NCBI GenBank assembly: GCA_029054245.1
Contig: JAIDFQ010000045.1
Coordinates: 1-64,000 of the forward strand
Reading direction: 5' to 3'
From: Lachnospiraceae bacterium
GTDB taxonomy: Bacteria; Bacillota; Clostridia; Lachnospirales; Lachnospiraceae
Length of the DNA stretch: 64,000 nucleotides
Shown here: positions 1 to 64,000 of the stretch, piece by piece
Layout: every line of letters starts with the position of its first letter
Numbering within the stretch: the stretch's first letter is position 1
Made by a program: the position numbers and the translations under genes
The notes under the pieces: model-generated
Seen by the model: only the letters and a program-made list of their open reading frames with translations
Database searches by the model: none
Told to the model about the DNA's origin: nothing

Positions 1-5
1 TTCAT

Positions 6-77
6 TCCTCGATAGCTCAATGGTAGAGCACTCGGCTGTTAACCGAGTTGTTGTAGGTTCGAGCCCTACTCGGGGAG
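6..77 (+). tRNA. tRNA-Asn (anticodon GTT)
   Basis: A full cloverleaf can be drawn. The acceptor stem TCCTCGA pairs with TCGGGGA with one G-U pair, the anticodon loop is CTGTTAA giving GTT, and the T-arm contains GGTTCGAGCC. The discriminator is G77 and CCA is not encoded. It is the first of three tRNA genes in a row, and the cluster may continue upstream of the window. Confidence 0.95.
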
Positions 78-135
78 TTGCCAGCAGAAGAAGAGAGGCT
101 GGCGAAGAGGTATCGGATCCTAAAAGGAAAGATAA

Positions 136-207
136 GGCTCCGTGGTCAAGCGGTTAAGACATCGCCCTTTCACGGCGGTAACACGGGTTCGATTCCCGTC
201 GGAGTCA
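136..207 (+). tRNA. tRNA-Glu (anticodon TTC)
   Basis: The acceptor stem GGCTCCG pairs with CGGAGTC, the anticodon loop CTTTCAC gives TTC, and the T-arm is GGGTTCGATTCCC. The discriminator is A207 and CCA is not encoded. It lies 58 bases after tRNA-Asn with no promoter or terminator visible between them, so the two are probably co-transcribed. Confidence 0.95.
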
Positions 208-277
208 TTTCATGCGATAGATTACAGACAAAAGGGAATTGACTGTGATTTATCGATTTGTTATAATTACATAGCAT

Positions 278-349
278 GGCGCAGTAGCCAAGTGGTAAGG
301 CAATGGTCTGCAACACCAGTATCCACCGGTTCAAATCCGGTCTGCGCCT
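278..349 (+). tRNA. tRNA-Cys (anticodon GCA)
   Basis: The acceptor stem GGCGCAG pairs with CTGCGCC, the anticodon loop CTGCAAC gives GCA, and the T-arm is CGGTTCAAATCCG. The discriminator is T349. It is the last tRNA of the cluster and is followed immediately by a strong terminator. Accessory genes begin downstream, as is common where elements integrate at tRNA 3' ends, but no duplicated tRNA end was found. Confidence 0.95.
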
Positions 350-353
350 CTCG

Positions 354-379
354 AAAACCCCGATTTTTCGGGGTTTTTT
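354..379 (+). terminator. Rho-independent terminator of the tRNA cluster
   Basis: The stem CCCCG/CGGGG (extended by AAAA/TTTT) with a short T-rich loop is followed by six T residues. It ends the tRNA transcript five bases after tRNA-Cys. Confidence 0.9.
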
Positions 380-477
380 GTTATCCACTCTTTCCCACAT
401 TGTCCTTTTAGACCTAAGCCTCCGTATGTTCTTGATAAGGTAGATAGAATAAAGGATTTTCAGATGACAGGGATTAT

Positions 478-882
478 ATGAATTATCTGCAATCAAATAA
501 TCTGGAATTGCTTATAGGCTCAAAGTTCACTCTGGTCAATAGAGATTATAGTCTGACACAAGAATTTGAAAAACTCACAGAAGACTGGAAAGTTATATAT
601 ACGATGCTCATGGAAAACGGATTAGCCTTAAAGAGAGGCAGTATCAAAGTTTGTATTCACTCCATAGAAGTGGTAATCCGCCCTCAAAGAATATCTGATG
701 AAAAGCAAAACTATAATGAAGAGACAGGATTATATACATACTCCATTTATTCAGGAATGCCCATAAATTTTAAAGAACACGAATTGGATGCATTCCTGCA
801 TGACAATAGAAAAGTAATCGAGATTTTAGCAAAAATATCTGTTCAAACAGAAGCAGAGAGGAGAATTATGGGGATGAAATAG
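478..882 (+). CDS. Hypothetical protein, 134 aa
   Basis: I do not recognise this family. The protein is soluble, with no signal peptide or membrane segment, and mixes charged and aromatic residues. Its C-terminal half (about residues 95-134) looks helical. The ATG has a weak GGGA ribosome binding site about six bases upstream, and the reading frame has a stop shortly before the start, so no longer version is possible. It sits alone between the tRNA terminator and other poorly conserved small genes, in DNA that is more AT-rich than the core of the window. It may be a cargo gene of a decayed mobile element. Confidence 0.5.
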   Translation: MNYLQSNNLELLIGSKFTLVNRDYSLTQEFEKLTEDWKVIYTMLMENGLALKRGSIKVCIHSIEVVIRPQRISDEKQNYNEETGLYTYSIYSGMPINFKEHELDAFLHDNRKVIEILAKISVQTEAERRIMGMK

Positions 883-1102
883 TGCTTTTGTGAAAAATGT
901 GTCATGGGGCTATGTGAAAAGCTGTGATATGCTTTTGTTTAGATAACATGTTATATTAAATAATCTATTAAATAGACAAATCCTAAGACAAGTTATACAC
1001 AAGGACGGAGCGCTCTGCGTAACTATGGAAAAATTTAATAAGTTATTTTCTTGTATTGGAGGTAGTTTTTGAGTATAGTAGAGATACACTTAAAGGAAAG
1101 AG

Positions 1103-1339
1103 ATGAGTTGTATGAGTCCAGCACAACAGGCTTTGGATTACCAGAGGGAAATTGATGAAAATCAGAAGCAGGTACGGGAGATGGTAATGGAAAGCTACCA
1201 TGACATTGCAGCAGGAAAGGGCCGGGACTGCAACGATATGGTGAGAGGATTTAAGAAAGTGATTAACAGCTTGAGTCTGTTTCCGCAAAGCCATGAATTG
1301 GATGAGGATGAAGATAATTTGGATAATCAAAGTTTTTGA
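1103..1339 (+). CDS. Small hypothetical protein, 78 aa (antitoxin-like?)
   Basis: The start ATG follows a good AAGGAAAG ribosome binding site. The protein is short and highly charged: a helical stretch rich in Gln, Glu and Lys (residues 6-32), then DIAAGKGRD, then an acidic tail with DEDED. The A-x-G-x-G-R-D segment resembles the C-terminal end of RelB/Phd-type antitoxins, but no DNA-binding fold and no neighbouring toxin gene can be seen, so this is only a guess. A terminator hairpin follows 59 bases downstream. It lies in the accessory stretch between the tRNA cluster and a transposase remnant. Confidence 0.45.
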   Translation: MSCMSPAQQALDYQREIDENQKQVREMVMESYHDIAAGKGRDCNDMVRGFKKVINSLSLFPQSHELDEDEDNLDNQSF

Positions 1340-1397
1340 GGGGTTGCCAATCTATTTGAGGGTCTTTCATGAGGGGCAAACCTGAGGGGACAGTTTG

Positions 1398-1424
1398 AGG
1401 GTCTGGGCTAAACCAGACCCTTTA
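1398..1424 (+). terminator. Terminator hairpin
   Basis: The 9-bp stem AGGGTCTGG/CCAGACCCT with a six-base loop is followed by a short T run. It is placed to end transcription of the small gene just upstream, and could also act on the minus-strand remnant arriving from the other side. Confidence 0.65.
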
Positions 1425-1533
1425 CTTATAGATATTTTTATCATATCTCTTCAGGATAGTCGATTCCATTTTGTTCCAGAATTGCTCGGAGCATTTGTGC
1501 GTATTCGTTTTTACGTTAGATTTCTATCCAATT

Positions 1534-1965
1534 TCAATAGCAGAGGTCGTCTTCAAAATATACAGATGGATTGTAGACTGCAACGCCGTTCAGTACGGGT
1601 GCAGATCTTGCTGCGTATAAAAAACGGTTTCTGGAATTGAACTGAATGTATAACTCTTTTAAATTTCGATAGTCTTTTAAATCAGAATAGATGCGGAACA
1701 AAGCATCCTCATAATCATAAGTGTTCATGAGCGCATGGAAATGGGAATCCATACGTGAATCAGCATGATAACGGATGTTTGATTGATTGGTTAAGATCAG
1801 CCATCTGAATTTCTGAAGCAGATATACTTCATCGGATAGTGGAAATGGTACAGGCTGATTCTGCTCATAGGAGAGCCGTTCCTGCAATTCACGGTCACGC
1901 TGGCTGAGAAGAAAGTCGATTGGATCCCCGGTATGAATGCTCATGTACGGTAAAGATGCAAGCAA
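1534..1965 (-). pseudogene. ISL3-type transposase, C-terminal remnant
   Basis: The frame reads as the end of a DDE transposase of the ISL3 group: a segment with LSDEVYLLQKFRWLIL, a helical stretch, then DLKDYRNLKELYIQFN, which is the order seen near the C-terminus of that family. No DDE catalytic triad is present, so only a fragment remains. The first possible codon is a TTG (an ATG follows seven codons later) without a convincing ribosome binding site, and the last 30 residues lose family character. Terminal inverted repeats were not found. I read it as a decayed insertion-sequence fragment in the tRNA-proximal accessory region. The family assignment is from memory of motifs. Confidence 0.5.
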
Positions 1966-2113
1966 CCGAAAACAAGCGATAGACCGTCAGCACCACACTA
2001 TTCCGAACCAAAGAAACCAAAGACCAAAATAGAACAATTTACCGCTTTACCGTTTTTGGGAAAGGTGAAAAGTGGGTAAAAGTTTAGCAAGAGGGATTGA
2101 CAGAAAGATTACC

Positions 2114-2141
2114 TTGATTTATAATTTGCATTATATATAAT
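2114..2141 (+). promoter_or_regulatory. Promoter with palindromic -10 region upstream of TetR gene
   Basis: TTGATT (2114-2119) and TATAAT (2136-2141) are spaced by 16 bases. The -10 box lies inside the perfect 12-base palindrome ATTATATATAAT (2130-2141), and a second TATAAT follows at 2152-2157. A palindrome over the -10 box is a plausible autoregulatory operator for the TetR protein encoded 41 bases downstream. Confidence 0.55.
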
Positions 2142-2182
2142 CAAAACTATATATAATTCAAATTATAAATAGAGGTGCCAAT

Positions 2183-2758
2183 ATGCCAGCAATCGCAAAA
2201 GTCACAAAAGAAATGATTATAGACGCAGCTTTTGAAATTGCAAAAGAAATGGGAGCAGAAAACATAAACGCCCGGACAGTTTCGCAAAAACTCGGCTGTT
2301 CAACGCAACCCGTTTTATATCATTTTAAAACGATTGAAGATGTCCGAATTGCAGCACATAAAAAAGCAAGCGAATTTCATATTAACTATGTAACAAATTT
2401 AAACGGCAAATACGAACGACCTATGTTAGAAGTGGGTATGAGACATATTCAGTTTGCCGTAGAAGAAAAAAATCTTTTTCGCTTTTTATTTCATTCAAAC
2501 TATTATACAGGCGTTTCCCTTTCTGATTGGCTTGCAGGGGAAAATTTTGGTTCTTTATTTTCTATTTTGAAGAGACAAGCAAAGGTAGACAATCGACAGG
2601 CATATAGCATATTTTCTCAAATTGTTTTAGTAACACATGGAATAGCCAGTCTGCTTGCCAATAATGCAATGGTTTATGATGAAGCATATTGTATAAACAC
2701 ATTGTCTAATGCCTATTTTGGAATAATGTATCTGATAAAAGAAAGAGGTTTATTATGA
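2183..2758 (+). CDS. TetR/AcrR family transcriptional regulator
   Basis: Residues about 8-55 form the TetR helix-turn-helix: helix one MIIDAAFEIAKEMG, then the recognition region NARTVSQKLGCSTQPVLYHF. The remaining 135 residues are the variable ligand/dimer domain, with a PCYF-free aromatic core typical of small-molecule sensors. Length (191 aa) is normal. The start follows GAGGTG, a good ribosome binding site. The gene is very AT-rich compared with the window average. It overlaps a 37-codon ORF by ATGA, which itself overlaps a flavodoxin-fold gene by ATGA, so the group is one translationally coupled operon. It probably represses its own operon in response to a redox-active compound; the ligand is unknown. 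Confidence 0.85.
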   Translation: MPAIAKVTKEMIIDAAFEIAKEMGAENINARTVSQKLGCSTQPVLYHFKTIEDVRIAAHKKASEFHINYVTNLNGKYERPMLEVGMRHIQFAVEEKNLFRFLFHSNYYTGVSLSDWLAGENFGSLFSILKRQAKVDNRQAYSIFSQIVLVTHGIASLLANNAMVYDEAYCINTLSNAYFGIMYLIKERGLL

Positions 2759-2868
2759 AAAAACAACACAAATATTTTTCAGTAAGGAAGCAAGAAATAA
2801 AAATGAGCAAAAATGCAAAGCTGATTAACAAAGCGAAACCAGAATTTGAACGGGAGATGAGTTTATGA
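2755..2868 (+). CDS. Small ORF, 37 aa, coupled between two genes
   Basis: This very short frame starts on the ATGA that ends the TetR gene and ends on the ATGA that starts the next oxidoreductase gene. It encodes a basic peptide (MKKQHKYFSVRKQE ...) with no recognisable domain; an internal ATG at codon 17 is another possible start. The exact back-to-back overlaps suggest that ribosomes pass through it, either as a real small protein, as a coupling device, or as the leftover of a deleted gene. I cannot tell these apart. Confidence 0.4.
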   Translation: MKKQHKYFSVRKQEIKMSKNAKLINKAKPEFEREMSL

Positions 2869-3380
2869 ATTTAATTATTTCAGCACTTAAGAAAGATGAT
2901 TTATATAATAAAAAAATAATTGAAAATATACAAAAAAACACAAATGATATTGAAATTATTTATGCAGAAGATATGAATATAAAAGGTTGCATAGGTTGTA
3001 ATCGTTGTTGGCTTGTAACACCAGGAGTATGCACTATAAAAGATGATTATGAAAAATTGCTTATAAAATTTTTACAATCAAAACAAGTTATTTTTATAAC
3101 AGATTTAAAATTAGGCTTTGTATCTTATAAGTTAAAAAATATTATTGATAGATTATTACCTCTTGCGACAATGAATTTACGATTTAAAAATGGACAAATG
3201 AGGCATTACCTTAGATATAAAAAACATTATAAAATGGGGTTAATATATAAAGGAAATGGAAATCAAGAATTTTTAGAAAAATGGTTTGAAAGAGTAATGA
3301 TAAATTTTGAAGGAACATCGATTGGCACATATAATATTGAGAATGAGGAGGAAATTTTAAATGAACTTATTAATTATTAG
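2865..3380 (+). CDS. Flavodoxin-fold NAD(P)H-dependent oxidoreductase with cysteine cluster
   Basis: This 171-residue protein matches the NADPH-dependent FMN reductase / iron-sulfur flavoprotein group. After a shortened N-terminal strand it has the cysteine motif CX2CX2CX7C (C42, C45, C48, C56) followed by the acidic DD that is typical of the family. The usual phosphate-binding loop SPRKxSNT at the N-terminus is poorly preserved (SALKKDDLYNK), so FMN binding is uncertain. In iron-sulfur flavoproteins a compact cysteine motif here binds a 4Fe-4S cluster, but many relatives keep it without a known cluster. The gene is very AT-rich and overlaps the next gene by 20 bases. Confidence 0.7.
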   Translation: MNLIISALKKDDLYNKKIIENIQKNTNDIEIIYAEDMNIKGCIGCNRCWLVTPGVCTIKDDYEKLLIKFLQSKQVIFITDLKLGFVSYKLKNIIDRLLPLATMNLRFKNGQMRHYLRYKKHYKMGLIYKGNGNQEFLEKWFERVMINFEGTSIGTYNIENEEEILNELINY

Positions 3381-4026
3381 TTGTACTCCTAGAATTAAAG
3401 AAAAAAGTAATACAGATAAAATATTAGATGAATTTAAAAAAGGATATGAATCATGCGGAAATACAACAGAGACATTATATTTATATAAAAGAAATGAATG
3501 GGAAATTATTAGAAAAAAATTCTATGAATGTGATAATATTTTATTTGCTTTACCGCTATATGTAGAGTGTATCCCAGGAATTATGGCAGAATTTCTAGAA
3601 TCATTAAAGCCAAAACAAAAGAATAATACCAAAATAGGATTTTTATTACAAGGTGGGTTTGGAGAGGCATCTCAACTAAGGTGTTGTGAATCATATTTAG
3701 AAACATTACCATCTTTATTAGGATGTGAGTATAATGGAACTTTATTAAAAGGGGATATGTTTGCAGTTAGCTTTATGGATGGTAAAATCAGAAAACAAAT
3801 GGTAGAACCTTTTTATAATATGGGAAAATATTATGCTCAAAACAATTACTTTAATAAAGAAGTGGTAAATGACTTTGCTAAACCAGAATATTTTTCTAAA
3901 AAAGTAATCTTTCTCAACAATGTATTAAGTCCATTAAGGAAATTGTTTTTGGAAGTATTTGCTAAAAAATTAGGCTGTAAAGGATCACTTAATGATAAGC
4001 CATATCAAAATTATGTTAAAAGATAA
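3361..4026 (+). CDS. NAD(P)H-dependent oxidoreductase, flavodoxin-like
   Basis: The N-terminus reads MNLLIISCTPRIKEKSNTDK, where CTPRxKEKSNT matches the FMN phosphate loop of NADPH-dependent FMN reductases. A second strand (NILFALPLYVECIPGIMAEFLE) is the family's flavin-contact region. At 221 residues it is slightly long, with an extra basic C-terminal segment. The start ATG follows the GAGGAGG inside the previous gene, so the two proteins are translated together and may form one enzyme or electron-transfer pair. The gene is much more AT-rich than flanking core genes, which suggests recent transfer. The substrate is unknown. Confidence 0.72.
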   Translation: MNLLIISCTPRIKEKSNTDKILDEFKKGYESCGNTTETLYLYKRNEWEIIRKKFYECDNILFALPLYVECIPGIMAEFLESLKPKQKNNTKIGFLLQGGFGEASQLRCCESYLETLPSLLGCEYNGTLLKGDMFAVSFMDGKIRKQMVEPFYNMGKYYAQNNYFNKEVVNDFAKPEYFSKKVIFLNNVLSPLRKLFLEVFAKKLGCKGSLNDKPYQNYVKR

Positions 4027-4041
4027 TTCAAATTCCCATTT

Positions 4042-4158
4042 GTAGGGGAGAACAAATACATCATCAAAGAGCCAGCCACCCTTGCCGATATGATACCGCT
4101 GGAAGCCATACAGCCGCCGCAATCCCTCGCACTGGTTTCTCCGGGATGGAAATCTTGA
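4042..4158 (+). pseudogene. Degraded coding remnant at island edge
   Basis: Just after the stop of the AT-rich oxidoreductase gene the same frame stays open for 38 codons, reading VGENKYIIKEPATLADMIPL and then EAIQPPQSLALVSPGWKS before a stop. There is no start codon or ribosome binding site, and base composition jumps to that of the surrounding genome. It looks like the C-terminal piece of a lost gene marking the right edge of the island. I do not recognise the parent family. Confidence 0.35.
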
Positions 4159-4172
4159 AATGCAAAGTTTTG

Positions 4173-5153
4173 CTATAAAGAATAACCCCATAAGTTTTTA
4201 ATCTGATAGCGTAAGGTATCGAAATCCCAGCGTCTGCTGCTGCGTTCTAAGCTGTTAGGATCATTGACCATGAAGCCGTTTTCATCATAGCCATAGAGCA
4301 CAATAAAGTGCCCCGCAGTGGTAAAATCTCCGGCGCGCATGGCACAGATAATCGGATGTCCCTGATCCAGATATTGTTTCATTACAGCTTCGTCCAGCCC
4401 CAATTCTCTGGCACGGAGTCCATATTGAGATGCGGCATCTGTCATGAAAAGCCAGTCGGTGCCTACGCCGTCTGTATAAAAGCCCTGGGTCATGCTGTGT
4501 GCAGCAAGGGCATCCGGCGTGGCGGAGGAGTCTCGGGTGAGAGAAAAAATAACCATGGATAAGCAGGTGGGACCGCAGCCGGCTATGCCGATACAGCTTC
4601 TTCCGTAAGGAGCATAGCCCCAACGCTGATCCCATTGCAGGAACAAAGGAAAGTTTTGTAGTTCCTCATCTGGGCTGATACCGCCTTTTACAGTGCCATC
4701 GGCAGAAAGATAACCTTTTGCAAATGCTGTGATTTCTTGATTATTTGCAAGTGCTTTTAACAGATCTTCTGGATATGCACTTTTGTTTGCATAAATTTCA
4801 GCAATATCTTCATTTACCGATGCCAGTGCTGCCAATTTCGTATCTATTTCAGCATCGGTAAGAGAACCTCTTGTGTCCACGATAACAGCGTTTTCCGAAG
4901 AAATATCGGGGGCAGAGGAAAGATTATCTGCACGGTAATCTGCCGTATAGCCGCAGATGGTGCTAAAGGAGATGGAAGCGGCATCCTCACGCGGTATATG
5001 ATCTAGTATAAGATCTTTTGCAAGGAAGACGGCAATTCCAAAGAGAATGCAGGTGGTGATGAGATGAAAGGTAAGCTTTATTCTTTGGAGGATACGTTTC
5101 CTCCTTTTTCTTTTGCGTATAAGAGATTTGTTTTGATTATGTGATCTTTTCAT
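4173..5153 (-). CDS. C39-like papain-fold peptidase, membrane-anchored
   Basis: The 326-residue protein has a very basic N-terminus (residues 1-26), one membrane segment (about 29-46), a spacer of about 115 residues, and a C-terminal peptidase_C39-like domain (about 165-326). The catalytic residues are visible: Cys193 in GCGPTCLSM, His282 in TTAGHFIVL and the VNDPN segment around Asp298. The domain is therefore outside the cell, where such proteins act on peptides or cell-wall material; the natural substrate is unknown. The ATG is preceded on its strand by a GAGGAATC-type site. It is transcribed alone, converging on the AT-rich island. It is not next to an ABC exporter, so a role as a bacteriocin leader peptidase is unlikely. 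Confidence 0.82.
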   Translation of the reverse strand: MKRSHNQNKSLIRKRKRRKRILQRIKLTFHLITTCILFGIAVFLAKDLILDHIPREDAASISFSTICGYTADYRADNLSSAPDISSENAVIVDTRGSLTDAEIDTKLAALASVNEDIAEIYANKSAYPEDLLKALANNQEITAFAKGYLSADGTVKGGISPDEELQNFPLFLQWDQRWGYAPYGRSCIGIAGCGPTCLSMVIFSLTRDSSATPDALAAHSMTQGFYTDGVGTDWLFMTDAASQYGLRARELGLDEAVMKQYLDQGHPIICAMRAGDFTTAGHFIVLYGYDENGFMVNDPNSLERSSRRWDFDTLRYQIKNLWGYSL

Positions 5154-5347
5154 TATGATTCCTCTTTTGAGACAGTTGAATAGATTTACCGTTTAAAAGA
5201 AGAATATCATTTTTATCTCTAAGAATTCTCTAAAGAGGAATCAATCAATAGATTTCCGAGGCATCCGAGGCAGAGTTTTTACGTGCTCGAATTGGTCTTG
5301 TCATCCGAAGAAAAAACATATAAACTGAAACAAAAGGATGTGATGGT

Positions 5348-6001
5348 TTGAGATATTATATTGCGGATCTGCATTTTTTTCACGCGGCAATGAATGACTG
5401 CATGGACCACAGGGGGTTTGGCAGCGTGGAAGAGATGAATGAGTATATGGTGGCGAAATGGAACGGGAAGGTGCGCAACAGGGATGATGTGATTATTATC
5501 GGTGATCTGTCGTGGGGAAGCGCCAAGGATACGAATATGCTTCTGGGTCGTCTCAATGGAAGACTGTATCTGATTCAGGGCAATCATGACCGTTTTCTTG
5601 GAAAAAAGGATTTGGACATGAGCCGTTTCGGATGGATTAAGCCTTATGAAGAGCTTTACGACAATAAAAGAAAGGTGGTACTGTGCCATTATCCGATTAT
5701 GTGCTATAATGGGCAGTATCGGCTGGACGATCAGGGAGCGCCTAAGACCTATATGCTTTATGGTCATGTGCACGATACACAGGATCAGAGGCTGCTGGAG
5801 CAGTTTCAGGAGATGACTCGGAATACCGTCATTACAGATGCAAAGGGAAATGTACGGCACATTCCCTGCAATATGATTAACTGTTTTTGTAAGTATTCAG
5901 ACTATGAACCGTTGACACTGGACGAGTGGATTGTATGTGACAGCAGGAGGAGAGCGGAACATACAGTTGCGCAGCAGACTGGTAAGGCATCATTATTTTA
6001 A
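5348..6001 (+). CDS. Metallophosphoesterase family protein
   Basis: The calcineurin-like phosphoesterase motifs occur in order: DLHFFH (D7, H9), GDLSWG (D53), GNHD (79-81), CHYP (H114) and YGHVH (H140, H142). These bind two metal ions for phosphoester hydrolysis. Length (217 aa) is normal for the small, stand-alone members whose substrate is not known. The only start compatible with the conserved N-terminus is a TTG, preceded by AAAGGATG. Its stop overlaps the next ATG by one base (TAATG), and an HD-domain gene follows, so the three genes form an operon that may deal with nucleotide or phosphoester turnover. Confidence 0.85.
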   Translation: MRYYIADLHFFHAAMNDCMDHRGFGSVEEMNEYMVAKWNGKVRNRDDVIIIGDLSWGSAKDTNMLLGRLNGRLYLIQGNHDRFLGKKDLDMSRFGWIKPYEELYDNKRKVVLCHYPIMCYNGQYRLDDQGAPKTYMLYGHVHDTQDQRLLEQFQEMTRNTVITDAKGNVRHIPCNMINCFCKYSDYEPLTLDEWIVCDSRRRAEHTVAQQTGKASLF

Positions 6002-6024
6002 TGAAGTCAGAAGCAAGGGATGGG

Positions 6025-6231
6025 ATGAAAATGGAAAATCAATATTTTAATGAAGCCCTTCAGAATTTTGTGCAGGATTTTGCATATGGAGGGGCAATCA
6101 GGCATTTGGCAGACTTAGGATACGACACGGACAGAATCATAAAGGAATACCATTATCCTCTTTCAAGAGATACCATAGATAAAATTGTAAATGAACATCT
6201 AAAAGAGAAAGGCGGCAGCACGCGCAGATAA
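6025..6231 (+). CDS. Small hypothetical protein, 68 aa
   Basis: This is a small soluble, mostly helical protein with no recognised domain. Residues around DLGYDTDRIIKEYHYPLSRD look like a compact helical module also seen in small companion proteins of Clostridia, but I cannot name it. I start it at the ATG with AAGGGA six bases upstream; an ATG at 6001 overlapping the previous stop would add eight residues but has no ribosome binding site. It lies between the phosphoesterase and the HD-domain gene, nine bases before the latter, and so is part of their operon. Confidence 0.6.
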   Translation: MKMENQYFNEALQNFVQDFAYGGAIRHLADLGYDTDRIIKEYHYPLSRDTIDKIVNEHLKEKGGSTRR

Positions 6232-6240
6232 GGAGGCAGT

Positions 6241-6807
6241 ATGATACCGAAGCGGGAAGAAGCAGAAAAGATCTTAAGGGAGGCGGAACCGTGTAATCCC
6301 GGTCCATGGGGGGATCACAGCAGGGTGGTAGCTGCGTGTGCGGAGAAAATCGCATTGGCATGTGCGGGGATGGACTCTGAAAAAGCATATGTATTAGGGC
6401 TTTTGCATGATATCGGACGAAAATTCGGGACAAGACACATGGGGCATATTTATGACGGTTATCATTATATGCGGGAGAAGGGATATGACGAGGCAGCAAG
6501 AATTTGCCTGACCCATTCCTTTCCTACACAGGACATCGCATCTTACATTGGCAATATCGATATTACGGAAGAAGAGTATAGAGAGGTTCAGGAAGCGCTG
6601 GCGGCAGTCAAATATGACGATTACGACAGGCTGATACAATTGTGTGACAGTGTGGGCGGGGCTGAGGGCGTTATGAAGATAGAAGACCGTATGAATGATG
6701 TGAAGCGCAGATACGGCTCTTATCCACAGGATAAATGGGATAAAAATATAGAAATAAAAAGATATTTTGAAAAAAAGATGGGAAAAGAATTAGATGATGT
6801 TTTATAA
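6241..6807 (+). CDS. HD-domain phosphohydrolase
   Basis: This 188-residue protein is a small HD-superfamily hydrolase. The metal ligands are visible: His26 (DHSRVV), His56-Asp57 in LLHDIGRK, and His92 in LTHSFP. The family removes phosphate from nucleotides or other phosphoesters; no finer substrate can be read from the sequence. The ATG follows AAGGAGG. It is the last gene of an operon with the metallophosphoesterase, and a strong terminator begins five bases after its stop codon. Confidence 0.85.
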   Translation: MIPKREEAEKILREAEPCNPGPWGDHSRVVAACAEKIALACAGMDSEKAYVLGLLHDIGRKFGTRHMGHIYDGYHYMREKGYDEAARICLTHSFPTQDIASYIGNIDITEEEYREVQEALAAVKYDDYDRLIQLCDSVGGAEGVMKIEDRMNDVKRRYGSYPQDKWDKNIEIKRYFEKKMGKELDDVL

Positions 6808-6812
6808 AAGGG

Positions 6813-6850
6813 AAGTGCCGCAAAACGGATTAAGATTTTGCGGCACTTTT
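6813..6850 (+). terminator. Strong terminator after HD-domain gene
   Basis: A perfect 13-bp stem, AAGTGCCGCAAAA with TTTTGCGGCACTT, has a ten-base loop and ends in a T run. It closes the phosphoesterase operon, facing the convergent glucosidase gene. Confidence 0.9.
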
Positions 6851-6896
6851 GCTATCAGCATAAGGGCAGTTCGCGAAGCGTGTTGAACGTTGTTTG

Positions 6897-9194
6897 TTAC
6901 AGCCAGGAATATCCTTCGCCAAGATAGTCATCCACATCAAAAGAGCGCTTCTTGTAGTAGTAATTTTTATCTTCATCGGTGATTTCACGTAGGACTCGGC
7001 AGGGATTGCCCACAGCAATTGAATTGTCGGGAAGATCCTTTGTCACAACGCTTCCTGCGCCGATTACTACGTTATTTCCAATTTTGACACCGGGCATGAT
7101 CACGGTGTTTCCCCCAATCCATACATTGTCGCCTATGGTGATGGAGATTCCATATTCATAACCTGAATTTCTGGCATCAGGGTGGACGGGGTGTCCGGCG
7201 GTATAGATAGATACGTTCGGCGCTATCTGCGCATTTTTCCCGATGATGACTTTGCCTACATCCAGAACGGTAAAGTTATAATTGGCAAAGAAGTTTTCGC
7301 CCACTTCGATATTTTTTCCGTAGTCACAGTGAAAGGGAGCGTTGATAAAAACATTTTTTCCGGTTTTTCCCAAAATATCTTTTAGGGAAGCTGTGATTTC
7401 ATCCAAGTCAGTGGGATCGAGATGGTTAAAACGGGCAATCTTCTTTTTGTTTACCGCCTGCTTCGCGAATAGTTCTTTTGTGGTCTTGTAAGGAAGCCCG
7501 GCAAGCATTCTTTTTTCCATATCCAGAAGGTCGATTACCATAACCTGACAAGGTTTTAAGGTAATCTGGTCATCCTGAATTTGAATTTCATCCTGATTGT
7601 TAAGAAGAACAACGCTGTCGGAACTGCCTTTTAAAGGCAAGGTTTTTTCCGTATCTCCAAAGTTTGCCAATACGACGAGGGACTTGTGATCTAGCTTTCT
7701 CTCGTAGGCGAAGATATATCCCTCCTCTTTATAAAGAGGAAGAAAGGTTCCATATGTAAACACATCTTTATATTTTTTTGATTTTCGCAGTGCAAGGAGT
7801 TTTTTGTAATAGGAGAGAACAGAATTTGCATCCTCAAGCTGCGATTTTACATTGATGGCTTTATAGTTGGGATTTACTTTAAGCCAGGGCTGTCCTGTGG
7901 TAAAGCCTGCGTTTTCGGAAGCATCCCACTGCATGGGGGTTCTGGCATTGTCCCGGCTGTTTTGCCAGCAGACTTCCAAGGCTTCCTCTTTTGTGAGACC
8001 TGCATCAAGCGCCATCTGATATTCACCGTGGGTGCTGATATCATCGTAGTCGTCGATGGATTCCATAGGGCAGTTCCTCATGCCGATTTCCTGTCCCTGA
8101 TATAAGAAAGGGATCCCCCTAAGCAGTATGCTGATGGTGCCCAGCATTTTTGTTCCCACATCATTTTGTGCATGGGGTGGGAGATAGCGACTGATGCCCC
8201 TTGGCTCATCGTGGTTCTCGATGATGTTAGCCAAAAAGCCCACGTCCAGACATTCGGACTGTGCATGAAACAGGGCATTCCTGAAATCATCAAACTGGAT
8301 CGGCTTGCTGTCATACCAGCCATGTTCCCCCATGGAAAGGGAATGAGCGGAGAAATCGAACATGGTGGAGAAGTGCCCGTTTTCACCTACAAATTCAACT
8401 AATTCATCCTTTTTCATATTAAAGACTTCTGCCACGGTAAACGCTTGGTATTTTTCAAAGGTATTCTTCTTAAGATCTTCCAATAAGTCGCCGACGCCGT
8501 TGACTTTTTCTACCATGTGCCATACGCTTGCAAGCCCGTCGGGACCGTCCGGTTCAAGGTCAGCAAAGGTAAGATCTTTTTTGATGTTGATGATGGCATC
8601 GATACGGAATCCGGCAACGCCTTTTTCAAGCCACCAGTTGATCATGGTATATAATTCGTTTAAAAGTCTGGGATTGTTCCAGTTTAAATCCGGCTGTTCT
8701 TTAGCGAACATGTGGAAGTAGTAATAGTCGGTACCGGGTATTTGTTCCCAAGCGCTGCCGCCGAAGTAGGAGCGGTAGTTGCTGGGGGGATTGCCCTCTT
8801 TTCCTTTGCGGAAGTAGAAATAGTCGCCGTATTCTCCTTCTGGATCTCTCAGTGCTTTTTGAAACCATTCATGCTGGTCGGAACAGTGATTGATGACCAG
8901 ATCCATCACGATATACATGTCTCTTTTTTTGGCTTCGGCAAGCAGGGTGTCAAATTCTTCCATGGTTCCGAACTGCTCGGAAATTTTGTAATAATCTGAG
9001 ATGTCGTAACCCTGATCCACAAAGGGAGACTGATAGATAGGGGACAGCCATATAATGTCGATGCCCAGCTCTTTTAAATAGTCCAACTTGTCGATGACCC
9101 CTTTCAAATCACCGATGCCGTCTCCATTTGTGTCACAAAAACTTTTAGGGTAAATCTGATAGGCAACTTTATCGTGCCACCATTTCTTCTTCAT
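6897..9194 (-). CDS. GH13 alpha-glucosidase fused to maltose-type O-acetyltransferase
   Basis: Residues 1 to about 557 are a GH13 enzyme of the oligo-1,6-glucosidase / alpha-glucosidase type: nucleophile Asp199 in GFRIDAI, acid Glu256 in TVAEVFN, and NHDEPR (327-332). Residues 559-765 are a complete sugar O-acetyltransferase: MEKRMLAGLPYKTTKELF start segment, hexapeptide repeats forming a left-handed beta-helix, and catalytic His668 in TAGHPVHP. The second domain begins exactly at a methionine (codon at 7520-7518) that matches the usual start of stand-alone enzymes, without a strong internal ribosome binding site. The protein is cytoplasmic (no signal peptide). It would hydrolyse imported oligosaccharides and acetylate sugars. 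It follows an AraC regulator gene on the same strand. Confidence 0.88.
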   Translation of the reverse strand: MKKKWWHDKVAYQIYPKSFCDTNGDGIGDLKGVIDKLDYLKELGIDIIWLSPIYQSPFVDQGYDISDYYKISEQFGTMEEFDTLLAEAKKRDMYIVMDLVINHCSDQHEWFQKALRDPEGEYGDYFYFRKGKEGNPPSNYRSYFGGSAWEQIPGTDYYYFHMFAKEQPDLNWNNPRLLNELYTMINWWLEKGVAGFRIDAIINIKKDLTFADLEPDGPDGLASVWHMVEKVNGVGDLLEDLKKNTFEKYQAFTVAEVFNMKKDELVEFVGENGHFSTMFDFSAHSLSMGEHGWYDSKPIQFDDFRNALFHAQSECLDVGFLANIIENHDEPRGISRYLPPHAQNDVGTKMLGTISILLRGIPFLYQGQEIGMRNCPMESIDDYDDISTHGEYQMALDAGLTKEEALEVCWQNSRDNARTPMQWDASENAGFTTGQPWLKVNPNYKAINVKSQLEDANSVLSYYKKLLALRKSKKYKDVFTYGTFLPLYKEEGYIFAYERKLDHKSLVVLANFGDTEKTLPLKGSSDSVVLLNNQDEIQIQDDQITLKPCQVMVIDLLDMEKRMLAGLPYKTTKELFAKQAVNKKKIARFNHLDPTDLDEITASLKDILGKTGKNVFINAPFHCDYGKNIEVGENFFANYNFTVLDVGKVIIGKNAQIAPNVSIYTAGHPVHPDARNSGYEYGISITIGDNVWIGGNTVIMPGVKIGNNVVIGAGSVVTKDLPDNSIAVGNPCRVLREITDEDKNYYYKKRSFDVDDYLGEGYSWL

Positions 9195-9227
9195 AAAAAA
9201 TCCTCCGTTCCATGAGATTGTAATGAC

Positions 9228-9256
9228 ATTATATTATCTCATACGGAGGAAATCTT
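9228..9256 (-). promoter_or_regulatory. Promoter of the glucosidase-acetyltransferase gene with inverted repeat
   Basis: On the minus strand TATAAT lies at 9233-9228, about 34 bases before the GH13 start, with only a weak -35 (AAGATT, 9256-9251). The -10 is enclosed by the inverted repeat ATGAGAT (9212-9218) and ATCTCAT (9236-9242). A weak -35 plus a flanking repeat fits a promoter needing control by the AraC-type protein encoded just upstream. Confidence 0.5.
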
Positions 9257-9265
9257 ACTTAAAAT

Positions 9266-10216
9266 TCACTGATTTATTACATTATTTTGACTTTTTGATT
9301 CTTTTTGATACTCGGTTCGATATTCGGAAGGGGTGACCCCCTTTATCTGCTTGAATCTTCGGATAAAATAGCCAATGTTGTCAAAACCTGTATCTTGGGC
9401 GATGGTTATGATTTTGCTGTTTGTTTCAAGCAATGCGGCAGCAGCTTTTTCAATGCGGACTTCATTGATGTATTCAGTAGTGGTTTTTCCGATGTTTTCC
9501 TTAAAATATCTACAGAAGTATTGGGTGTTCAGATTGACCAGTGAAGCCAATTCATCTAGGCAGATTGGAGAAGCGTATTGCTCATTGATATAGGAAAGAA
9601 CCTTTTTCAGATTTTCAATCTGATGTTCATTTTCGTTGTGTATATTTTTCACATGTATAAGGCTGTTCGTTTTATAGAGCAGAGCAAGCATATCAAAGAG
9701 GAGTAATTTGATTTGCAGATACGCAGAATTTTTTGTGATTTCATCCTCCGGGCTGCAGGCATTCATCTCTTTGAGGGCAGCTTCCATTTTTTCATAATGA
9801 CCTTTTATGTGGGAAAAAGCAGGATCGGAATGCCCAATTAAGACAGGCAGGCGAAGACGACCATCCATGAGTGGGCGGATCAGCTTTGCCTGGATGGCGT
9901 CATAGTGTTCAAAGCTCAAGATATTTAGGTTAAAGACGACGGCGCTTTCCAGGCAGTCGGTACCCAAAATCAGGGAATGAAGCTCACCGGCATGGATACA
10001 CATGAGGGCAGGAGACTCGATTAGAAATTCTTTGGTGTTTAACCATGTCTGAAAGGTCCCCTCCTTGAAATAAATCAGTTCCATCTCGTCATGCCAATGA
10101 AGCGGGACCCGCCAGTTGCCGGCGCCGCAGTTACCGATGCCGTTCCATTCGTACAACGCCAGCGGAAAGATGACCGTGCCGTGTCTGGCATTTTCCTTTA
10201 GAGAATGTATGTCCAT
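9266..10216 (-). CDS. AraC family regulator, cupin plus HTH
   Basis: This is a standard 316-residue AraC protein. The N-terminal half carries a cupin sensor (HWHDEMELIYFKEG, about 40-54), and residues 205-305 hold the two helix-turn-helix units (LDELASLVNLNTQYFCRYFK, and TGFDNIGYFIRRFKQIKG with TPSEYR). Such regulators sense a sugar and activate neighbouring catabolic genes. It lies 71 bases upstream of the GH13-acetyltransferase fusion on the same strand, so that gene is the likely target. There are no ABC sugar transporter genes nearby, so uptake must be encoded elsewhere. Confidence 0.88.
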   Translation of the reverse strand: MDIHSLKENARHGTVIFPLALYEWNGIGNCGAGNWRVPLHWHDEMELIYFKEGTFQTWLNTKEFLIESPALMCIHAGELHSLILGTDCLESAVVFNLNILSFEHYDAIQAKLIRPLMDGRLRLPVLIGHSDPAFSHIKGHYEKMEAALKEMNACSPEDEITKNSAYLQIKLLLFDMLALLYKTNSLIHVKNIHNENEHQIENLKKVLSYINEQYASPICLDELASLVNLNTQYFCRYFKENIGKTTTEYINEVRIEKAAAALLETNSKIITIAQDTGFDNIGYFIRRFKQIKGVTPSEYRTEYQKESKSQNNVINQ

Positions 10217-10336
10217 AATCTAATCCTCATTTTAGTAAAATGGTCTGCTATGAAATATATTTTATTGTAATTTGTCCATCTTGTAAAGTACGTCTCCCCT
10301 ACCGCGTTGTCCCTACAGGCTGAATAGTCGTAAGTA

Positions 10337-11842
10337 TTATATTTTGTGTTTGTTTTTGCTTGCTATCCACCAGATAGCAAATTTCCCGGATGTCACAGCC
10401 ATAGGCAACCCTCCCGGTGACATGATCCATTGGCTGGCTATGTAAAAATTTTTAATGCCTTTTATAGTTTGCTTTGCGCGAAAAGATTTAATGCCTTTTT
10501 TTGTTGTAAAGCTCATGTAAGCGCCGTGATAGGCATTGCAGTACCGCTCATAGGTAAGCGGTGTCCAACAGTCAAGGGCTTCCATATGTCCTTTCAGAGT
10601 TGGAAACTGTTTATATAGTCGATTTTCTATCGCGCGAAGAATCCTCTGCTTTTCTTCGGCATAGGCTTCTTTTGACAGGCTTTTCCAATACAGATATTCT
10701 GCATCATACTGTGCAATGTTTACTTGCAGCACGGTTTTTCCTTCTGGCGCAAAGGATGGCTCATAGTCATAGTTTTTAAGCGACATCCGGCAAATGCGGC
10801 TGCCTCCTGCTTCCATGGGGAGGCAGTCAAAAAATATGGTGTCGTTTTCAGGGTATGCATGACGGTCGGCTACAAATGCCGCCTGCATTCCGCTGAACAG
10901 AGGGTAAGTTTTGCTGTCTGTATAACAGGATTTCCATTTCTTGTTCATATATTCTTTTCCTATCAGATGGCTGAACATTTCCATTGTATCGGTAGCGGAA
11001 ATCACATAGTCTGCCATGACATGCTTCTGATTCTGCAGCTGGATGCCGATGGCTTTTTTGTTTTCAATCAAAACATGTGCAACGGGGGAGTTGCAGTATA
11101 ATCTTCCGCCCAGCTGATGGAATCTATCGACCATACGGTTTACCATGGCAAGGGAACCGCCAAGGGGAATCTCGCCGTTGCCCGATGCAATAGTGCCATA
11201 AGAAACAAGAAAGGAACTTGCCACATATTCTTTTGGCATATAGTCGGTAAAGAGTGTCTTCAGCAGTGGGTGATGGAAACGTGCTGCCAGATCCTTAAGG
11301 TCAATGGAGCCATATTCTTTCATTACTTTTGGCATATTTGCCATGGAAGCGCCCAGACGGATATAATCTTTTATCCCCATGGCTTCCATAGGCTTTTCGG
11401 CAGGCACTTCGCATTCCGATGCATATCGCACGTGTTGGATCAATTTCTTTATTTCTGCTTCATCATCCGGTGATAATGCCAGAAGGTCAGCCTCCGTCCG
11501 TTCTAGATCTTTCCATAAGGTGATGCGCTGACCATCCAAAACGGTGGTGTAGAAGATATCACACTCTGCAAACTGCGTGTTTTCATCAAGCGCTCCTACA
11601 GTTTCCCATACTTCACGCAGGGCGGTGCCTTTTTTCGTACCTGTAAGCCAGTGGATGCAGTTGTCGATGTGGCAACCTTTGCGATTCCAGCCCATGCACT
11701 GTCCTCCGGCAACGGGATTCTTTTCGTAGATCTCTACGTCATAACCAGCCAGGCAACCATAGATGCCAGCTGACAGTCCGGCAATGCCGCCGCCTACAAT
11801 TACGATTTTGTTTTGTATTTTCTGATTCCTTTTTGTGTTCAT
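10337..11842 (-). CDS. Phytoene-desaturase-like FAD-dependent oxidoreductase
   Basis: The 501-residue protein opens with a dinucleotide-binding fold (GGGIAGLSAG from residue 17, acidic Glu40 ending strand two, then AGGQCMGW), followed by the FAD-contact motif typical of phytoene dehydrogenase/amine-oxidase-like flavoproteins. It lacks a signal peptide. Many gut Clostridia carry such genes annotated only as NAD(P)/FAD-dependent oxidoreductase; the substrate is unknown. No carotenoid synthesis genes are near it. It lies 74 bases downstream of a TetR gene on the same strand and is probably controlled by it. The ATG follows AAGGAGG on its strand. Confidence 0.8.
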   Translation of the reverse strand: MNTKRNQKIQNKIVIVGGGIAGLSAGIYGCLAGYDVEIYEKNPVAGGQCMGWNRKGCHIDNCIHWLTGTKKGTALREVWETVGALDENTQFAECDIFYTTVLDGQRITLWKDLERTEADLLALSPDDEAEIKKLIQHVRYASECEVPAEKPMEAMGIKDYIRLGASMANMPKVMKEYGSIDLKDLAARFHHPLLKTLFTDYMPKEYVASSFLVSYGTIASGNGEIPLGGSLAMVNRMVDRFHQLGGRLYCNSPVAHVLIENKKAIGIQLQNQKHVMADYVISATDTMEMFSHLIGKEYMNKKWKSCYTDSKTYPLFSGMQAAFVADRHAYPENDTIFFDCLPMEAGGSRICRMSLKNYDYEPSFAPEGKTVLQVNIAQYDAEYLYWKSLSKEAYAEEKQRILRAIENRLYKQFPTLKGHMEALDCWTPLTYERYCNAYHGAYMSFTTKKGIKSFRAKQTIKGIKNFYIASQWIMSPGGLPMAVTSGKFAIWWIASKNKHKI

Positions 11843-11916
11843 TTTTCCTCCTTATTTTGCCGCGCAAGCGGCATTTTCATTTACAATCGCAGAATCTGTA
11901 ATTTATCTGTTTCCAT

Positions 11917-12522
11917 TTAAATCTTTGACTTTGCTTCCGCTTGGCAGTCGGGTTTTGCACGAAGCATATCTACAACCCATTCGGGTTCCGGCAGAGAAAT
12001 GCTAGGATTTAAAGAATATTGCTCCATAAGACCATGTACACAACACCAGTACATATTTGAAAGCGCTATGGGATCTCCAGCCCGGATGCTGCCGTCTGCC
12101 TGCCCTTCCTTGATTCTGTGGCAGCTGTCCTGTATGGGGTCTACAGAAATCGCCATTTCGCGAATGTGCGCGGGAATATCCTCTGACCTTACTACATGTG
12201 CCATAAAAACAAACATTTGAGCAATAAAGGGGTTCTGCTTTAGAAATTTGAATAACATGATGAGAAACTGATAGAAGAAATCCAGACCGTTTGCCGCTTC
12301 TATCTGTGCAGGGGTTTGCATTCCTATTATGCCGAAACGGACAAGTTCTTCCAAAAGGTTTTCTTTTGTGGGAAAGTAATGGAATAAAAGCCCTTCGCTG
12401 ATTCCGGCGCATTTGGAAATTTGACTCGTCTTTGTGCCGTAATAACCCTGTTGTACAAACAGCTGAAGGGCAGTCTGAAAAATCTGCTGTCTTCTGAATT
12501 CTTTCTGCTCTTTCCGTGTCAT
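11917..12522 (-). CDS. TetR/AcrR family transcriptional regulator
   Basis: Residues 10-57 form the TetR DNA-binding domain (IFQTALQLFVQQGYYGTKTS followed by CAGISEGLLFHYFPTKENLL). The rest is a ligand domain of normal size (total 201 aa). It precedes the FAD-dependent oxidoreductase gene on the same strand, which it probably regulates together with itself. A possible operator, GAGT-GATTT-ACTC (12590-12602), lies 68 bases upstream of its start. The ATG follows AAGGAGTG. Confidence 0.85.
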   Translation of the reverse strand: MTRKEQKEFRRQQIFQTALQLFVQQGYYGTKTSQISKCAGISEGLLFHYFPTKENLLEELVRFGIIGMQTPAQIEAANGLDFFYQFLIMLFKFLKQNPFIAQMFVFMAHVVRSEDIPAHIREMAISVDPIQDSCHRIKEGQADGSIRAGDPIALSNMYWCCVHGLMEQYSLNPSISLPEPEWVVDMLRAKPDCQAEAKSKI

Positions 12523-12909
12523 AAGAACACTCCTTTATAAATATATTGAGTATTTCTTTAACATTAGCATAGGGGGATGAAAAAAGATAGAGTGATTTAC
12601 TCAACGAAAATACAGAAGACATTTTATTTCTATTCGGGCTTTTTTGTTTACTGATTTAATTCATCTGCAATGGGTAAATTGATAAAATGAGGAAAAGGTG
12701 TTTTTTGAAGCATAGGAATTTTCGTTCTGGATGTTTGGTAAATTAGGTAAAAATATTGCAAACATTGTTTAAATATGTCATGTATATTAATAGTTGAAGA
12801 ATAAATGAGGAAAAATGGCAGTATGGTGTGTTTGCGATGAAGTGGGCAGAGTTACAGACGGTTATAATAATTACCAATAATACTAATCACGAAAGGGATA
12901 AAGCTAAAA
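12523..12909. other. Intergenic region between divergent genes
   Basis: This 387-base AT-rich stretch separates the TetR gene (minus strand) from a lipoprotein gene (plus strand), so it must hold both promoters. The only clear element is the inverted repeat GAGT-N5-ACTC at 12590-12602, a possible TetR operator. AT-rich boxes near 12756-12788 (TTGCAA, TATATT) have poor spacing for a promoter. I see no coding potential or structured RNA. Confidence 0.4.
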
Positions 12910-14097
12910 ATGAATAGAAGGATATTACTAATATGCATATGCACTTGTATTAGTTTGTGCGCTTGTCATGGAATAACTTCGGAAAATGAATTAGATACAA
13001 ATGACAATGCAATCAAATTATCGGATAACAATATATCTGAAGAAGAAATGGTATTCTTAGATAAATACAATAATCTTGCTGTTCAGGAAAATGCCAAAAG
13101 TGTTGCACTCATTTATTTGGATGAAGATTCCATACCCGAGTTGCTGGTTCTTAAGGACGGAGAGTATAGAGTGTATTCGTTTGATGGTTACGAAATAAAG
13201 TCGGCAGTTATGTCTAATACAGAAATCAAAGCAAATTCGTATGGACCAAAACATAACTTTGAAGAATCAGGACATCAGACCTTTTACTGGTTTGAATATG
13301 TTCCTTATGAAGGATTAATACGTGTTCATGGTGGCAACGATCAGGAAAGGCATGATTATTATCTCAAATATACGAATGGATTATTTGAGACGGAACTTGA
13401 AGCTAAAAGTATTGATTATACATGGCATACATATAATGCGGAAAAAGAAATAGAAAATGCTGAATTCTTAAGTCAATTATCTGACCTTGGATATGATAAA
13501 TTGATTCCCTGTAGTTATTTATATGAAAATGTAGAGGCTGCATATGAAAATATAGGCGCTACATCGGATATAAAAATAGTGTTGAATAACTTTGTAAGCG
13601 GAAAAATTGATGCACTGGATTATGTGAAAGAGATGGGAAGTATTCCAGAAGAAAGTTTTGTTATGAGAAGCTATGAAGATTTTTTTGATGACATCACAGA
13701 AGGCGAAGAAGCTTGGGGAAGTGTGGAATATATGGATTTTGATAATGATGGGGACGAGGAGCTGATTATACATGGCTATGCGGGAGGATGCTTATTTTTT
13801 GATGTTATAGGTGATACCGTTTATAAAGTATTAGAGACAGGCAGTACCAACGATGTTGCTTACATTGCCGTTTACAAAGGAAAAAGAGTTATTGCGAGAA
13901 CAGATTTGACCCATACAGGGAGGAAGAGTTATGAAATAATGGAATTTGATCCTTGCTGTTGCTTGACTGATTGGTTCCATTTGTATGCAGAATATGATGG
14001 GACAGAATACTCTGATGAAGATATGTTTATGTATAGGAATAATGAAATATCAATGGATGAGTTTGAAACAATATTGGATAATATTCATCAGCCATAA
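12910..14097 (+). CDS. Putative lipoprotein of unknown function, 395 aa
   Basis: The N-terminus (basic NRR, hydrophobic LLICICTCISLCAC, then polar) looks like a lipoprotein signal, with the lipidated Cys probably C19; the lipobox LCAC is not canonical. The mature part is acidic and contains acidic, calcium-type loops such as DFDNDGDEELIIHG (about residue 276), repeated more loosely as IYLDEDSIPELLVL near the N-terminus. These resemble FG-GAP/VCBS-like repeats found in surface proteins of Clostridia. The gene is more AT-rich than its neighbours. It stands alone, upstream of the Bce-like module but separated from it by 150 bases. Confidence 0.7.
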   Translation: MNRRILLICICTCISLCACHGITSENELDTNDNAIKLSDNNISEEEMVFLDKYNNLAVQENAKSVALIYLDEDSIPELLVLKDGEYRVYSFDGYEIKSAVMSNTEIKANSYGPKHNFEESGHQTFYWFEYVPYEGLIRVHGGNDQERHDYYLKYTNGLFETELEAKSIDYTWHTYNAEKEIENAEFLSQLSDLGYDKLIPCSYLYENVEAAYENIGATSDIKIVLNNFVSGKIDALDYVKEMGSIPEESFVMRSYEDFFDDITEGEEAWGSVEYMDFDNDGDEELIIHGYAGGCLFFDVIGDTVYKVLETGSTNDVAYIAVYKGKRVIARTDLTHTGRKSYEIMEFDPCCCLTDWFHLYAEYDGTEYSDEDMFMYRNNEISMDEFETILDNIHQP

Positions 14098-14186
14098 TCA
14101 TCAAACCTGACAGATATCGTGGATTAATTCTACGAAGATTCCATAAAAATCAAAGTGAAATAATAATGGAGTAAGCCATCATCAAA

Positions 14187-14195
14187 TGTTATAAT
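14187..14195 (+). promoter_or_regulatory. Extended -10 promoter of the two-component operon
   Basis: TGTTATAAT is an extended -10 box (TG-N-TATAAT) located 70 bases before the response-regulator start. No good -35 is found at 16-18 bases, as is usual for extended -10 promoters. Confidence 0.5.
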
Positions 14196-14264
14196 AGCAA
14201 GAAAGGTTACAGCTCAGAGTGCAAGGGGAGCAGTAATCCAAAAAGATGGATGAGGTTAAAAAAT

Positions 14265-14939
14265 ATGTTCCGTATCTTAATTGTAGAAGATGATCAGAAG
14301 ATATCAGAAAAAATGAAGAAGCATCTGGAAAAGTGGGGCTATGAGGTGGCATGTGTCGTTGACTTTGCGAATGTATTACAGACGTTTCATGAATTTGACC
14401 CACAGCTGGTGCTGATGGATATAGGACTCCCCTTTTATAATGGTTATTATTGGTGTGGGGAAATTAGAAAGAGTTCTCAGGTTCCCATTATTTTTATTTC
14501 ATCTGCCGCTGACAATATGAATATTGTGATGGCAGTGAATATGGGGGGAGATGATTTTATTGCAAAGCCCTTTGATTTAGAAGTGCTGGCGGCGAAGGTA
14601 CAGGCGATTCTGCGCAGGACATATTCCTTTCAAAATCAGCCTTCTGTTTTGGAATATAAGGAAGTTTTACTAAATCTAAGCGATATGTCTCTTTCTTATG
14701 AGGATAAAAGATTAGAGCTTACCAGAAATGAATTCAGAATCATGCAGCTTTTGTTTGAAAATGCAGGGGCGGTGGTCACCCGTGAGAGTATGATGAAGCG
14801 GCTATGGGATGATGAATGTTTTGTGGATGACAACACACTTACAGTGAATATGAATCGCTTGCGGAAAAAGGTGGAAGAGGCAGGAATTAAGGTGACCATT
14901 ATAACCAAAAAGAAAGTGGGGTATCAGCTTGGCGAATAG
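14265..14939 (+). CDS. BceR-type OmpR-family response regulator
   Basis: The receiver domain (1-115) has the acidic pair EDD (8-10), phosphoacceptor Asp52 in LVLMDIGLP and the conserved Lys of AKPF. The C-terminal winged helix (about 125-224) contains LTRNEFRIMQLLFENAG and the recognition region DDNTLTVNMNRLRKK, as in regulators of peptide-resistance ABC transporters. I start at the second ATG, which has GAGG nine bases upstream, rather than the ATG five codons earlier. It overlaps the kinase gene by 11 bases, and a matching operator lies upstream of the transporter genes. Confidence 0.9.
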   Translation: MFRILIVEDDQKISEKMKKHLEKWGYEVACVVDFANVLQTFHEFDPQLVLMDIGLPFYNGYYWCGEIRKSSQVPIIFISSAADNMNIVMAVNMGGDDFIAKPFDLEVLAAKVQAILRRTYSFQNQPSVLEYKEVLLNLSDMSLSYEDKRLELTRNEFRIMQLLFENAGAVVTRESMMKRLWDDECFVDDNTLTVNMNRLRKKVEEAGIKVTIITKKKVGYQLGE

Positions 14940-15960
14940 AAGGATTGGAAAGGCGTATATCCAAGAGCATATCTGGCATGCGGCAGCCTATGGTTTGGGC
15001 ATTTTGATTTTATTTATTTTGGCAGGTCTGTATGGATATGAGGGCGCGATTGCCAATATGTCTTATGGGTTGGTGATCATTTTCTTTTTTGGAGGTGTTT
15101 ACACGGTATATGATTTTGTCCGTTATAAGAAGAAGTGTTTAAAACTGGAGGAAATTGTCTGTAAGGAAGGCGCAAGAGAAAGCAGCCTTCCGTCAGTGGA
15201 TAATCTCAAAGAAGCAATCTATCAGGAGATCATTTCTGCCGGAGAAGAAGAAATGCGCCAGATGGTCACGGAGTATGACGAAAAGAAAAGGGATATGGCG
15301 GATTACTATACTATGTGGATTCACCAGATTAAAACGCCTATTGCAGCAATGCATCTTCTGCTTGAGGATGTGCACGAGGCGGGTGTAAGCCCAGTGGGAA
15401 AACAGGCTGAAGAGGAATTGTTCAAGATTGAACAGTATGCGGAGATGGCGCTTCACTATGCCAGACTGGACAGTCTGTCCTCCGATTTAGCATTTAAAAA
15501 AATAGAGCTGCATGAAGTTGTGAAACAGGCAGTCCGTAAGTATGCGGTTCTGTTTATTGGAAGCGGTCTTTCCTTTTCTATGGAAGATTTTTCCTGCAAG
15601 GCGGTTACCGATGAAAAATGGATGTCCTTTGTGATAGAGCAGATTCTGTCTAATGCCATAAAATATACGAAAAAGGGCGGTATATCCATTTACGGAGCAA
15701 ACGAAGAAGGAGAGAAGCAGGCGGGCATTGTAACCTATATTGTGATAGAAGATACTGGAATCGGCATTTGCAAGGAAGATCTTCCCCGCATTTTTGAAAG
15801 AGGATTTACAGGATATAATGGCAGGATGGATAAAAAGTCAACCGGTATAGGGCTTTACCTGTGCAGCCAGATTATGGGTAGGCTTAACCATACCATCAGG
15901 GTAAAGTCCAAGGAAAAAGAGGGTACAAAGATTCTTTTGGGTTTCCAGCAGGAATTGTGA
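14929..15960 (+). CDS. BceS-type intramembrane-sensing histidine kinase
   Basis: The 343-residue kinase has two membrane helices near the N-terminus (about 16-36 and 42-64) with almost no extracellular loop. This is the hallmark of Bce-type kinases, which sense through their ABC transporter rather than directly. His132 in MWIHQIKTP is the phosphorylation site, and the ATPase domain shows the N-box (QILSNAIKYTKKG), DTGIGI and STGIGLYL. The start is a TTG with GTGGGG seven bases upstream, inside the end of the regulator gene. The stop codon is part of the predicted regulator binding site. Confidence 0.9.
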   Translation: MANRRIGKAYIQEHIWHAAAYGLGILILFILAGLYGYEGAIANMSYGLVIIFFFGGVYTVYDFVRYKKKCLKLEEIVCKEGARESSLPSVDNLKEAIYQEIISAGEEEMRQMVTEYDEKKRDMADYYTMWIHQIKTPIAAMHLLLEDVHEAGVSPVGKQAEEELFKIEQYAEMALHYARLDSLSSDLAFKKIELHEVVKQAVRKYAVLFIGSGLSFSMEDFSCKAVTDEKWMSFVIEQILSNAIKYTKKGGISIYGANEEGEKQAGIVTYIVIEDTGIGICKEDLPRIFERGFTGYNGRMDKKSTGIGLYLCSQIMGRLNHTIRVKSKEKEGTKILLGFQQEL

Positions 15961-15971
15961 CAAAAATGTAA
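15958..15971 (+). promoter_or_regulatory. Putative BceR-type operator
   Basis: TGACA-AAAA-TGTAA fits exactly the pattern TNACA-N4-TGTAA described for BceR-like regulators of Firmicutes. It starts on the TGA stop codon of the kinase gene and lies 115 bases before the transporter ATPase gene, its expected target. A further TGTAA half site occurs at 15986-15990. Confidence 0.65.
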
Positions 15972-15975
15972 GTTT

Positions 15976-16024
15976 AAAAAGGGAAATGTAAGCTGGATGC
16001 ATGGCAGCACATTTCCCCTTTTGT
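15976..16024 (+). terminator. Hairpin between kinase and transporter genes
   Basis: A stem of about 13 bp (AAAAAGGGAAATGT against ACATTTCCCCTTTT) with a 19-base loop ends in a short T run. It would end the regulator-kinase transcript, so the transporter genes are expected to start from their own inducible promoter further downstream. Confidence 0.6.
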
Positions 16025-16086
16025 TATCATGTAGGAAAGTTCTTTCATATTAGAATTAGATCAAAGAAAGGTCAGGAGAAGATGAT

Positions 16087-16920
16087 ATGGCGCTTTTAGA
16101 AGTCAAAAATATTAAAAAGGTGTATACGGCGCGCTTCGGTGCGCTTAAGGTCAATGCCTTGAACGATGTGAACTTTTCTGTGGAGGAAGGTGAATATGTG
16201 GCAATTATGGGAGAGTCAGGCTCGGGCAAGACAACGCTGCTCAATATCTTAGCATCTCTTGATAAGCCCACCAGCGGAAAAGTGATTTTGAAAGGAAAGG
16301 ATTTAGGGGAAGTTAAGCAAAGAGAATTATGTGCGTTCAGAAGGGATCATCTGGGATTTGTATTTCAGGATTTTAATCTACTCGATACCATGTCTCTTAA
16401 GGATAATATTTTCCTTCCGCTGGTGCTGGCAGGGGTAAAGTATGAGACCATGGAAAAGCGGCTGCGTCCTCTGGCACAGAAATTATCCATACAGGATTTA
16501 CTGGAAAAATATCCTTATGAGGTTTCAGGAGGGCAAAAACAGAGGGCGGCGGTATGTCGTGCCCTGATTACCCAGCCTGATATCATTTTAGCAGATGAAC
16601 CAACCGGTGCATTGGATTCCAAGGCTTCTGGAAAGCTGCTGAATTTGTTTGGCGAGATTAACGAGGAGGGGCAGACCATATTGATGGTCACACACAGCAT
16701 ACAGGCGGCAAGCCATGCAGGACGCATTTTGTTTATCAAAGATGGCTGCGTTTTCCACCAGATTTATAGAGGAAACCGGAACAAAGATACGATGTACAGA
16801 ATGATATCGGATACACTCACAGTTCTGCAGACAGAGATTGAAAGCCACAACAGTCTGAATGCATTGACAGACAACAGAGCAGATGCATCTGCCGACAGGG
16901 AGGGTTCGGATGATGAATAA
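16087..16920 (+). CDS. BceA-type ABC transporter ATPase
   Basis: This is a complete ATPase of the MacB/LolD/BceA class: Walker A GESGSGKTT (about 40-48), Q-loop FVFQDFN, signature VSGGQKQR, Walker B IILADEPTGALD and H-loop VTHS. The C-terminus extends about 40 residues past the usual end, with a Ser/Asp-rich tail. It acts with the following permease to remove antimicrobial peptides from their lipid targets, and signals to the neighbouring kinase. The ATG follows GGAG. The stop overlaps the permease start. Confidence 0.93.
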   Translation: MALLEVKNIKKVYTARFGALKVNALNDVNFSVEEGEYVAIMGESGSGKTTLLNILASLDKPTSGKVILKGKDLGEVKQRELCAFRRDHLGFVFQDFNLLDTMSLKDNIFLPLVLAGVKYETMEKRLRPLAQKLSIQDLLEKYPYEVSGGQKQRAAVCRALITQPDIILADEPTGALDSKASGKLLNLFGEINEEGQTILMVTHSIQAASHAGRILFIKDGCVFHQIYRGNRNKDTMYRMISDTLTVLQTEIESHNSLNALTDNRADASADREGSDDE

Positions 16921-18910
16921 GTGGAAATTACTGCCCCGTCTGGCGGTGAAAGGCGTGGGGCAAAATGGAAAAGTGTATTATCCATACATGATGGCAGGTA
17001 TTTTTTCGGTATTCACGTTTTTTACATTTTCCTCCATTATATACAATGAAGGACTGATCAAAGATCTGCCAAAGGCAGCTTATGCGTGGATGATGCTCTT
17101 GATTGGAAGGGGGCTGCTTGGAATCATATTTGTTCCGTTCTTATATTATGCCAACAGCTTTCTTATAAAAAGGCGTACCAGAGAGTTTGGTTTGTACAGC
17201 ATTCTGGGACTGGAAAAAAGGCATATCGGCATTATGCTGTTTTTTGAGACGCTATTGCTTTATCTGATTGTAGTGTGCGGAGGCATTCTCCTTGGCAGCG
17301 TGCTTTCTAAACTTTTTTTCCTGCTGCTTCTTAAGGTCAGCGGGCTTCCGATAAATGTGAGATTTGTGTTTACCTGGCAGGCGGTGAAGGATACGGCATT
17401 TCTTTTTTTGGTTATCTTTTTCATCAATCTGGTATATGCTTTGTTTCAGGTTGGGAGATCAAAGCCGGTGGAGCTTTTCTCTGGGAGTAAAAAGGGCGAG
17501 AAGGAACCAAAGTGGATTGCCGCTTATGGGATATTAGGCGTAGTTCTTCTGGCGCTGGGATATAAGATATCCATTTTATCAGAAGTGAACAGCATGATTT
17601 TTGTGGATTTTTTCTTTGCGGTGTTTTTGGTGATCGTGGGCACGTATTTTCTATTTACATCCGGCAGTGTTATGTTGCTGAGAATATTGAAGAAGAAGAA
17701 AGAATTTTATTACAAGCCCCAGAATTTTGTGACGGTTTCCGGTATGCTCTACAGGATGAAAAAAAATGCGGCAAGCTTATCAAATATCTGTATTTTTTCA
17801 ACAATGGTAATCATTACGCTGATTTGTACCCTTACCCTGTATCACGGACTTGACGGTATCGGACTTTATAGCTATCCCTATGATGTGTGGGCGGAGTACG
17901 GAGAAGGGGATATTACTCACGAAACAGCAGATGCCAAAGTAAGAGAACTGGAAGAAAAATACGGAAGGCAGGCTGTGAGATCAGACCTCTTTGATTATAT
18001 GAAATTTTCCTGTCTGAAAAATGGAAATCAGTTTGAGCAAAAGCAGCAGGATTCAAAATTTGAAGATACCTTTACACTCTATTTTCTGACCCTGGAGGAT
18101 TATAACAGTTTGGAGAATGACAATAAGACGCTGGAGGGCAATCAGATTTTGCTTCTTTCGGAAGGAGCGGATGTTGGATTTAAGAGTATAGGGTTTATGG
18201 GGCTGGAGCTGCCTGTAGCAGAGGAATTAAGTCATATGTATCCGTTTCCCAAATCAGGAAAGGATAATTTTGGAACGGACTTTATCATTGTGGTAAAGGA
18301 TGACGCGGCAAGGGATGCATGTACAGAAGCCTTTGCAAGGAAAAACGGCATTACGGATGTGGAAGCCTTTCTGGACAGCGGATATCAGAGGCTGGGTATC
18401 GTTCTGGAAGGAGAAGATGCAGACAAGCAAGACTTTGTAAATGAGCTGTCCGTATGGATGCAGGGACAGGAGGGCTATACCGGTGTCGGAAATGGTCTGG
18501 AAGAGCGGGCGAATAACAAGGCAATGTATGGAGGGCTTTTGTTTATAGGGATTTTGTTCGGCATGATCTTCTTTATGTGCCTGCTCCTTATCATGTATTA
18601 TAAGCAGATTTCAGAAGGCTATGAGGATCAGAACAATTTTGCTATTATGCAGAAGGTGGGGATGAGCGATAAAGAAATCAAAGGGACGATTCACAGGCAG
18701 ATCCTTTTGGTATTTCTTCTTCCCCTTGCAGGAGCGCTTATGCATACCTGTGCCGGTATGTTTATGGTAGAAAATCTGATGGCGGCGCTTGGATTGTTTG
18801 ACGGTCAGCTGATGATCCTGTGGACGGCGCTGGTTTCCTTGATGTTCGTCTTTATCTATGGAATTAGTTATCTTACCACGGCTAAGACGTATTACAAAAT
18901 AGTGAGGTGA
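16910..18910 (+). CDS. BceB-type ABC transporter permease (FtsX/MacB superfamily)
   Basis: The 666-residue permease shows the Bce architecture: about ten membrane helices in a 1+3+... arrangement, with a long extracellular domain of roughly 220 residues (about 310-545) between helices seven and eight, which is thought to contact the peptide. I start at the ATG with GGGAGGG upstream, which overlaps the ATPase stop; a further upstream ATG in frame lacks a ribosome binding site. Together with the regulator, kinase and ATPase it forms a full peptide-sensing and detoxification module. Which peptide is recognised cannot be read from sequence. Confidence 0.92.
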   Translation: MMNKWKLLPRLAVKGVGQNGKVYYPYMMAGIFSVFTFFTFSSIIYNEGLIKDLPKAAYAWMMLLIGRGLLGIIFVPFLYYANSFLIKRRTREFGLYSILGLEKRHIGIMLFFETLLLYLIVVCGGILLGSVLSKLFFLLLLKVSGLPINVRFVFTWQAVKDTAFLFLVIFFINLVYALFQVGRSKPVELFSGSKKGEKEPKWIAAYGILGVVLLALGYKISILSEVNSMIFVDFFFAVFLVIVGTYFLFTSGSVMLLRILKKKKEFYYKPQNFVTVSGMLYRMKKNAASLSNICIFSTMVIITLICTLTLYHGLDGIGLYSYPYDVWAEYGEGDITHETADAKVRELEEKYGRQAVRSDLFDYMKFSCLKNGNQFEQKQQDSKFEDTFTLYFLTLEDYNSLENDNKTLEGNQILLLSEGADVGFKSIGFMGLELPVAEELSHMYPFPKSGKDNFGTDFIIVVKDDAARDACTEAFARKNGITDVEAFLDSGYQRLGIVLEGEDADKQDFVNELSVWMQGQEGYTGVGNGLEERANNKAMYGGLLFIGILFGMIFFMCLLLIMYYKQISEGYEDQNNFAIMQKVGMSDKEIKGTIHRQILLVFLLPLAGALMHTCAGMFMVENLMAALGLFDGQLMILWTALVSLMFVFIYGISYLTTAKTYYKIVR

Positions 18911-18960
18911 GCGGACTTTCCGCCACCTTGCCATATCCTGCAAAGTTATGATGACACAAT

Positions 18961-19704
18961 TCACATATTTCCAACCAAAAAATCTTTTACAACACCAAAG
19001 AATTCCCGCATCATGTTGTTATACTGCAAAAAGGGCTCTCCCTTAGCGGCAATTCCATATACATTTTGGTAGCCAGCTTTTTGGGCAATCTTCGTGGCTC
19101 TGAAAACGTGAAAATTATTGCTCACCACACCCACAGTATTGTTAGATGGATCCAGATATCCGGCAGAAAACGTAAGGTTCTGAAAGGTGTTTTTTGACTG
19201 ATCCTCTAACAGGATCCGGTCGGGTGTAATTCCCTTTTCTACCAGATAATCATACATTCCCTGGGCTTCTGATATGTGCTCGTCTGGTCCTTGTCCCCCT
19301 GATACGATAACCTTGGTGTACGGGTTAGCTTCCAGATAACGGATGGCTTCATCCAATCTGTATTGGAGCGCCTTGGAAGGTCCGCTTGTTTTCATCTGTG
19401 CGCCTAAGACCACGAGATAATCCAGTCCTTCCGGTCCCTTTTGGGAAAATCCGCTGATGATAAATCCTTGTACAAGAACAAAGAGGGCAAAGCCAAGACA
19501 TATCAGTGCAGTAAAAATTCTGCGCAGCCAGAGAGGAAAATGGGAAGCCCAAAACCCCTTTTTCAAAAGAATTGCAAATGTGATTAGTCCGATTCCGATC
19601 AACAGCCATATAAAAAAGAAGTTGGTTCCGTGTCCAACAAAGAATGCAATACATAAGAAATAGCATATAGAGAGGATGCCCAATAAAAATAATATAAGAT
19701 ACAT
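18961..19704 (-). CDS. YdcF/DUF218 family membrane protein
   Basis: Three or four hydrophobic segments in the first 90 residues anchor a C-terminal DUF218 domain with the signature YLVVLGAQMKTSGPSKALQYR, VIVSGGQGPDE and NTFQNLTFS. This family includes SanA/ElyC, envelope proteins implicated in cell-wall precursor metabolism, but its biochemical activity is not settled. It is transcribed alone, converging on the permease gene. Confidence 0.85.
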   Translation of the reverse strand: MYLILFLLGILSICYFLCIAFFVGHGTNFFFIWLLIGIGLITFAILLKKGFWASHFPLWLRRIFTALICLGFALFVLVQGFIISGFSQKGPEGLDYLVVLGAQMKTSGPSKALQYRLDEAIRYLEANPYTKVIVSGGQGPDEHISEAQGMYDYLVEKGITPDRILLEDQSKNTFQNLTFSAGYLDPSNNTVGVVSNNFHVFRATKIAQKAGYQNVYGIAAKGEPFLQYNNMMREFFGVVKDFLVGNM

Positions 19705-20027
19705 ATTTACTCCCTTCTGAATATAAATCTTGCAGTTATTCTAACATTTATGAAGAGAAAAAAGGAGCATATCAATTAAAATTAAGAATATTTTAAATTA
19801 TCTTTAACATAAGGAGTAAGAAATCTTTTACATAGAGGGATACGTTTTACGCCGACTCAGGCTGACATAATCAAGATTGAGGAAATGATGATGACAGTTG
19901 AATAACTTTTCACCATGTAGTAAACTGATTCTATTATAGTCGGTCAGATGAAAGAGCATAATGGCATAGAACCAATAAAAAAGCGTGGGCACAGTGATGA
20001 GTCCCAAGGCAGAAGGGGAGGATAAGG
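19705..20027. other. Intergenic region before sirtuin gene
   Basis: This 323-base gap separates the divergent YdcF and sirtuin genes. It is AT-rich on the left. TATTAT near 19932 could be a -10 for the sirtuin gene, but no paired -35 is convincing. No gene, repeat or stable hairpin was found. Confidence 0.4.
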
Positions 20028-20744
20028 ATGGATCAGATGCAAAGATTAAAAGAAATCATAGACGGCAGCGACAACATCGTATTTTTTGGCGGCGCCGGTG
20101 TCTCTACAGAAAGTGGTATTCCCGATTTCAGAAGTGTGGATGGGCTTTACAACCAGAAATATGATTATCCGCCGGAGACCATTTTGAGCCATACGTTTTA
20201 TAGACAAAAGCCTGCAGAATTCTTTCGGTTTTATAAGGATAAGATGCTCTGCCTTGGCGCAAAGCCAAATGCGGCGCATATTAAGCTTGCAAAGTGGGAG
20301 CAGGAGGGAAAATTAAAAGCAGTCATCACCCAGAACATTGATGGTCTCCATCAGGCAGCAGGTAGCAAAAATGTTTTAGAACTTCATGGCAGCGTGCTTC
20401 GTAATTATTGTGAAAGCTGTGGAAAATTCTTTGATGCAGAGTATATGCTTCATGCCGACGGAGTGCCTGGGTGCGATGCATGCGGGGCAGGAATCAAGCC
20501 GGATGTGGTTCTGTATGAAGAGGGACTGAACGATCAGACCCTTCGTGATGCCATTTCCTATATTGCAAATGCAGATGTCCTGATCATCGGAGGCACATCT
20601 TTGGTGGTATATCCGGCAGCAGGTCTGATAGACTATTATAAAGGAAATAAACTGATTTTGATTAATAAGACGCCCACGGCGAGAGACGGGGCGGCGGATC
20701 TGGTGGTACAGGGCAGCATCGGGGAAATTTTTGCCAACCTGTAA
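20028..20744 (+). CDS. cobB: NAD-dependent protein deacylase (sirtuin)
   Basis: All sirtuin motifs are present: GGAGVSTESGIPDFRS (21-36) for NAD binding, TQNIDGLH (101-108), catalytic His120 in LELHGS and the zinc cysteines C128, C131, C149 and C152. Length (238 aa) is typical of bacterial class III/U sirtuins. It removes acyl groups from lysines, consuming NAD. The ATG follows GGGGAGGATAAGG. It is followed 23 bases later by the DUF951 gene and lies just upstream of the rpsF-ssb-rpsR operon. Confidence 0.93.
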   Translation: MDQMQRLKEIIDGSDNIVFFGGAGVSTESGIPDFRSVDGLYNQKYDYPPETILSHTFYRQKPAEFFRFYKDKMLCLGAKPNAAHIKLAKWEQEGKLKAVITQNIDGLHQAAGSKNVLELHGSVLRNYCESCGKFFDAEYMLHADGVPGCDACGAGIKPDVVLYEEGLNDQTLRDAISYIANADVLIIGGTSLVVYPAAGLIDYYKGNKLILINKTPTARDGAADLVVQGSIGEIFANL

Positions 20745-20767
20745 ATTATAAGAAAGGACCGTGATTC

Positions 20768-20953
20768 ATGGATATTCAGGTAGGCGATAAGCTAACGTTA
20801 AAAAAGCCTCATCCTTGCGGAAGTTTTGAATGGGAAGTGCTCCGCATCGGAGCAGATTTCCGGTTAAAGTGTACAGGATGCGGGCATCAGATCATGAGTC
20901 CCCGGAATCAGATTGAAAAAAAGATCAAAAAGATTTCGCGGACAAACTCTTGA
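20768..20953 (+). CDS. DUF951 family protein
   Basis: This 61-residue protein matches DUF951: VGDKLTLKKPHPCGSFEWEV, then a CTGCGH zinc-ribbon-like pair and a basic tail. The function is unknown, but the gene is regularly found immediately before rpsF in Clostridia and Bacilli, as here. It may bind nucleic acid. The ATG follows AAAGGACCGTG. The promoter of the ribosomal operon overlaps its stop codon. Confidence 0.9.
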   Translation: MDIQVGDKLTLKKPHPCGSFEWEVLRIGADFRLKCTGCGHQIMSPRNQIEKKIKKISRTNS

Positions 20954-20978
20954 AAAAGAGGGAAATACGTGGTATTAT
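20950..20978 (+). promoter_or_regulatory. Promoter of the rpsF-ssb-rpsR operon
   Basis: TTGAAA (20950-20955) and TATTAT (20973-20978) are spaced by 17 bases. The -35 overlaps the stop codon of the DUF951 gene. Transcription would begin about 90 bases before rpsF. Confidence 0.7.
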
Positions 20979-21004
20979 ATTACTCCGTGGTATGTTTTAA
21001 CCAT

Positions 21005-21051
21005 CCGCAAAATGCGGAAACAACACATTCCTTGCTCCCACAAATGGGGGC
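21005..21051 (+). promoter_or_regulatory. rpsF mRNA leader with two hairpins
   Basis: The leader contains the hairpin CCGCA-AAA-TGCGG (21005-21017) and the 7-bp hairpin GCTCCCA-CAAA-TGGGGGC (21034-21051), just before the AAAGGAGGT ribosome binding site. S6 and S18 are known to repress their own mRNA through a structured rpsF leader in several bacteria; whether this leader has the required CCG-bulge arrangement would need folding and alignment. Confidence 0.4.
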
Positions 21052-21078
21052 CAGAGACCAAAAGGAGGTAACTTAAGC

Positions 21079-21369
21079 ATGAACAAATATGAATTAGCCG
21101 TTGTTGTAAGTGCGAAAATCGAAGATGAGGAAAGAGCAGCAGTCGTAGACAAATGCAAGGCTCTCATTGAAAGATTCGGTGGTACGATTACAAACGTTGA
21201 CGACTGGGGCAAGAAGAGACTGGCTTATGAAGTTCAGAAGATGAAAGAAGCTTTCTATTACTTTATCCAGTTCGATGCTGAGAGCACAGCGCCCATCGAA
21301 ATCGAAAATCGTGTTCGCATTATGGACAATGTTATCAGATTTTTATGCGTTAGACAGGACGAAGCATAA
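21079..21369 (+). CDS. rpsF: Small ribosomal subunit protein bS6
   Basis: The 96-residue sequence is a clear S6: NKYELAVVVSAKIEDEERAA at the start, then DDWGKKRLAYEVQKMKEAFY and RVRIMDNVIRFLCVR. S6 binds S18 in the platform of the 30S subunit. The ATG follows a perfect AAAGGAGG. It is first in the conserved rpsF-ssb-rpsR operon. Confidence 0.97.
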   Translation: MNKYELAVVVSAKIEDEERAAVVDKCKALIERFGGTITNVDDWGKKRLAYEVQKMKEAFYYFIQFDAESTAPIEIENRVRIMDNVIRFLCVRQDEA

Positions 21370-21407
21370 AGCGTATACGAAAGATATGCTGGAAAGTAGA
21401 GGCAGGT

Positions 21408-21851
21408 ATGAATAAAGTAATACTGATGGGGCGTTTGACAAGAGACCCTGAAGTGAGATATTCACAGGGGGAAAACGCATTGGCGATTGCCAGATATACA
21501 CTGGCTGTAGACCGTAGATTCAACCGCAACGGGGATGAAAATACCGCAGATTTTATCAACTGTGTGGCATTTGGAAAGTCAGGAGAATTTGCTGAAAGAT
21601 ATTTCAGAAAAGGAACCAAGATTCTGGTGTCGGGTCGTATTCAGACAGGAAGCTATACCAACAAGGATGGTGTCAAGGTGTACACCACAGAGGTGGTAGC
21701 CGAAGATCAGGAATTTGCCGAGAGCAAAAACAGCGGCGCCGGTTCTAATGGGGGCTATACCGGCGGAGGCAGGTCTTTAGAACCTTCAGGAGCAGGCGAT
21801 GGTTTCATGAATATTCCAGATGGAATAGACGAGGAGTTGCCGTTTAACTAA
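21408..21851 (+). CDS. ssb: Single-stranded DNA-binding protein
   Basis: The OB-fold (1-107) starts MNKVILMGRLTRDPEVRY and includes DFINCVAFGKSGEFAERYF and GRIQTGSYTNKDG. A Gly/Ser-rich linker leads to the acidic tip IDEELPFN. The tip, which recruits repair and replication proteins, normally ends in Pro-Phe; here one extra Asn follows. Length 147 aa is usual. It lies between rpsF and rpsR. Confidence 0.97.
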   Translation: MNKVILMGRLTRDPEVRYSQGENALAIARYTLAVDRRFNRNGDENTADFINCVAFGKSGEFAERYFRKGTKILVSGRIQTGSYTNKDGVKVYTTEVVAEDQEFAESKNSGAGSNGGYTGGGRSLEPSGAGDGFMNIPDGIDEELPFN

Positions 21852-21886
21852 GAGTTTTATTTCAATAAAGATAGGAGGCAATAATT

Positions 21887-22150
21887 ATGGCATATAATAA
21901 AGCAGAGAAGTCTGATTCTCCCATGAGAAAAAAAGGCGGAATGCGCAGAAGGAAAAAAGTTTGTGTATTTTGCGGCAAAGACAATGTAATTGATTACAAA
22001 GATGTAAATAAATTAAAAAGATATGTGTCTGAGAGAGGAAAAATTCTTCCCAGAAGAATCACAGGAAACTGCGCAAAGCATCAGAGAGCTCTTACAGTTG
22101 CTATCAAGAGAGCTCGTCACATTGCGTTAATGCCTTATACTTGTGATTAA
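21887..22150 (+). CDS. rpsR: Small ribosomal subunit protein bS18
   Basis: The 87-residue protein has the S18 core: [40 protein letters not shown] and [14 protein letters not shown]. It keeps the CxxC and a later Cys, so it is the zinc-type version. The ATG follows AGGAGG. It is the last gene of the operon before a strong terminator. Confidence 0.97.
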
Positions 22151-22195
22151 TATGCAGGCAAGATGCGGCTTTAGGCGTGTCAAATTGTAAACAGT

Positions 22196-22226
22196 AAAGG
22201 GTTGCCGGTTATCGGCAGCCCTTTTG
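22196..22226 (+). terminator. Terminator of the rpsF operon
   Basis: A 12-bp stem, AAAGGGTTGCCG with CGGCAGCCCTTT (one G-U pair), has a short loop and ends in TTTTG. It lies 45 bases after rpsR. Confidence 0.88.
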
Positions 22227-22251
22227 TCCAATTTTCCAGGAGGATGTAAGT

Positions 22252-23652
22252 ATGGATGGGATGAATGAAAAGAAATCCGGTAATGCAGTCAAATTTATCA
22301 TTCCGGCAGCTGTCGGTCTTGTATTGGTGGCGATTCTTTTGGCGGTAGCGGTGGCAACAGGGTATATAGGTGAAAATCCTGAAAAAACACTTGCAAAAGC
22401 TTTTGAAAAGACATTTACGCAGAGTGGGGATGTCATAAAAGACGCATGGCAGATTGACGGATATGTTGATATGTTTGAAGAGGAGCAGTTGCATATCGAT
22501 GCCGATATAGACCTGTCGGGGCTGGGAAATATAGCAATAAAGTTTGATAAAGACCATGACAGGTGGGGCATGCTTATGGGTGCAGGCTATTATGGGATTT
22601 CCATACTTGAGGCAAACCTGTATATGGACGAAGAGGAAATGCGTCTGGGCATTCCTGAATGGACGGATTACGTGCTTTATGTGGACTTTGCAACGTACAA
22701 TGAGGATATTGAAGAGTTTATAGAGATGTATGATCTGGATGATGAACTGGCTGACGAACTGCGTGTATTGGGAAAGGAACTGCAGGGGAAAGCGTTGTCA
22801 GAAACAGACAGTGAATCACTGGATGAGGCGTTCACGCAGCTGGGCGATGCTATGCGCAATATGTGGACTGAGGCAAAAGTTGATAAAGCGGACGCTAAAA
22901 TGCTCACAGTAAATGAGAAGCGAAGAAGCTGTGAGGGATACGTGGTGACGATTGCGGATAGACAGGTGACCGATTTCTTGCATACCTATAAGGAGCTTTA
23001 TGAAAACAATGAGGCGCTTAAAAATTATCTGGATCAGGTGGCAATAAGTACATCAGGGTATGCAATTGAATATGAGGTGATGCTGGAGGCGTTTGACCAG
23101 CTTGAGGAAGCCTGCGCTGAGTTGGGAGATCTTAAGGTTTACTGTTACGTTTATAATGGAGTGCTTGCGCAGATCTGCTTTGAAAGCGGAGAGGTGTCCA
23201 TGGAATGGAATATCTGCGGCGGAAACTTTCCGCTTGAAAATACAGATTTGACAATTACATACGATTCGGAGGAACTTGTAATCAGGCGGAGCGGAGACTT
23301 GGAAGGAACGAATTATGAGGCGGAGTATCAGATCGAAGTGGATGGGGATAAACTGATACTTGCCGCAGAGTACGATAAAGACTCTGGTGATTTCCGGCTT
23401 GCACTTGAGGAAGAATATTATTTTTCTGTTCTTGTGAAGGGAAGTATAGAAAAGACAGTGCCGGGTTCTGAATACGTGATTATCATCGACACCTTTAAAG
23501 TGGACGATGAAGAGCTATTTTACGGCGATATCACTGTTTCCAATGAATGTGAGGAAATAAAGGTGCCGGAGGGGGATCTTCGCAATGTGCTTAAGATGAC
23601 GGAAGATGATTGGTATGAAATTCTGTATGAGATTGCATACTACTTGTATTAA
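22252..23652 (+). CDS. Membrane-anchored hypothetical protein, 466 aa
   Basis: A short polar N-terminus is followed by one membrane helix (about residues 15-38) and a 425-residue acidic domain outside the cell. The domain has many beta-type repeats of the form LTITYDSEELVIRR and resembles the large uncharacterised extracellular proteins seen near rpsR in some Lachnospiraceae; I do not recognise a named family. The ATG follows AGGAGG. It has its own unit between the rpsF terminator and the ABC exporter genes. Confidence 0.75.
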   Translation: MDGMNEKKSGNAVKFIIPAAVGLVLVAILLAVAVATGYIGENPEKTLAKAFEKTFTQSGDVIKDAWQIDGYVDMFEEEQLHIDADIDLSGLGNIAIKFDKDHDRWGMLMGAGYYGISILEANLYMDEEEMRLGIPEWTDYVLYVDFATYNEDIEEFIEMYDLDDELADELRVLGKELQGKALSETDSESLDEAFTQLGDAMRNMWTEAKVDKADAKMLTVNEKRRSCEGYVVTIADRQVTDFLHTYKELYENNEALKNYLDQVAISTSGYAIEYEVMLEAFDQLEEACAELGDLKVYCYVYNGVLAQICFESGEVSMEWNICGGNFPLENTDLTITYDSEELVIRRSGDLEGTNYEAEYQIEVDGDKLILAAEYDKDSGDFRLALEEEYYFSVLVKGSIEKTVPGSEYVIIIDTFKVDDEELFYGDITVSNECEEIKVPEGDLRNVLKMTEDDWYEILYEIAYYLY

Positions 23653-23787
23653 AGTTGGACAACAATTGATTTTGGTATTATGATAATAGAGCGGTGGGAA
23701 TCACTGCTCTATTTTAGTGCAATGCGTTGGCGTTTAATTGCGCCGCTAAGAGCCGACTCAGGTAAAGGCGTACAGAGGATAGAAGAT

Positions 23788-24489
23788 ATGGAGTTAGAAT
23801 TAAAGGATATAAAAAAGAGTTATGGGAAAAAGCAGGTGCTTTGTAAGGTCAGCCTGACGGTGCAGGCGGGGCAGTGCGTGGGGATCGTAGGCGCTAATGG
23901 ATGCGGTAAGTCCACACTCCTTAGGATTCTGGCGGGGGTGGAGAAGGCAGACGGCGGACAGATTTTCGTAAACGGGAAGGAAGTAAAAAAACCCTCCCGC
24001 CAGATGGCGGCTCATGTAGGCTATATACCGCAGGAAAGTGCATTGATGCCGGATTTGACGGTTCGCGACAATTTGAAATTGTGGGCAAGCTTCGGGGATT
24101 ACCGGAAAAATTGCCGCAATCTGGAGCAGCTGTGTGAGCAATTTAAGATTCAGTCTTTTTATAAAGAGAGGGTAAAGAATCTTTCCGGCGGTATGAGTAA
24201 GCGGGTAAACATTGTGTGTGCTCTGATTCATAAGCCGCCGCTTTTGTTGATGGATGAACCCAGCGCAGCCCTTGACCTGGTTTTTAAGGAAGAGCTTAGA
24301 GGGTATATCCAGGATTTTACAAAAGAAGGAGGAAGCGTCCTGCTCTCCAGCCATGATGAAGGAGAAATTACGGCATGCCAGGGGCTGTGGGCGATTAAGG
24401 GGGGAGAGGCATTTGCGCTTCCTCGAGAATTATCTTTGGAAGAAATTGTTGCCGGATTCATGAAGGGCAGTGAGGAAAAAGATGTATAG
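23788..24489 (+). CDS. ABC transporter ATP-binding protein
   Basis: This 233-residue ATPase has Walker A GANGCGKST, Q-loop YIPQESA, signature NLSGGMSKR, Walker B LLLMDEPSAALD and a H-loop SSHD. It belongs to the ABC-2 exporter type (CcmA/NatA-like). I start at the ATG before ELELKDIKKSYG; an upstream frame extension to 23680 is not homologous and lacks a ribosome binding site. It overlaps the first permease by eight bases. The three-gene unit is an exporter of unknown substrate. Confidence 0.9.
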   Translation: MELELKDIKKSYGKKQVLCKVSLTVQAGQCVGIVGANGCGKSTLLRILAGVEKADGGQIFVNGKEVKKPSRQMAAHVGYIPQESALMPDLTVRDNLKLWASFGDYRKNCRNLEQLCEQFKIQSFYKERVKNLSGGMSKRVNIVCALIHKPPLLLMDEPSAALDLVFKEELRGYIQDFTKEGGSVLLSSHDEGEITACQGLWAIKGGEAFALPRELSLEEIVAGFMKGSEEKDV

Positions 24490-25720
24490 CAGATGGATGT
24501 TATTGAGATTCAAAATAAAACAATTCATAAGAATACTTCCGGTTATCTTACTGGAAACTATTTTGTTTGTTTTGATTCTGGCGGGGGTCGGTATTTATGC
24601 GACAAGAGCGATTTACGGTGAAAAGGCGATAAAAGAGATTAAGGTTGGAATTGTCGCTGAGGGGGATGATCGGATGGCGGATATGTTGATCCGATTCGTG
24701 GGCGGCATGGATAGCTTTAAAGATGCGGTTTCCTTGGAGGTTATGTCAAGGGGAGAAGCGGAGTCTTTGCTTAAGGAAGGAGAAATCTATGGGGCTGTAA
24801 TCGTGCCAGAGGGAATTGTGGACAGCATTCTTTCTGGTGAGAACGTGCCGGCAAAGATATTGACCGGCAGTGCGTACAGCAGAATAGAGACGGAGGTTTT
24901 TGCCCAATTATCCCACGCCGGCGCATCCCTCCTTACAACGGCGCAGGCAGGAATTTATGCAGCGGATGACTTCTGTGCGGAAAACGAAAGACCAGACCTG
25001 ATCGGGCAGACGGAGGATGCGCTGAATGCGGCATATCTGAAGTATGCGCTTGCAAGGAGCACGCTTTTTAAGGAAAAAGAGGTGACCGCAGTAAAAGGGG
25101 TAAACCTGACAGACTATTATACCATTTCCCTGCTCTTTGCATTTCTATCCTTTGCAGGGCTTGCGTTCGGAAGATATATGCAGGTGGAAATGGAGGAGAG
25201 GGAGAAGCTGTTTAAAAGCCGCGGAATCGGTACGGTGCAACAGTATTTGATTGAGACGGCGGCATTTTCAGCTGTTTTTGCCCTGCTTGGCGCCATCCTT
25301 TCCTTCCCGTTTTATCTTTTTGTGATTCATAACAGTAAAAGTTCTTTTGCTGTAGGTCCTGTATGGATCATGATTTTGCCGATTTGGTTTTTGATGGGCG
25401 TGTTTCTGCGGGGGTTATTCCAGATTTTAGGGAACCATGCAGGAAGCATGGGTGTATGTTTTGTTGTGTTGATGGCGTTTATGTTTGCATCCGGCGTTTT
25501 TATTCCCTCTGCGTTTCTCCCTGCTTTTGTAGAAAAAGCAGGAACTTATCTTCCTTATAAAGCATGGATGGAAGGCATGGCAATGATTTTGCAGGGAAAA
25601 TATGATAGGAAGACGATGTCGGCGCTTTATACCATTGGGCTGAGCTCATTGGCGGCAGGTATTCTGGCAGCCGTATGCAGAGATCGGCTTGCTTTGCAGG
25701 GGAAAGGGAGGTATAGATGA
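24482..25720 (+). CDS. ABC-2 type permease, first subunit
   Basis: The 412-residue protein has one N-terminal membrane helix (about 17-41), an extracellular domain of about 170 residues, and five C-terminal helices, the usual layout of ABC-2 (YhgE/NatB-like) permeases. I use the ATG preceded by AGGA; a GTG four codons earlier is possible. It overlaps the ATPase gene and the second permease gene (ATGA), so the three are translated in a coupled way. Confidence 0.85.
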   Translation: MYSRWMLLRFKIKQFIRILPVILLETILFVLILAGVGIYATRAIYGEKAIKEIKVGIVAEGDDRMADMLIRFVGGMDSFKDAVSLEVMSRGEAESLLKEGEIYGAVIVPEGIVDSILSGENVPAKILTGSAYSRIETEVFAQLSHAGASLLTTAQAGIYAADDFCAENERPDLIGQTEDALNAAYLKYALARSTLFKEKEVTAVKGVNLTDYYTISLLFAFLSFAGLAFGRYMQVEMEEREKLFKSRGIGTVQQYLIETAAFSAVFALLGAILSFPFYLFVIHNSKSSFAVGPVWIMILPIWFLMGVFLRGLFQILGNHAGSMGVCFVVLMAFMFASGVFIPSAFLPAFVEKAGTYLPYKAWMEGMAMILQGKYDRKTMSALYTIGLSSLAAGILAAVCRDRLALQGKGRYR

Positions 25721-26757
25721 AAAATTGGCTACAGATATATACAATCCTCTGGAAACAATATCTGCAAAAGCACAGGCTGTGGATTGTTTTTCTGCTTCTT
25801 CTTTGCTTTGCGGCAAGCATCATAGGAAAAGCAGACACTTCTGGCAAAGAAGAATACCGTGGAATTGCAGTCGGTGTCTGCTGGGAGGATGAAAAGGGAA
25901 AAGAATTGTTTCAGATGCTTGAAAACGAAGAAGGGATTTTCCGGTTCCTTGGGTATGCGGATAAAGAAGAGATGATAAGGCATGTGGAAAACGGAACACT
26001 GGAATGCGGCTATCTTTTTCCAGAGGACTTTTATGAGGAGGTGCTCAAACAAGGGGCGAGGAATCAGGTTACGCTTTACTACTCACCTGCATCTTCCGCT
26101 TACAAGATTTCCTATGAGGTGGTATTTGCGGATTTATTTCAGATGCTCTCTGAGGACATTCTAGTTCAATATTTTGATGGAATCGGTTTTGAAACAGCAG
26201 GGCTTCTTTTACTTGAGGAGCAGTATGCGCAAAATGGGAGCACCTTTCATTTTGAATATGAGGCGGTTGAGCAGAAGGGCAGTGAAAAATCTGAAAATCT
26301 CGATACGTTTAGAGGCTGTATCGGGGTGATGATCTTCCTTATGAGCCTTCTGGGGCTGGGGAATGCCATGGAACAGGAGAATACCTTTAAGAAGATGCCT
26401 GGCAACGTTCATAGGCGTCTGAAGTCTGGTAGTATTCATGTGGCAGTGCTAGGGAGCATTCTGATGGGCGGCGGCTGCCTTCTGATGAGGAATCTGGGAA
26501 GCGGCAGGCATGGGGCGGCTAGAGATGTCATGGCTCTTTTCGTTTTTTTCATTGTGCTTGAGCTATATGTTCGGTTTTTAAATCTTTTCATCAAAAAGAG
26601 CCGGGTTCTGTACAGCTTTCTTCCTGCGCTGATTTTGGGAAGCTGCATTTTCTGTCCCGTATTTATCCGCGTGGGAAACTATATAGAGGGGGCAGACTGG
26701 ATTGCTAAATTGTTCCCAGTTTCTTACTTTCTTGACGCGGCAAGTGGAAAACTTTAG
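25717..26757 (+). CDS. ABC-2 type permease, second subunit
   Basis: The 346-residue protein repeats the layout of the first permease: one N-terminal helix (about 22-38), an extracellular domain of about 160 residues, then four or five helices. The two subunits are diverged paralogues that would pair around the single ATPase. It begins on the ATGA of the first permease stop. No substrate clue is visible. Confidence 0.83.
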   Translation: MKNWLQIYTILWKQYLQKHRLWIVFLLLLCFAASIIGKADTSGKEEYRGIAVGVCWEDEKGKELFQMLENEEGIFRFLGYADKEEMIRHVENGTLECGYLFPEDFYEEVLKQGARNQVTLYYSPASSAYKISYEVVFADLFQMLSEDILVQYFDGIGFETAGLLLLEEQYAQNGSTFHFEYEAVEQKGSEKSENLDTFRGCIGVMIFLMSLLGLGNAMEQENTFKKMPGNVHRRLKSGSIHVAVLGSILMGGGCLLMRNLGSGRHGAARDVMALFVFFIVLELYVRFLNLFIKKSRVLYSFLPALILGSCIFCPVFIRVGNYIEGADWIAKLFPVSYFLDAASGKL

Positions 26758-26872
26758 ACAAAACTGTTATTTCTCGACATATAATCCGCAGTTTTGATGC
26801 TGGGAGTGCCGGAAAAGGTAAAATACTGTCTAAAAGCATCTGAATAATTGGGTAGAAACTTTTTAGGAAAAA

Positions 26873-26881
26873 TGTTATACT
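26873..26881 (+). promoter_or_regulatory. Extended -10 promoter of gdpP
   Basis: TGTTATACT (TG-N-TATACT) lies 54 bases before the gdpP start. There is no good -35 at normal spacing, so it is probably an extended -10 promoter like that before the Bce-type regulator gene. Confidence 0.5.
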
Positions 26882-26934
26882 AAGTAAGTATATTTGTATC
26901 AATTACATCTGACTACAGAGGGGTATTTGTTAGA

Positions 26935-28998
26935 ATGGCTCCATTAAGAAGCAAAATGAGATTAAAGGGAAGGCTGAAAAGATACATGCAGACTTCTTTA
27001 TATCTGGGTTTTTTGTTGATGATCGTAAATCTGGCGGTATATCTTTTCAGCATACCAGCTGGTCTTATTGTGACCTGTTTTACATTGCTATACTTTGCAG
27101 TAGTGGTATCCTTGCAGCTTTATAATAAGCCTGTCATCATGAATGAAATGGTGAGCTTTGCCACGCAGTATGGACAAGTTCAAAAGGTGCTTTTAAGAGA
27201 GCTGGAGATTCCTTATGCGATGTTGGATGACGCGGGTCACATTATCTGGACGAATGAAGCTTTTGAGAGAGTGGTACATAAGGCAAAGGGCTATAAGAAA
27301 TCAATCACATCTCTTTTTCCTTCCATCACGAAAGAAAAGCTTCCTTATGAGACGGAATTTACGGAGACAGATATTGTATTTGAAGAGAGCAATTATGTTG
27401 CCAAGATGCGCAAGCTGTCAATGAGGGATATGCTTGAGAGCAGTGATATCGTGGAAGCGGATGATTCCAACGGTTTCTTGATTGCATTTTACCTGTTCGA
27501 TGAAACAGCGCTTAAGATCGCGCTTCAGGAGGTGGATGACCAGAGTCTTGCAGTTGGCATGATTTATCTGGACAATTATGATGAAGCCCTCGAGAGCGTA
27601 GAAGAAGTAAGGCGTTCTCTGCTGATTGCATTGATAGACAGAAAGGTCAATAAATATATTGCCGCCCTTGACGGTATTTGCAAGAAGATCGAGAAGGACA
27701 AGTATATGATTATCCTCCGCAAAAAGGCGACGATGCTTCTTCGGGAAAGCAAGTTCGATATCCTGGAGGATGTGAAGACGGTCAACATTGGCAATGAGAT
27801 GGCGGTGACCATCAGTATCGGTCTTGGCGTAGACGGTCTGACTTATGCGCAGAATTATGAATTTGCCCGCAATGCGATAGACCTTGCACTGGGGCGCGGA
27901 GGCGACCAGGCAGTTGTCAAAACCCCGCAGAATGTCACTTATTTTGGAGGCAAGAGCCAGCAGGTGGAGAAGAACACAAGGGTGAAGGCGAGAGTCAAGG
28001 CACAGGCCCTTAGGGAAATCATTTCCACGAAGGAAAGAGTGCTGATTATGGGGCATAGACTTGCCGATGTGGACAGTTTTGGCGCGGCGGTGGGAATTTA
28101 CCGGATTGCAACCACACTGGATCGGAAAGCCAACATTGTTTTGAATGATGTGAGCGCTTCTATGAAGCCTATGGTGGATTTGATTAGGAGTCATGAGGAA
28201 TATAATGAAGATATGATCGTTACCAGCCAGCAGGCGTTAGAGCTGGCGGGAAATGGAACCGTACTTGTGGTTGTAGATGTCAACAAACCCAGTATTACAG
28301 AATGTCCTGAACTTCTTAGAATGTGCAAATCCATTGTAGTACTGGATCATCACAGGCAGGGGGCGGAGATTATTGAAAACGCCACGCTTTCCTACGTGGA
28401 AGCATATGCTTCCTCTACCTGTGAGATGGTTTCAGAGATTTTACAGTACATTGGAGAAAACATCAAGATCACGGCGGAAGAGGCAGATTGCATGTATTCC
28501 GGCATTGTAGTGGATACCAATAATTTTATGACGAAAACAGGTGTCAGAACCTTTGAGGCGGCGGCATTCTTAAGGAGAAATGGTGCAGATGTGACCAGGG
28601 TGCGCAAACTCTCCCGGGAAGATGCCACGGAATATAAGGCAAAAGCAGATGCAGTGAGTCAGGCGGAGATTTACCGGAAGTCCTATGCAATCTCGACCTG
28701 CAGCAGCGAAGATATACAGAGTCCTACCGTTGTTGGCGCACAGGCAGCCAATGAACTTTTGAATATCAAAGGCGTAAAGGCAAGCTTTGTCCTTACAGAG
28801 TATCAGAATCAGGTATTTATCAGCGCAAGAAGCATTGATGAGGTCAATGTGCAGATCATCATGGAAAAGATGGGCGGCGGCGGACATTTAGGCACAGCAG
28901 GTTGTCAGCTTAACGGCGTTTCCATTCCTGAGGGTATTGGCATTCTGAAAGGGACTTTAGACAAGATGATTGCCGAAGGCGATCTGTCAGCAGAGTAG
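26935..28998 (+). CDS. gdpP: Cyclic-di-AMP phosphodiesterase GdpP
   Basis: The domains follow the GdpP order: two membrane helices (about 20-60), a degenerate PAS domain (about 85-170), a modified GGDEF domain (about 200-330) and the DHH-DHHA1 phosphodiesterase (about 370-685). The DHH part shows MGHRLADVDSFGAAVG, VVVDVNKP, LDHHRQG and GIVVDTNNF, and the DHHA1 end has GGGGHLGTAG. It degrades cyclic-di-AMP to pApA, setting potassium and osmotic balance. At 687 aa it is about normal. It forms an operon with rplI and dnaB, as in many Firmicutes. Confidence 0.95.
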   Translation: MAPLRSKMRLKGRLKRYMQTSLYLGFLLMIVNLAVYLFSIPAGLIVTCFTLLYFAVVVSLQLYNKPVIMNEMVSFATQYGQVQKVLLRELEIPYAMLDDAGHIIWTNEAFERVVHKAKGYKKSITSLFPSITKEKLPYETEFTETDIVFEESNYVAKMRKLSMRDMLESSDIVEADDSNGFLIAFYLFDETALKIALQEVDDQSLAVGMIYLDNYDEALESVEEVRRSLLIALIDRKVNKYIAALDGICKKIEKDKYMIILRKKATMLLRESKFDILEDVKTVNIGNEMAVTISIGLGVDGLTYAQNYEFARNAIDLALGRGGDQAVVKTPQNVTYFGGKSQQVEKNTRVKARVKAQALREIISTKERVLIMGHRLADVDSFGAAVGIYRIATTLDRKANIVLNDVSASMKPMVDLIRSHEEYNEDMIVTSQQALELAGNGTVLVVVDVNKPSITECPELLRMCKSIVVLDHHRQGAEIIENATLSYVEAYASSTCEMVSEILQYIGENIKITAEEADCMYSGIVVDTNNFMTKTGVRTFEAAAFLRRNGADVTRVRKLSREDATEYKAKADAVSQAEIYRKSYAISTCSSEDIQSPTVVGAQAANELLNIKGVKASFVLTEYQNQVFISARSIDEVNVQIIMEKMGGGGHLGTAGCQLNGVSIPEGIGILKGTLDKMIAEGDLSAE

Positions 28999-29053
28999 GC
29001 TTTCAACATTAAGAGAAAAAGCGAAAAGCAGTTTCACGCAGATGGGAGTAGTT

Positions 29054-29506
29054 ATGAAAGTAATATTATTAGAAGATGTAAAGAGTCTCGGTAAAAAGGG
29101 AGATGTGGTAGATGTAAATGACGGATACGCAAGGAACTTTGTCTTGCCGAAGAAGCTTGGCATAGAAGCGAACAACAAAAACATGAACGACTTAAAATTG
29201 AAAAAGGCAAATGACGAGAAGCTTGCGAAGGAACAGCTTAAGGCTGCCCAGGATTTTGCAAAAGAGATGGAAGAGGACGAGGTGGTCCTATCCATCAAAG
29301 CAGGTGAAGGCGGCAGAACCTTCGGTTCTATTTCTACCAAGGAAATCGCACAGGGTTATAAGGACCAGTGTGGAAAGGAAATCGATAAGAAAAAGATTAT
29401 TCTTCCCGAGGCAATTAAGAGCTTTGGGGTGTTCGAGGTAGGTGTCAAACTTCATCCAAGTGTAACGGGCAAATTAAAAGTGAAAGTAACACAGATGAAA
29501 GGTTAG
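29054..29506 (+). CDS. rplI: Large ribosomal subunit protein bL9
   Basis: The 150-residue sequence starts MKVILLEDVKSLGKKGDVVD and has the L9 linker helix and C-terminal domain (GGRTFGSISTKEIAQGY). I use this start, which follows GGGAG; a longer frame reaching into gdpP is not part of L9. It lies between gdpP and dnaB. Confidence 0.96.
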   Translation: MKVILLEDVKSLGKKGDVVDVNDGYARNFVLPKKLGIEANNKNMNDLKLKKANDEKLAKEQLKAAQDFAKEMEEDEVVLSIKAGEGGRTFGSISTKEIAQGYKDQCGKEIDKKKIILPEAIKSFGVFEVGVKLHPSVTGKLKVKVTQMKG

Positions 29507-29513
29507 ATGATAA

Positions 29514-30854
29514 ATGGCAGCAACGGAGGAAGCGCTTTTAAAGCGGGTATTACCCCATAGCATAGAGGCGGAGCAATCGGTCATTGGATCCATGATTATG
29601 GACAGGGAGGCCATCACGGTAGCGTCCGAAATCATATCTGGTGATGATTTTTATAACAGGCAGTATGGGGCTGTATTTGACACCATGGTAGAACTGAATG
29701 ATGAGGGTAGACCAGTGGATCTTGTGACGCTGCAGGACAGGCTTAGGGAGAAGGATGTGCCTCCTGAGGTCAGCAGCCTTGAATTTATCAGAGATTTGAT
29801 TACGGCAGTGCCGACTTCCGCAAACATAAAATATTATGCGGGCATTGTCGCCGAAAAGTCAACGCTTCGGAAGCTGATTCGTCTGAACGAAGAGATTGCC
29901 AATACCTGTTATGTAGGGAAGGAAAATCTTGAAGTGATTTTAGAGGACACAGAAAAACGTGTCTTTGAACTGGTGCAGAAACGCAATACTGGAGAGTTCG
30001 TCCCTATCAGGCAGGTAGTGATGAACGCCATGGATAAAATAGAAAAAGCATCTAAGAGCAATGGAAATGTAACGGGTATTGCAACCGGATTTATCGATTT
30101 GGATTACAGGACAGCCGGCATGCAGCCCTCTGATTTGATTTTGGTTGCAGCAAGACCCTCCATGGGTAAGACCGCTTTTGTCCTTAATATTGCCCAGTAT
30201 GTGGCGTTTAAATTGAACCAGACGGTGGCAATATTTAGTCTGGAAATGAGTAAGGAACAGCTTGTGAACCGTCTCTTTTCCCTAGAGTCTAAGGTGGATT
30301 CCCAGCATCTGCGTACCGGTAATCTTTCCGATGCAGAGTGGGAAAAGCTGATAGAAAGTGCAGGCGTGATAGGAAAGTCTAATTTGATCATAGACGATAC
30401 GCCCGGTATCAGTATTTCGGAACTGCGCTCTAAGTGCAGGAAATATAAGCTGGAACATGATTTAAAGATTATTATTATCGACTACCTGCAGTTGATGTCA
30501 GGAAGCGGACGAGGGTCAGACTCCAGGCAGCAGGAGATTTCAGACATATCCCGTTCTTTAAAAGCACTGGCAAGGGAACTAAATGTGCCGGTGGTAGCGC
30601 TTTCCCAGCTTTCCCGTGCAGTGGAGCAACGCCCAGATCATAGACCCATGCTCTCAGACCTTCGTGAATCTGGCGCCATCGAGCAGGATGCGGATGTAGT
30701 CATGTTCATATACAGGGATGATTACTACAATAAGGATACAGAAAAGAAAGGCATTGCGGAGATCATTATAGCCAAGCAGAGAAATGGTCCCATCGGCACC
30801 ATAGAACTGGTATGGCTGCCGGATTACACCAAATTTGCGAATTTGCAGAAATAA
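29514..30854 (+). CDS. dnaB: Replicative DNA helicase DnaB
   Basis: The 446-residue protein begins with the helical N-terminal domain (LPHSIEAEQSVIGSMI) and contains the RecA-type ATPase with Walker A ARPSMGKTAF, the DYLQLM Walker B and the switch motif NRLFSLESKV. It is the ring helicase at the replication fork. It follows rplI by seven bases. A terminator follows at 30890. Confidence 0.96.
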   Translation: MAATEEALLKRVLPHSIEAEQSVIGSMIMDREAITVASEIISGDDFYNRQYGAVFDTMVELNDEGRPVDLVTLQDRLREKDVPPEVSSLEFIRDLITAVPTSANIKYYAGIVAEKSTLRKLIRLNEEIANTCYVGKENLEVILEDTEKRVFELVQKRNTGEFVPIRQVVMNAMDKIEKASKSNGNVTGIATGFIDLDYRTAGMQPSDLILVAARPSMGKTAFVLNIAQYVAFKLNQTVAIFSLEMSKEQLVNRLFSLESKVDSQHLRTGNLSDAEWEKLIESAGVIGKSNLIIDDTPGISISELRSKCRKYKLEHDLKIIIIDYLQLMSGSGRGSDSRQQEISDISRSLKALARELNVPVVALSQLSRAVEQRPDHRPMLSDLRESGAIEQDADVVMFIYRDDYYNKDTEKKGIAEIIIAKQRNGPIGTIELVWLPDYTKFANLQK

Positions 30855-30889
30855 AAGTAGTTTCAAGTACATATTACCATATACATTAC

Positions 30890-30926
30890 AAAAGAGGACA
30901 AGCCATAAGGGCATGTTCTCTTTTTT
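30890..30926 (+). terminator. Terminator after dnaB
   Basis: A stem of about 11 bp, AAGAGGACA-A-GCC against GGGC-A-TGTTCTCTT, ends in six T residues. It closes the gdpP-rplI-dnaB operon. Confidence 0.8.
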
Positions 30927-30990
30927 AACATAAGGATGTCCGCGAAGCGTGACGCCATTGTTCAAAAATAGAAAAAGAAAGGAGAACAAT

Positions 30991-31782
30991 ATGAAACAGG
31001 CAGAAAAAATTTATATGATTTCGGACGCAGCGAAAAAAGTACAGGTGGAGGCGCATGTGCTCAGATACTGGGAGGAGGAATTAAAGGTGCCGGCGAAGCG
31101 GAATGAAATGGGGCACCGCTATTACACAGAAGAGGATATCAGCAGATTCCAGAAAGTGAAGGAGCTAAAGGAACAGGGACTCCAGCTTAAGGCAATACGT
31201 CATATGCTGAAGAATGGTGATCTTAAGACACCGATCATGCTGTTTGAGAAGCCAGAAGTCGAAAAAGAAATACAGACTGTGCAGGCGGCGGAATCACAGG
31301 CATCATCCGCTGCGGAGGAAGTGGATTTAGGTAAGCATCACGTGATTATGGTAAAGAAGGGAGAGTTTCTCCCTGTAGAAGGCGGCACAATGTCGATTCA
31401 GGAGGAAAGCCGGGAGCAAAAGAGCTTAAGGCTTCAGCAGCTTTTAAAGGAGATGATCGTGGAAGCAGTGCAGACGAACAACAAGCAGATTTGTCAGGAA
31501 ATCAAAGAGACCCTTTTGAAAGAACTGGATTATCAGTTTAGATTGCAGGAGGAAAAGGAAGACGCCAGAGAGGAGGAACGTCTGCAGAAGCAGGAGGAAC
31601 ACTATCAGAAGATTGACGAAATGCTTCGCGCTTACAATCAGAAAGGCAGAAGGGCTAAAAAAATGCGGGAAAAAGCAATTCCTGTGAAGCAGGAGGAAGA
31701 AGGCGGAAAGGGAGAAGAACAGGAACAGAAGCAGAAAGGCATGAAGAGAGGTTTTCTAAGAAAAAAGCGTTCAATCGTATGA
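30991..31782 (+). CDS. MerR family transcriptional regulator with coiled-coil tail
   Basis: Residues 5-73 form the MerR winged helix (YMISDAAKKVQVEAHVLRYW and HRYYTEEDISRFQKVKELKE). The rest (190 residues) is long, acidic then very rich in Gln/Glu/Lys with a likely coiled coil (about 145-215), and lacks cysteines for metal sensing. The start follows AAAGGAG. Such MerR-like proteins next to dnaB may act in chromosome maintenance; that is inference. Its stop codon lies within a bidirectional terminator. Confidence 0.82.
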   Translation: MKQAEKIYMISDAAKKVQVEAHVLRYWEEELKVPAKRNEMGHRYYTEEDISRFQKVKELKEQGLQLKAIRHMLKNGDLKTPIMLFEKPEVEKEIQTVQAAESQASSAAEEVDLGKHHVIMVKKGEFLPVEGGTMSIQEESREQKSLRLQQLLKEMIVEAVQTNNKQICQEIKETLLKELDYQFRLQEEKEDAREEERLQKQEEHYQKIDEMLRAYNQKGRRAKKMREKAIPVKQEEEGGKGEEQEQKQKGMKRGFLRKKRSIV

Positions 31783-31793
31783 TTGAACGCTTT
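31764..31793. terminator. Bidirectional terminator between MerR and ferredoxin genes
   Basis: A perfect 13-bp stem, AAAGCGTTCAATC with GATTGAACGCTTT and a GTAT loop, spans the stop codon of the MerR gene. A/T runs flank both sides, so it can serve both convergent genes. Confidence 0.85.
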
Positions 31794-31807
31794 AACTATA
31801 CCTTCGT

Positions 31808-31978
31808 TTATGCCTCAGAAATAGCGCCTACAGGGCATCCGCCAGCGCAGGAACCGCAGCTGATGCAGGTATTAGGATCGATTTCAAACTTTCCATCACC
31901 TTCGCTGATAGCACCTACAGGACATTGTCCAGCACAAGCACCACAAGAGATACAAGCGTCACTAATTACATATGCCAT
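31808..31978 (-). CDS. 2[4Fe-4S] ferredoxin, 56 aa
   Basis: Two classic cluster motifs are present: CISCGACAGQCP (9-20) and CISCGSCAGGCP (38-49). This is the clostridial-type low-potential electron carrier. I start at MAYVISDAC; a longer frame upstream is not conserved. Its stop faces the bidirectional terminator. It is encoded downstream of pflA on the same strand, so it could supply electrons to that radical SAM enzyme, though flavodoxin or other carriers may do so. Confidence 0.93.
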   Translation of the reverse strand: MAYVISDACISCGACAGQCPVGAISEGDGKFEIDPNTCISCGSCAGGCPVGAISEA

Positions 31979-32140
31979 GATCAAATCCTCCTTAAATATG
32001 TTCGTATTTAAAAATACGACCTTCATTGATATTTTATTATCAAACTCTTCTTACATTTTAATATAAAATCATGGGGAATACAAGTAAAATATCCCTAAAA
32101 TTACTTTTTGTAACGGCGCTGGAGCTGTTTGGCTTACAAG

Positions 32141-32896
32141 CTACATGACTGCTTCGTCACGGCGCTTGCGGATACCTTTTAATATGACTTCTTTCTTTTC
32201 CACTATTTTATTTTTGTCCATAGCGGGTACGCCTGCAAGTTTGTAGGGAATGCCCAGCTTTTCGTATTTGGATTCGCCCATGGTGTGGTAGGGGAGCACA
32301 TCTAAAGCCTTTAAGTTGCTGAATTGTCCTATAAAGTAGCCCAGCTCAAATAGGTAGGTATCATCATCAGTGATACCGGGGACTACGACGTGGCGAATCC
32401 ACATATCCACATGTTTCTGGTTCAAATATTCTGCAAAGGCAAGGATGCCGTCATTGGGCTGTGCGGTAAGCTCTTTGTGTTTTTCAGGATCAATATGTTT
32501 GATGTCAAGCATCACAAGGTCGGTAAGTTCCATCAATTTATCCAGTTTTTTGATAAATTCTGTGTTGTCCCGCTTAAAGGCGATACCGGATGAATCGATA
32601 CAGGTATGCACGTTGTTTGCCTTTGCAATTGTAAAAAGGTCGATTAGAAAATCTACCTGCATTAAAGGTTCACCGCCGGTAACAGTGATGCCTCCCTTTT
32701 TGTAAAACTCTTCATTTCTTTTATATTGCTCAAAAATTTCTTCTGGTTCCATCATTGTACCGCCGGTCATTGCCCAGGTATCAGGATTATGGCAGTATGC
32801 ACAGCGCATAGGGCATCCTTGAACGAATACTACGAACCGCGTACCGGGACCATCTACGGTGCCAAAACTTTCTAACGAATGAATTCTTCCTTGCAT
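32141..32896 (-). CDS. pflA: Pyruvate formate-lyase activating enzyme
   Basis: A radical SAM protein of the PFL-activase type: cluster motif C28-x3-C32-x2-C35 in GCPMRCAYCHN, GGEPLMQ for SAM binding and DIKHIDPEKH further on. At 251 aa it is the short form with no extra ferredoxin insert. It uses SAM to place the glycyl radical on pyruvate formate-lyase. The pflB genes are about 6 kb away, so it is not in their operon. The ATG follows GGGAG on its strand. Confidence 0.94.
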   Translation of the reverse strand: MQGRIHSLESFGTVDGPGTRFVVFVQGCPMRCAYCHNPDTWAMTGGTMMEPEEIFEQYKRNEEFYKKGGITVTGGEPLMQVDFLIDLFTIAKANNVHTCIDSSGIAFKRDNTEFIKKLDKLMELTDLVMLDIKHIDPEKHKELTAQPNDGILAFAEYLNQKHVDMWIRHVVVPGITDDDTYLFELGYFIGQFSNLKALDVLPYHTMGESKYEKLGIPYKLAGVPAMDKNKIVEKKEVILKGIRKRRDEAVM

Positions 32897-33025
32897 AACA
32901 AAATCTCCCTTCCTATTTCAATCTATAGTATATCAGATTGCACAAAAAAAACCAATCACTCGGCGTAATTCTAAAAAAATATTCGCAATAGTTAATATAG
33001 AGCAAGAGTGCTTTTGGCAATAATA

Positions 33026-33062
33026 AATGGACTGTAAAATTTTGAAAACTTTACAGTCCATT
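33026..33062 (-). terminator. Terminator of the GH18-like gene
   Basis: A perfect 13-bp stem, AATGGACTGTAAA with TTTACAGTCCATT, has an 11-base loop. It lies 26 bases after the minus-strand hydrolase stop, with a T-rich tract on that side. Confidence 0.7.
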
Positions 33063-33088
33063 GTGTTGCATATAAATTTCATTAAATA

Positions 33089-34786
33089 CTATCTTGCCAA
33101 GTAAGCCTCGATGATATCCCAGATTTCAGGCTTTTCAAATCCCAATCTCCAGCATGCCACACCGCCTATTTGATATTTTTCCATAATGTTTAATTTAACT
33201 TCCATGGAAGACTCGTCCTCCAGCCAAATCTGATACAGGCTTCCGCCCTCTGAGTATTCTCCGTAATTCTGGCAGGTCTCGTCGTTCCATTCTATTTGGA
33301 TATTGTGGGCATTTACATATTCTTCAGCCATTTCCATCCCCACTGCCTGACTGTCTAGGGCGCCGTCTTTGGTCTCCCAGATTCTGGTGTAGAATGGGAC
33401 TGCGTTGATTACTTTGCTGGCAGGAACCTGAGAAACTGTCTTTTCGATGCCCTCTTCGACGAAGCTGATGGATGCCACGCTTCCTGCTTCGGGACTTCCG
33501 GCATAATGCTCATCATATCCCATGATGATTACATAATCGGCGACAACGCCCTGTTCTTGCCTGTTGTAGTGATCCGTATATCCAGTGGGTACATAATTAT
33601 CCACGGAAAGGACGATGCCGTTTGCGCGGCAGGGAATGGATAACTCCCGGATAAATTCTATATAATGTTCTCCGCAGTCCATGCTGATCTGCTCAAAATC
33701 CACATTGATTCCGTCGAGTCCATACGTAAGCGCGGTATTTATCAGACCATCGATCAGCTTTGCTCTGGTGGTTGTGGAAGAGAGAATCGCGTACATGTCG
33801 ATGCTGTTCTTATATTCAATGTTTTCCACAAGTCCCCATACTTCAAGTCCCATTCCATGAGCCTTGTCCACATAACTCTGACTTGCAAAGCTAGTGAAGT
33901 TTCCTTCATTGTCACTAAGTTTAAACCAGGTAGGTGAAATGACATTGAGTCCTTTGGTGTTGGCTGTTACGGCATCAAGGGTATCGTTTCCGGCGAGCCC
34001 GGCTACCACATGCCAGCCGAGATTGATTTTGTAATCTCTCGTCAGACTGGTGTATTCCGGTTCTTCGTAGTCGGTGACAGGTATGGGAAGTTCTGTCCTG
34101 GCTTCCTCGAGGCGTTTGTTTTCGATATATCCTATCACGGAATCGGCAGTCTTGACTTTTGACCAGGTTTCCATCTGTTCTAGAAGGATTACTTTATCTC
34201 CTGCAGAGACATCTTCAAGGATCTCACTCTTTACGCCGCCTAAAACTCTTACGGCGGTGTCCTTTATAACCTCTGCGGTCTTTCTCTCTTCCCAGGTAAG
34301 ATAAATTTGCAGCCGGTTCGGTTCTGTAAATCCCTCGTAGGAGAAATTGGTATATCGTTTCACATAATCTATGGCAAGATATAAAGTATCTCCCTCATAT
34401 CTTGCGGGCTGGTAAGCAAGTGTTTCAGCTCCGTTTTTGGTGGTGACTTCGCTGCTTCCCACAGTCGTGCGGATGATGTCATCAGGAAGTGTGTAAAGCA
34501 GAAGCCCCTCGCCTTTATCTTCGTAGAAACGGTCATTGAAATATTTATGGACCGTGTTTAAATCCAAATAATAAACGCCATCAAAAAGGCGTGCTCTTTC
34601 TTCAATTATTTCATTTTGTAGTACGATCGCAACGTCGTCGTCTCCAGCTATTTGAAAATAAGCATTAAGGTCGGCACGTTCTTTCGTGTAGGAATATTTT
34701 TCCAATATCTTTGTCCCAAAGCTTATTCCTGCAATAACTATAATAAGGACGATTGCTATCAGAACAGGTATTATTTTTTTTTTCAT
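33089..34786 (-). CDS. GH18-type glycoside hydrolase, extracellular
   Basis: A signal anchor (about 5-24) leads to a region of about 200 residues with copper-amine-oxidase-like repeats and an SH3-like segment (TAVRVLGGVKSEILEDVSAG), then a GH18 barrel (about 245-565). The catalytic motif DGINVDFEQ gives Asp358, Asp363 and acid Glu365. The family includes spore cortex lyases (SleL/YaaH type) and other peptidoglycan or chitin hydrolases; the SH3-like part favours a cell-wall substrate. The gene stands alone with its own promoter (TATAAT about 40 bases upstream). Confidence 0.85.
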   Translation of the reverse strand: MKKKIIPVLIAIVLIIVIAGISFGTKILEKYSYTKERADLNAYFQIAGDDDVAIVLQNEIIEERARLFDGVYYLDLNTVHKYFNDRFYEDKGEGLLLYTLPDDIIRTTVGSSEVTTKNGAETLAYQPARYEGDTLYLAIDYVKRYTNFSYEGFTEPNRLQIYLTWEERKTAEVIKDTAVRVLGGVKSEILEDVSAGDKVILLEQMETWSKVKTADSVIGYIENKRLEEARTELPIPVTDYEEPEYTSLTRDYKINLGWHVVAGLAGNDTLDAVTANTKGLNVISPTWFKLSDNEGNFTSFASQSYVDKAHGMGLEVWGLVENIEYKNSIDMYAILSSTTTRAKLIDGLINTALTYGLDGINVDFEQISMDCGEHYIEFIRELSIPCRANGIVLSVDNYVPTGYTDHYNRQEQGVVADYVIIMGYDEHYAGSPEAGSVASISFVEEGIEKTVSQVPASKVINAVPFYTRIWETKDGALDSQAVGMEMAEEYVNAHNIQIEWNDETCQNYGEYSEGGSLYQIWLEDESSMEVKLNIMEKYQIGGVACWRLGFEKPEIWDIIEAYLAR

Positions 34787-34888
34787 TCCGTAACCTCCAA
34801 TCGTCCTATATTATAGCAGACTATTCCCACATCGTCATTACCCATTTTGACTTTTTACAACATTTTCTTTCGGCATAATTTGCGCATA

Positions 34889-34958
34889 AGGGGAACCGGA
34901 GCATACCATTTGTTTTTTGGTTATAAGGGGCTTTCGGTTGCTTGCATCTCCGGTCCCC
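34889..34958. other. Unexplained 70-base inverted-repeat element
   Basis: GGGGAACCGGAG at one end pairs with CTCCGGTCCCC at the other (11 pairs, one bulged base), enclosing about 46 bases. It lies between the GH18-like gene's promoter and a 72-residue gene. There is no T tract for a terminator. It may be a structured RNA element or a tiny mobile element with terminal repeats. Part of it (34932-34949) also occurs, inverted, at 1954-1971. Confidence 0.4.
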
Positions 34959-34978
34959 GGCGTGTTTAGATAGGGGCA

Positions 34979-35197
34979 TTAATTATGGAAGATCTGGTCA
35001 TACCTGATTTCCTTTAGCTTGCCGTTTTCGTCGATTACATAGTCTGGCATATAGACTGTATCCTCGTTTACGCAATGCTTCATAATATATTCCGTAGTGG
35101 ACGGAACGCCATTTAGGTACAGCTTTACGCCTTCCTTTTCCAGCTGTTTGAGCCGTGGTCTAAGAGAAACGGGATCTGTTTTGCTTTTTGAGCACAT
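34979..35197 (-). CDS. Small hypothetical protein, 72 aa
   Basis: I do not recognise a named domain. The core KLYLNGVPSTTEYIMKHC, followed by DYVIDENGKLKEIRYD, is a compact mixed fold. I start at the ATG with AGGAG upstream; an upstream extension of 29 residues is possible but has no ribosome binding site. It is a single gene, transcribed toward the inverted-repeat element. Confidence 0.6.
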   Translation of the reverse strand: MCSKSKTDPVSLRPRLKQLEKEGVKLYLNGVPSTTEYIMKHCVNEDTVYMPDYVIDENGKLKEIRYDQIFHN

Positions 35198-35832
35198 GAT
35201 TCTCCTATCTGTTTTGAATCTGTTTTTGACAAATTCCAAAAGGATTCCGTGATATGTCATGTCAAAAAGATAAATTAAATTCAAAACTGATTATAGTTTT
35301 CGTATTAATGACGATAATAAAAACAGATAAGATGCCGGACACGTATCTAAAATAAACTACCGCTGCGAATTTCTAACTGGGTGAATTATAACAATTGAAA
35401 AACTATAGAAAGACTATAGAAAACTCGCGACAGGCACGAAGCCTGTTAGACATCGACAGATGCGCTGACCTTGACAGCAATGGAATTATACTGTTTGATC
35501 CGCTCATCCTAGATTAAATTTGCTTAGATTCGTATAAATAAAATTTTGAAAAATCATGCCTCCTCCCGATACAGGACTTATCCGGAAGCATCTTACGAAA
35601 ATGAGAATAGCATTTGTTACTAATTTTTGCAAGATATTCCCATGATTTTTTATATATTTTTAACAGAAATTCTATAAAAAGCCCCAAAATAAGTAGTTTA
35701 TTAAATTTTTTTAAACTGTTTTTCTGTCCTATTGACTTAAATTCGCACAAAGTATAATATAATTTTAAGTGACTGTAAGTGTCACCAAACGGCAGGATAA
35801 CAGTATCTTAATAGTAAGGATGTGAAAATAAT
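35198..35832. other. Long intergenic region before mecA
   Basis: This 635-base AT-rich region holds the mecA promoter near its right end, a small hairpin ACAGGC-ACGAA-GCCTGT (35430-35446) and a short direct repeat ACTATAGAAA (about 35402-35420). A minus-strand frame at 35514-35750 lacks a ribosome binding site and coding character, so I do not call it a gene. The rest shows nothing recognisable. Confidence 0.4.
35732..35758 (+). promoter_or_regulatory. Promoter of mecA
   Basis: TTGACT (35732-35737) is followed by two overlapping TATAAT boxes (35753-35758 and 35758-35763), at 15 and 20 bases spacing. It is about 70 bases before the mecA start. Confidence 0.6.
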
Positions 35833-36633
35833 ATGAAAATAGAAAAAGTTAACGATCATCAGATTCGCTGTACCCTTACCAGAGAAGATTTGGCAGACAG
35901 GGAATTGAAGCTCAGCGAGCTTGCTTACGGTACAGAAAAAGCTAAAGATTTATTTCGCGATATGATGCAGCAGGCATCTTTTGAATTTGGATTTGAAGCG
36001 GAAGACATTCCTTTGATGATAGAAGCGATTCCTTTAAACTCCGAATGTATCGTTCTTATCATCACCAAGGTGGAGGATCCGGATGAGCTCGATACCCGTT
36101 TTTCAAAGTTTGCTCCGTCAGTTCACGAAGAAGACAATACTTTGGGGGATGTTCTCGATACCATTGCAGAAGGTGCCGACGAGGTTCTTGATTTATTCAA
36201 GAAAATCCAAAACACAAAAGCAGGAAATAATCCCTCTGAAGGAGCATCATCTGTTGGTGAAAATAGTTCAGATGCAGAAAGCGCCAAGCGGTCTTTCAAG
36301 AATGCCCTGCAGAAAAAGCTTTCTGACACTGCAGTTCCTACAGAGCTTACCAAGCTTTATTCGTTCCAATCGCTTAGGGAGATCATTGGTTCAGCGCATG
36401 TTCTGTCTGATTTTTATAACGGAACGAACTCATTATACAAGCAAAAGGACGGTTCTTATATATTAGTCCTTTCTAAAAGCGAACATTCGCCGGTGGATTT
36501 CAATAAGGTATGTAATGTTCTTTCAGAATACGGATCGATTGTCAAATCGGTACCGGCTTCCGAGGCATACCTAGAAGAACATTTTGAACCGGTTATTCAA
36601 AATACTGCATTGCAGTCGTTATCCTGCATTTAA
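35833..36633 (+). CDS. mecA: Adaptor protein MecA
   Basis: The 266-residue protein has the MecA layout: an N-terminal domain for substrate recognition (MKIEKVNDHQIRCTLTREDL, residues 1-95), a Ser/Asp-rich linker, and a C-terminal domain (about 170-266) containing the LYSFQSLREIIGSAHVL segment that binds ClpC. It delivers substrates to the ClpCP protease. The gene has its own promoter and terminator. Confidence 0.92.
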   Translation: MKIEKVNDHQIRCTLTREDLADRELKLSELAYGTEKAKDLFRDMMQQASFEFGFEAEDIPLMIEAIPLNSECIVLIITKVEDPDELDTRFSKFAPSVHEEDNTLGDVLDTIAEGADEVLDLFKKIQNTKAGNNPSEGASSVGENSSDAESAKRSFKNALQKKLSDTAVPTELTKLYSFQSLREIIGSAHVLSDFYNGTNSLYKQKDGSYILVLSKSEHSPVDFNKVCNVLSEYGSIVKSVPASEAYLEEHFEPVIQNTALQSLSCI

Positions 36634-36644
36634 AATCAGAGCTA

Positions 36645-36676
36645 AGGCAGCCCGCATAACGTGGCTGCCTGTTTTT
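36645..36676 (+). terminator. Terminator of mecA
   Basis: The 8-bp stem AGGCAGCC/GGCTGCCT has a ten-base loop and is followed by GTTTTT. Confidence 0.85.
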
Positions 36677-36679
36677 ATG

Positions 36680-36708
36680 TTGTTTTTATCATATTTTAAT
36701 GATACAAT
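36680..36708 (+). promoter_or_regulatory. Promoter of the NhaC antiporter gene
   Basis: TTGTTT (36680-36685) and TACAAT (36703-36708) are spaced by 17 bases, 77 bases before the gene. Confidence 0.55.
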
Positions 36709-36784
36709 AAATTGTCTGCGAAACACCTGTGCAGTTCTAGTTGAAAACTGAGATTTTTATACGAATGAGAAAGGGGTTCAAATT

Positions 36785-38401
36785 ATGAAAAAAATGAAAC
36801 GTGGACTGCTTGCAGGCGCATCAGTCCTTTCGATTTGCGTTCTGTTGGCGCCCATGCTGGTCTTGGCAGCAGAGGAAGGGACGCCGCAGCCATCTATGTA
36901 TGCTACCTTTTGGGCGCTGGTGCCTCCGATTGTCGCAATTGTACTTGCACTCATAACCAAAGAGGTTTACAGTTCTTTGTTTGTAGGTATCCTTGTGGGT
37001 GGGCTGTTTTATTCTGGTTTCTCTTTTGAAGGTACTTTTAATCACATCTTCAATGATGGGTTTGTAGCGGTACTGTCTGATGGCTATAATGTAGGTATTT
37101 TGATATTCCTTGTGATTTTAGGGGCAATGGTTAGCCTCATGAACCGTGCAGGAGGATCGGCGGCATTCGGGCATTTTGCCAAAAAAAAGATTAAGACCCG
37201 TGCTGGCGCGCAGCTTGCCACAGTGGCATTGGGTGTCCTTATTTTTATAGATGATTATTTTAACTGCCTGACGGTAGGCAGCGTTATGCGCCCTGTTACG
37301 GATGAGCACAAGGTTTCCCGTGCAAAGCTTTCTTATCTGATAGATGCCACAGCAGCTCCTGTATGTATTATTGCTCCCATTTCTTCTTGGGCAGCTGCCG
37401 TGTCTGGGTTTGTTGAAGGGGAAGATGGATTTTCCATTTTTATCAGGGCAATTCCTTACAATTATTATGCTCTTCTTACAATTGTGATGATGATAGCCGT
37501 TATCCTTTTGAATATTGACTTTGGTCCCATGCGCATTCATGAGAAAAATGCATTGAATGGCGATTTGTTTACTTCTGGGAAAGCCGCCCAAGAAGACGAA
37601 ACTGGTGCAAAAAATCCGAAAGGAAAGGTGATTGATCTAGTGATACCGATTATCACACTGATTATATGCTGTGTGATAGGCATGATTTATACTGGAGGAT
37701 TTTTCGGCGGAGAAAGCTTTGTTACTTCATTTTCTAATTCGGATGCTTCGGTTGGACTTGCACTGGGAAGCATATTTGCGATGTTGCTTACTATTATCAT
37801 ATATTTGATCAGGCGCGTGCTTACCTTCAGTGAGTGCATGGAGTGCCTTCCTTCTGGCTTTAAGGCAATGGTTCCGGCAATTCTGATCTTGACGTTTGCC
37901 TGGACCTTGAAAGCAATGACTGACAGCTTAGGAGCTGCCGTGTTCGTAGCGGAAGCAATGAAAAAAAGCGCTGGGGGGCTGATGATATTCCTTCCGGCAA
38001 TCATTTTCCTTGTAGGATGCTTCCTGGCATTCTCTACGGGAACTTCATGGGGAACCTTCGGCATACTGATTCCTATCGTGGTTTCGGCGTTTGCTGAGAC
38101 AAATCCCCAATTGATGATCATCTCCATCTCTGCATGTATGGCGGGGGCTGTCTGTGGAGATCATTGTTCTCCTATTTCAGACACGACGATTATGGCAAGC
38201 GCTGGCGCCCAGTGCAATCATGTCAACCATGTTTCCACTCAGCTGCCTTATGTGCTTGTGGTTGCAGCAGTTTCCTTTGTGACCTATATCATTTCCGGTT
38301 TTGTGCAAAATCCATGGATACCGCTTCCAATCGGGATTCTGTTGCTTCTTGCCTGTCTGCTTATTATAAGGACGCTGAACCGCAGAAAGAATGAATCATA
38401 A
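36785..38401 (+). CDS. NhaC-family Na+/H+ antiporter
   Basis: The 538-residue protein has about twelve membrane helices and family motifs such as FIDDYFNCLTVGSVMRPVTD and GTSWGTFGILIPIV with the CGDHCSPISDTTIMAS segment near the end. The NhaC group exchanges sodium or malate/lactate ions for protons; here the exact ion pair is not readable. The ATG follows AAAGGGG. It has its own promoter and terminator. Confidence 0.88.
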   Translation: MKKMKRGLLAGASVLSICVLLAPMLVLAAEEGTPQPSMYATFWALVPPIVAIVLALITKEVYSSLFVGILVGGLFYSGFSFEGTFNHIFNDGFVAVLSDGYNVGILIFLVILGAMVSLMNRAGGSAAFGHFAKKKIKTRAGAQLATVALGVLIFIDDYFNCLTVGSVMRPVTDEHKVSRAKLSYLIDATAAPVCIIAPISSWAAAVSGFVEGEDGFSIFIRAIPYNYYALLTIVMMIAVILLNIDFGPMRIHEKNALNGDLFTSGKAAQEDETGAKNPKGKVIDLVIPIITLIICCVIGMIYTGGFFGGESFVTSFSNSDASVGLALGSIFAMLLTIIIYLIRRVLTFSECMECLPSGFKAMVPAILILTFAWTLKAMTDSLGAAVFVAEAMKKSAGGLMIFLPAIIFLVGCFLAFSTGTSWGTFGILIPIVVSAFAETNPQLMIISISACMAGAVCGDHCSPISDTTIMASAGAQCNHVNHVSTQLPYVLVVAAVSFVTYIISGFVQNPWIPLPIGILLLLACLLIIRTLNRRKNES

Positions 38402-38430
38402 GAATGAACCACAAAATGGGGCAGAAAAAA

Positions 38431-38465
38431 GCCGGACAGTCTTTAAAGGGACTGCCCGGTTTTTA
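38431..38465 (+). terminator. Terminator of the antiporter gene
   Basis: The stem CCGG-ACAGTC with GACTG-CCCGG is followed by six T residues. It lies 30 bases after the stop. Confidence 0.8.
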
Positions 38466-38492
38466 TAAAAAGAAAAATATTTGCCATCTCAA

Positions 38493-38684
38493 TCAGAGGG
38501 CTTCGATCTTAGCCATTAAATCATTTATATCCATGCCATGAACCATAGCAGCCTCCTCAAGACTTTCCGCCTGCGCGGAAGGACAGCCAAGGCAATGCAT
38601 GCCTGCTTCCATGAGGATGGGCGCAACGTTCGGGTTGGTATTCAAAATCTCGCCGATTGTCATGTCTTTGGTAATCTGAGCCAT
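38493..38684 (-). CDS. DUF1858 redox-disulfide protein, 63 aa
   Basis: The sequence matches the hybrid-cluster-protein-associated redox disulfide family: [11 protein letters not shown] start, [19 protein letters not shown] with the C31-x2-C34 pair, and HGMD near the end. These small proteins are thought to carry a redox disulfide in anaerobes. It is transcribed away from the pyruvate formate-lyase genes from a divergent promoter region, which suggests a shared anaerobic or oxidative signal. The ATG follows GGAGG. Confidence 0.88.
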
Positions 38685-38757
38685 AATATAGAACCTCCTT
38701 CTATTGTATACATTTTCACAGCAGATGCTGTAGCAGACCCTGCGTCTGCGCTTTTAT

Positions 38758-38786
38758 AGTATAATACTTTGCCCACTTTCTGGCAA
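38758..38786 (-). promoter_or_regulatory. Promoter of the DUF1858 gene
   Basis: On the minus strand TTGCCA (38786-38781) and TATACT (38763-38758) are spaced by exactly 17 bases. The leader then contains the inverted repeat GCAGAC/GTCTGC. Confidence 0.7.
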
Positions 38787-38907
38787 GTCTAAACCCATCA
38801 GCCCCTCTATTTGCCCTTTGCCGAAGGCTGCTGTAACCTTTTTACAAAAAATATGTAAAATTTCCCTAAAATCCGTACTTTGTTCATAAAAAAGTACACT
38901 CTTTACC

Positions 38908-38937
38908 TTGACGATAAATGATATTCTAACATATAAT
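38908..38937 (+). promoter_or_regulatory. Promoter of the split pyruvate formate-lyase operon
   Basis: TTGACG (38908-38913) and TATAAT (38932-38937) are spaced by 18 bases. It is 69 bases before pflB, whose ATG follows AGGAGG. Confidence 0.75.
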
Positions 38938-39006
38938 GAGGGTACGGTAATAGCATAGTTTTTATGCACAAATAAATTAAATCATTTTATAGGAGGCTTA
39001 CACAAA

Positions 39007-41046
39007 ATGAGACCAGAATGGAAAGATTTTGTAGGCGGCAAGTGGGAGAATGAAGTCAATGTGCGCGACTTCATCCAGAGGAACTATCATCCTTATGATG
39101 GTGACGAATCCTTCTTAGCTGAAGCTACACAGAACACAAAAGACTTATGGCAGATGGTACTTGACTTGCAGAAGAAAGAGCGTGAGGCAGGCGGCGTTCT
39201 TGATATGGATACCAAAGTTGTATCAACCATCACATCACACGGCCCCGGTTACTTAGACAAGTCCAAAGAAAAAATCGTTGGTTTCCAGACAGATAAGCCT
39301 TTTAAGCGTTCTCTCCAGCCTTACGGCGGTATCAGAATGGCTGAAAAAGCTTGCGCTGACAATGGCTATGAAGTTGACCCTGAAATCAGTGAGTTCTTCT
39401 CAACACACAGAAAGACACATAATGCAGGATGCTTTGATGCTTATAATGCAGAGATGAGAGCATGTCGTTCCGCGCATATCATCACTGGTCTTCCAGATGC
39501 TTATGGACGTGGACGTATCATCGGTGACTACAGACGTGTTGCTCTGTACGGTATCGATAGACTGATCGAAGACAAGCAGGCACAGAAGGATTCTACAGGA
39601 CGTGTTATGACAGATGACGTTATCCGTCTTCGCGAAGAGCTTTCTGAGCAGATGGTTGCCCTTAAGATGATGAAGGAAATGGCTGCATCTTATGGCTGCG
39701 ATATCTCCAAACCTGCTACTAACGTACAGGAAGCAATCCAGGCTACTTACTTTGGTTATTTATGTTCAGTTAAGGAGCAGAACGGTGCTGCTATGTCCCT
39801 TGGACGTACATCCACATTCCTTGACTGCTATGCAGAAAGAGATCTTGCGAATGGAACATTCACAGAGCAGGAGATTCAGGAATTTGTTGACCACTTCATC
39901 ATGAAGTTAAGATGTGTAAAATTTGCACGTACTCCTGAATACAACCAGATCTTTGCTGGTGATCCTGTATGGGTAACAGAATCTCTTGGCGGTGTTGGCG
40001 TTGACGGACGCCCCATGGTAACAAAGATGAGCTTCCGTTATCTGCATACACTTACAAACTTAGGTCCCAGTCCGGAACCTAACTTGACGGTTCTCTGGTC
40101 TACAAGGCTTCCTGAAAACTGGAAGAAATACTGTGCAAAGATGTCTATCCAGACCTCTTCTATCCAGTATGAGAATGATGACCTCATGAGAGTGACACAC
40201 GGTGACGATTACGGTATCGCATGCTGCGTATCTTCTATGGTAATTGGTAAGGAAATGCAGTTCTTCGGCGCAAGAGCAAACCTTGCAAAATGTCTGCTTT
40301 ACGCTTTGAACGGCGGTGTTGATGAAGTTACCAAGAAACAGGTTGGCCCTAAGTATCGTCCTGTTGAAGGCGATGTGCTTGATTATGATGATGTATACAG
40401 CAAGTTCATCGATATGATGGAATGGCAGGCAGATGTATATGTAAATACTCTGAACATCATCCATTATATGCATGACAAATACTGCTATGAAAGAGCTGAA
40501 ATGGCACTTCATGACAGAGATGTTAAGCGTTACTTCGCAACAGGTGTTGCAGGTCTTTCCATCGTGGCTGACTCCTTATCCGCTATCAAGCATGCTAAGG
40601 TAGAGGTTATCAGAGATGAAGACGGTATCATCGTTGACTTCAAGACAACTGGTGAGTTCCCTAAATATGGTAATGATGATGATCGTGTAGACAGCATTGC
40701 GCAGGATGTTGTTCATAAATTTATGACAGCAATCAGAAGACATCACACCTACAGAAATGGTGTTCCTACAACATCCATTCTTACCATTACATCCAATGTA
40801 ACTTATGGTAAAGCAACCGGAAACACACCTGATGGACGTAAGAAAGGTCAGCCTTTCGCTCCTGGTGCAAATCCGATGCATGGACGCGATACCCACGGTG
40901 CAGTAGCATCCTTATCCTCTGTATCCAAGCTTCCTTTCAATGATGCACAGGATGGTATTTCCAATACCTTCACGATTATTCCGGGCGCGCTTGGCAAGGA
41001 AGATCAGGTATTTGCTGGGGATATCGAGCTCGACTTAAATAAGTAA
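39007..41046 (+). CDS. pflB: Pyruvate formate-lyase core lacking its glycyl-radical domain
   Basis: This is a true pyruvate formate-lyase by its active-site pair Cys406-Cys407 in YGIACCVSS and by whole-length similarity. It is only 679 residues; the family usually has about 750-760. It ends with [20 protein letters not shown], the point where a normal enzyme continues into the loop and glycyl-radical domain RVSGYAV. That domain is encoded separately two genes downstream. The stop is not a frameshift: both downstream genes have their own strong ribosome binding sites. The enzyme converts pyruvate and CoA to acetyl-CoA and formate, and would need the small partner to be active. Confidence 0.94.
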
Positions 41047-41082
41047 AGTAAACAATAATCCGCTTTCAGGAGGTACAATGCA

Positions 41083-41286
41083 ATGGATGACAAAAAGATG
41101 ATCGATGATCTTGTAAAAATGCTGGATTCCGGTATGGCTATGGGTGTAGGTCATGTTAATGTAGACTATGACGAGACAAAAGAGAAATCAAAAGAAGTTC
41201 AGACCATGGGATGCACAGATTGTTCCAGAACGCCTCTGGCGTGCAGCGTACCTACCCTGGAGGATGGTTTGGATGATTTTCATTAA
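41083..41286 (+). CDS. Cysteine-containing GrcA-like small protein, 67 aa
   Basis: The N-terminal part (IDDLVKMLDS ... GVGHVNVDYDETK) aligns with the start of the glycyl-radical protein encoded next ([10 protein letters not shown] ... [13 protein letters not shown]). After this, instead of the radical loop, it has GCTDCSRTPLAC with cysteines 44, 47 and 54, and an acidic tail. I read it as a paralogue of the radical subunit that lost the glycine and gained a cysteine motif, possibly binding metal or acting as a thiol. The ATG follows AGGAGGT and is 36 bases after the core gene. No function is known to me. Confidence 0.7.
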   Translation: MDDKKMIDDLVKMLDSGMAMGVGHVNVDYDETKEKSKEVQTMGCTDCSRTPLACSVPTLEDGLDDFH

Positions 41287-41309
41287 GAATTATAAGGAGG
41301 TAAATTACC

Positions 41310-41552
41310 ATGGCAACAAATACAGCACAGGTAGATAATTTAGTATCATTATTGGATGGCTATGCAACAAAGGGTGGACACCATCTGAATGTAAATGTAT
41401 TGAACAGAGACATGTTGTTAGATGCTCAGAAGCATCCTGAGAATTATCCTCAGCTTACGATCCGCGTTTCTGGATATGCTGTTAACTTCATCAAGTTAAC
41501 ACCTGAACAGCAGGCTGACGTTATTTCCCGTACATTCCATGAGTCCATCTAA
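41310..41552 (+). CDS. grcA: Separate glycyl-radical subunit of pyruvate formate-lyase (GrcA-like)
   Basis: The 80-residue protein is the missing C-terminal piece of the split enzyme: [20 protein letters not shown], then the radical motif IRVSGYAV with Gly55, then [17 protein letters not shown]. It is the part activated by PflA. In E. coli a related stand-alone protein (YfiD/GrcA) only repairs oxygen-damaged PFL; here, because the core lacks this domain, it should be an obligatory subunit. The ATG follows AAGGAGG. A strong terminator comes next. Confidence 0.9.
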
Positions 41553-41592
41553 GGGATAGGAAGGAAATTTTATTATTCTAATATGAGTGAAG

Positions 41593-41634
41593 AAGGCATA
41601 TCACCAGAATTATGAAGGGTGATATGCCTTTTTG
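41593..41634 (+). terminator. Terminator of the split pyruvate formate-lyase operon
   Basis: A perfect 13-bp stem, AAGGCATATCACC with GGTGATATGCCTT, is followed by a T run. Confidence 0.92.
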
Positions 41635-42101
41635 CTGCTTTCGTCTATGTGCAAGGCTTGTCATTTTGAAGTTTGAACAGTTCCGCCAGCGGACGGAGTT
41701 CTGTTTTGAAGGTAAGAATTTTTATCTATATCTTGCGAAAACGTTTAAGTGGCGCAGGGCATCCAAGGGAGAGGAGCATAAGAGTGAATAGATCTGGGAA
41801 CGGCTGTTCTTGCGCGGCTGCGCAACACGGAGCGCAACTTGAGGGCTCGTCATATATTCCAAAAAAACAATTCTAAAATTGCACAAAATCTCTAAAAATA
41901 ATTTGTAAGACTTAACGAAAATTAACGGAAACTTTACGAAAACTTGACAGTAGATTTTAAGAGTACTATACTAAACATGAACCCTAGAATTAGGAAAAAA
42001 GTAACAGATACATATAAATAGCGTTAGTTTAGCATAAGCAATTGGTAACGTTGCCGGGCAGAGGCATGCTGACGGTGATAAGAGATGTGGGGTTGAAGAA
42101 T
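41635..42101 (+). other. Intergenic region and leader of the pilus locus
   Basis: The first 300 bases show no gene or RNA I can name; there are short GC-rich repeats (TTGCGC/GCGCAA at 41811-41826) and an AT-rich run after 41880. The pilus promoter follows at 41944. The leader after it is about 120 bases, with no riboswitch signature I recognise. Confidence 0.45.
41944..41972 (+). promoter_or_regulatory. Near-consensus promoter of the pilus locus
   Basis: TTGACA (41944-41949) and TATACT (41967-41972) are spaced by exactly 17 bases. It is the best match to the sigma-A consensus in the window and stands 130 bases before the giant adhesin gene. No further promoter of this quality was seen within the 17 kb locus. 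Confidence 0.8.
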
Positions 42102-45100
42102 ATGAAACAAAAAATGGAAAAAGCGATCTCTACAATAAGAGAAAAAACAAGGAGAAAAGGATTCATAAGAAAAGCGGTTGGTCTCGTACTGGCTGCTTTA
42201 ATGATACTGGAAGCGCCTTCGTGGAGCGGTTTTATAGAATTGGCGCTTGCGCATGAAGACAAGGTAGGATCCGGGCGTTGCATTTATGTCGATACATCTC
42301 TAATCGGAGCTGACTCGGATGTGATGGAGAGCGGCATCGGGGCATACTTATATGATCGCGAGGGTAATACATATTCTGATGCGCCTGTTCTTATGGAGAA
42401 GGTGGATGGAAAAAGAAATATCTATCAGCTTGTCCTTGACGATTACTATACATATGTAGAGTTCACAAAAGGCACAGATTTGAATACTGGCACGAAGACA
42501 GAGCAATTGGCAATCGACTGGAGTCTCGGAGCTCCTTGCTATATGTTCAATAGTGAGGCGCTTTCTGACGGGGGGCGTTTTTATGGTCTCTATACCATTT
42601 ACTTTGATTTAAACGGCGCTTCAGGAGCAGGTGCATTTGCAGATAACGGTGTAGGCATTTACGCGTATAATTCTTCCAATGAAGATAGATATACAGCTGT
42701 CCCTGTGGCTATGAAAGCTTCGGACAAAGGTGACGGCGTTTATGAATACAGCTTTGATAGACCTTATGAATGCATTGCTTTCATGGGCGGTTATGGCAGC
42801 TGGAATTATGAAGTGGCTACAACACCAGTTTATATGGAGTGGAATTACAGCGCACCATGCTTCTTCCTTGAACAAGTGGATGGATTTGAATCCACTGGCT
42901 TATGGAGAAATCTCAGGTATGTGGTTTATTTTGATGCATCTGACATTAAAGAGGATGAAGCTTTTATAGAAAATGGTGTTTACTTATATGCCTTTAACGA
43001 TTCGGATGATAAATTAAGTGAAAATCCGGTTAAAATGGTTGCCTCAAGTGCAGGTGATTATATTTATGAATATACGATGGAAAGACCTTATGAAAATCTT
43101 CAGTTCATATTAGGCGATTCTCTGGATGCAGAGGTGGCATCAGAGGTTCTTACAAATGACTGGATGGAATATGCGGAGCCTTGCTATAAGATGACGCTGG
43201 ATAGAAAAGAAATCATAAAGGCGAGTCCGTCCGCAAGTCCGAGCATGACACCGAGTGCAAGCCCGTCCGGTAGTCCTAGCGCATCACCTTTGGCAGATGC
43301 TTCGGCAAGTCCGTCCGGCAGTCCTAGCACGACACCTAGCACAATGCCTTCAGGCAGTCCGTCCGGCAGTCCTAGCACAACGCCTGGCATGAATGCTTCG
43401 ATGAGCCCGAGCGCAACGCCGAGCAGCAAGCCAAGTGTAAGCCCGAGTGCAACGCCGGGAGCAACACCTTCAGCGAACCCGGGAGCAACACCTTCGGCAG
43501 GTCCGACAGAAGCGCCTACACAGGCACCTACAGAGATGCCGACAATTCAGCCGACAGAGGCGCCGACAACAGAGCCTACGGCAGAGCCGGCTCCAGATCC
43601 GACACCAGAACCGGTTGTGACACCAGAACCAGAACCGACGCCAGAAGAGGGTTCTACTGATGAAACGAATCCGGATTCGGGAAATACGGATGAACAGCCG
43701 GGTGAGGAAGAAGGCAGCTCAAATGATGAATCACAGGACGATTCTGGTGATGAACCGCAGGAAGCGGAGCAGGCACGGATTATGAGCATAAAGGTACCAG
43801 CTGTCTTTGATGATTTAACAGTAGTCCAGGAATCTTATGCAATGACTTGGGTTGGAACAGAGCCTGGAACAGACAATGATGAAGCTGACACGATAGAGAA
43901 TGATAGCACAGACGATTCGGGCAATGTAGATGATTCGGACAATACGGAAGTACCAGGGACACCGGATGATTCGTCGGAGGTGGAAAATCCGACAACGCCG
44001 GATGAGAACCCGGTGGTTCCCGAGTCTCCGGCAGAGCCGACAAATACACCGGACGAAAATCCTACATCTGCTCCAGATGTAGATGCAGAACCTACCGCTG
44101 TTCCTGATATGGGAGATGGAACAGGAGAGATGCCTGATCCTTCAGGTGACCCCGGCATGGCTAGTGCATCTCCCTCAGCTACACCGGAAGGTGGAGAAGA
44201 TGAACCGGTGGTTGAGACCACGATGTCGCTGTTATCCAGTACAGGCGCTACAATGCTGTTCCGCAGCGCTGGAGCGTTAAGAATTGGAAATGGAAAGGTT
44301 AAGACAATTTATTTTGATACATCAAGTATAAGTTGGACTAGTGGTGATAATTGGGGAACCAATAGCAATAATCAAATGTATATTTTCCTTTTTGGCAGTA
44401 GCAACTGGAGCGTGACGAAAAAGATGCAGCTTTCTCAAAGGGAAAGCATTGTGACCTCAACGCCAAAAGGAAAATTATGGGAATACACGCTTACTGAAGA
44501 AGAGGCGGAGAAGGCTACAACAGTAATATTTTTGCCACAGGAAGGATTTGTAACGAACGCAAATTGGCAGCAAACGATTGATGTAGGACTTTATACAGGC
44601 ACATTGGCATCGACAGAAGGCTCCTATCCTTGTTACTCACTTGATGGAGGAAATCAGGATGCAACTAAAAAAAGAATAGTTAAATATTGGGGAGATTTAG
44701 GCCCATTATCCCAAGCTGGAAAGTCTGTTTACTTCTACGATATGACGTTGCAGTTGAAAGCAGAAGACATTGTGGCAAGGTTTGGGGGAGAAGGACTTTC
44801 GGAAACAGAGGTGTTAAGAGGTTCCGATGGAGGATATGAAATACCTGCGGATGTGGTTTTGCTTGATCAGCCTTATTCTACGGTGGCATTCTATGATGCA
44901 AATGGCAATCAGATAGGAGAAACCTATAATTTATTTAATAAGAGCTCAGATGGAATTAAGGGAGTTACTTATGATGAAGAGCTCATGAACACCTTTTACT
45001 ATGGCGCTACCGAAAAAGTGGACGGAACAAAAATCAGCGCTTGGGGTGCAAGACCGTCTGAATCAGTGGTAAATCTGGCAGGCAGGAAGCTTTATTTTGA

Positions 45101-48100
45101 TAAGTTGTATTTTAAAGTTACCAAAACAACAGAAGCAGCAGTTAGCATAGATGACGAAAATGGTGCGTACAGCGTAAATGCAATAAACGTCATGGATGGA
45201 ATGGAAGGAGAAGCAGCAAAGGCAGGCGCCCAGTTCCAGATTGGCACGGAAGCACCAATTGCTTTGACGGCAGATGAAAATGATAAGCGGACATACAGCT
45301 ATGTCTTTGATGCTGCTTCCACAGCGACCAGCCAGACCGTTCTTACTTATTTAGATCAGGATGGGACGAAATATCATTTCTTCTGGGATAAATTTGATTT
45401 AGAAGAGAATGGCGCAACCATCACGGATGGAAACAATCTGGTTACCCAGGAGTATGAAGTAGCTAAGGTCTTGGGGCAATATAGGAAAGGCAATACGATT
45501 TATTTTGACGCAACTTTTTCAAAATTATCCTATTATGGATCAGATGGCGCTAAAAATAGCGGAAAAGGTATTCCGGCAAGTGATACAGAACCGGTTTACT
45601 ATCTGGCGACAGGACCTGGCATGCAGACCTTATCCGATGTCATGGTCAAGGCGGAAAAAGAGTCATGGAAAGACGTCTGGAAGGTGGATCTGCCAGAAGG
45701 GTATACACAGATTAAGTTTTTAGCTTATGCCAACGAACAGAATCCCAATGTGCAAAATGGCAATGGCGAAGCAACAAAGCTTATGAATATTCCTACCAAT
45801 ATTGATGATCCCTGTTTTTATGCAGATAACAGTGATTCTGTAATATATGATGGCGGGATGCGTGATGGATATTGGGCAGAGGTTTACAAGACCAGAGATG
45901 CGGAGGCTTATAAAGATAAGGAAATCGTAGATATCAAAACGGGGACGCTCACAAGAGCATCAGATGTTTTTTATGTGGATTCTACCTTTTATGATTATTA
46001 TTCAGACTATGAATTAAACGGCAATAACCGTGATAATTATGGCGGCAGCAATGTTTCCAACCATCGGAACTGGGTGACATTTAGGCAGTTTGATCAGGCA
46101 CTAAGTGATTTTTACGAAGAGAACAGTGCAAGTGTACCGATTTATACCGGACATTTCCAGTGGCCTGGATGGGGTTATTTCCCGTTTAACGCAATGAACG
46201 ATACCCTAAAGTTATATGGATTTGATAATCAGAACTATTTCTATTCTACAAATAACTCAGCAATAAATGCGAGTGGTACGCAAGGGCGTTACAACGCTGC
46301 GGCACAGGGATTGGTTTCTGATACTTTGTCAAATGGAAGTGTGGTCATTAAGGGCGGTTCTGGGCTGCTTCCCCATTTTGATTCGGATTTCCTTGCAGGA
46401 AATAACAGCAAAAATGCGGTGCTTGGCAAAGTGTACGAGAATGTGGCATTCCCTTTCAAGGCAGTAGACCGAGATAATAACGGTATTAAATACTGGACCT
46501 TTGACAGTAAGGATACGACTCTGGCAATGCGGCAGGATTCTTCAACGGGTCAGTATTATCTGCAGGACACGGGACATCAGGGATGGAGCAAGAATGTAAA
46601 TAGTACGGGTACAACGGGCGGAGTTGATGGTGTTTCGACAGAGTATGGCTTCTTCCCGTTTAATGAAACCAGTGCAGCCGCAAGTGGTAAAAATTACAAC
46701 TATGGCTATGGAACAAAGCTGGAGTTTAAGTTCAGACTGACCAAGGATGGTACTGTTTTAGACAGTAACGGCAATCCTGTGCCGATTACCTTTGAGTTTG
46801 CCGGAGATGATGATGTTTGGGTATTCATTGATGGAAAGCTTGCGCTGGATGTAGGTGGAGCTCATGCGCGTGTACAAGGAAAATTAAATTTCAACAATAA
46901 GACAGCTTGGGTGAGTGACACAAAGACCAGTAGCGGTTCTACTTCTCATGGTGAAATTACAACATCTTTTGAAATGATAGGCAGCAATACAGATGAGCAC
47001 ACTTTGACCATGTTCTACATGGAAAGAGGTATGTGGGAGTCTAATATGGCAGTCAGCTTTAACTTCCCGGATGAAAATCAGCTGGCAGTTGAGAAGGAAG
47101 TTGATGTAAGCGGTGTGGATCCGGCTTTCCAGGGATTGTTCGAGGGAGTCAGCCTTTTCTCATTCGTTATCCGCAATCAGGCAACGCATTATGGACCTCA
47201 TGCGGTGGAGACCACTGCTGAAAGCGTAGAAAAAGTATTTAATGATTCCTTTGCAGGTTCAATCAGCAAGGATTCTACAGCCAATATATTTGAAGCCGTG
47301 GGCAGTTATGCCGGAAGGGACGGCGTGGTTCATTGGAGAGCAAAATATGACGAACCCGGCGGAGGATATAGAGATAAGCGATGCGGAATCATTTATCCTG
47401 CCGGCGGCGGAGCAATGGATCTTACAGATGCTAACCGGTATCTGCAGTTTAAGGTTTATTATGACAATAACAGTAATCCTGCAATTAACCACATGTACAT
47501 TGAACTGGTGGATAATACGGGACACAAGATATCGCATACCTTGAATGGTATGACATACGGAACTGTCAATTTAAAGAGGCGCGAGTGGACGACGATAACT
47601 GTGGATCTGCAGAAGTTTGCAGCAGGCGCTACTTTTAACTGGGCAGGCGTGACGGCTGTCAGATTTGGCTACAATTACGAGAGAGATATTTACTTAGATG
47701 ACTTTGTTTTCAAGTCAACTTCGGGAGCAAGTGCGCTGACCGGATTTATAACAAAACAGTATGATATTCCAGATTATGGTTCTGCTACATCAGGCAATCT
47801 GGAATACCCGAAGGGTGCACTTTACACCTTGACAACAGCAGATGGAAATGTATCTTATGGTGTGATTGGATCTGATGGACAGTTTGCACTGGGAGATGGG
47901 GAAAACGTTCTTTTCAGAGACCAGTTTAGACGAGGAAGCTACATCGAACTAAGAGAAATGGTGGATTCAGATGTCTTTGCAACTTCATGGACCATGTATG
48001 AAAATGGTCAGGCAGTGACCAGCATGGGAAGCGGCTCTAAGGTACAAAATGGCAGCATCAGTAATCTCACCGGTGTTACATCAGCAGACAATTTCGTGAA

Positions 48101-49559
48101 TGATGGAAGAACAGAGGTTTATTCCGGTTCAAATGATGCAGAAGGTGTATATCAGGGCAATAGCGGGTATACAAGTACGCACAGACCGGGAGGCAATCCA
48201 GTTTTCGTATTCCGTTCTTATGATGATCCCGATACGGATTCAGGTATGACGAAACTTAGAGTATTGTACAGAAACACAGTGAAGACTGGTTCACTTACCA
48301 TTCGTAAAGAGCGGTCAGAGAGATCAGATGCATTGACAGGAACTTACAGATTTGATATCACATTTACCAATGTGGCAGGTATGGGTCTGGAAAGCGAGCC
48401 AATTGTCAAAACAATTACGCTAAAAGAGAATGAAGAAAGGACGATTACAGGAATCCCAATCAATACGGAGTTTTCCATTACAGAGACACCGTCCGATAAG
48501 TCCTTTATTGAGGATGTGAAAGCAGTAGCTGGTGATGCAATCACCTTTAATCCAGAGACGAAAGTGGTAACAGGACAGATCACTCCCGCTGGAAGTGAGG
48601 TGAAGCTGACATTCGTCAATATGCTAAGACCTGTTATTGATATCCATTTGGAGAAGATTTGGAAAAATGCAGATGGCTCAGACGTAACAGAGGACGAATT
48701 GCCCGAATATCTTACGATTCGTTTACAGAGAAGAGAAAAGGGCTCAAAGGGCGAATGGAATGATGTAATTATCAAAGGTCAGGAATCAGCGGATATCAAG
48801 ATTGGCAATAATCAGGCGAGAACTTGGGAATATGAGTTTAAAGATCTTGACAAATTCGTAGACAATAGGGCTGATGATAAGGTTTTATGGGAATACCGCG
48901 TTGTGGAAGTGAAAGAAGACGGAACCGTAGTGGTAAATGGAGGCGTCTTAAGCAATAAATTCCAGGCAGTCTACTCAGATCCTGTATTTGGGGATGAAAA
49001 TCTAGGCGCTGATGCGGAAGAGTCGTTTGAAACCACGATTACCAATATCCATCTGGTATCACTAAAGGTTAAAAAAGTAGATGGCAGCGGTAAACCGCTG
49101 GGAGGAGTTTCCTTCCAGCTGCAGAAGAAAACGGATGCGGGATGGACTCCTATAGAGGTAACAGTAAATGGTGAGACCACAAATACGATTATAACACCAT
49201 CTGAAGATGAAAATCCGGTAGGAGGTGCAGGTATCATTATATTTGCAAATCTTCCCAGTGGTGAATATCAATTAGTTGAAACAGCGACGGTGCCGGGGCA
49301 TACGCTTCTTGCAAGTCCCATACCGGTGACAATCAATACGAATGGAGAACTCAAGTACATAATTAATGGAAAAGAGCAGACACCAGTGGACAACACGATT
49401 GAGATTACGATTAAGAATGGTCAGAACCTTGTAATGCCTTCAACTGGAGGCAGCGGACCGATTCCGTTTACTGTAGGCGGCTTAAGTATTTGTATGATTG
49501 CCAGCCTTATGTATATAGACAGCATGCGTAAGCGCAGGAAGGAGGGTAAAGCCTCCTGA
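42102..49559 (+). CDS. Giant LPxTG surface adhesin, probable pilus tip protein
   Basis: About 2,485 residues. A signal segment (about 20-50) is followed by three similar units of about 90 residues (about 60-147, 165-254, 273-363), each with an IYFD-type strand and a PC(Y/F) end; at least three further looser copies follow the linkers. A Ser/Pro/Thr linker (about 374-520) and a second acidic linker lie between. A fibro-slime domain (around 1560, GDDDVWVFIDGKLALDVGGA), Cna-B domains (around 2060 and 2180) and a SpaA-type domain (around 2320) lead to the sorting signal MPSTG (2445-2449), helix and basic tail. I start at the ATG after GGGG. Likely role: host or glycan binding at the pilus tip. 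Confidence 0.88.
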   Translation: MKQKMEKAISTIREKTRRKGFIRKAVGLVLAALMILEAPSWSGFIELALAHEDKVGSGRCIYVDTSLIGADSDVMESGIGAYLYDREGNTYSDAPVLMEKVDGKRNIYQLVLDDYYTYVEFTKGTDLNTGTKTEQLAIDWSLGAPCYMFNSEALSDGGRFYGLYTIYFDLNGASGAGAFADNGVGIYAYNSSNEDRYTAVPVAMKASDKGDGVYEYSFDRPYECIAFMGGYGSWNYEVATTPVYMEWNYSAPCFFLEQVDGFESTGLWRNLRYVVYFDASDIKEDEAFIENGVYLYAFNDSDDKLSENPVKMVASSAGDYIYEYTMERPYENLQFILGDSLDAEVASEVLTNDWMEYAEPCYKMTLDRKEIIKASPSASPSMTPSASPSGSPSASPLADASASPSGSPSTTPSTMPSGSPSGSPSTTPGMNASMSPSATPSSKPSVSPSATPGATPSANPGATPSAGPTEAPTQAPTEMPTIQPTEAPTTEPTAEPAPDPTPEPVVTPEPEPTPEEGSTDETNPDSGNTDEQPGEEEGSSNDESQDDSGDEPQEAEQARIMSIKVPAVFDDLTVVQESYAMTWVGTEPGTDNDEADTIENDSTDDSGNVDDSDNTEVPGTPDDSSEVENPTTPDENPVVPESPAEPTNTPDENPTSAPDVDAEPTAVPDMGDGTGEMPDPSGDPGMASASPSATPEGGEDEPVVETTMSLLSSTGATMLFRSAGALRIGNGKVKTIYFDTSSISWTSGDNWGTNSNNQMYIFLFGSSNWSVTKKMQLSQRESIVTSTPKGKLWEYTLTEEEAEKATTVIFLPQEGFVTNANWQQTIDVGLYTGTLASTEGSYPCYSLDGGNQDATKKRIVKYWGDLGPLSQAGKSVYFYDMTLQLKAEDIVARFGGEGLSETEVLRGSDGGYEIPADVVLLDQPYSTVAFYDANGNQIGETYNLFNKSSDGIKGVTYDEELMNTFYYGATEKVDGTKISAWGARPSESVVNLAGRKLYFDKLYFKVTKTTEAAVSIDDENGAYSVNAINVMDGMEGEAAKAGAQFQIGTEAPIALTADENDKRTYSYVFDAASTATSQTVLTYLDQDGTKYHFFWDKFDLEENGATITDGNNLVTQEYEVAKVLGQYRKGNTIYFDATFSKLSYYGSDGAKNSGKGIPASDTEPVYYLATGPGMQTLSDVMVKAEKESWKDVWKVDLPEGYTQIKFLAYANEQNPNVQNGNGEATKLMNIPTNIDDPCFYADNSDSVIYDGGMRDGYWAEVYKTRDAEAYKDKEIVDIKTGTLTRASDVFYVDSTFYDYYSDYELNGNNRDNYGGSNVSNHRNWVTFRQFDQALSDFYEENSASVPIYTGHFQWPGWGYFPFNAMNDTLKLYGFDNQNYFYSTNNSAINASGTQGRYNAAAQGLVSDTLSNGSVVIKGGSGLLPHFDSDFLAGNNSKNAVLGKVYENVAFPFKAVDRDNNGIKYWTFDSKDTTLAMRQDSSTGQYYLQDTGHQGWSKNVNSTGTTGGVDGVSTEYGFFPFNETSAAASGKNYNYGYGTKLEFKFRLTKDGTVLDSNGNPVPITFEFAGDDDVWVFIDGKLALDVGGAHARVQGKLNFNNKTAWVSDTKTSSGSTSHGEITTSFEMIGSNTDEHTLTMFYMERGMWESNMAVSFNFPDENQLAVEKEVDVSGVDPAFQGLFEGVSLFSFVIRNQATHYGPHAVETTAESVEKVFNDSFAGSISKDSTANIFEAVGSYAGRDGVVHWRAKYDEPGGGYRDKRCGIIYPAGGGAMDLTDANRYLQFKVYYDNNSNPAINHMYIELVDNTGHKISHTLNGMTYGTVNLKRREWTTITVDLQKFAAGATFNWAGVTAVRFGYNYERDIYLDDFVFKSTSGASALTGFITKQYDIPDYGSATSGNLEYPKGALYTLTTADGNVSYGVIGSDGQFALGDGENVLFRDQFRRGSYIELREMVDSDVFATSWTMYENGQAVTSMGSGSKVQNGSISNLTGVTSADNFVNDGRTEVYSGSNDAEGVYQGNSGYTSTHRPGGNPVFVFRSYDDPDTDSGMTKLRVLYRNTVKTGSLTIRKERSERSDALTGTYRFDITFTNVAGMGLESEPIVKTITLKENEERTITGIPINTEFSITETPSDKSFIEDVKAVAGDAITFNPETKVVTGQITPAGSEVKLTFVNMLRPVIDIHLEKIWKNADGSDVTEDELPEYLTIRLQRREKGSKGEWNDVIIKGQESADIKIGNNQARTWEYEFKDLDKFVDNRADDKVLWEYRVVEVKEDGTVVVNGGVLSNKFQAVYSDPVFGDENLGADAEESFETTITNIHLVSLKVKKVDGSGKPLGGVSFQLQKKTDAGWTPIEVTVNGETTNTIITPSEDENPVGGAGIIIFANLPSGEYQLVETATVPGHTLLASPIPVTINTNGELKYIINGKEQTPVDNTIEITIKNGQNLVMPSTGGSGPIPFTVGGLSICMIASLMYIDSMRKRRKEGKAS
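43221..43650 (+). repeat. Ser/Pro/Thr-coding low-complexity repeat
   Basis: Tandem, imperfect copies of short units such as AGTCCGTCCGGCAGTCCTAG and ACACCTAGCACA encode a Ser-Pro-Thr-rich stalk of about 140 residues within the adhesin. Such repeats change length easily by slippage or recombination, so stalk length may vary between strains. Confidence 0.8.
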
Positions 49560-49615
49560 GGGAGAGAGAGAAAGTCAAAACAGTAAAAAATCAAAAAAGA
49601 AAGGAATGAGACAAA

Positions 49616-51604
49616 ATGAAGAAATTGAAGAAATTTTTGGCTGGAGTCGTAACTCTGGCAATGGCAATGTCCATGATGACAATCACAGCATTTGCCGCAC
49701 CAACCATTGAAGACTCAAAAGATGGCAGCGCTAGCCTGACAATTCACAAGTATGAGTACAATGGAACAGAAGTAAACAAGGGAACGGGTAGTGAAAGCGA
49801 TACCGTTCCAGCTGATGCAAAGCCATTGGCAGGAGCAGGATTTACAATTTATAAGGTTGTAGATAAAGATGGTATGGATGCTTACTACAGTGCGAATCCC
49901 ACAGCTCTTCCTGGTATCGATACTTATGTTGAAAATGGGAAGATTAAAAATGCTTATGCAGGTAATAAGGTAGGGCAGGAAATAATAACCGGTGCTGATG
50001 GACTTGCAAAATTTGAAAACTTGGAATTAGGTTTTTATGTAGTAATCGAAACAACGAAACCGGCAGCGGTAACGGAAGCAGTAGCTCCGTTCTTGGTATC
50101 CGTTCCTATGACTACGGTAGATGGCGAAGGCTGGCTGTACGACGTACACGTATTCCCTAAAAATGGAACTACGTACGGCGGAGTTACCTTGGAAAAGACA
50201 GGAAAAGATGGTGCAAAATTAGAGGGAGTCACGTTTGTGCTTCAGAAGTATGTAGGAGATCCAAATGATGTAGAAGAGCCTGGTTATTGGATGACGATCA
50301 CAAAGGCATCAGGAGCAGGTGGCGATGATACTGGAGCAGAATTGAATCTTGTTACAAATAAAGAAGGTATTATCAAAGTAGAAGGTCTGTCACAGGGAAC
50401 ATACCGATTTATCGAGACATCCGTAGGAAATAATGACAACTACATTATGGATGGTAAGACAACATATGAGTTTACAGTGACAGATAAAGGAACAGTTATA
50501 TATAACGGCGCTGAAGCATCAGATTCCGTAAAAGTTGCAATTAAGAATGAAAAACCTGACGTTGAAAAACAAGTAGCAGATAAGGATGGAAATTTACAGG
50601 ATCCAGGTAAGGGAGCTGACTATAGTGTCGGTGATAAGGTTCCTTATACCGTAACCATTGATGTACCTGCTAATATTGTAGATCTTAAAACTTTCAAGAT
50701 TACAGATACTCCGACGAACTTGAAAGATGATATAAATACAATTAAGGTGAAATGTGATGCTGCTGATGTGGCAAGCGGAGCATATAAAATAACAGAGTCA
50801 GGCAATGGATTTGTAATGGAATTTACAACTGCGCAGATGGCTGATTATGCGGGCAAAAAGATCGTTGTTACATATGAAGCTACCTTATTAGAAGGAGCAG
50901 TATCTACACCGATAGGAAATGGAAACAAGGCTACACTGGAATATTCAAACAATATATTACCAGAGAATGATCCCCAGAATCCAAATACTGACGAGGAGCC
51001 TAAAACAGACAAGATTGAAGATTCAGCAACTGTATTTACCTTTAAGGTTCAGATTTTAAAGAAGGCAGAGTCAGAGAACGGAAAAGCGCTTCAAGGAGTA
51101 GAATTTGATTTATACAGAGAAGCAAAAGATGGTGAAACAGGCGTGAGTAACGCAGCAGATTTAGGTCTTCCTTCTGGAAAATCATGGGTTAAGGTAAACA
51201 CAGATCCTCTGGTGACAGATGAAAACGGTGAAGTTAGTCAGTCAGGTCTCGCCAATGGAACATATTATCTGGTAGAGTTAAAGACCAATGAGGGATATAA
51301 TTTATTAAAGGCGCCTGTTAAAGTTGAATTGAAGGTTCAGTACACAATAACGACCAAAGACGAGTACACTACAGACGAGAATGGTCAGACAACATTGATA
51401 AAACATGAAGTAGAAAAGGTAGTGTTTGCTGGTGCAACAGATAATGCACAAGGTATTATTGTCAGCACTGTAATCAATAAGCAGGGATTCACGCTTCCTA
51501 GCACCGGTGGTATGGGTACTTTCGTATTCACTTTCGTAGGTATCGCCATGATGGCAGCCGCAGTTATTCTTTTCTTCACATCAAAGAAAAAAGAGGCAAA
51601 GTAA
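49616..51604 (+). CDS. Major pilin, isopeptide-forming SpaA/FimA type
   Basis: The 662-residue protein has a signal peptide (1-28), three or four Ig-like SpaA/FimA domains, and a C-terminal LPSTG (627-631), helix and KKK tail. The pilin motif is HVFPKN with Lys182, the residue that accepts the next subunit's threonine. A domain with VGDKVPYTVTIDVP (about 340) and an E-box (YYLVELKT, near 555) fits intramolecular isopeptide bonds. The ATG follows AAAGGAATGAG. It is expected to form the pilus shaft, polymerised by the class C sortases encoded next. Confidence 0.92.
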   Translation: MKKLKKFLAGVVTLAMAMSMMTITAFAAPTIEDSKDGSASLTIHKYEYNGTEVNKGTGSESDTVPADAKPLAGAGFTIYKVVDKDGMDAYYSANPTALPGIDTYVENGKIKNAYAGNKVGQEIITGADGLAKFENLELGFYVVIETTKPAAVTEAVAPFLVSVPMTTVDGEGWLYDVHVFPKNGTTYGGVTLEKTGKDGAKLEGVTFVLQKYVGDPNDVEEPGYWMTITKASGAGGDDTGAELNLVTNKEGIIKVEGLSQGTYRFIETSVGNNDNYIMDGKTTYEFTVTDKGTVIYNGAEASDSVKVAIKNEKPDVEKQVADKDGNLQDPGKGADYSVGDKVPYTVTIDVPANIVDLKTFKITDTPTNLKDDINTIKVKCDAADVASGAYKITESGNGFVMEFTTAQMADYAGKKIVVTYEATLLEGAVSTPIGNGNKATLEYSNNILPENDPQNPNTDEEPKTDKIEDSATVFTFKVQILKKAESENGKALQGVEFDLYREAKDGETGVSNAADLGLPSGKSWVKVNTDPLVTDENGEVSQSGLANGTYYLVELKTNEGYNLLKAPVKVELKVQYTITTKDEYTTDENGQTTLIKHEVEKVVFAGATDNAQGIIVSTVINKQGFTLPSTGGMGTFVFTFVGIAMMAAAVILFFTSKKKEAK

Positions 51605-51621
51605 GTTAGTAAGGAGCAATT

Positions 51622-52548
51622 GTGGATAAAAAGAGAGCATGGTTTATAGCAATCCTGTTTTTGTCAGGGTTATGCATAACTTTATATCCGTTTGTCAGTA
51701 ACCTGATCGCGCAGTCAAATGCCAGCCGGGCGATTGCCGAGTATGATGAGCACATCGCCCAGATGGATCAGGAAGATATCGATGCTGCAAGGGAGGCTGC
51801 GATGAAGTATAATGAACAGCTCAGCAACGCAGTCACCCTCAGTATCGACCAGGAGGATGAAAGTATAAGCTACCTGGATCTGATTGATGTCGGTGAGAGC
51901 ATTGGCTTCATTGATATCCCTAAGATCGATGTGTATCTGCCAATCTATAATGGCACAAGTGATGAGGTTCTGCAAAAGGGTGTGGGACATCTGGAACAGT
52001 CTTCTTACCCGATTGGCGGGGAGAGCACGCACTCAATCTTGACCGGACACAGAGGTCTGCCCAGCGCGGTACTGTTTACCGATCTTGACAAGCTGGAAGT
52101 GGGGGATTTATTCTACCTGCATGTGCTTGACGAGATACTTGCATACCGTGTGGATCAGGTTAAAATCGTCCTTCCGGAGGAAATTGATGATTTAAAAATT
52201 GTACCGGGAGAAGATCATTGTACATTGGTGACATGTCATCCTTATGCAATCAATACGCACAGAATGCTTGTGCGCGGCGTTCGGACAGAATATGTTCCGG
52301 AAGAAGAGGAAGAACAGCATATTACCTATAGTGAGCTTCAATCAGGTACGCTTACAAAGCGAATCGTGGATGTATGGCCGTGGCTGCTTGTATCACTGGT
52401 GATCATGGCAATAGTGGAAACTGGTATTTTCCTCTTGATTGTAAAGCGAAAGAACCAAAAGAAGGATTCAGAGGAAAAACCCAAAAAGAAAACAAAATTA
52501 AAAAAGCGTCCCCAAAGGAAAAGCAGAAGAAAGGACAATAACGACTGA
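51622..52548 (+). CDS. Class C (pilin-polymerising) sortase
   Basis: The 308-residue enzyme has a membrane segment at each end (about 7-27 and 248-272) and the catalytic residues His143 (TGHRG), Cys205 (TLVTC) and Arg214 (NTHRM), plus the class C segment GHRGLPSAVLFTDLD. No DP(W/F/Y) lid motif is visible before the barrel. The start is a GTG after AAGGAG. It links pilin subunits, joining the threonine of LPSTG to Lys182. It ends with a long basic tail and overlaps the MoxR gene (TGATG). Confidence 0.93.
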   Translation: MDKKRAWFIAILFLSGLCITLYPFVSNLIAQSNASRAIAEYDEHIAQMDQEDIDAAREAAMKYNEQLSNAVTLSIDQEDESISYLDLIDVGESIGFIDIPKIDVYLPIYNGTSDEVLQKGVGHLEQSSYPIGGESTHSILTGHRGLPSAVLFTDLDKLEVGDLFYLHVLDEILAYRVDQVKIVLPEEIDDLKIVPGEDHCTLVTCHPYAINTHRMLVRGVRTEYVPEEEEEQHITYSELQSGTLTKRIVDVWPWLLVSLVIMAIVETGIFLLIVKRKNQKKDSEEKPKKKTKLKKRPQRKSRRKDNND

Positions 52549-53492
52549 TGGGAAACGTAGAAAAAGCCCGAAGGGTCATGGAGGAAGTGAAGAAGGTCAT
52601 TGTCGGAAAGGATGAATGCGTCGAGAAGATTATGACAGGGATACTTGCACAGGGACATATCCTGATTGAAGATATCCCTGGAGTAGGAAAGACGACCTTT
52701 GCGCTTGCATTTGCCAAGGCGATGAACCTGAAACAGAATCGTGTGCAGTTTACACCAGATGTTCTTCCCACAGATATTACGGGTTTTTCTACTTACAATA
52801 AGAGAACAGAATCATTTGTTTATCAGCCAGGCGCAGCGATGTGCAATCTTCTGCTGGCGGATGAGATCAACCGTACTTCTCCTAAGACGCAGTCAGCTTT
52901 GCTGGAAGTGATGGAAGAAGGAAATGTGACCGTGGATGGGGTAACCAGAGAGGTGCCGACACCTTTTATTGTTATCGCAACAGAAAATCCGATTGGTTCT
53001 GCGGGTACGCAGATGCTGCCGGAATCCCAGCTTGACAGATTTATCATCTGTATCAGCATGGGATATCCGGATATGCAGGATGAAATCAATATCATCAAGG
53101 ATAGAAGAGAAGAAAATCCGCTTGACAATGTTGTCCCAGCAATCATGGCAGAAGATCTTGTCATGATGCAGAAGGAAGTTTCAGATATTTTTGTTCATGA
53201 TGAAGTTTATAAGTATATTGTTAGATTGGTGACAGCAACCAGAAAGAGTGAAATGCTGGATTTGGGGATCAGTCCCCGAGGAACCCTTGCTTTATCCAAG
53301 ATGGTACAGGCAAGGGCATATTTGCAAAAAAGGGATTATGTAATCCCAGAGGATGTGGCATCAGTATTTTCTGATGTGGCGGTTCACAGGATCAGGCGGA
53401 GTGCAAAGGCGAAGCTGAATCACAAGAGTGAAGTTGATGTGCTGTCGCAAATTTTGAAAGATACACCGAAGCCCTCTCCGGAGAAGGGATGA
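52548..53492 (+). CDS. MoxR-type AAA+ ATPase
   Basis: The 314-residue ATPase has Walker A GVGKTT in EDIPGVGKTTFA, Walker B LLLADEINR, sensor 1 IATENP and the MoxR-typical PESQLDRF. MoxR proteins act as chaperones for the assembly of surface or metal-containing complexes and nearly always sit next to a DUF58 gene, as here. It starts on the sortase stop, so it is coupled to the pilus genes. Within a sortase pilus locus this is an uncommon companion. Confidence 0.93.
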   Translation: MGNVEKARRVMEEVKKVIVGKDECVEKIMTGILAQGHILIEDIPGVGKTTFALAFAKAMNLKQNRVQFTPDVLPTDITGFSTYNKRTESFVYQPGAAMCNLLLADEINRTSPKTQSALLEVMEEGNVTVDGVTREVPTPFIVIATENPIGSAGTQMLPESQLDRFIICISMGYPDMQDEINIIKDRREENPLDNVVPAIMAEDLVMMQKEVSDIFVHDEVYKYIVRLVTATRKSEMLDLGISPRGTLALSKMVQARAYLQKRDYVIPEDVASVFSDVAVHRIRRSAKAKLNHKSEVDVLSQILKDTPKPSPEKG

Positions 53493-53508
53493 CCGGAGTG
53501 ATAACAGC

Positions 53509-54615
53509 ATGAAAAATAAATTGATTTATTTGTTTTTGCTTTTGCTTACCTTGTTCATTGCAATTGTAAGTCCGTATGAGTTTCCGGTTTTTATGTTGGC
53601 ATTTGAACTTATTTTTCTAGTAGTTCTCTTACTTTTTCCTATATATTTGTCCAGGAAGGTAAAGATTAGCCTGCAGATTCCGGATTTGACGGTGCCGAAG
53701 CAGGAACAGATACTGATAGAAGTAAAGATTGAAAATACTTCCAGGCTGCCCATTGCAAATGTGGCAGTGGGGATTTGTTATATAGATGGTTTTGATAAGA
53801 CAGAAATAAGCGAGAGGACCTTGGGAATGGTTGACTCCCGCAGTACAGTAATATTAAGATTGAAAATAACGGCCAGATATGCTGGAAAAATCGGTTTCCG
53901 GCTGGATCAGGCGAAAATATATGATTATTTGAAGTTGTCCGGCTGGCGTGTGAACGTTGACAAATGCCTTTTGGAGGTGCTTGTGGTGCCGGATATGTAT
54001 CAGGTGAGATTAGACCTTGACAATATGACCATGCGTCTGGGAGAGGATGGGGATTTTCATTCCCATGAGCGAAGCGGCGATGATGTTTCAGAGGTGTTCG
54101 ACACCAGAAGCTACAGGGACGGGGATACATTACAGAAAATCCACTGGAAATTGAGCGCCAAGACAGATGAACTGCTGGTGAGGGAGTTCAGTATGCCAGT
54201 GGAGAGTATGGTGTTGCTGCTCGTTGATCTTCAATGGTCCGGGGAGCAGAAATGGACGCATATGCAGTCAGACGGCATGTTGACGCTGATTGCTTCGATT
54301 TCTTATAGTCTGCTCGTGCAGGGTTGTCCTCACGAGGTGGCATGGCTTAGCGAATCTCTAGATGAGTTCATCAAGCTTCCGATTACTGCTGAGGAAGATA
54401 TTTATGAGCTGGCTGGCTCCCTTATGGATGCGGGTGTGTATGAAGGTCAGTGTAATTTGGAAGATGTTTACATGGAGAGTTATTCTTTAGGCAGCAGCAG
54501 TAAAGTTTTGAAAATAGATACCCGGTGGAACCTTTATCTGGAAGGGGTATGTGTGGCATCTCTTTCGGATAAGGATATCGGAAAGGCGTTGCCTGAACTT
54601 TTTATCGGTGTATAA
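53509..54615 (+). CDS. DUF58 family protein
   Basis: Two membrane segments (about 5-45) are followed by a beta-rich part and the DUF58 core (RSYRDGDTLQKIHWKLSAKTDELLVREF, here split at residue about 205-230) with a von Willebrand A-like remainder. It is the usual partner of MoxR ATPases. It lies 16 bases after moxR and six before the transglutaminase gene, giving the classic three-gene set. Confidence 0.9.
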   Translation: MKNKLIYLFLLLLTLFIAIVSPYEFPVFMLAFELIFLVVLLLFPIYLSRKVKISLQIPDLTVPKQEQILIEVKIENTSRLPIANVAVGICYIDGFDKTEISERTLGMVDSRSTVILRLKITARYAGKIGFRLDQAKIYDYLKLSGWRVNVDKCLLEVLVVPDMYQVRLDLDNMTMRLGEDGDFHSHERSGDDVSEVFDTRSYRDGDTLQKIHWKLSAKTDELLVREFSMPVESMVLLLVDLQWSGEQKWTHMQSDGMLTLIASISYSLLVQGCPHEVAWLSESLDEFIKLPITAEEDIYELAGSLMDAGVYEGQCNLEDVYMESYSLGSSSKVLKIDTRWNLYLEGVCVASLSDKDIGKALPELFIGV

Positions 54616-54629
54616 GGCTGGTGTGGATT

Positions 54630-57143
54630 ATGAAGGCTTTAATAAAGAAGAAAAAGAAAGAGCAGGTCTATAGTGAAGATATCTGCATCACAGCCAGAGA
54701 ATTGGTCCAGACAGAAGGAAGAAGACTTCATAAACTGTTTTCCTTTGGAATACTCGTAGTACTTTTGATTATGGCAGCGGCAGGATTCGCGGGAACCTTT
54801 ATTTCTGCGTTTTCCCTTAATTATATTGCCCCGATATTTTTCCCTTTTCTTTTTGTGGTATGCCTGTTTTGGGCAGGGTTTTCAAGATTGAAAATGGAAG
54901 GGGTTTATAGATTTTTAGCTTTGCTGGCAGCGCTGATAGCGTTCAGCGTGCTTCTTTTGATCTTACAGAGTTATGTCATTTCCGGTTTTCTGGAAACGAT
55001 GAACTGTGTTATGATAAAATTGAACGAGGGTTACGATGGAAATCTGGCGCTGTATCAGGTGGCAGAGAATCCAGTACATATCACGTTTTTCCTGATATTT
55101 GCAAGCTTCCTTGTAGCTGGGGTGATTTCAGCAGGCGTGATGTATCGCCCTAATGTATGGTGCCTTATGGCAGTATTCTTTCCGCTTCTTGCAGGCGTGT
55201 TGCTGGTGGGCGGCATTCCAAATATGTTATTTTTGTGTCTGGTTATGCTGTCTTTGGTGGGAACGATTACCGCTTCGGCGCTGAAAGATCCGCCTACCTT
55301 TTGGAAAGAAGGTGACAAGGAGCAGTTTGTACAGAATATGCATTGCTACGAGAGCATTCGCAGCAAGACGGTTCTGTTTATCAGCATTTTGGTGATAACG
55401 CTGGCAGTACCTTCCTTTTTCCTGCTAAAGCCGGGGCTTGCTGTTCCCATAGAATTGGCGAGGGAGTCCGGTATGAAGGCAGAAAATGGTATTTTACAGG
55501 CGGTTTGGAGCATTTTGCCAAGGGTTTCCGGCGGAAGGCTTAAGCTGTCGCTGGAAGGAACCGGCGGCGGTGTGGATGATGGAACCCTGGGGGAAGTGGA
55601 GGGATATTATTTCGGTAAGGTACAGGCGCTTAAGCTGACAGCGCCGGAGCGTCCCGAAGAAACCGTTTATCTGAAAGGATTCGTAGGCTCGCTTTATAGC
55701 GGAAGCAGGTTTGACGCTATAGATGAAGCAGTTTTCCTAAATGCGGCATCGAACTGGAAGACTCAGGATAATCCAGGTTTATATATTCAGAATCTCCCTT
55801 TCCTCCGGATGATGTATTCTGAGAACGTTACGTTTTCTGAAAATGAGGAGGATGTGACGCCGGAACTTGCAGGAGAGGTGGCAACTTCTGCAAAGGAATT
55901 GACGGTGGAGAACTTAGATGCCAATGATGCTTACACTTACCTGCCTTATAATGCTTTTCTCAATGAGTATTATGTGATGCTTGCCGGGGACGGTGCAGTG
56001 GAAGGACAGACGCGGCAGGATGATATTTTTTCTTATTATCCAAGGGAAAGTTATCAGGAAGCGATGGAAGAATGGATGCTTCATGAAGATTATCATAGTG
56101 TTCTGGATGAGGCATTTATCTCTTATGAGAATTATGCCAAAGTTGTGGATCTGCAGATTCCAGAGGACGGTCTTTTGAAGCTTCAGGCAGAGTGTGAAGC
56201 GATGGAACTTTCAGATATTGAGGAGATTAAAGAGTATGTTGTAGATACGCTTTCGCAGAATTATACTTTTAATAGAGATGTGGAGTCCCTACCCGAGGGA
56301 AAGGATTTTGTAGAGTGGTTTTTGTATGAAAAAAAAGAAGGCTATTCCACGCACTTTGCGGCGGCTGCTACGATGATGTTCCGTATGTTCGGTGTGCCTG
56401 CAAGATATGTGGTAGGGTATGTGGCGCCAAAGAGCATCTTTTCCAGACAGACGGATGGTACTTACACGGCAATCCTTGAGGATGACAATGCCCATGCATG
56501 GACGGAAATCTTTCTTTCCGGTGTAGGATGGGTGCCGGTGGAAACCACGCCGGGTTTTGTGGCTATGTTGGAAGAAGCAGATTATGAGGGCAGGAGCGCT
56601 GGCGCAGAGACATCCTCGAAGACCTCAGATGATAAAGAAGAGGAAGATTTGCCTAAGGAAGAGGTTGGTGCCTTGGATAAGCCGGCAAACGAGGAGGAAA
56701 CGTCGCCTTTTGGAATATGGATAATCGCAGGTATCGTGGCGTTCTTTCTTTTCATAAATTTACTGGTTTTATTGTTTGTCCATAGACAGTATCTGCTAAA
56801 GAGAAGGCTTGGCAGGGTGCCGCAGGCAGATATAAAGGAAAATATGAAATCTGTTTACAAGAGTTTTTACGATATGCTTTTGTTTGACGGATGGGAAAAG
56901 GAACTAGGATGTTCTGATGATGCGTTCCCTTTGGAGATTGCAAAGAAATATAAGGATTTGTCTGCAGAGCAGATAGAATCGCTGGCGCAGATGGTACTGC
57001 AGGCACATTATGGATATCAGCAGCAGGGGAAGAAAGATCTTATATTTGTGAGGAATGCTTATATTAAATTAGGTAAGGCAGTATATAAGAGACAGCGTTT
57101 AAAGAAAAAGCTCCAGTTTAGACTGATCAAATGCTATTTATAA
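54630..57143 (+). CDS. Transglutaminase-like membrane protein with substituted catalytic Cys
   Basis: The 837-residue protein has about six N-terminal membrane helices, a large outer domain holding a transglutaminase core (about 520-655), one more helix (about 695-718) and a cytoplasmic tail, like TgpA/YebA. The core reads EGYSTHFAAAATMMFR followed by GVPARYVVGY; in the family the position of Ser573 is the nucleophilic Cys (GYCxxF). His622 in NAHAWTE remains, and the third catalytic position reads VETTPGF where Asp is common. The enzyme may be inactive or use serine. I start at the ATG; a GTG lies three codons earlier. It completes the MoxR-DUF58-transglutaminase set inside the pilus locus. 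Confidence 0.88.
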   Translation: MKALIKKKKKEQVYSEDICITARELVQTEGRRLHKLFSFGILVVLLIMAAAGFAGTFISAFSLNYIAPIFFPFLFVVCLFWAGFSRLKMEGVYRFLALLAALIAFSVLLLILQSYVISGFLETMNCVMIKLNEGYDGNLALYQVAENPVHITFFLIFASFLVAGVISAGVMYRPNVWCLMAVFFPLLAGVLLVGGIPNMLFLCLVMLSLVGTITASALKDPPTFWKEGDKEQFVQNMHCYESIRSKTVLFISILVITLAVPSFFLLKPGLAVPIELARESGMKAENGILQAVWSILPRVSGGRLKLSLEGTGGGVDDGTLGEVEGYYFGKVQALKLTAPERPEETVYLKGFVGSLYSGSRFDAIDEAVFLNAASNWKTQDNPGLYIQNLPFLRMMYSENVTFSENEEDVTPELAGEVATSAKELTVENLDANDAYTYLPYNAFLNEYYVMLAGDGAVEGQTRQDDIFSYYPRESYQEAMEEWMLHEDYHSVLDEAFISYENYAKVVDLQIPEDGLLKLQAECEAMELSDIEEIKEYVVDTLSQNYTFNRDVESLPEGKDFVEWFLYEKKEGYSTHFAAAATMMFRMFGVPARYVVGYVAPKSIFSRQTDGTYTAILEDDNAHAWTEIFLSGVGWVPVETTPGFVAMLEEADYEGRSAGAETSSKTSDDKEEEDLPKEEVGALDKPANEEETSPFGIWIIAGIVAFFLFINLLVLLFVHRQYLLKRRLGRVPQADIKENMKSVYKSFYDMLLFDGWEKELGCSDDAFPLEIAKKYKDLSAEQIESLAQMVLQAHYGYQQQGKKDLIFVRNAYIKLGKAVYKRQRLKKKLQFRLIKCYL

Positions 57144-57199
57144 GAGAAATATTGAGTACATACCGTAGGCAGGATTAGGACTAAATTTGAGTGTGACAG

Positions 57200-57934
57200 A
57201 TGGGAGCAAAGATGAGAAGAGGTTTGCCTGCCGTTCTGGCAGTTATCGTATGCTTAGCCGGGCTGGGGGTGCTTTTGTACCCCACAATCAGTAATTGGTG
57301 GAATTTGTGGATGCAGTCTAGGCTGATTTCAGAGTACGAAAGAAAAGTGGAAGAACTAGATACAGAACAATTTACAGAAATCTATGATGCGGCGAGAATT
57401 TATAATGAAAAATTGTATCAGCTTGGAATTTCATTCGCAAATGTAGACGCAAATGATGAAAGACTTAACGTGAACGGTCAGAATTATGACCAGCTCCTTA
57501 ATATAAGCGGAAATGGCGTGATGGGGTATGTGATTATAGACAAGATTGATGTGAGGCTTGCCATCAGCCATGGAACGGAGGATGCAGTGCTTCATGACGG
57601 CGTGGGCCATTTGAAAGGCAGTTCCCTTCCGGTGGGAGGAGAAAATACGCATGCTGCATTATTTGGACACAGAGGGCTGCCGTCGGCAGTACTCTTTACA
57701 GATTTGGATCAGATGGAAATTGGAGATTATTTTCAAATTAATATCCTTGGCAGAGTACTGAATTATCAGGTGGATCAGATTCTGGTGATTGAACCGCAAG
57801 AAACGGATCCGCTGGAGATTATAGAAGGTAAAGATTATGTCACATTAGTGACTTGCACCCCTTATGCAGTGAATACGCATAGACTTTTAATCAGAGGGGT
57901 CCGGGTGGAAGAAGAAACAAATAGTAATGAGTAG
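57200..57934 (+). CDS. Second class C sortase
   Basis: The 244-residue enzyme has one N-terminal membrane segment (about 9-27) and catalytic His157 (FGHRG), Cys219 (TLVTC) and Arg228 (NTHRL). Unlike the first sortase it lacks a C-terminal membrane helix and long tail. No DP(W/F/Y) lid motif is present. An ATG four codons later, after GGGAG, could be the real start. It is a diverged paralogue of the first sortase and lies directly before the pilin-sortase fusion, so it may handle the minor pilin. Confidence 0.92.
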   Translation: MGAKMRRGLPAVLAVIVCLAGLGVLLYPTISNWWNLWMQSRLISEYERKVEELDTEQFTEIYDAARIYNEKLYQLGISFANVDANDERLNVNGQNYDQLLNISGNGVMGYVIIDKIDVRLAISHGTEDAVLHDGVGHLKGSSLPVGGENTHAALFGHRGLPSAVLFTDLDQMEIGDYFQINILGRVLNYQVDQILVIEPQETDPLEIIEGKDYVTLVTCTPYAVNTHRLLIRGVRVEEETNSNE

Positions 57935-57995
57935 GCTGGAATTTTGGAAGTGTCACTGGCTGTTTCATCAGATGTAGAGAAAAGAGGGAGATAAG

Positions 57996-59630
57996 ATGAA
58001 AATGAAAAGGTGGATAAGAAAAGTCGTTCCAATCATGTGCGCGGTGATGTTCATGATGTTCACCAGCATTGTCGCTTATGCTGACGGGGATATCAGTGGA
58101 GACGGAAGTCTTGCGATTGATGTCCGGGATGAGAACGAAGGTATCAGCGGTGCAGAGTTTACAATCTATAAGGTGCAGCACTGGACCAAAGCAGGGGCAG
58201 ACCAGGATCTTGAATGGTCCGAAGGTTTTGCTGATTTTGGAAACTTGTATATCGGGAGTCTGAGAGGACAGAATGCAAAGTTTTTGAAAGAGGCAGCCGA
58301 GTCGCTGGAAGCATATATTAACGGGGATGATACGATTTCATCTTATAAAACAGGTTCTTCAGGAAAGAATGGTGTAGCATCATTCTCTAAGCTGGAACCA
58401 GGTGTATATCTGGTGGTCGTAACGAAGCAGCCGGATGGTTATACGGTAACGTCTCCTTTTCTGGCATTTGTGCCGAGGGTAGATAAGAACGGTGATGTGG
58501 AGTATAACGTGAGCGTGGAAGCAAAGATAGAAGCAGTACCAACGCCGACACCTACGCCAACACCAACACCTACGGCAACACCGTCATCTACGCCGGGACC
58601 TACAGCAACACCGAGACCTACGGGAGCGCCGACACCGGGACCGACGACGCCGCCAGCAACACCGGGACCTACGGGGGCGCCAACACCAGGACCGACGACG
58701 CCGCCGGCACCTACAGCGCCGGCAACTCCGGCACCGCAGAATCCGACAGATCCGCCGTCACAGCCTACAGACCAGCCACAGATTACGAATAACAGACCGA
58801 ATCCCACACCCACGCCCGATCAGGCGGTGTTAGGTATGCGTAGAAGACGAGGCTGGGAAAAAGGTGTATTAGGAAAGAGAAGACTTCCTCAGACAGGAAC
58901 GCTACAGTGGCCGATACCGGTGCTTGCAGGAATGGGAGTTCTTCTATTCTTCATCGGATGGATGAGAAAGTACGGAAGGAAGAGTAAAGAGGAAGGCGCA
59001 AGCAATAGTGCAAAGAAAGGTAAGGGCATGCTGCTTATGAGCGTGGGACCGCTTATGATTATCGGCGGCATGGGAATCCTTTTCTATAACAACTGGGATA
59101 ATGCAAGGGCAGAGCGGGCAGCAGAAAGTGTGCTCGCGCAGATAGAGCAGAATGCACAGCAGGCGGAAACATCAGAGGCTGCAGAGCCGGAACTGCTGCT
59201 GGAAGAAACCCCTGAAGAAATCGATACTACGATGGGAACAATTGAAGTGGATGGTTTCACCTATATTGGAGAGGTTGCGATTCCGGCAATTGATATTTCG
59301 CTCCCTGTCATGAATTCCGTTACCAGCGAGGGGCTTAAGATCGCACCGGGCAGGTATGAAGGGAATTACAATGAAAATTCTTTGATTATCGCGGCACATA
59401 ATTATCAAAGGCATTTCGGGAACATCAAATATCTTTCCCCGGGAGACCAGGTAGTCTTTCTGGATGTGGATGGGGGAGAACACTTCTATGAAGTAGCCGA
59501 AATTGAAACCGTAGGCGGTAAGAAGGTGTCAGAGATGTCAGAAGGAGATTGGGATTTGACTTTATTCACCTGTACTTATGGAGGTAGGAACAGAGTAACG
59601 GTAAGATGTAACCTTCAAGAAGAGGCATAA
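57996..59630 (+). CDS. Minor pilin fused to a sortase (pilin-sortase fusion)
   Basis: Residues 1-29 form a signal peptide, about 35-180 a SpaA-type pilin domain, 181-275 a Pro/Thr stalk, and 297-322 the sorting signal LPQTG with its helix and basic residues. Instead of stopping, the chain continues through a second membrane segment (345-363) into a complete sortase domain (about 420-544) with His468 (AAHNY), Cys526 (TLFTC) and Arg533. The sortase part looks like the short class D/B-like type rather than class C. An internal ATG at 59028 has AAGAAAGG seven bases upstream, so a free sortase may also be made. The substrate signal and an enzyme are thus on one protein. Confidence 0.9.
58620..58721 (+). 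repeat. 51-base tandem repeat encoding Pro/Thr stalk
   Basis: Two nearly identical 51-base copies start at 58620 and 58671 and encode [17 protein letters not shown]-type units in the stalk of the pilin-sortase fusion. Neighbouring sequence is a looser Pro-Thr repeat. Copy number may vary between strains. Confidence 0.75.
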
Positions 59631-59671
59631 AAATCACACATAGAAATAAGTTTTAGGAATAAGATATAAGG

Positions 59672-59704
59672 ATAAGCTGTGGGGCATACCCACAGCTTAT
59701 TTTT
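59672..59704 (+). terminator. Terminator of the pilus locus
   Basis: A perfect 12-bp stem, ATAAGCTGTGGG with CCCACAGCTTAT and a five-base loop, is followed by TTTT. It lies about 40 bases after the fusion gene and is the first strong terminator since the pilus promoter. Confidence 0.92.
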
Positions 59705-59742
59705 CATACATATAAAGGAGGATAAATGTTAAGAGGCGCAGC

Positions 59743-60453
59743 ATGACAAACAATCAAAATAGAATCTTAAAGTTGGTAATGGCAGGAATTTTAATGTTCT
59801 CCATGTTTGTTGTGGCGAGAGAGGGCGCTGTCTATGTAAATTCTACGCAGGTGGAAGATAGAAGAAATATCTGTGTGGTAATCGATGCAGGGCATGGAGG
59901 CGCTGATCCTGGCAAAGTCGGCATCAACAATCAATTGGAAAAAGATATTAATTTGCAGATTGCGCATTTGTTGAAGCAGTTTTTACAGGCAGAGGGAATC
60001 ACAGTGGTTATGACGAGGGAAGGGGATGCCGGGCTGTATGATGAAGACGCATCCAACAAGAAGGTACAGGACATGAAAAGGAGGCTGGCATTGATTGAAG
60101 AAGCAGATCCGGTGCTCGTGGTCAGCATCCACCAGAACAGCTATCATGAGGAGTATGTAAAGGGGGCGCAGGTGTTCTATTATGAAACCAGTCAGAACAG
60201 CAGGCAGCTTGCCGGGATCATTCAGGAACAGCTCCGCAGCCTAGACCCGGAAAACAAAAGGGAGGCAAAGGGGAACGACAGTTATTTCCTGCTGAAAAAA
60301 ACATCAAAGCCAATCGTAATCGTTGAATGCGGATTCTTATCCAACAGGGAGGAGGCGGAAGAATTGTCTACCCCGCTGTATCAGGAGAAGGTAGCGTGGA
60401 ATATTTATATGGGAATTATGAAATATTTAAACGGCGTTGAAGCGGGGGAGTAA
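59743..60453 (+). CDS. N-acetylmuramoyl-L-alanine amidase (CwlD-like)
   Basis: A signal anchor (about 9-24) precedes an Amidase_3 domain with zinc ligands His51 (DAGHGG), Glu66 (QLEKDIN) and His130 (VSIHQNS), and catalytic Glu195 (VECGFLSN). At 236 aa it resembles CwlD, which helps make muramic lactam in the spore cortex, though other short amidases look alike. No GerD or spore genes are adjacent. The ATG is preceded by AGGCGC after an AAAGGAGG further upstream. Confidence 0.88.
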   Translation: MTNNQNRILKLVMAGILMFSMFVVAREGAVYVNSTQVEDRRNICVVIDAGHGGADPGKVGINNQLEKDINLQIAHLLKQFLQAEGITVVMTREGDAGLYDEDASNKKVQDMKRRLALIEEADPVLVVSIHQNSYHEEYVKGAQVFYYETSQNSRQLAGIIQEQLRSLDPENKREAKGNDSYFLLKKTSKPIVIVECGFLSNREEAEELSTPLYQEKVAWNIYMGIMKYLNGVEAGE

Positions 60454-60732
60454 GAAGAAGGAATCTTAGTCTTCATAAAGAATATGTTATCTGTCTTGAC
60501 ATTTTCTGCTTGAGTATACATAATATAACTAAATACAGTACTGTTTTGGATGCATGGCTGACATTTTCAGTACGACCGGACGGAATGAAATGAAGGAACT
60601 GGTTAGAAATTTCGCATGTGCCTGCTTTGGGCAAAAGTAATCAAGGTAGTCAAAATGAATGAAATATGATAAAGTATGTGTGAGAAGACGGAAGGATTTA
60701 GCGCAAAAGCGATTTTACGGGGCTTACATAAG

Positions 60733-61785
60733 GTGGAAACAAAGGTAATAAAAATAAAAGAAGAAAATATTAATTGGCAATATATAGAGGAAGCAGGCGC
60801 AATCATTAGGGCGGGAGGGCTGGTGGCATTTCCCACAGAAACGGTATATGGTCTTGGCGGAGATGCCCTAAATGCCGCCTCTTCAGGAAAGATTTATGAG
60901 GCAAAGGGGAGACCCTCCGATAATCCATTGATTGTACACATTGCTAGTATGGACAAGCTTGCTGCAATTGTAAGGGAGGTGCCGGAGGCAGCTTATAAAC
61001 TGGCAAAGAGGTATTGGCCGGGTCCCCTTACTATGATTTTTAACAAGGCAGCGTGCGTGCCGGCGCAGACCACAGGAGGGCTTGAAACAGTGGCTGTGCG
61101 CATGCCGTCGCATAAGGTTGCATCGGCATTGATTGAAGCGGCGGGAGGGTACATAGCAGCGCCAAGTGCAAACCTTTCGGGGAGACCAAGTCCTACGACG
61201 GCGAAATATGTGATAGAGGATTTAGACGGCAGAGTAGATATGATTATTGACGGGGGAGAGGCTGATATTGGTCTGGAATCCACCATCATTGACTTGACAG
61301 GTGATGTTCCTGTGATTTTGAGACCAGGGTATATTACAGAAGAGATGCTCAAGGAGACGATAGGCAGAGTTGATACAGACAGGACGATTTTAGACGGCAA
61401 TGCGAAGCAGGCACCAAAGGCGCCGGGAATGAAATACAGGCATTATGCGCCTAAGGGAAATCTGGTTCTTGTAGAGGGAACGCAGGCGCAGGTGGTTTCT
61501 TATATGAATGAACAGCTGCGGCAATACAAATTAGAGAGAATCAAAACTGGTGTGATTGCAACGGACGAAACAAAGGATCGATACCTTGCAGACAGCATCA
61601 AGAGTGTAGGAAAGCGCGAGGACGAGGAGCAGATCGCAAGGCAGCTTTTCAAAATCCTACGTGAATTTGATGATGAAGAGGTGCAGGTGATTTATGCAGA
61701 AAGCTTTGAAAGTCACGGAGTGGGAGAGGCAATCATGAACAGGCTCTTAAAGGCGGCGGGACATCAGGTCGTATATTTGCAGTAG
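60733..61785 (+). CDS. sua5: Threonylcarbamoyl-AMP synthase, Sua5 type
   Basis: The N-terminal YrdC domain (about 15-205) has AGGLVAFPTETVYGLGGDA, KGRPSDNPLIVHI and SANLSGRPSPT; the C-terminal Sua5 domain (about 225-350) follows after APGMKYRHYAPKG. It makes the intermediate for t6A modification of tRNAs reading ANN codons. I start at the GTG before ETKVIKIK, the usual N-terminus; a weak ATG 57 bases upstream would add 19 non-conserved residues. It precedes rpiB. Confidence 0.93.
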   Translation: METKVIKIKEENINWQYIEEAGAIIRAGGLVAFPTETVYGLGGDALNAASSGKIYEAKGRPSDNPLIVHIASMDKLAAIVREVPEAAYKLAKRYWPGPLTMIFNKAACVPAQTTGGLETVAVRMPSHKVASALIEAAGGYIAAPSANLSGRPSPTTAKYVIEDLDGRVDMIIDGGEADIGLESTIIDLTGDVPVILRPGYITEEMLKETIGRVDTDRTILDGNAKQAPKAPGMKYRHYAPKGNLVLVEGTQAQVVSYMNEQLRQYKLERIKTGVIATDETKDRYLADSIKSVGKREDEEQIARQLFKILREFDDEEVQVIYAESFESHGVGEAIMNRLLKAAGHQVVYLQ

Positions 61786-61837
61786 AAGCTTTTTTATGAA
61801 TGAAGTGCCGCGGATGCGGTATAGAGGAGGTGTAATT

Positions 61838-62272
61838 ATGATAGCATTAGGAAGTGACCACGGCGGATATGAGCTTAAATGCCACATTATGGAGCACTTG
61901 AAGGAACGGGAGATTCCTTATCAGGACTTTGGGTGCTATGATTTGCAATCCTGTGACTATCCTGATTTTGGAAAAGCAGCGGCAAGGGCTGTTGCAGATG
62001 GCAGGTGTGAACGCGGAATCGTGGTATGTACCACTGGAATTGGTATTTCAATTGCAGCGAACAAGGTTGCTGGTGTGCGCTGTGCGTTGTGTACGGATCC
62101 ATACCTTGCGAAAATGACACGTCTGCATAATGATGCCAATGTGCTTGCGCTGGGAGGCGGATTTACAGGGAAAAATCTTGCCATTGAAATAGTAGATACC
62201 TTTCTTGACACGGAATTTTCGGAGGGCGAAAATCACGTGCGCAGAGTAGGCAAACTGGAAAATACGGATTAA
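61838..62272 (+). CDS. rpiB: Ribose-5-phosphate isomerase B
   Basis: The 144-residue enzyme has the RpiB motifs GSDHGGYELK at the start and VVCTTGIGISIAANK with the catalytic Cys, then LGGGFTG. It interconverts ribose and ribulose 5-phosphate in the pentose phosphate pathway. The ATG follows AGGAGGTG; an upstream in-frame ATG is not conserved. It sits between sua5 and a cell-wall hydrolase gene. Confidence 0.95.
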   Translation: MIALGSDHGGYELKCHIMEHLKEREIPYQDFGCYDLQSCDYPDFGKAAARAVADGRCERGIVVCTTGIGISIAANKVAGVRCALCTDPYLAKMTRLHNDANVLALGGGFTGKNLAIEIVDTFLDTEFSEGENHVRRVGKLENTD

Positions 62273-62296
62273 GGGCGTAAAGGATAAGTAAAGGAA

Positions 62297-63463
62297 ATGA
62301 GAAGAGTAAAGAAAAAAAACATTGCCGTGTTCATGGCGAGTGTTCTTTTGGTATGTGCATTTCCCATAACTGCGTATGCCGATAAGATATCGGAATTGGA
62401 AGAAGAGATCAACAAGAGAAATGCCGAAAAGGAGCAGACGGAGAACGAAATCAACGAAAAAAAGGATGAATTGGAGGATCTTAACGAAGCCGCAGAGGGG
62501 CTTAAGGGACAGTTGAACCGACTGAATGAGGACTTAACAACGGTCAGCAATAATCTTGCCGATCTTGAACAGAAGATAGAAGTTAAGAATGGGGAAATAG
62601 AGACCACCCAGAATGAGTTAGACGAAGCAAGGAAGAAAGAGGAAGAACAGTATGCCGCTATGAAGAAGCGGGTTCAGTTCATGTATGAAAAACGGGATTT
62701 TGTGATGCTGGAGATGCTTTTTGGTTCGGCGAGCTTCTCAGATCTGCTAAACAGGAATGATTATATCGAGCAGCTTTCGGAGTATGACCGAAAGGAATTG
62801 GATAAGTTCAAGGAAACCCGGCGCAGCATTGAGGAAAAGGAAGCACAGCTGGTAAAAGAAAAGGAAGAATTGGATGAGCTAAGGGCAGCTGTTGAACAGG
62901 AACAAAATCATGTGGCAGGTTTGGTAAATCAGACTTCCGGTAAGATTTCCAATTATCAGAATGAAATTTCCCAGACCGAAGCGGAAATGCTGCAGTACGA
63001 AAAGGAACTTGAGGAACAGAAGAATGATATTGCCAATCTTCAGGCACAGCTGGCAGAGGAAAGGCGGCTTTCCGCACTGGCGGCAAAGTCTGCATGGAGA
63101 GATATTTCGGAGATTTCCTTTGCGGAAGGGGACAGGTATCTGCTGGCAAACCTGATTTACTGCGAAGCGGGCAATCAGCCTTATGAGGGGCAGGTGGCAG
63201 TAGGAGCAGTCGTTATGAACCGCGTTATGAGTTCTGTATTTCCAGATACAGTGGTAGGCGTGATCTATCAGAATAAGCAGTTTTCGCCGGTTGCAAGCGG
63301 GCGTCTTGCCCTTGCCTTGGCGGAGAATCACGCCACAGCCGCCTGCTACAGCGCAGCGGATGCTGCCATGGCGGGGCAGACTACGGTGGGAAACTGCCTG
63401 TTCTTTAGGACGCCCATTGACGGACTTACGGGGACCCAGATTGGCGGACATATTTTTTACTAA
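62297..63463 (+). CDS. Coiled-coil cell-wall hydrolase with SleB-type domain
   Basis: A signal peptide (1-28, ending TAYA) leads to a long coiled coil (about 30-265), like the N-terminal part of PcsB/CwlO-type proteins. The C-terminal domain (about 285-388) is a Hydrolase_2/SleB type: LLANLIYCEAGNQPYEGQVA and VVMNRVMSSVFPDTV, with the catalytic Glu in YCEAG. In CwlO-type proteins the coiled coil is paired with other peptidase domains, so this pairing with a spore-cortex-type lytic domain is less usual. It may act in cell separation or sporulation. A terminator-like hairpin follows. Confidence 0.88.
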   Translation: MRRVKKKNIAVFMASVLLVCAFPITAYADKISELEEEINKRNAEKEQTENEINEKKDELEDLNEAAEGLKGQLNRLNEDLTTVSNNLADLEQKIEVKNGEIETTQNELDEARKKEEEQYAAMKKRVQFMYEKRDFVMLEMLFGSASFSDLLNRNDYIEQLSEYDRKELDKFKETRRSIEEKEAQLVKEKEELDELRAAVEQEQNHVAGLVNQTSGKISNYQNEISQTEAEMLQYEKELEEQKNDIANLQAQLAEERRLSALAAKSAWRDISEISFAEGDRYLLANLIYCEAGNQPYEGQVAVGAVVMNRVMSSVFPDTVVGVIYQNKQFSPVASGRLALALAENHATAACYSAADAAMAGQTTVGNCLFFRTPIDGLTGTQIGGHIFY

Positions 63464-63508
63464 TACCAAACGCCAATTTGCTTTGCAAGTTTGCTTAGTT
63501 TAGAAGAA

Positions 63509-63552
63509 AAGCCGTTGTGAAAACAGAAGGATAGCCTGTTTTTACAATGGCT
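63509..63552 (+). terminator. Terminator after the SleB-type hydrolase
   Basis: An imperfect stem pairs AAGCC-GTTGT-GAAAACAG with CTGTTTTT-ACAAT-GGCTT, followed by ATTTTA. It lies between convergent genes. Confidence 0.6.
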
Positions 63553-63574
63553 TATTTTACGTTTATTTATATTT

Positions 63575-64000
63575 TCAAAGAATATATTTTTGTAGGGAAT
63601 CAAATTTACCAGAATAGATAATCTTCAATAATTTATCAAGCCGTATAAGGCTGGACTTTAAGGTGCTTAGGTCTATGGAATTGGTTTCTAAGGCAGTGAC
63701 CAGTTCATCTAAATCCACGACTTTTACAAAACCGTCGGGATAGACGATTACATCGGCGAGAAGATCTGTAACAATCAGGCTGTTATCAGAAGAACGAAAG
63801 TCAAAGTCCACAATATCGCAGTACCAATAAAGCAGATTTCCGTTTTCCCGGCAGAATTTGCTTACCTTGAAGCCCTCTTTTAGGAAGTAGCAGGAACTGC
63901 CGTGATGGAGGTCTTTTTTGGGATGCAGCGCATGCCAAGAGGTGACGATATGGTCTTCGTCACAGGAGAGGATGATGTCATCCTTAAGAAGAACGCATTC
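63575..64000 (-). CDS. DUF402 family protein, N-terminus outside the window
   Basis: The frame runs in from the right edge of the window, so the N-terminal part is missing. The visible 141 residues include LLYWYCDIVDFDF and VTDLLADVIVYPDGFVKVVDLDEL, characteristic of DUF402 proteins such as nucleoside tri/diphosphatase Ntdp. Some members hydrolyse nucleoside di- and triphosphates; the activity here is not known. It converges on the SleB-type hydrolase gene. Confidence 0.82.
   Translation of the reverse strand, partial: ECVLLKDDIILSCDEDHIVTSWHALHPKKDLHHGSSCYFLKEGFKVSKFCRENGNLLYWYCDIVDFDFRSSDNSLIVTDLLADVIVYPDGFVKVVDLDELVTALETNSIDLSTLKSSLIRLDKLLKIIYSGKFDSLQKYIL

Follow-up and report, generated by a model that had tools for sequence, protein, structure and literature searches.

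The operon studied here appears to encode a pyruvate formate-lyase (PFL) divided over separate polypeptides: a catalytic core that stops before the radical domain, a free 80-residue glycyl-radical subunit (GrcA3) and, encoded between them, a small protein that we call MID, which ends in a Cys-pair tail. In anaerobes, PFL supplies acetyl-CoA and formate metabolism, and oxygen destroys the enzyme at its radical glycine. Judging from sequence, the operon probably specifies a heteromeric PFL, the sole PFL found in this genome, that works with GrcA3 and a Cys module. The original prediction made from this DNA had described a two-part enzyme; the core and GrcA3 proved real, but the description was incomplete, the third gene between them having been overlooked. 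The features are collected in Table 1; positions are those of the window, meaning the whole stretch of 64,000 nucleotides analysed, except for the unlinked second GrcA3.

Table 1. Features of the split PFL locus and associated genes
Feature	Position	Strand	Evidence
pflA, PFL-activating radical-SAM enzyme, 251 aa	32141..32896	-	TIGR02493, 296.7 bits; PF04055
Sigma-70-like promoter TTGACG-18-TATAAT, upstream of core	38908..38937	+	Consensus scan, 11/12 matches
PFL catalytic core, no C-terminal radical domain	39007..41046	+	679 aa; TIGR01255 E=0, PF02901
Codons of Cys406-Cys407 (E. coli C418/C419)	40222..40227	+	Script; alignment to IACCVS of E. coli PFL
MID, 67 aa, GrcA3-like N-half and Cys tail	41083..41286	+	ORF; AGGAGG nine bases before ATG
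MID residues 2-31 (homologue of the GrcA3 helix and strand, residues 3-32)	41086..41175	+	hhalign
Cys tail of MID (residues 41-67; contains Cys47, Cys54 and PTLEDGLDD)	41203..41283	+	Conservation, pN/pS
GrcA3, free glycyl-radical subunit, 80 aa	41310..41552	+	NF038360, 160 bits; PF01228 positions 50-106
RVSGYAV radical motif (Gly55 codon 41472-41474)	41463..41483	+	Translation; invariant in alignment
Terminator-like hairpin and T run, after GrcA3	41590..41635	+	RNA fold -25.3 kcal/mol, z -4.9
Second, unlinked GrcA3 of the same genome	G000:C36:87109-87339 (L002:1441-1686)	-	Beside Crp-family regulator

Against the 744 positions of TIGR01255, the core covered 2-665 and GrcA3 663-744, leaving no gap, and the core alone scored 1089 bits, above the curated cut-off of 994.2. 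When aligned to E. coli PFL, the core matched residues 10-681 and GrcA3 residues 682-758, which places the seam at 681|682. The comparison with full-length PFL that had been suggested as a check was thus favourable: the two proteins together cover the PFL model and abut. The core has the adjacent active-site cysteines Cys406-Cys407, and no glycyl radical motif is present in its chain, which stops at TIGR01255 position 665; the motif is in GrcA3. The ORF, the profile and the E. coli alignment confirmed the predicted core of 679 residues with its Cys pair, and the predicted small gene was likewise found as described (80 residues, RVSGYAV, Gly55 and its own AAGGAGG upstream). The statement that the core ends exactly before the radical domain agreed with the seam in E. 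coli PFL and TIGR01255, but not with the Pfam domain, since the cut falls inside PF01228 (profile positions 1-51 in the core and 50-106 in GrcA3).

We have searched the host genome (98% complete, 80 contigs) for any other PFL. The core was the sole match to PF02901. PF01228 matched four sequences: the N-part of the domain in the core, the GrcA3 of the operon, the second free GrcA3 and a frame of 731 residues on another contig, which we take from its context to be a class III ribonucleotide reductase. No full-length PFL was found with PF02901 and PF01228, and this supported the claim that GrcA3 is an obligatory subunit.

The core, MID and GrcA3 genes share a strand, are separated by 36 and 23 bases, and are each preceded by a ribosome site. 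The promoter call is weak on its own, since the consensus scan found 9 promoter-like sites in the region against 7.2 expected. None of 200 shuffled sequences was as stable as the hairpin after GrcA3, which the consensus terminator scan, with its loop limit of 8, did not pick up. The pflA gene is the only TIGR02493 match above cut-off in the genome and is located about 6 kb from the core on the opposite strand. Upstream of the core and divergent from it there is a small redox-disulfide gene (TIGR03980, DUF1858; 38493-38684, minus strand), and such a gene also occurs near the split PFL in two other loci (L038 and L039). A pilus cluster (42042-52545, plus strand) encodes a 2505-aa Ser-Pro-repeat cell-surface protein, followed by a SpaA-type pilin with an LPXTG anchor and a sortase.

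A search of genomes for cores beside GrcA-like genes, also put forward with the prediction, showed that the arrangement recurs in relatives, and for this reason a sequencing error could be excluded. Among 161 MID loci, 147 were wholly readable and all except one had the order core-MID-GrcA3 (146/147); the exception (L213, from genome G475) reads core-GrcA3-MID. As the 161 loci were selected for holding MID and some genomes are included twice, this should not be read as an unbiased count. In 70 of the 78 named loci readable over at least 1.5 kb, the set was followed on its own strand by a PflA-like frame.

The N-half of MID aligned with GrcA3 over 30 columns in hhalign (probability 95.4, E 1.6e-8). 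In place of the radical loop of GrcA3, MID has a linker and a Cys tail, which bears PTLxxG and two invariant Cys and follows the pattern C-x5/6-C-x-x-P-T-L; residues C47, C54, P57, T58, L59 and G62 were invariant in 20 aligned sequences. The RVSG radical motif is absent, which places MID outside GrcA3. No Pfam or NCBIfam model covered MID above its cut-off: none of the 20 aligned MIDs matched Pfam, ten matched NF038360 weakly (best E 1.3e-4), one matched another model of the NCBIfam search at 0.0039, and the MID of the window matched none in that search. Comparison with PDB sequences gave chance-level matches at most, and 110 pattern matches in viral_contigs yielded no confirmed case of phage carriage. 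Residues 53-58 of MID (ACSVPT) resemble the active-site loop of the core (405-410, ACCVSS), perhaps by mimicry and perhaps by chance.

MID shows purifying selection, which constrains the Cys tail most and the linker least. Over 102 loci with 67-aa MIDs, pN/pS was 0.16 for the whole protein, 0.15 for the N-half, 0.44 for the linker and 0.061 for the tail, with GrcA3 at 0.083 in the same comparison; these values were computed over sequence pairs that are not independent. A search of 60 relatives recovered MID in 34, namely 32 of the 36 genomes of the host's genus (the four in which it was not found being G009, G011, G013 and G016) and 2 of the 24 others.

We have then considered how MID and the split state are distributed. 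In a survey of 295 genomes of the order, in which frames below 200 aa scoring above 150 bits were counted as free GrcA3, at least 53 genomes had a free GrcA3, and more divergent free domains may score lower; the expectation that the arrangement is widespread in the family was borne out. The full MID profile matched in 42 of the 295 genomes, all of them with free GrcA3. Among the matches listed, the 53 genomes with free GrcA3 comprised these 42, nine with a Cys-tailed core, one with a split PFL in which neither MID nor a core Cys tail was seen (G223) and one unreadable because its core lies beyond the contig stretch (G305). Two of the nine core tails were ECGNQACNIPN- or ECGVDSACAIPN-like, and seven had a short CxCC form without PTL. 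The class survey (391 genomes) added full MIDs in G475, G434 and G381 and a split PFL with no visible Cys module in G478. Outside the order, the tail positions of the MID profile (47-69 or 49-69) matched the ends of core frames in four genomes (G433, G621, G407 and G431; E 4e-5 to 4e-4), in which tails such as DLDCSNGACSTPTLFEGLD were read. Split loci L089 and L214 both carry MID. Conversely, the linkers of the 24 fused PFLs read, among them the re-fused ones, have no Cys pair. The spacing between the two Cys ranges from one residue (CxCC) to six across modules, and the residue statistics of the module rest partly on rows selected by sequence pattern. Altogether, the Cys-pair tail, be it on MID or at the end of the core, is very probably a functional part of the split design. 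Named carriers of MID, which represent the best 80 of at least 484 confirmed candidate stretches, include Parablautia muri, P. intestinalis, Acetatifactor muris and Lachnospiraceae 10-1 and 28-4. One MID locus (L147) comes from a contig assigned to Muribaculaceae, which was probably misbinned and belongs to Lachnospiraceae.

Extra, unlinked GrcA3 genes were present in 7 of the 53 order-survey genomes with free GrcA3, among the matches listed, and G147 has a second MID-GrcA3 pair. The extra GrcA3 of G257 belongs to a series of genes that includes thioredoxin and rubrerythrin, that of G269 adjoins rubrerythrin and a Crp-type regulator, and that of the host genome, also one of the seven, adjoins a Crp-type regulator. 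Four others (L092-L095) stand beside spoIIIAA, identified by Pfam in L092 and L093 and as a lookalike by eye in L094 and L095. These neighbourhoods are suggestive only, and would fit an oxygen-linked supply of spare subunits or subunit exchange.

A phylogeny of 62 cores (24 fused and 38 split) placed all split cores in one clade (support 100/99), which also contained two fused PFLs (L098 from G277 and L099 from G161), so that the split label required two changes. Placing these two outside the split clade was rejected by the AU test (p 6.6e-8 with 62 rows; 1.4e-5 with 59 rows). Because the tree nests two fused PFLs inside a single split clade, the history, as we read it, would be one split and one re-fusion. 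These two PFLs lack both MID and a Cys pair, and no free GrcA3 was seen in their genomes among the matches listed. With E. coli PFL as outgroup, the PDB entries 38la and 38lb fell in the split clade. The place of the Cys module, coded with four labels, required 9 changes on the tree, and a single clade of tail-type cores was rejected (p 6e-101); thus, the module changed place several times. The independent-pairs sign test of the split state against the Cys module had only two pairs (p 0.5), and with two independent contrasts their coupling is to be taken as a pattern and not as a significant test.

The structures 38la and 38lb, deposited as formate acetyltransferase, align to full-length PFL only up to GALGK/GKED, and no radical domain was detected in them. 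The 38lb chain has a further 44 residues, which matched none of our queries and did not align with a Cys-tailed core. PDB searches returned no GrcA3- or MID-like chain. An AlphaFold model of the core and MID as one chain, built from an 89-row alignment, had a pLDDT of 77.8, with the MID strands at about 70; an earlier model from a 20-row alignment was useless (pLDDT 42.2). In the better model, the MID strand was not at the place of beta-10 of E. coli PFL, the structural match ending at model residue 668, and 38la and 38lb were absent from its listed structural matches (library to April 2026).

How the parts may work together can be proposed from these comparisons. GrcA3 is highly likely to dock at the place that the C-terminal domain takes in an ordinary PFL, bringing the radical glycine, the helix and the strand. 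The core would contribute the pyruvate/CoA site and the Cys pair, and GrcA3 the glycine made radical by PflA together with the final barrel helix and strand. In the excerpted text of PMC12338860, E. coli GrcA can serve in vivo a PflB unable to hold its own radical, and radical delivery by a separate subunit is thus feasible. Likewise, E. coli PFL truncated to residues 1-695 (tPFL), a cut made 14 residues beyond the natural seam 681|682, is described as still taking up the radical with truncated YfiD (PMC8683613, as excerpted).

For MID, we tentatively favour the possibility of a stand-in that holds the place of GrcA3 with its thiols over the Cys pair of the core. The N-half of MID copies the helix and strand by which GrcA3 would dock, and it may be expected to contact the same site on the core. 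When GrcA3 is off, whether still awaiting activation or cleaved by oxygen, its place would be kept by MID. The Cys-pair tail, which sits on MID here and ends the core itself in other lineages, would bring thiols to the active-site mouth, in tail-type enzymes from the core directly, and these would lie over or cap the exposed Cys pair of the active site until MID gives way to a fresh radical subunit. A fused PFL would need no Cys module, because its radical-subunit site is never empty. Against the stand-in are the CxCC tails without PTL in seven of the nine core-tail genomes, and G223 and G478, which are split and in which no Cys module was seen. Moreover, holding the slot would not be the common function of the module, since tail-type enzymes have neither the MID helix nor its strand, and the predicted fold of core and MID lends slot-holding no support. 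A fuller cycle, in which MID or the Cys tail holds the site, caps the cysteines and yields to the operon GrcA3 or to an oxygen-linked second one, seems to us possible but unlikely.

The stand-in was ranked ahead of two other functions. MID or the Cys tail may instead be an activation adaptor that docks GrcA3 or PflA on the core and replaces the lost covalent tether, an explanation that we hold somewhat less probable. The core tail occupies the former linker position to the radical domain, PflA is usually encoded beside the core-MID-GrcA3 set, and two reports, as excerpted, point the same way: residues 696-733 of cut E. coli PFL and the N-terminus of YfiD are important in installing the radical but not in turnover (PMC8683613), and a small subunit of benzylsuccinate synthase (BSS) promotes thiyl radical formation (PMC12590467). 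An adaptor leaves the retention of two thiols unexplained, however, and the pflA of the window is 6 kb off and on the other strand. The Cys pair could also act as a switch or quencher, reducing a stray glycyl or thiyl radical or sensing oxygen through a disulfide that releases GrcA3. The two Cys are invariant in the 20 aligned MIDs and the pair is kept in both MID and core tails; the divergent TIGR03980 gene upstream of the core and the thioredoxin or rubrerythrin genes adjoining some second GrcA3 genes are also compatible with redox control. Yet the Cys spacing is variable, and no redox partner was fused or constantly adjacent in the loci read; we regard such a switch as rather unlikely.

Two further explanations were considered. 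MID could be a functionless, decaying duplicate of GrcA3, as the homologous N-half and the lost radical motif would allow; its pN/pS of 0.16 (0.061 in the tail), its retention across several families and the same tail on cores make this very improbable. It is hardly more credible, indeed still less so, that GrcA3 is an ordinary repair part while a full-length PFL elsewhere does the work. E. coli GrcA/YfiD does act in that way (PMC8683613, as excerpted), and a PFL gene could be missing from an 80-contig assembly, but the profile searches found none at 98% completeness, and the core is itself without the radical domain from the start.

A Clostridia lineage, including many gut Lachnospiraceae, thus appears to have shifted the vulnerable part of PFL onto an 80-residue subunit, and damage could therefore be mended by replacing that piece. 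MID accounts for the small unannotated gene that separates core from GrcA3 in almost all such operons read. Should the Cys module serve exchange, the missing component for in vitro rebuilding of the enzyme has been named and turnover of the radical subunit becomes directly testable; were the exchange cycle true, it would constitute a dedicated exchange system for a radical enzyme subunit and involve a previously undescribed protein family. The split enzyme had been suspected of being little described. Searches of the open-licence PubMed Central literature agreed, finding neither MID nor a natural split PFL, but the enzyme is already named in part (the NCBIfam model GrcA3) and solved in part (the two PDB cores, 38la and 38lb). 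As far as our searches reach, both the third component MID and its association with the split form are new.

Several known systems bear comparison with this enzyme. The cluster-binding Cys-rich domain of a BSS-type Fe-S accessory subunit has four Cys ligands. MID resembles the beta and gamma subunits of BSS in being a small extra subunit of a glycyl-radical enzyme, which in BSS steers the radical step (PMC12590467, as excerpted); unlike these 4Fe-4S binders, MID has two invariant Cys (n=20) and no Pfam match in 20 sequences, and is not such an Fe-S subunit by this test. The PFL cores of 38la and 38lb belong to the same split clade and were compared here by sequence. Relative to PflB (TIGR01255; E. 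coli 1h16 and 2pfl), the core is alike over residues 10-681 with the Cys pair kept and GrcA3 stands for 682-758, whereas here the radical domain is a separate polypeptide and a Cys module is added. With GrcA/YfiD (TIGR04365, 6owr), GrcA3 shares the free RVSGYAV domain, its 61 C-terminal residues aligning with YfiD 67-127. GrcA3 is not a YfiD, because it is without the N-terminal arm and keeps the PFL helix before the strand; its TIGR04365 score of 99.9 bits is below the cut-off of 170, and no intact PFL was found in the genome for it to repair. It does match the NCBIfam model NF038360, "autonomous glycyl radical cofactor GrcA3" (160 bits; cut-off 158), a name that suggests a repair part, whereas here no radical subunit other than GrcA3 was found for PFL.
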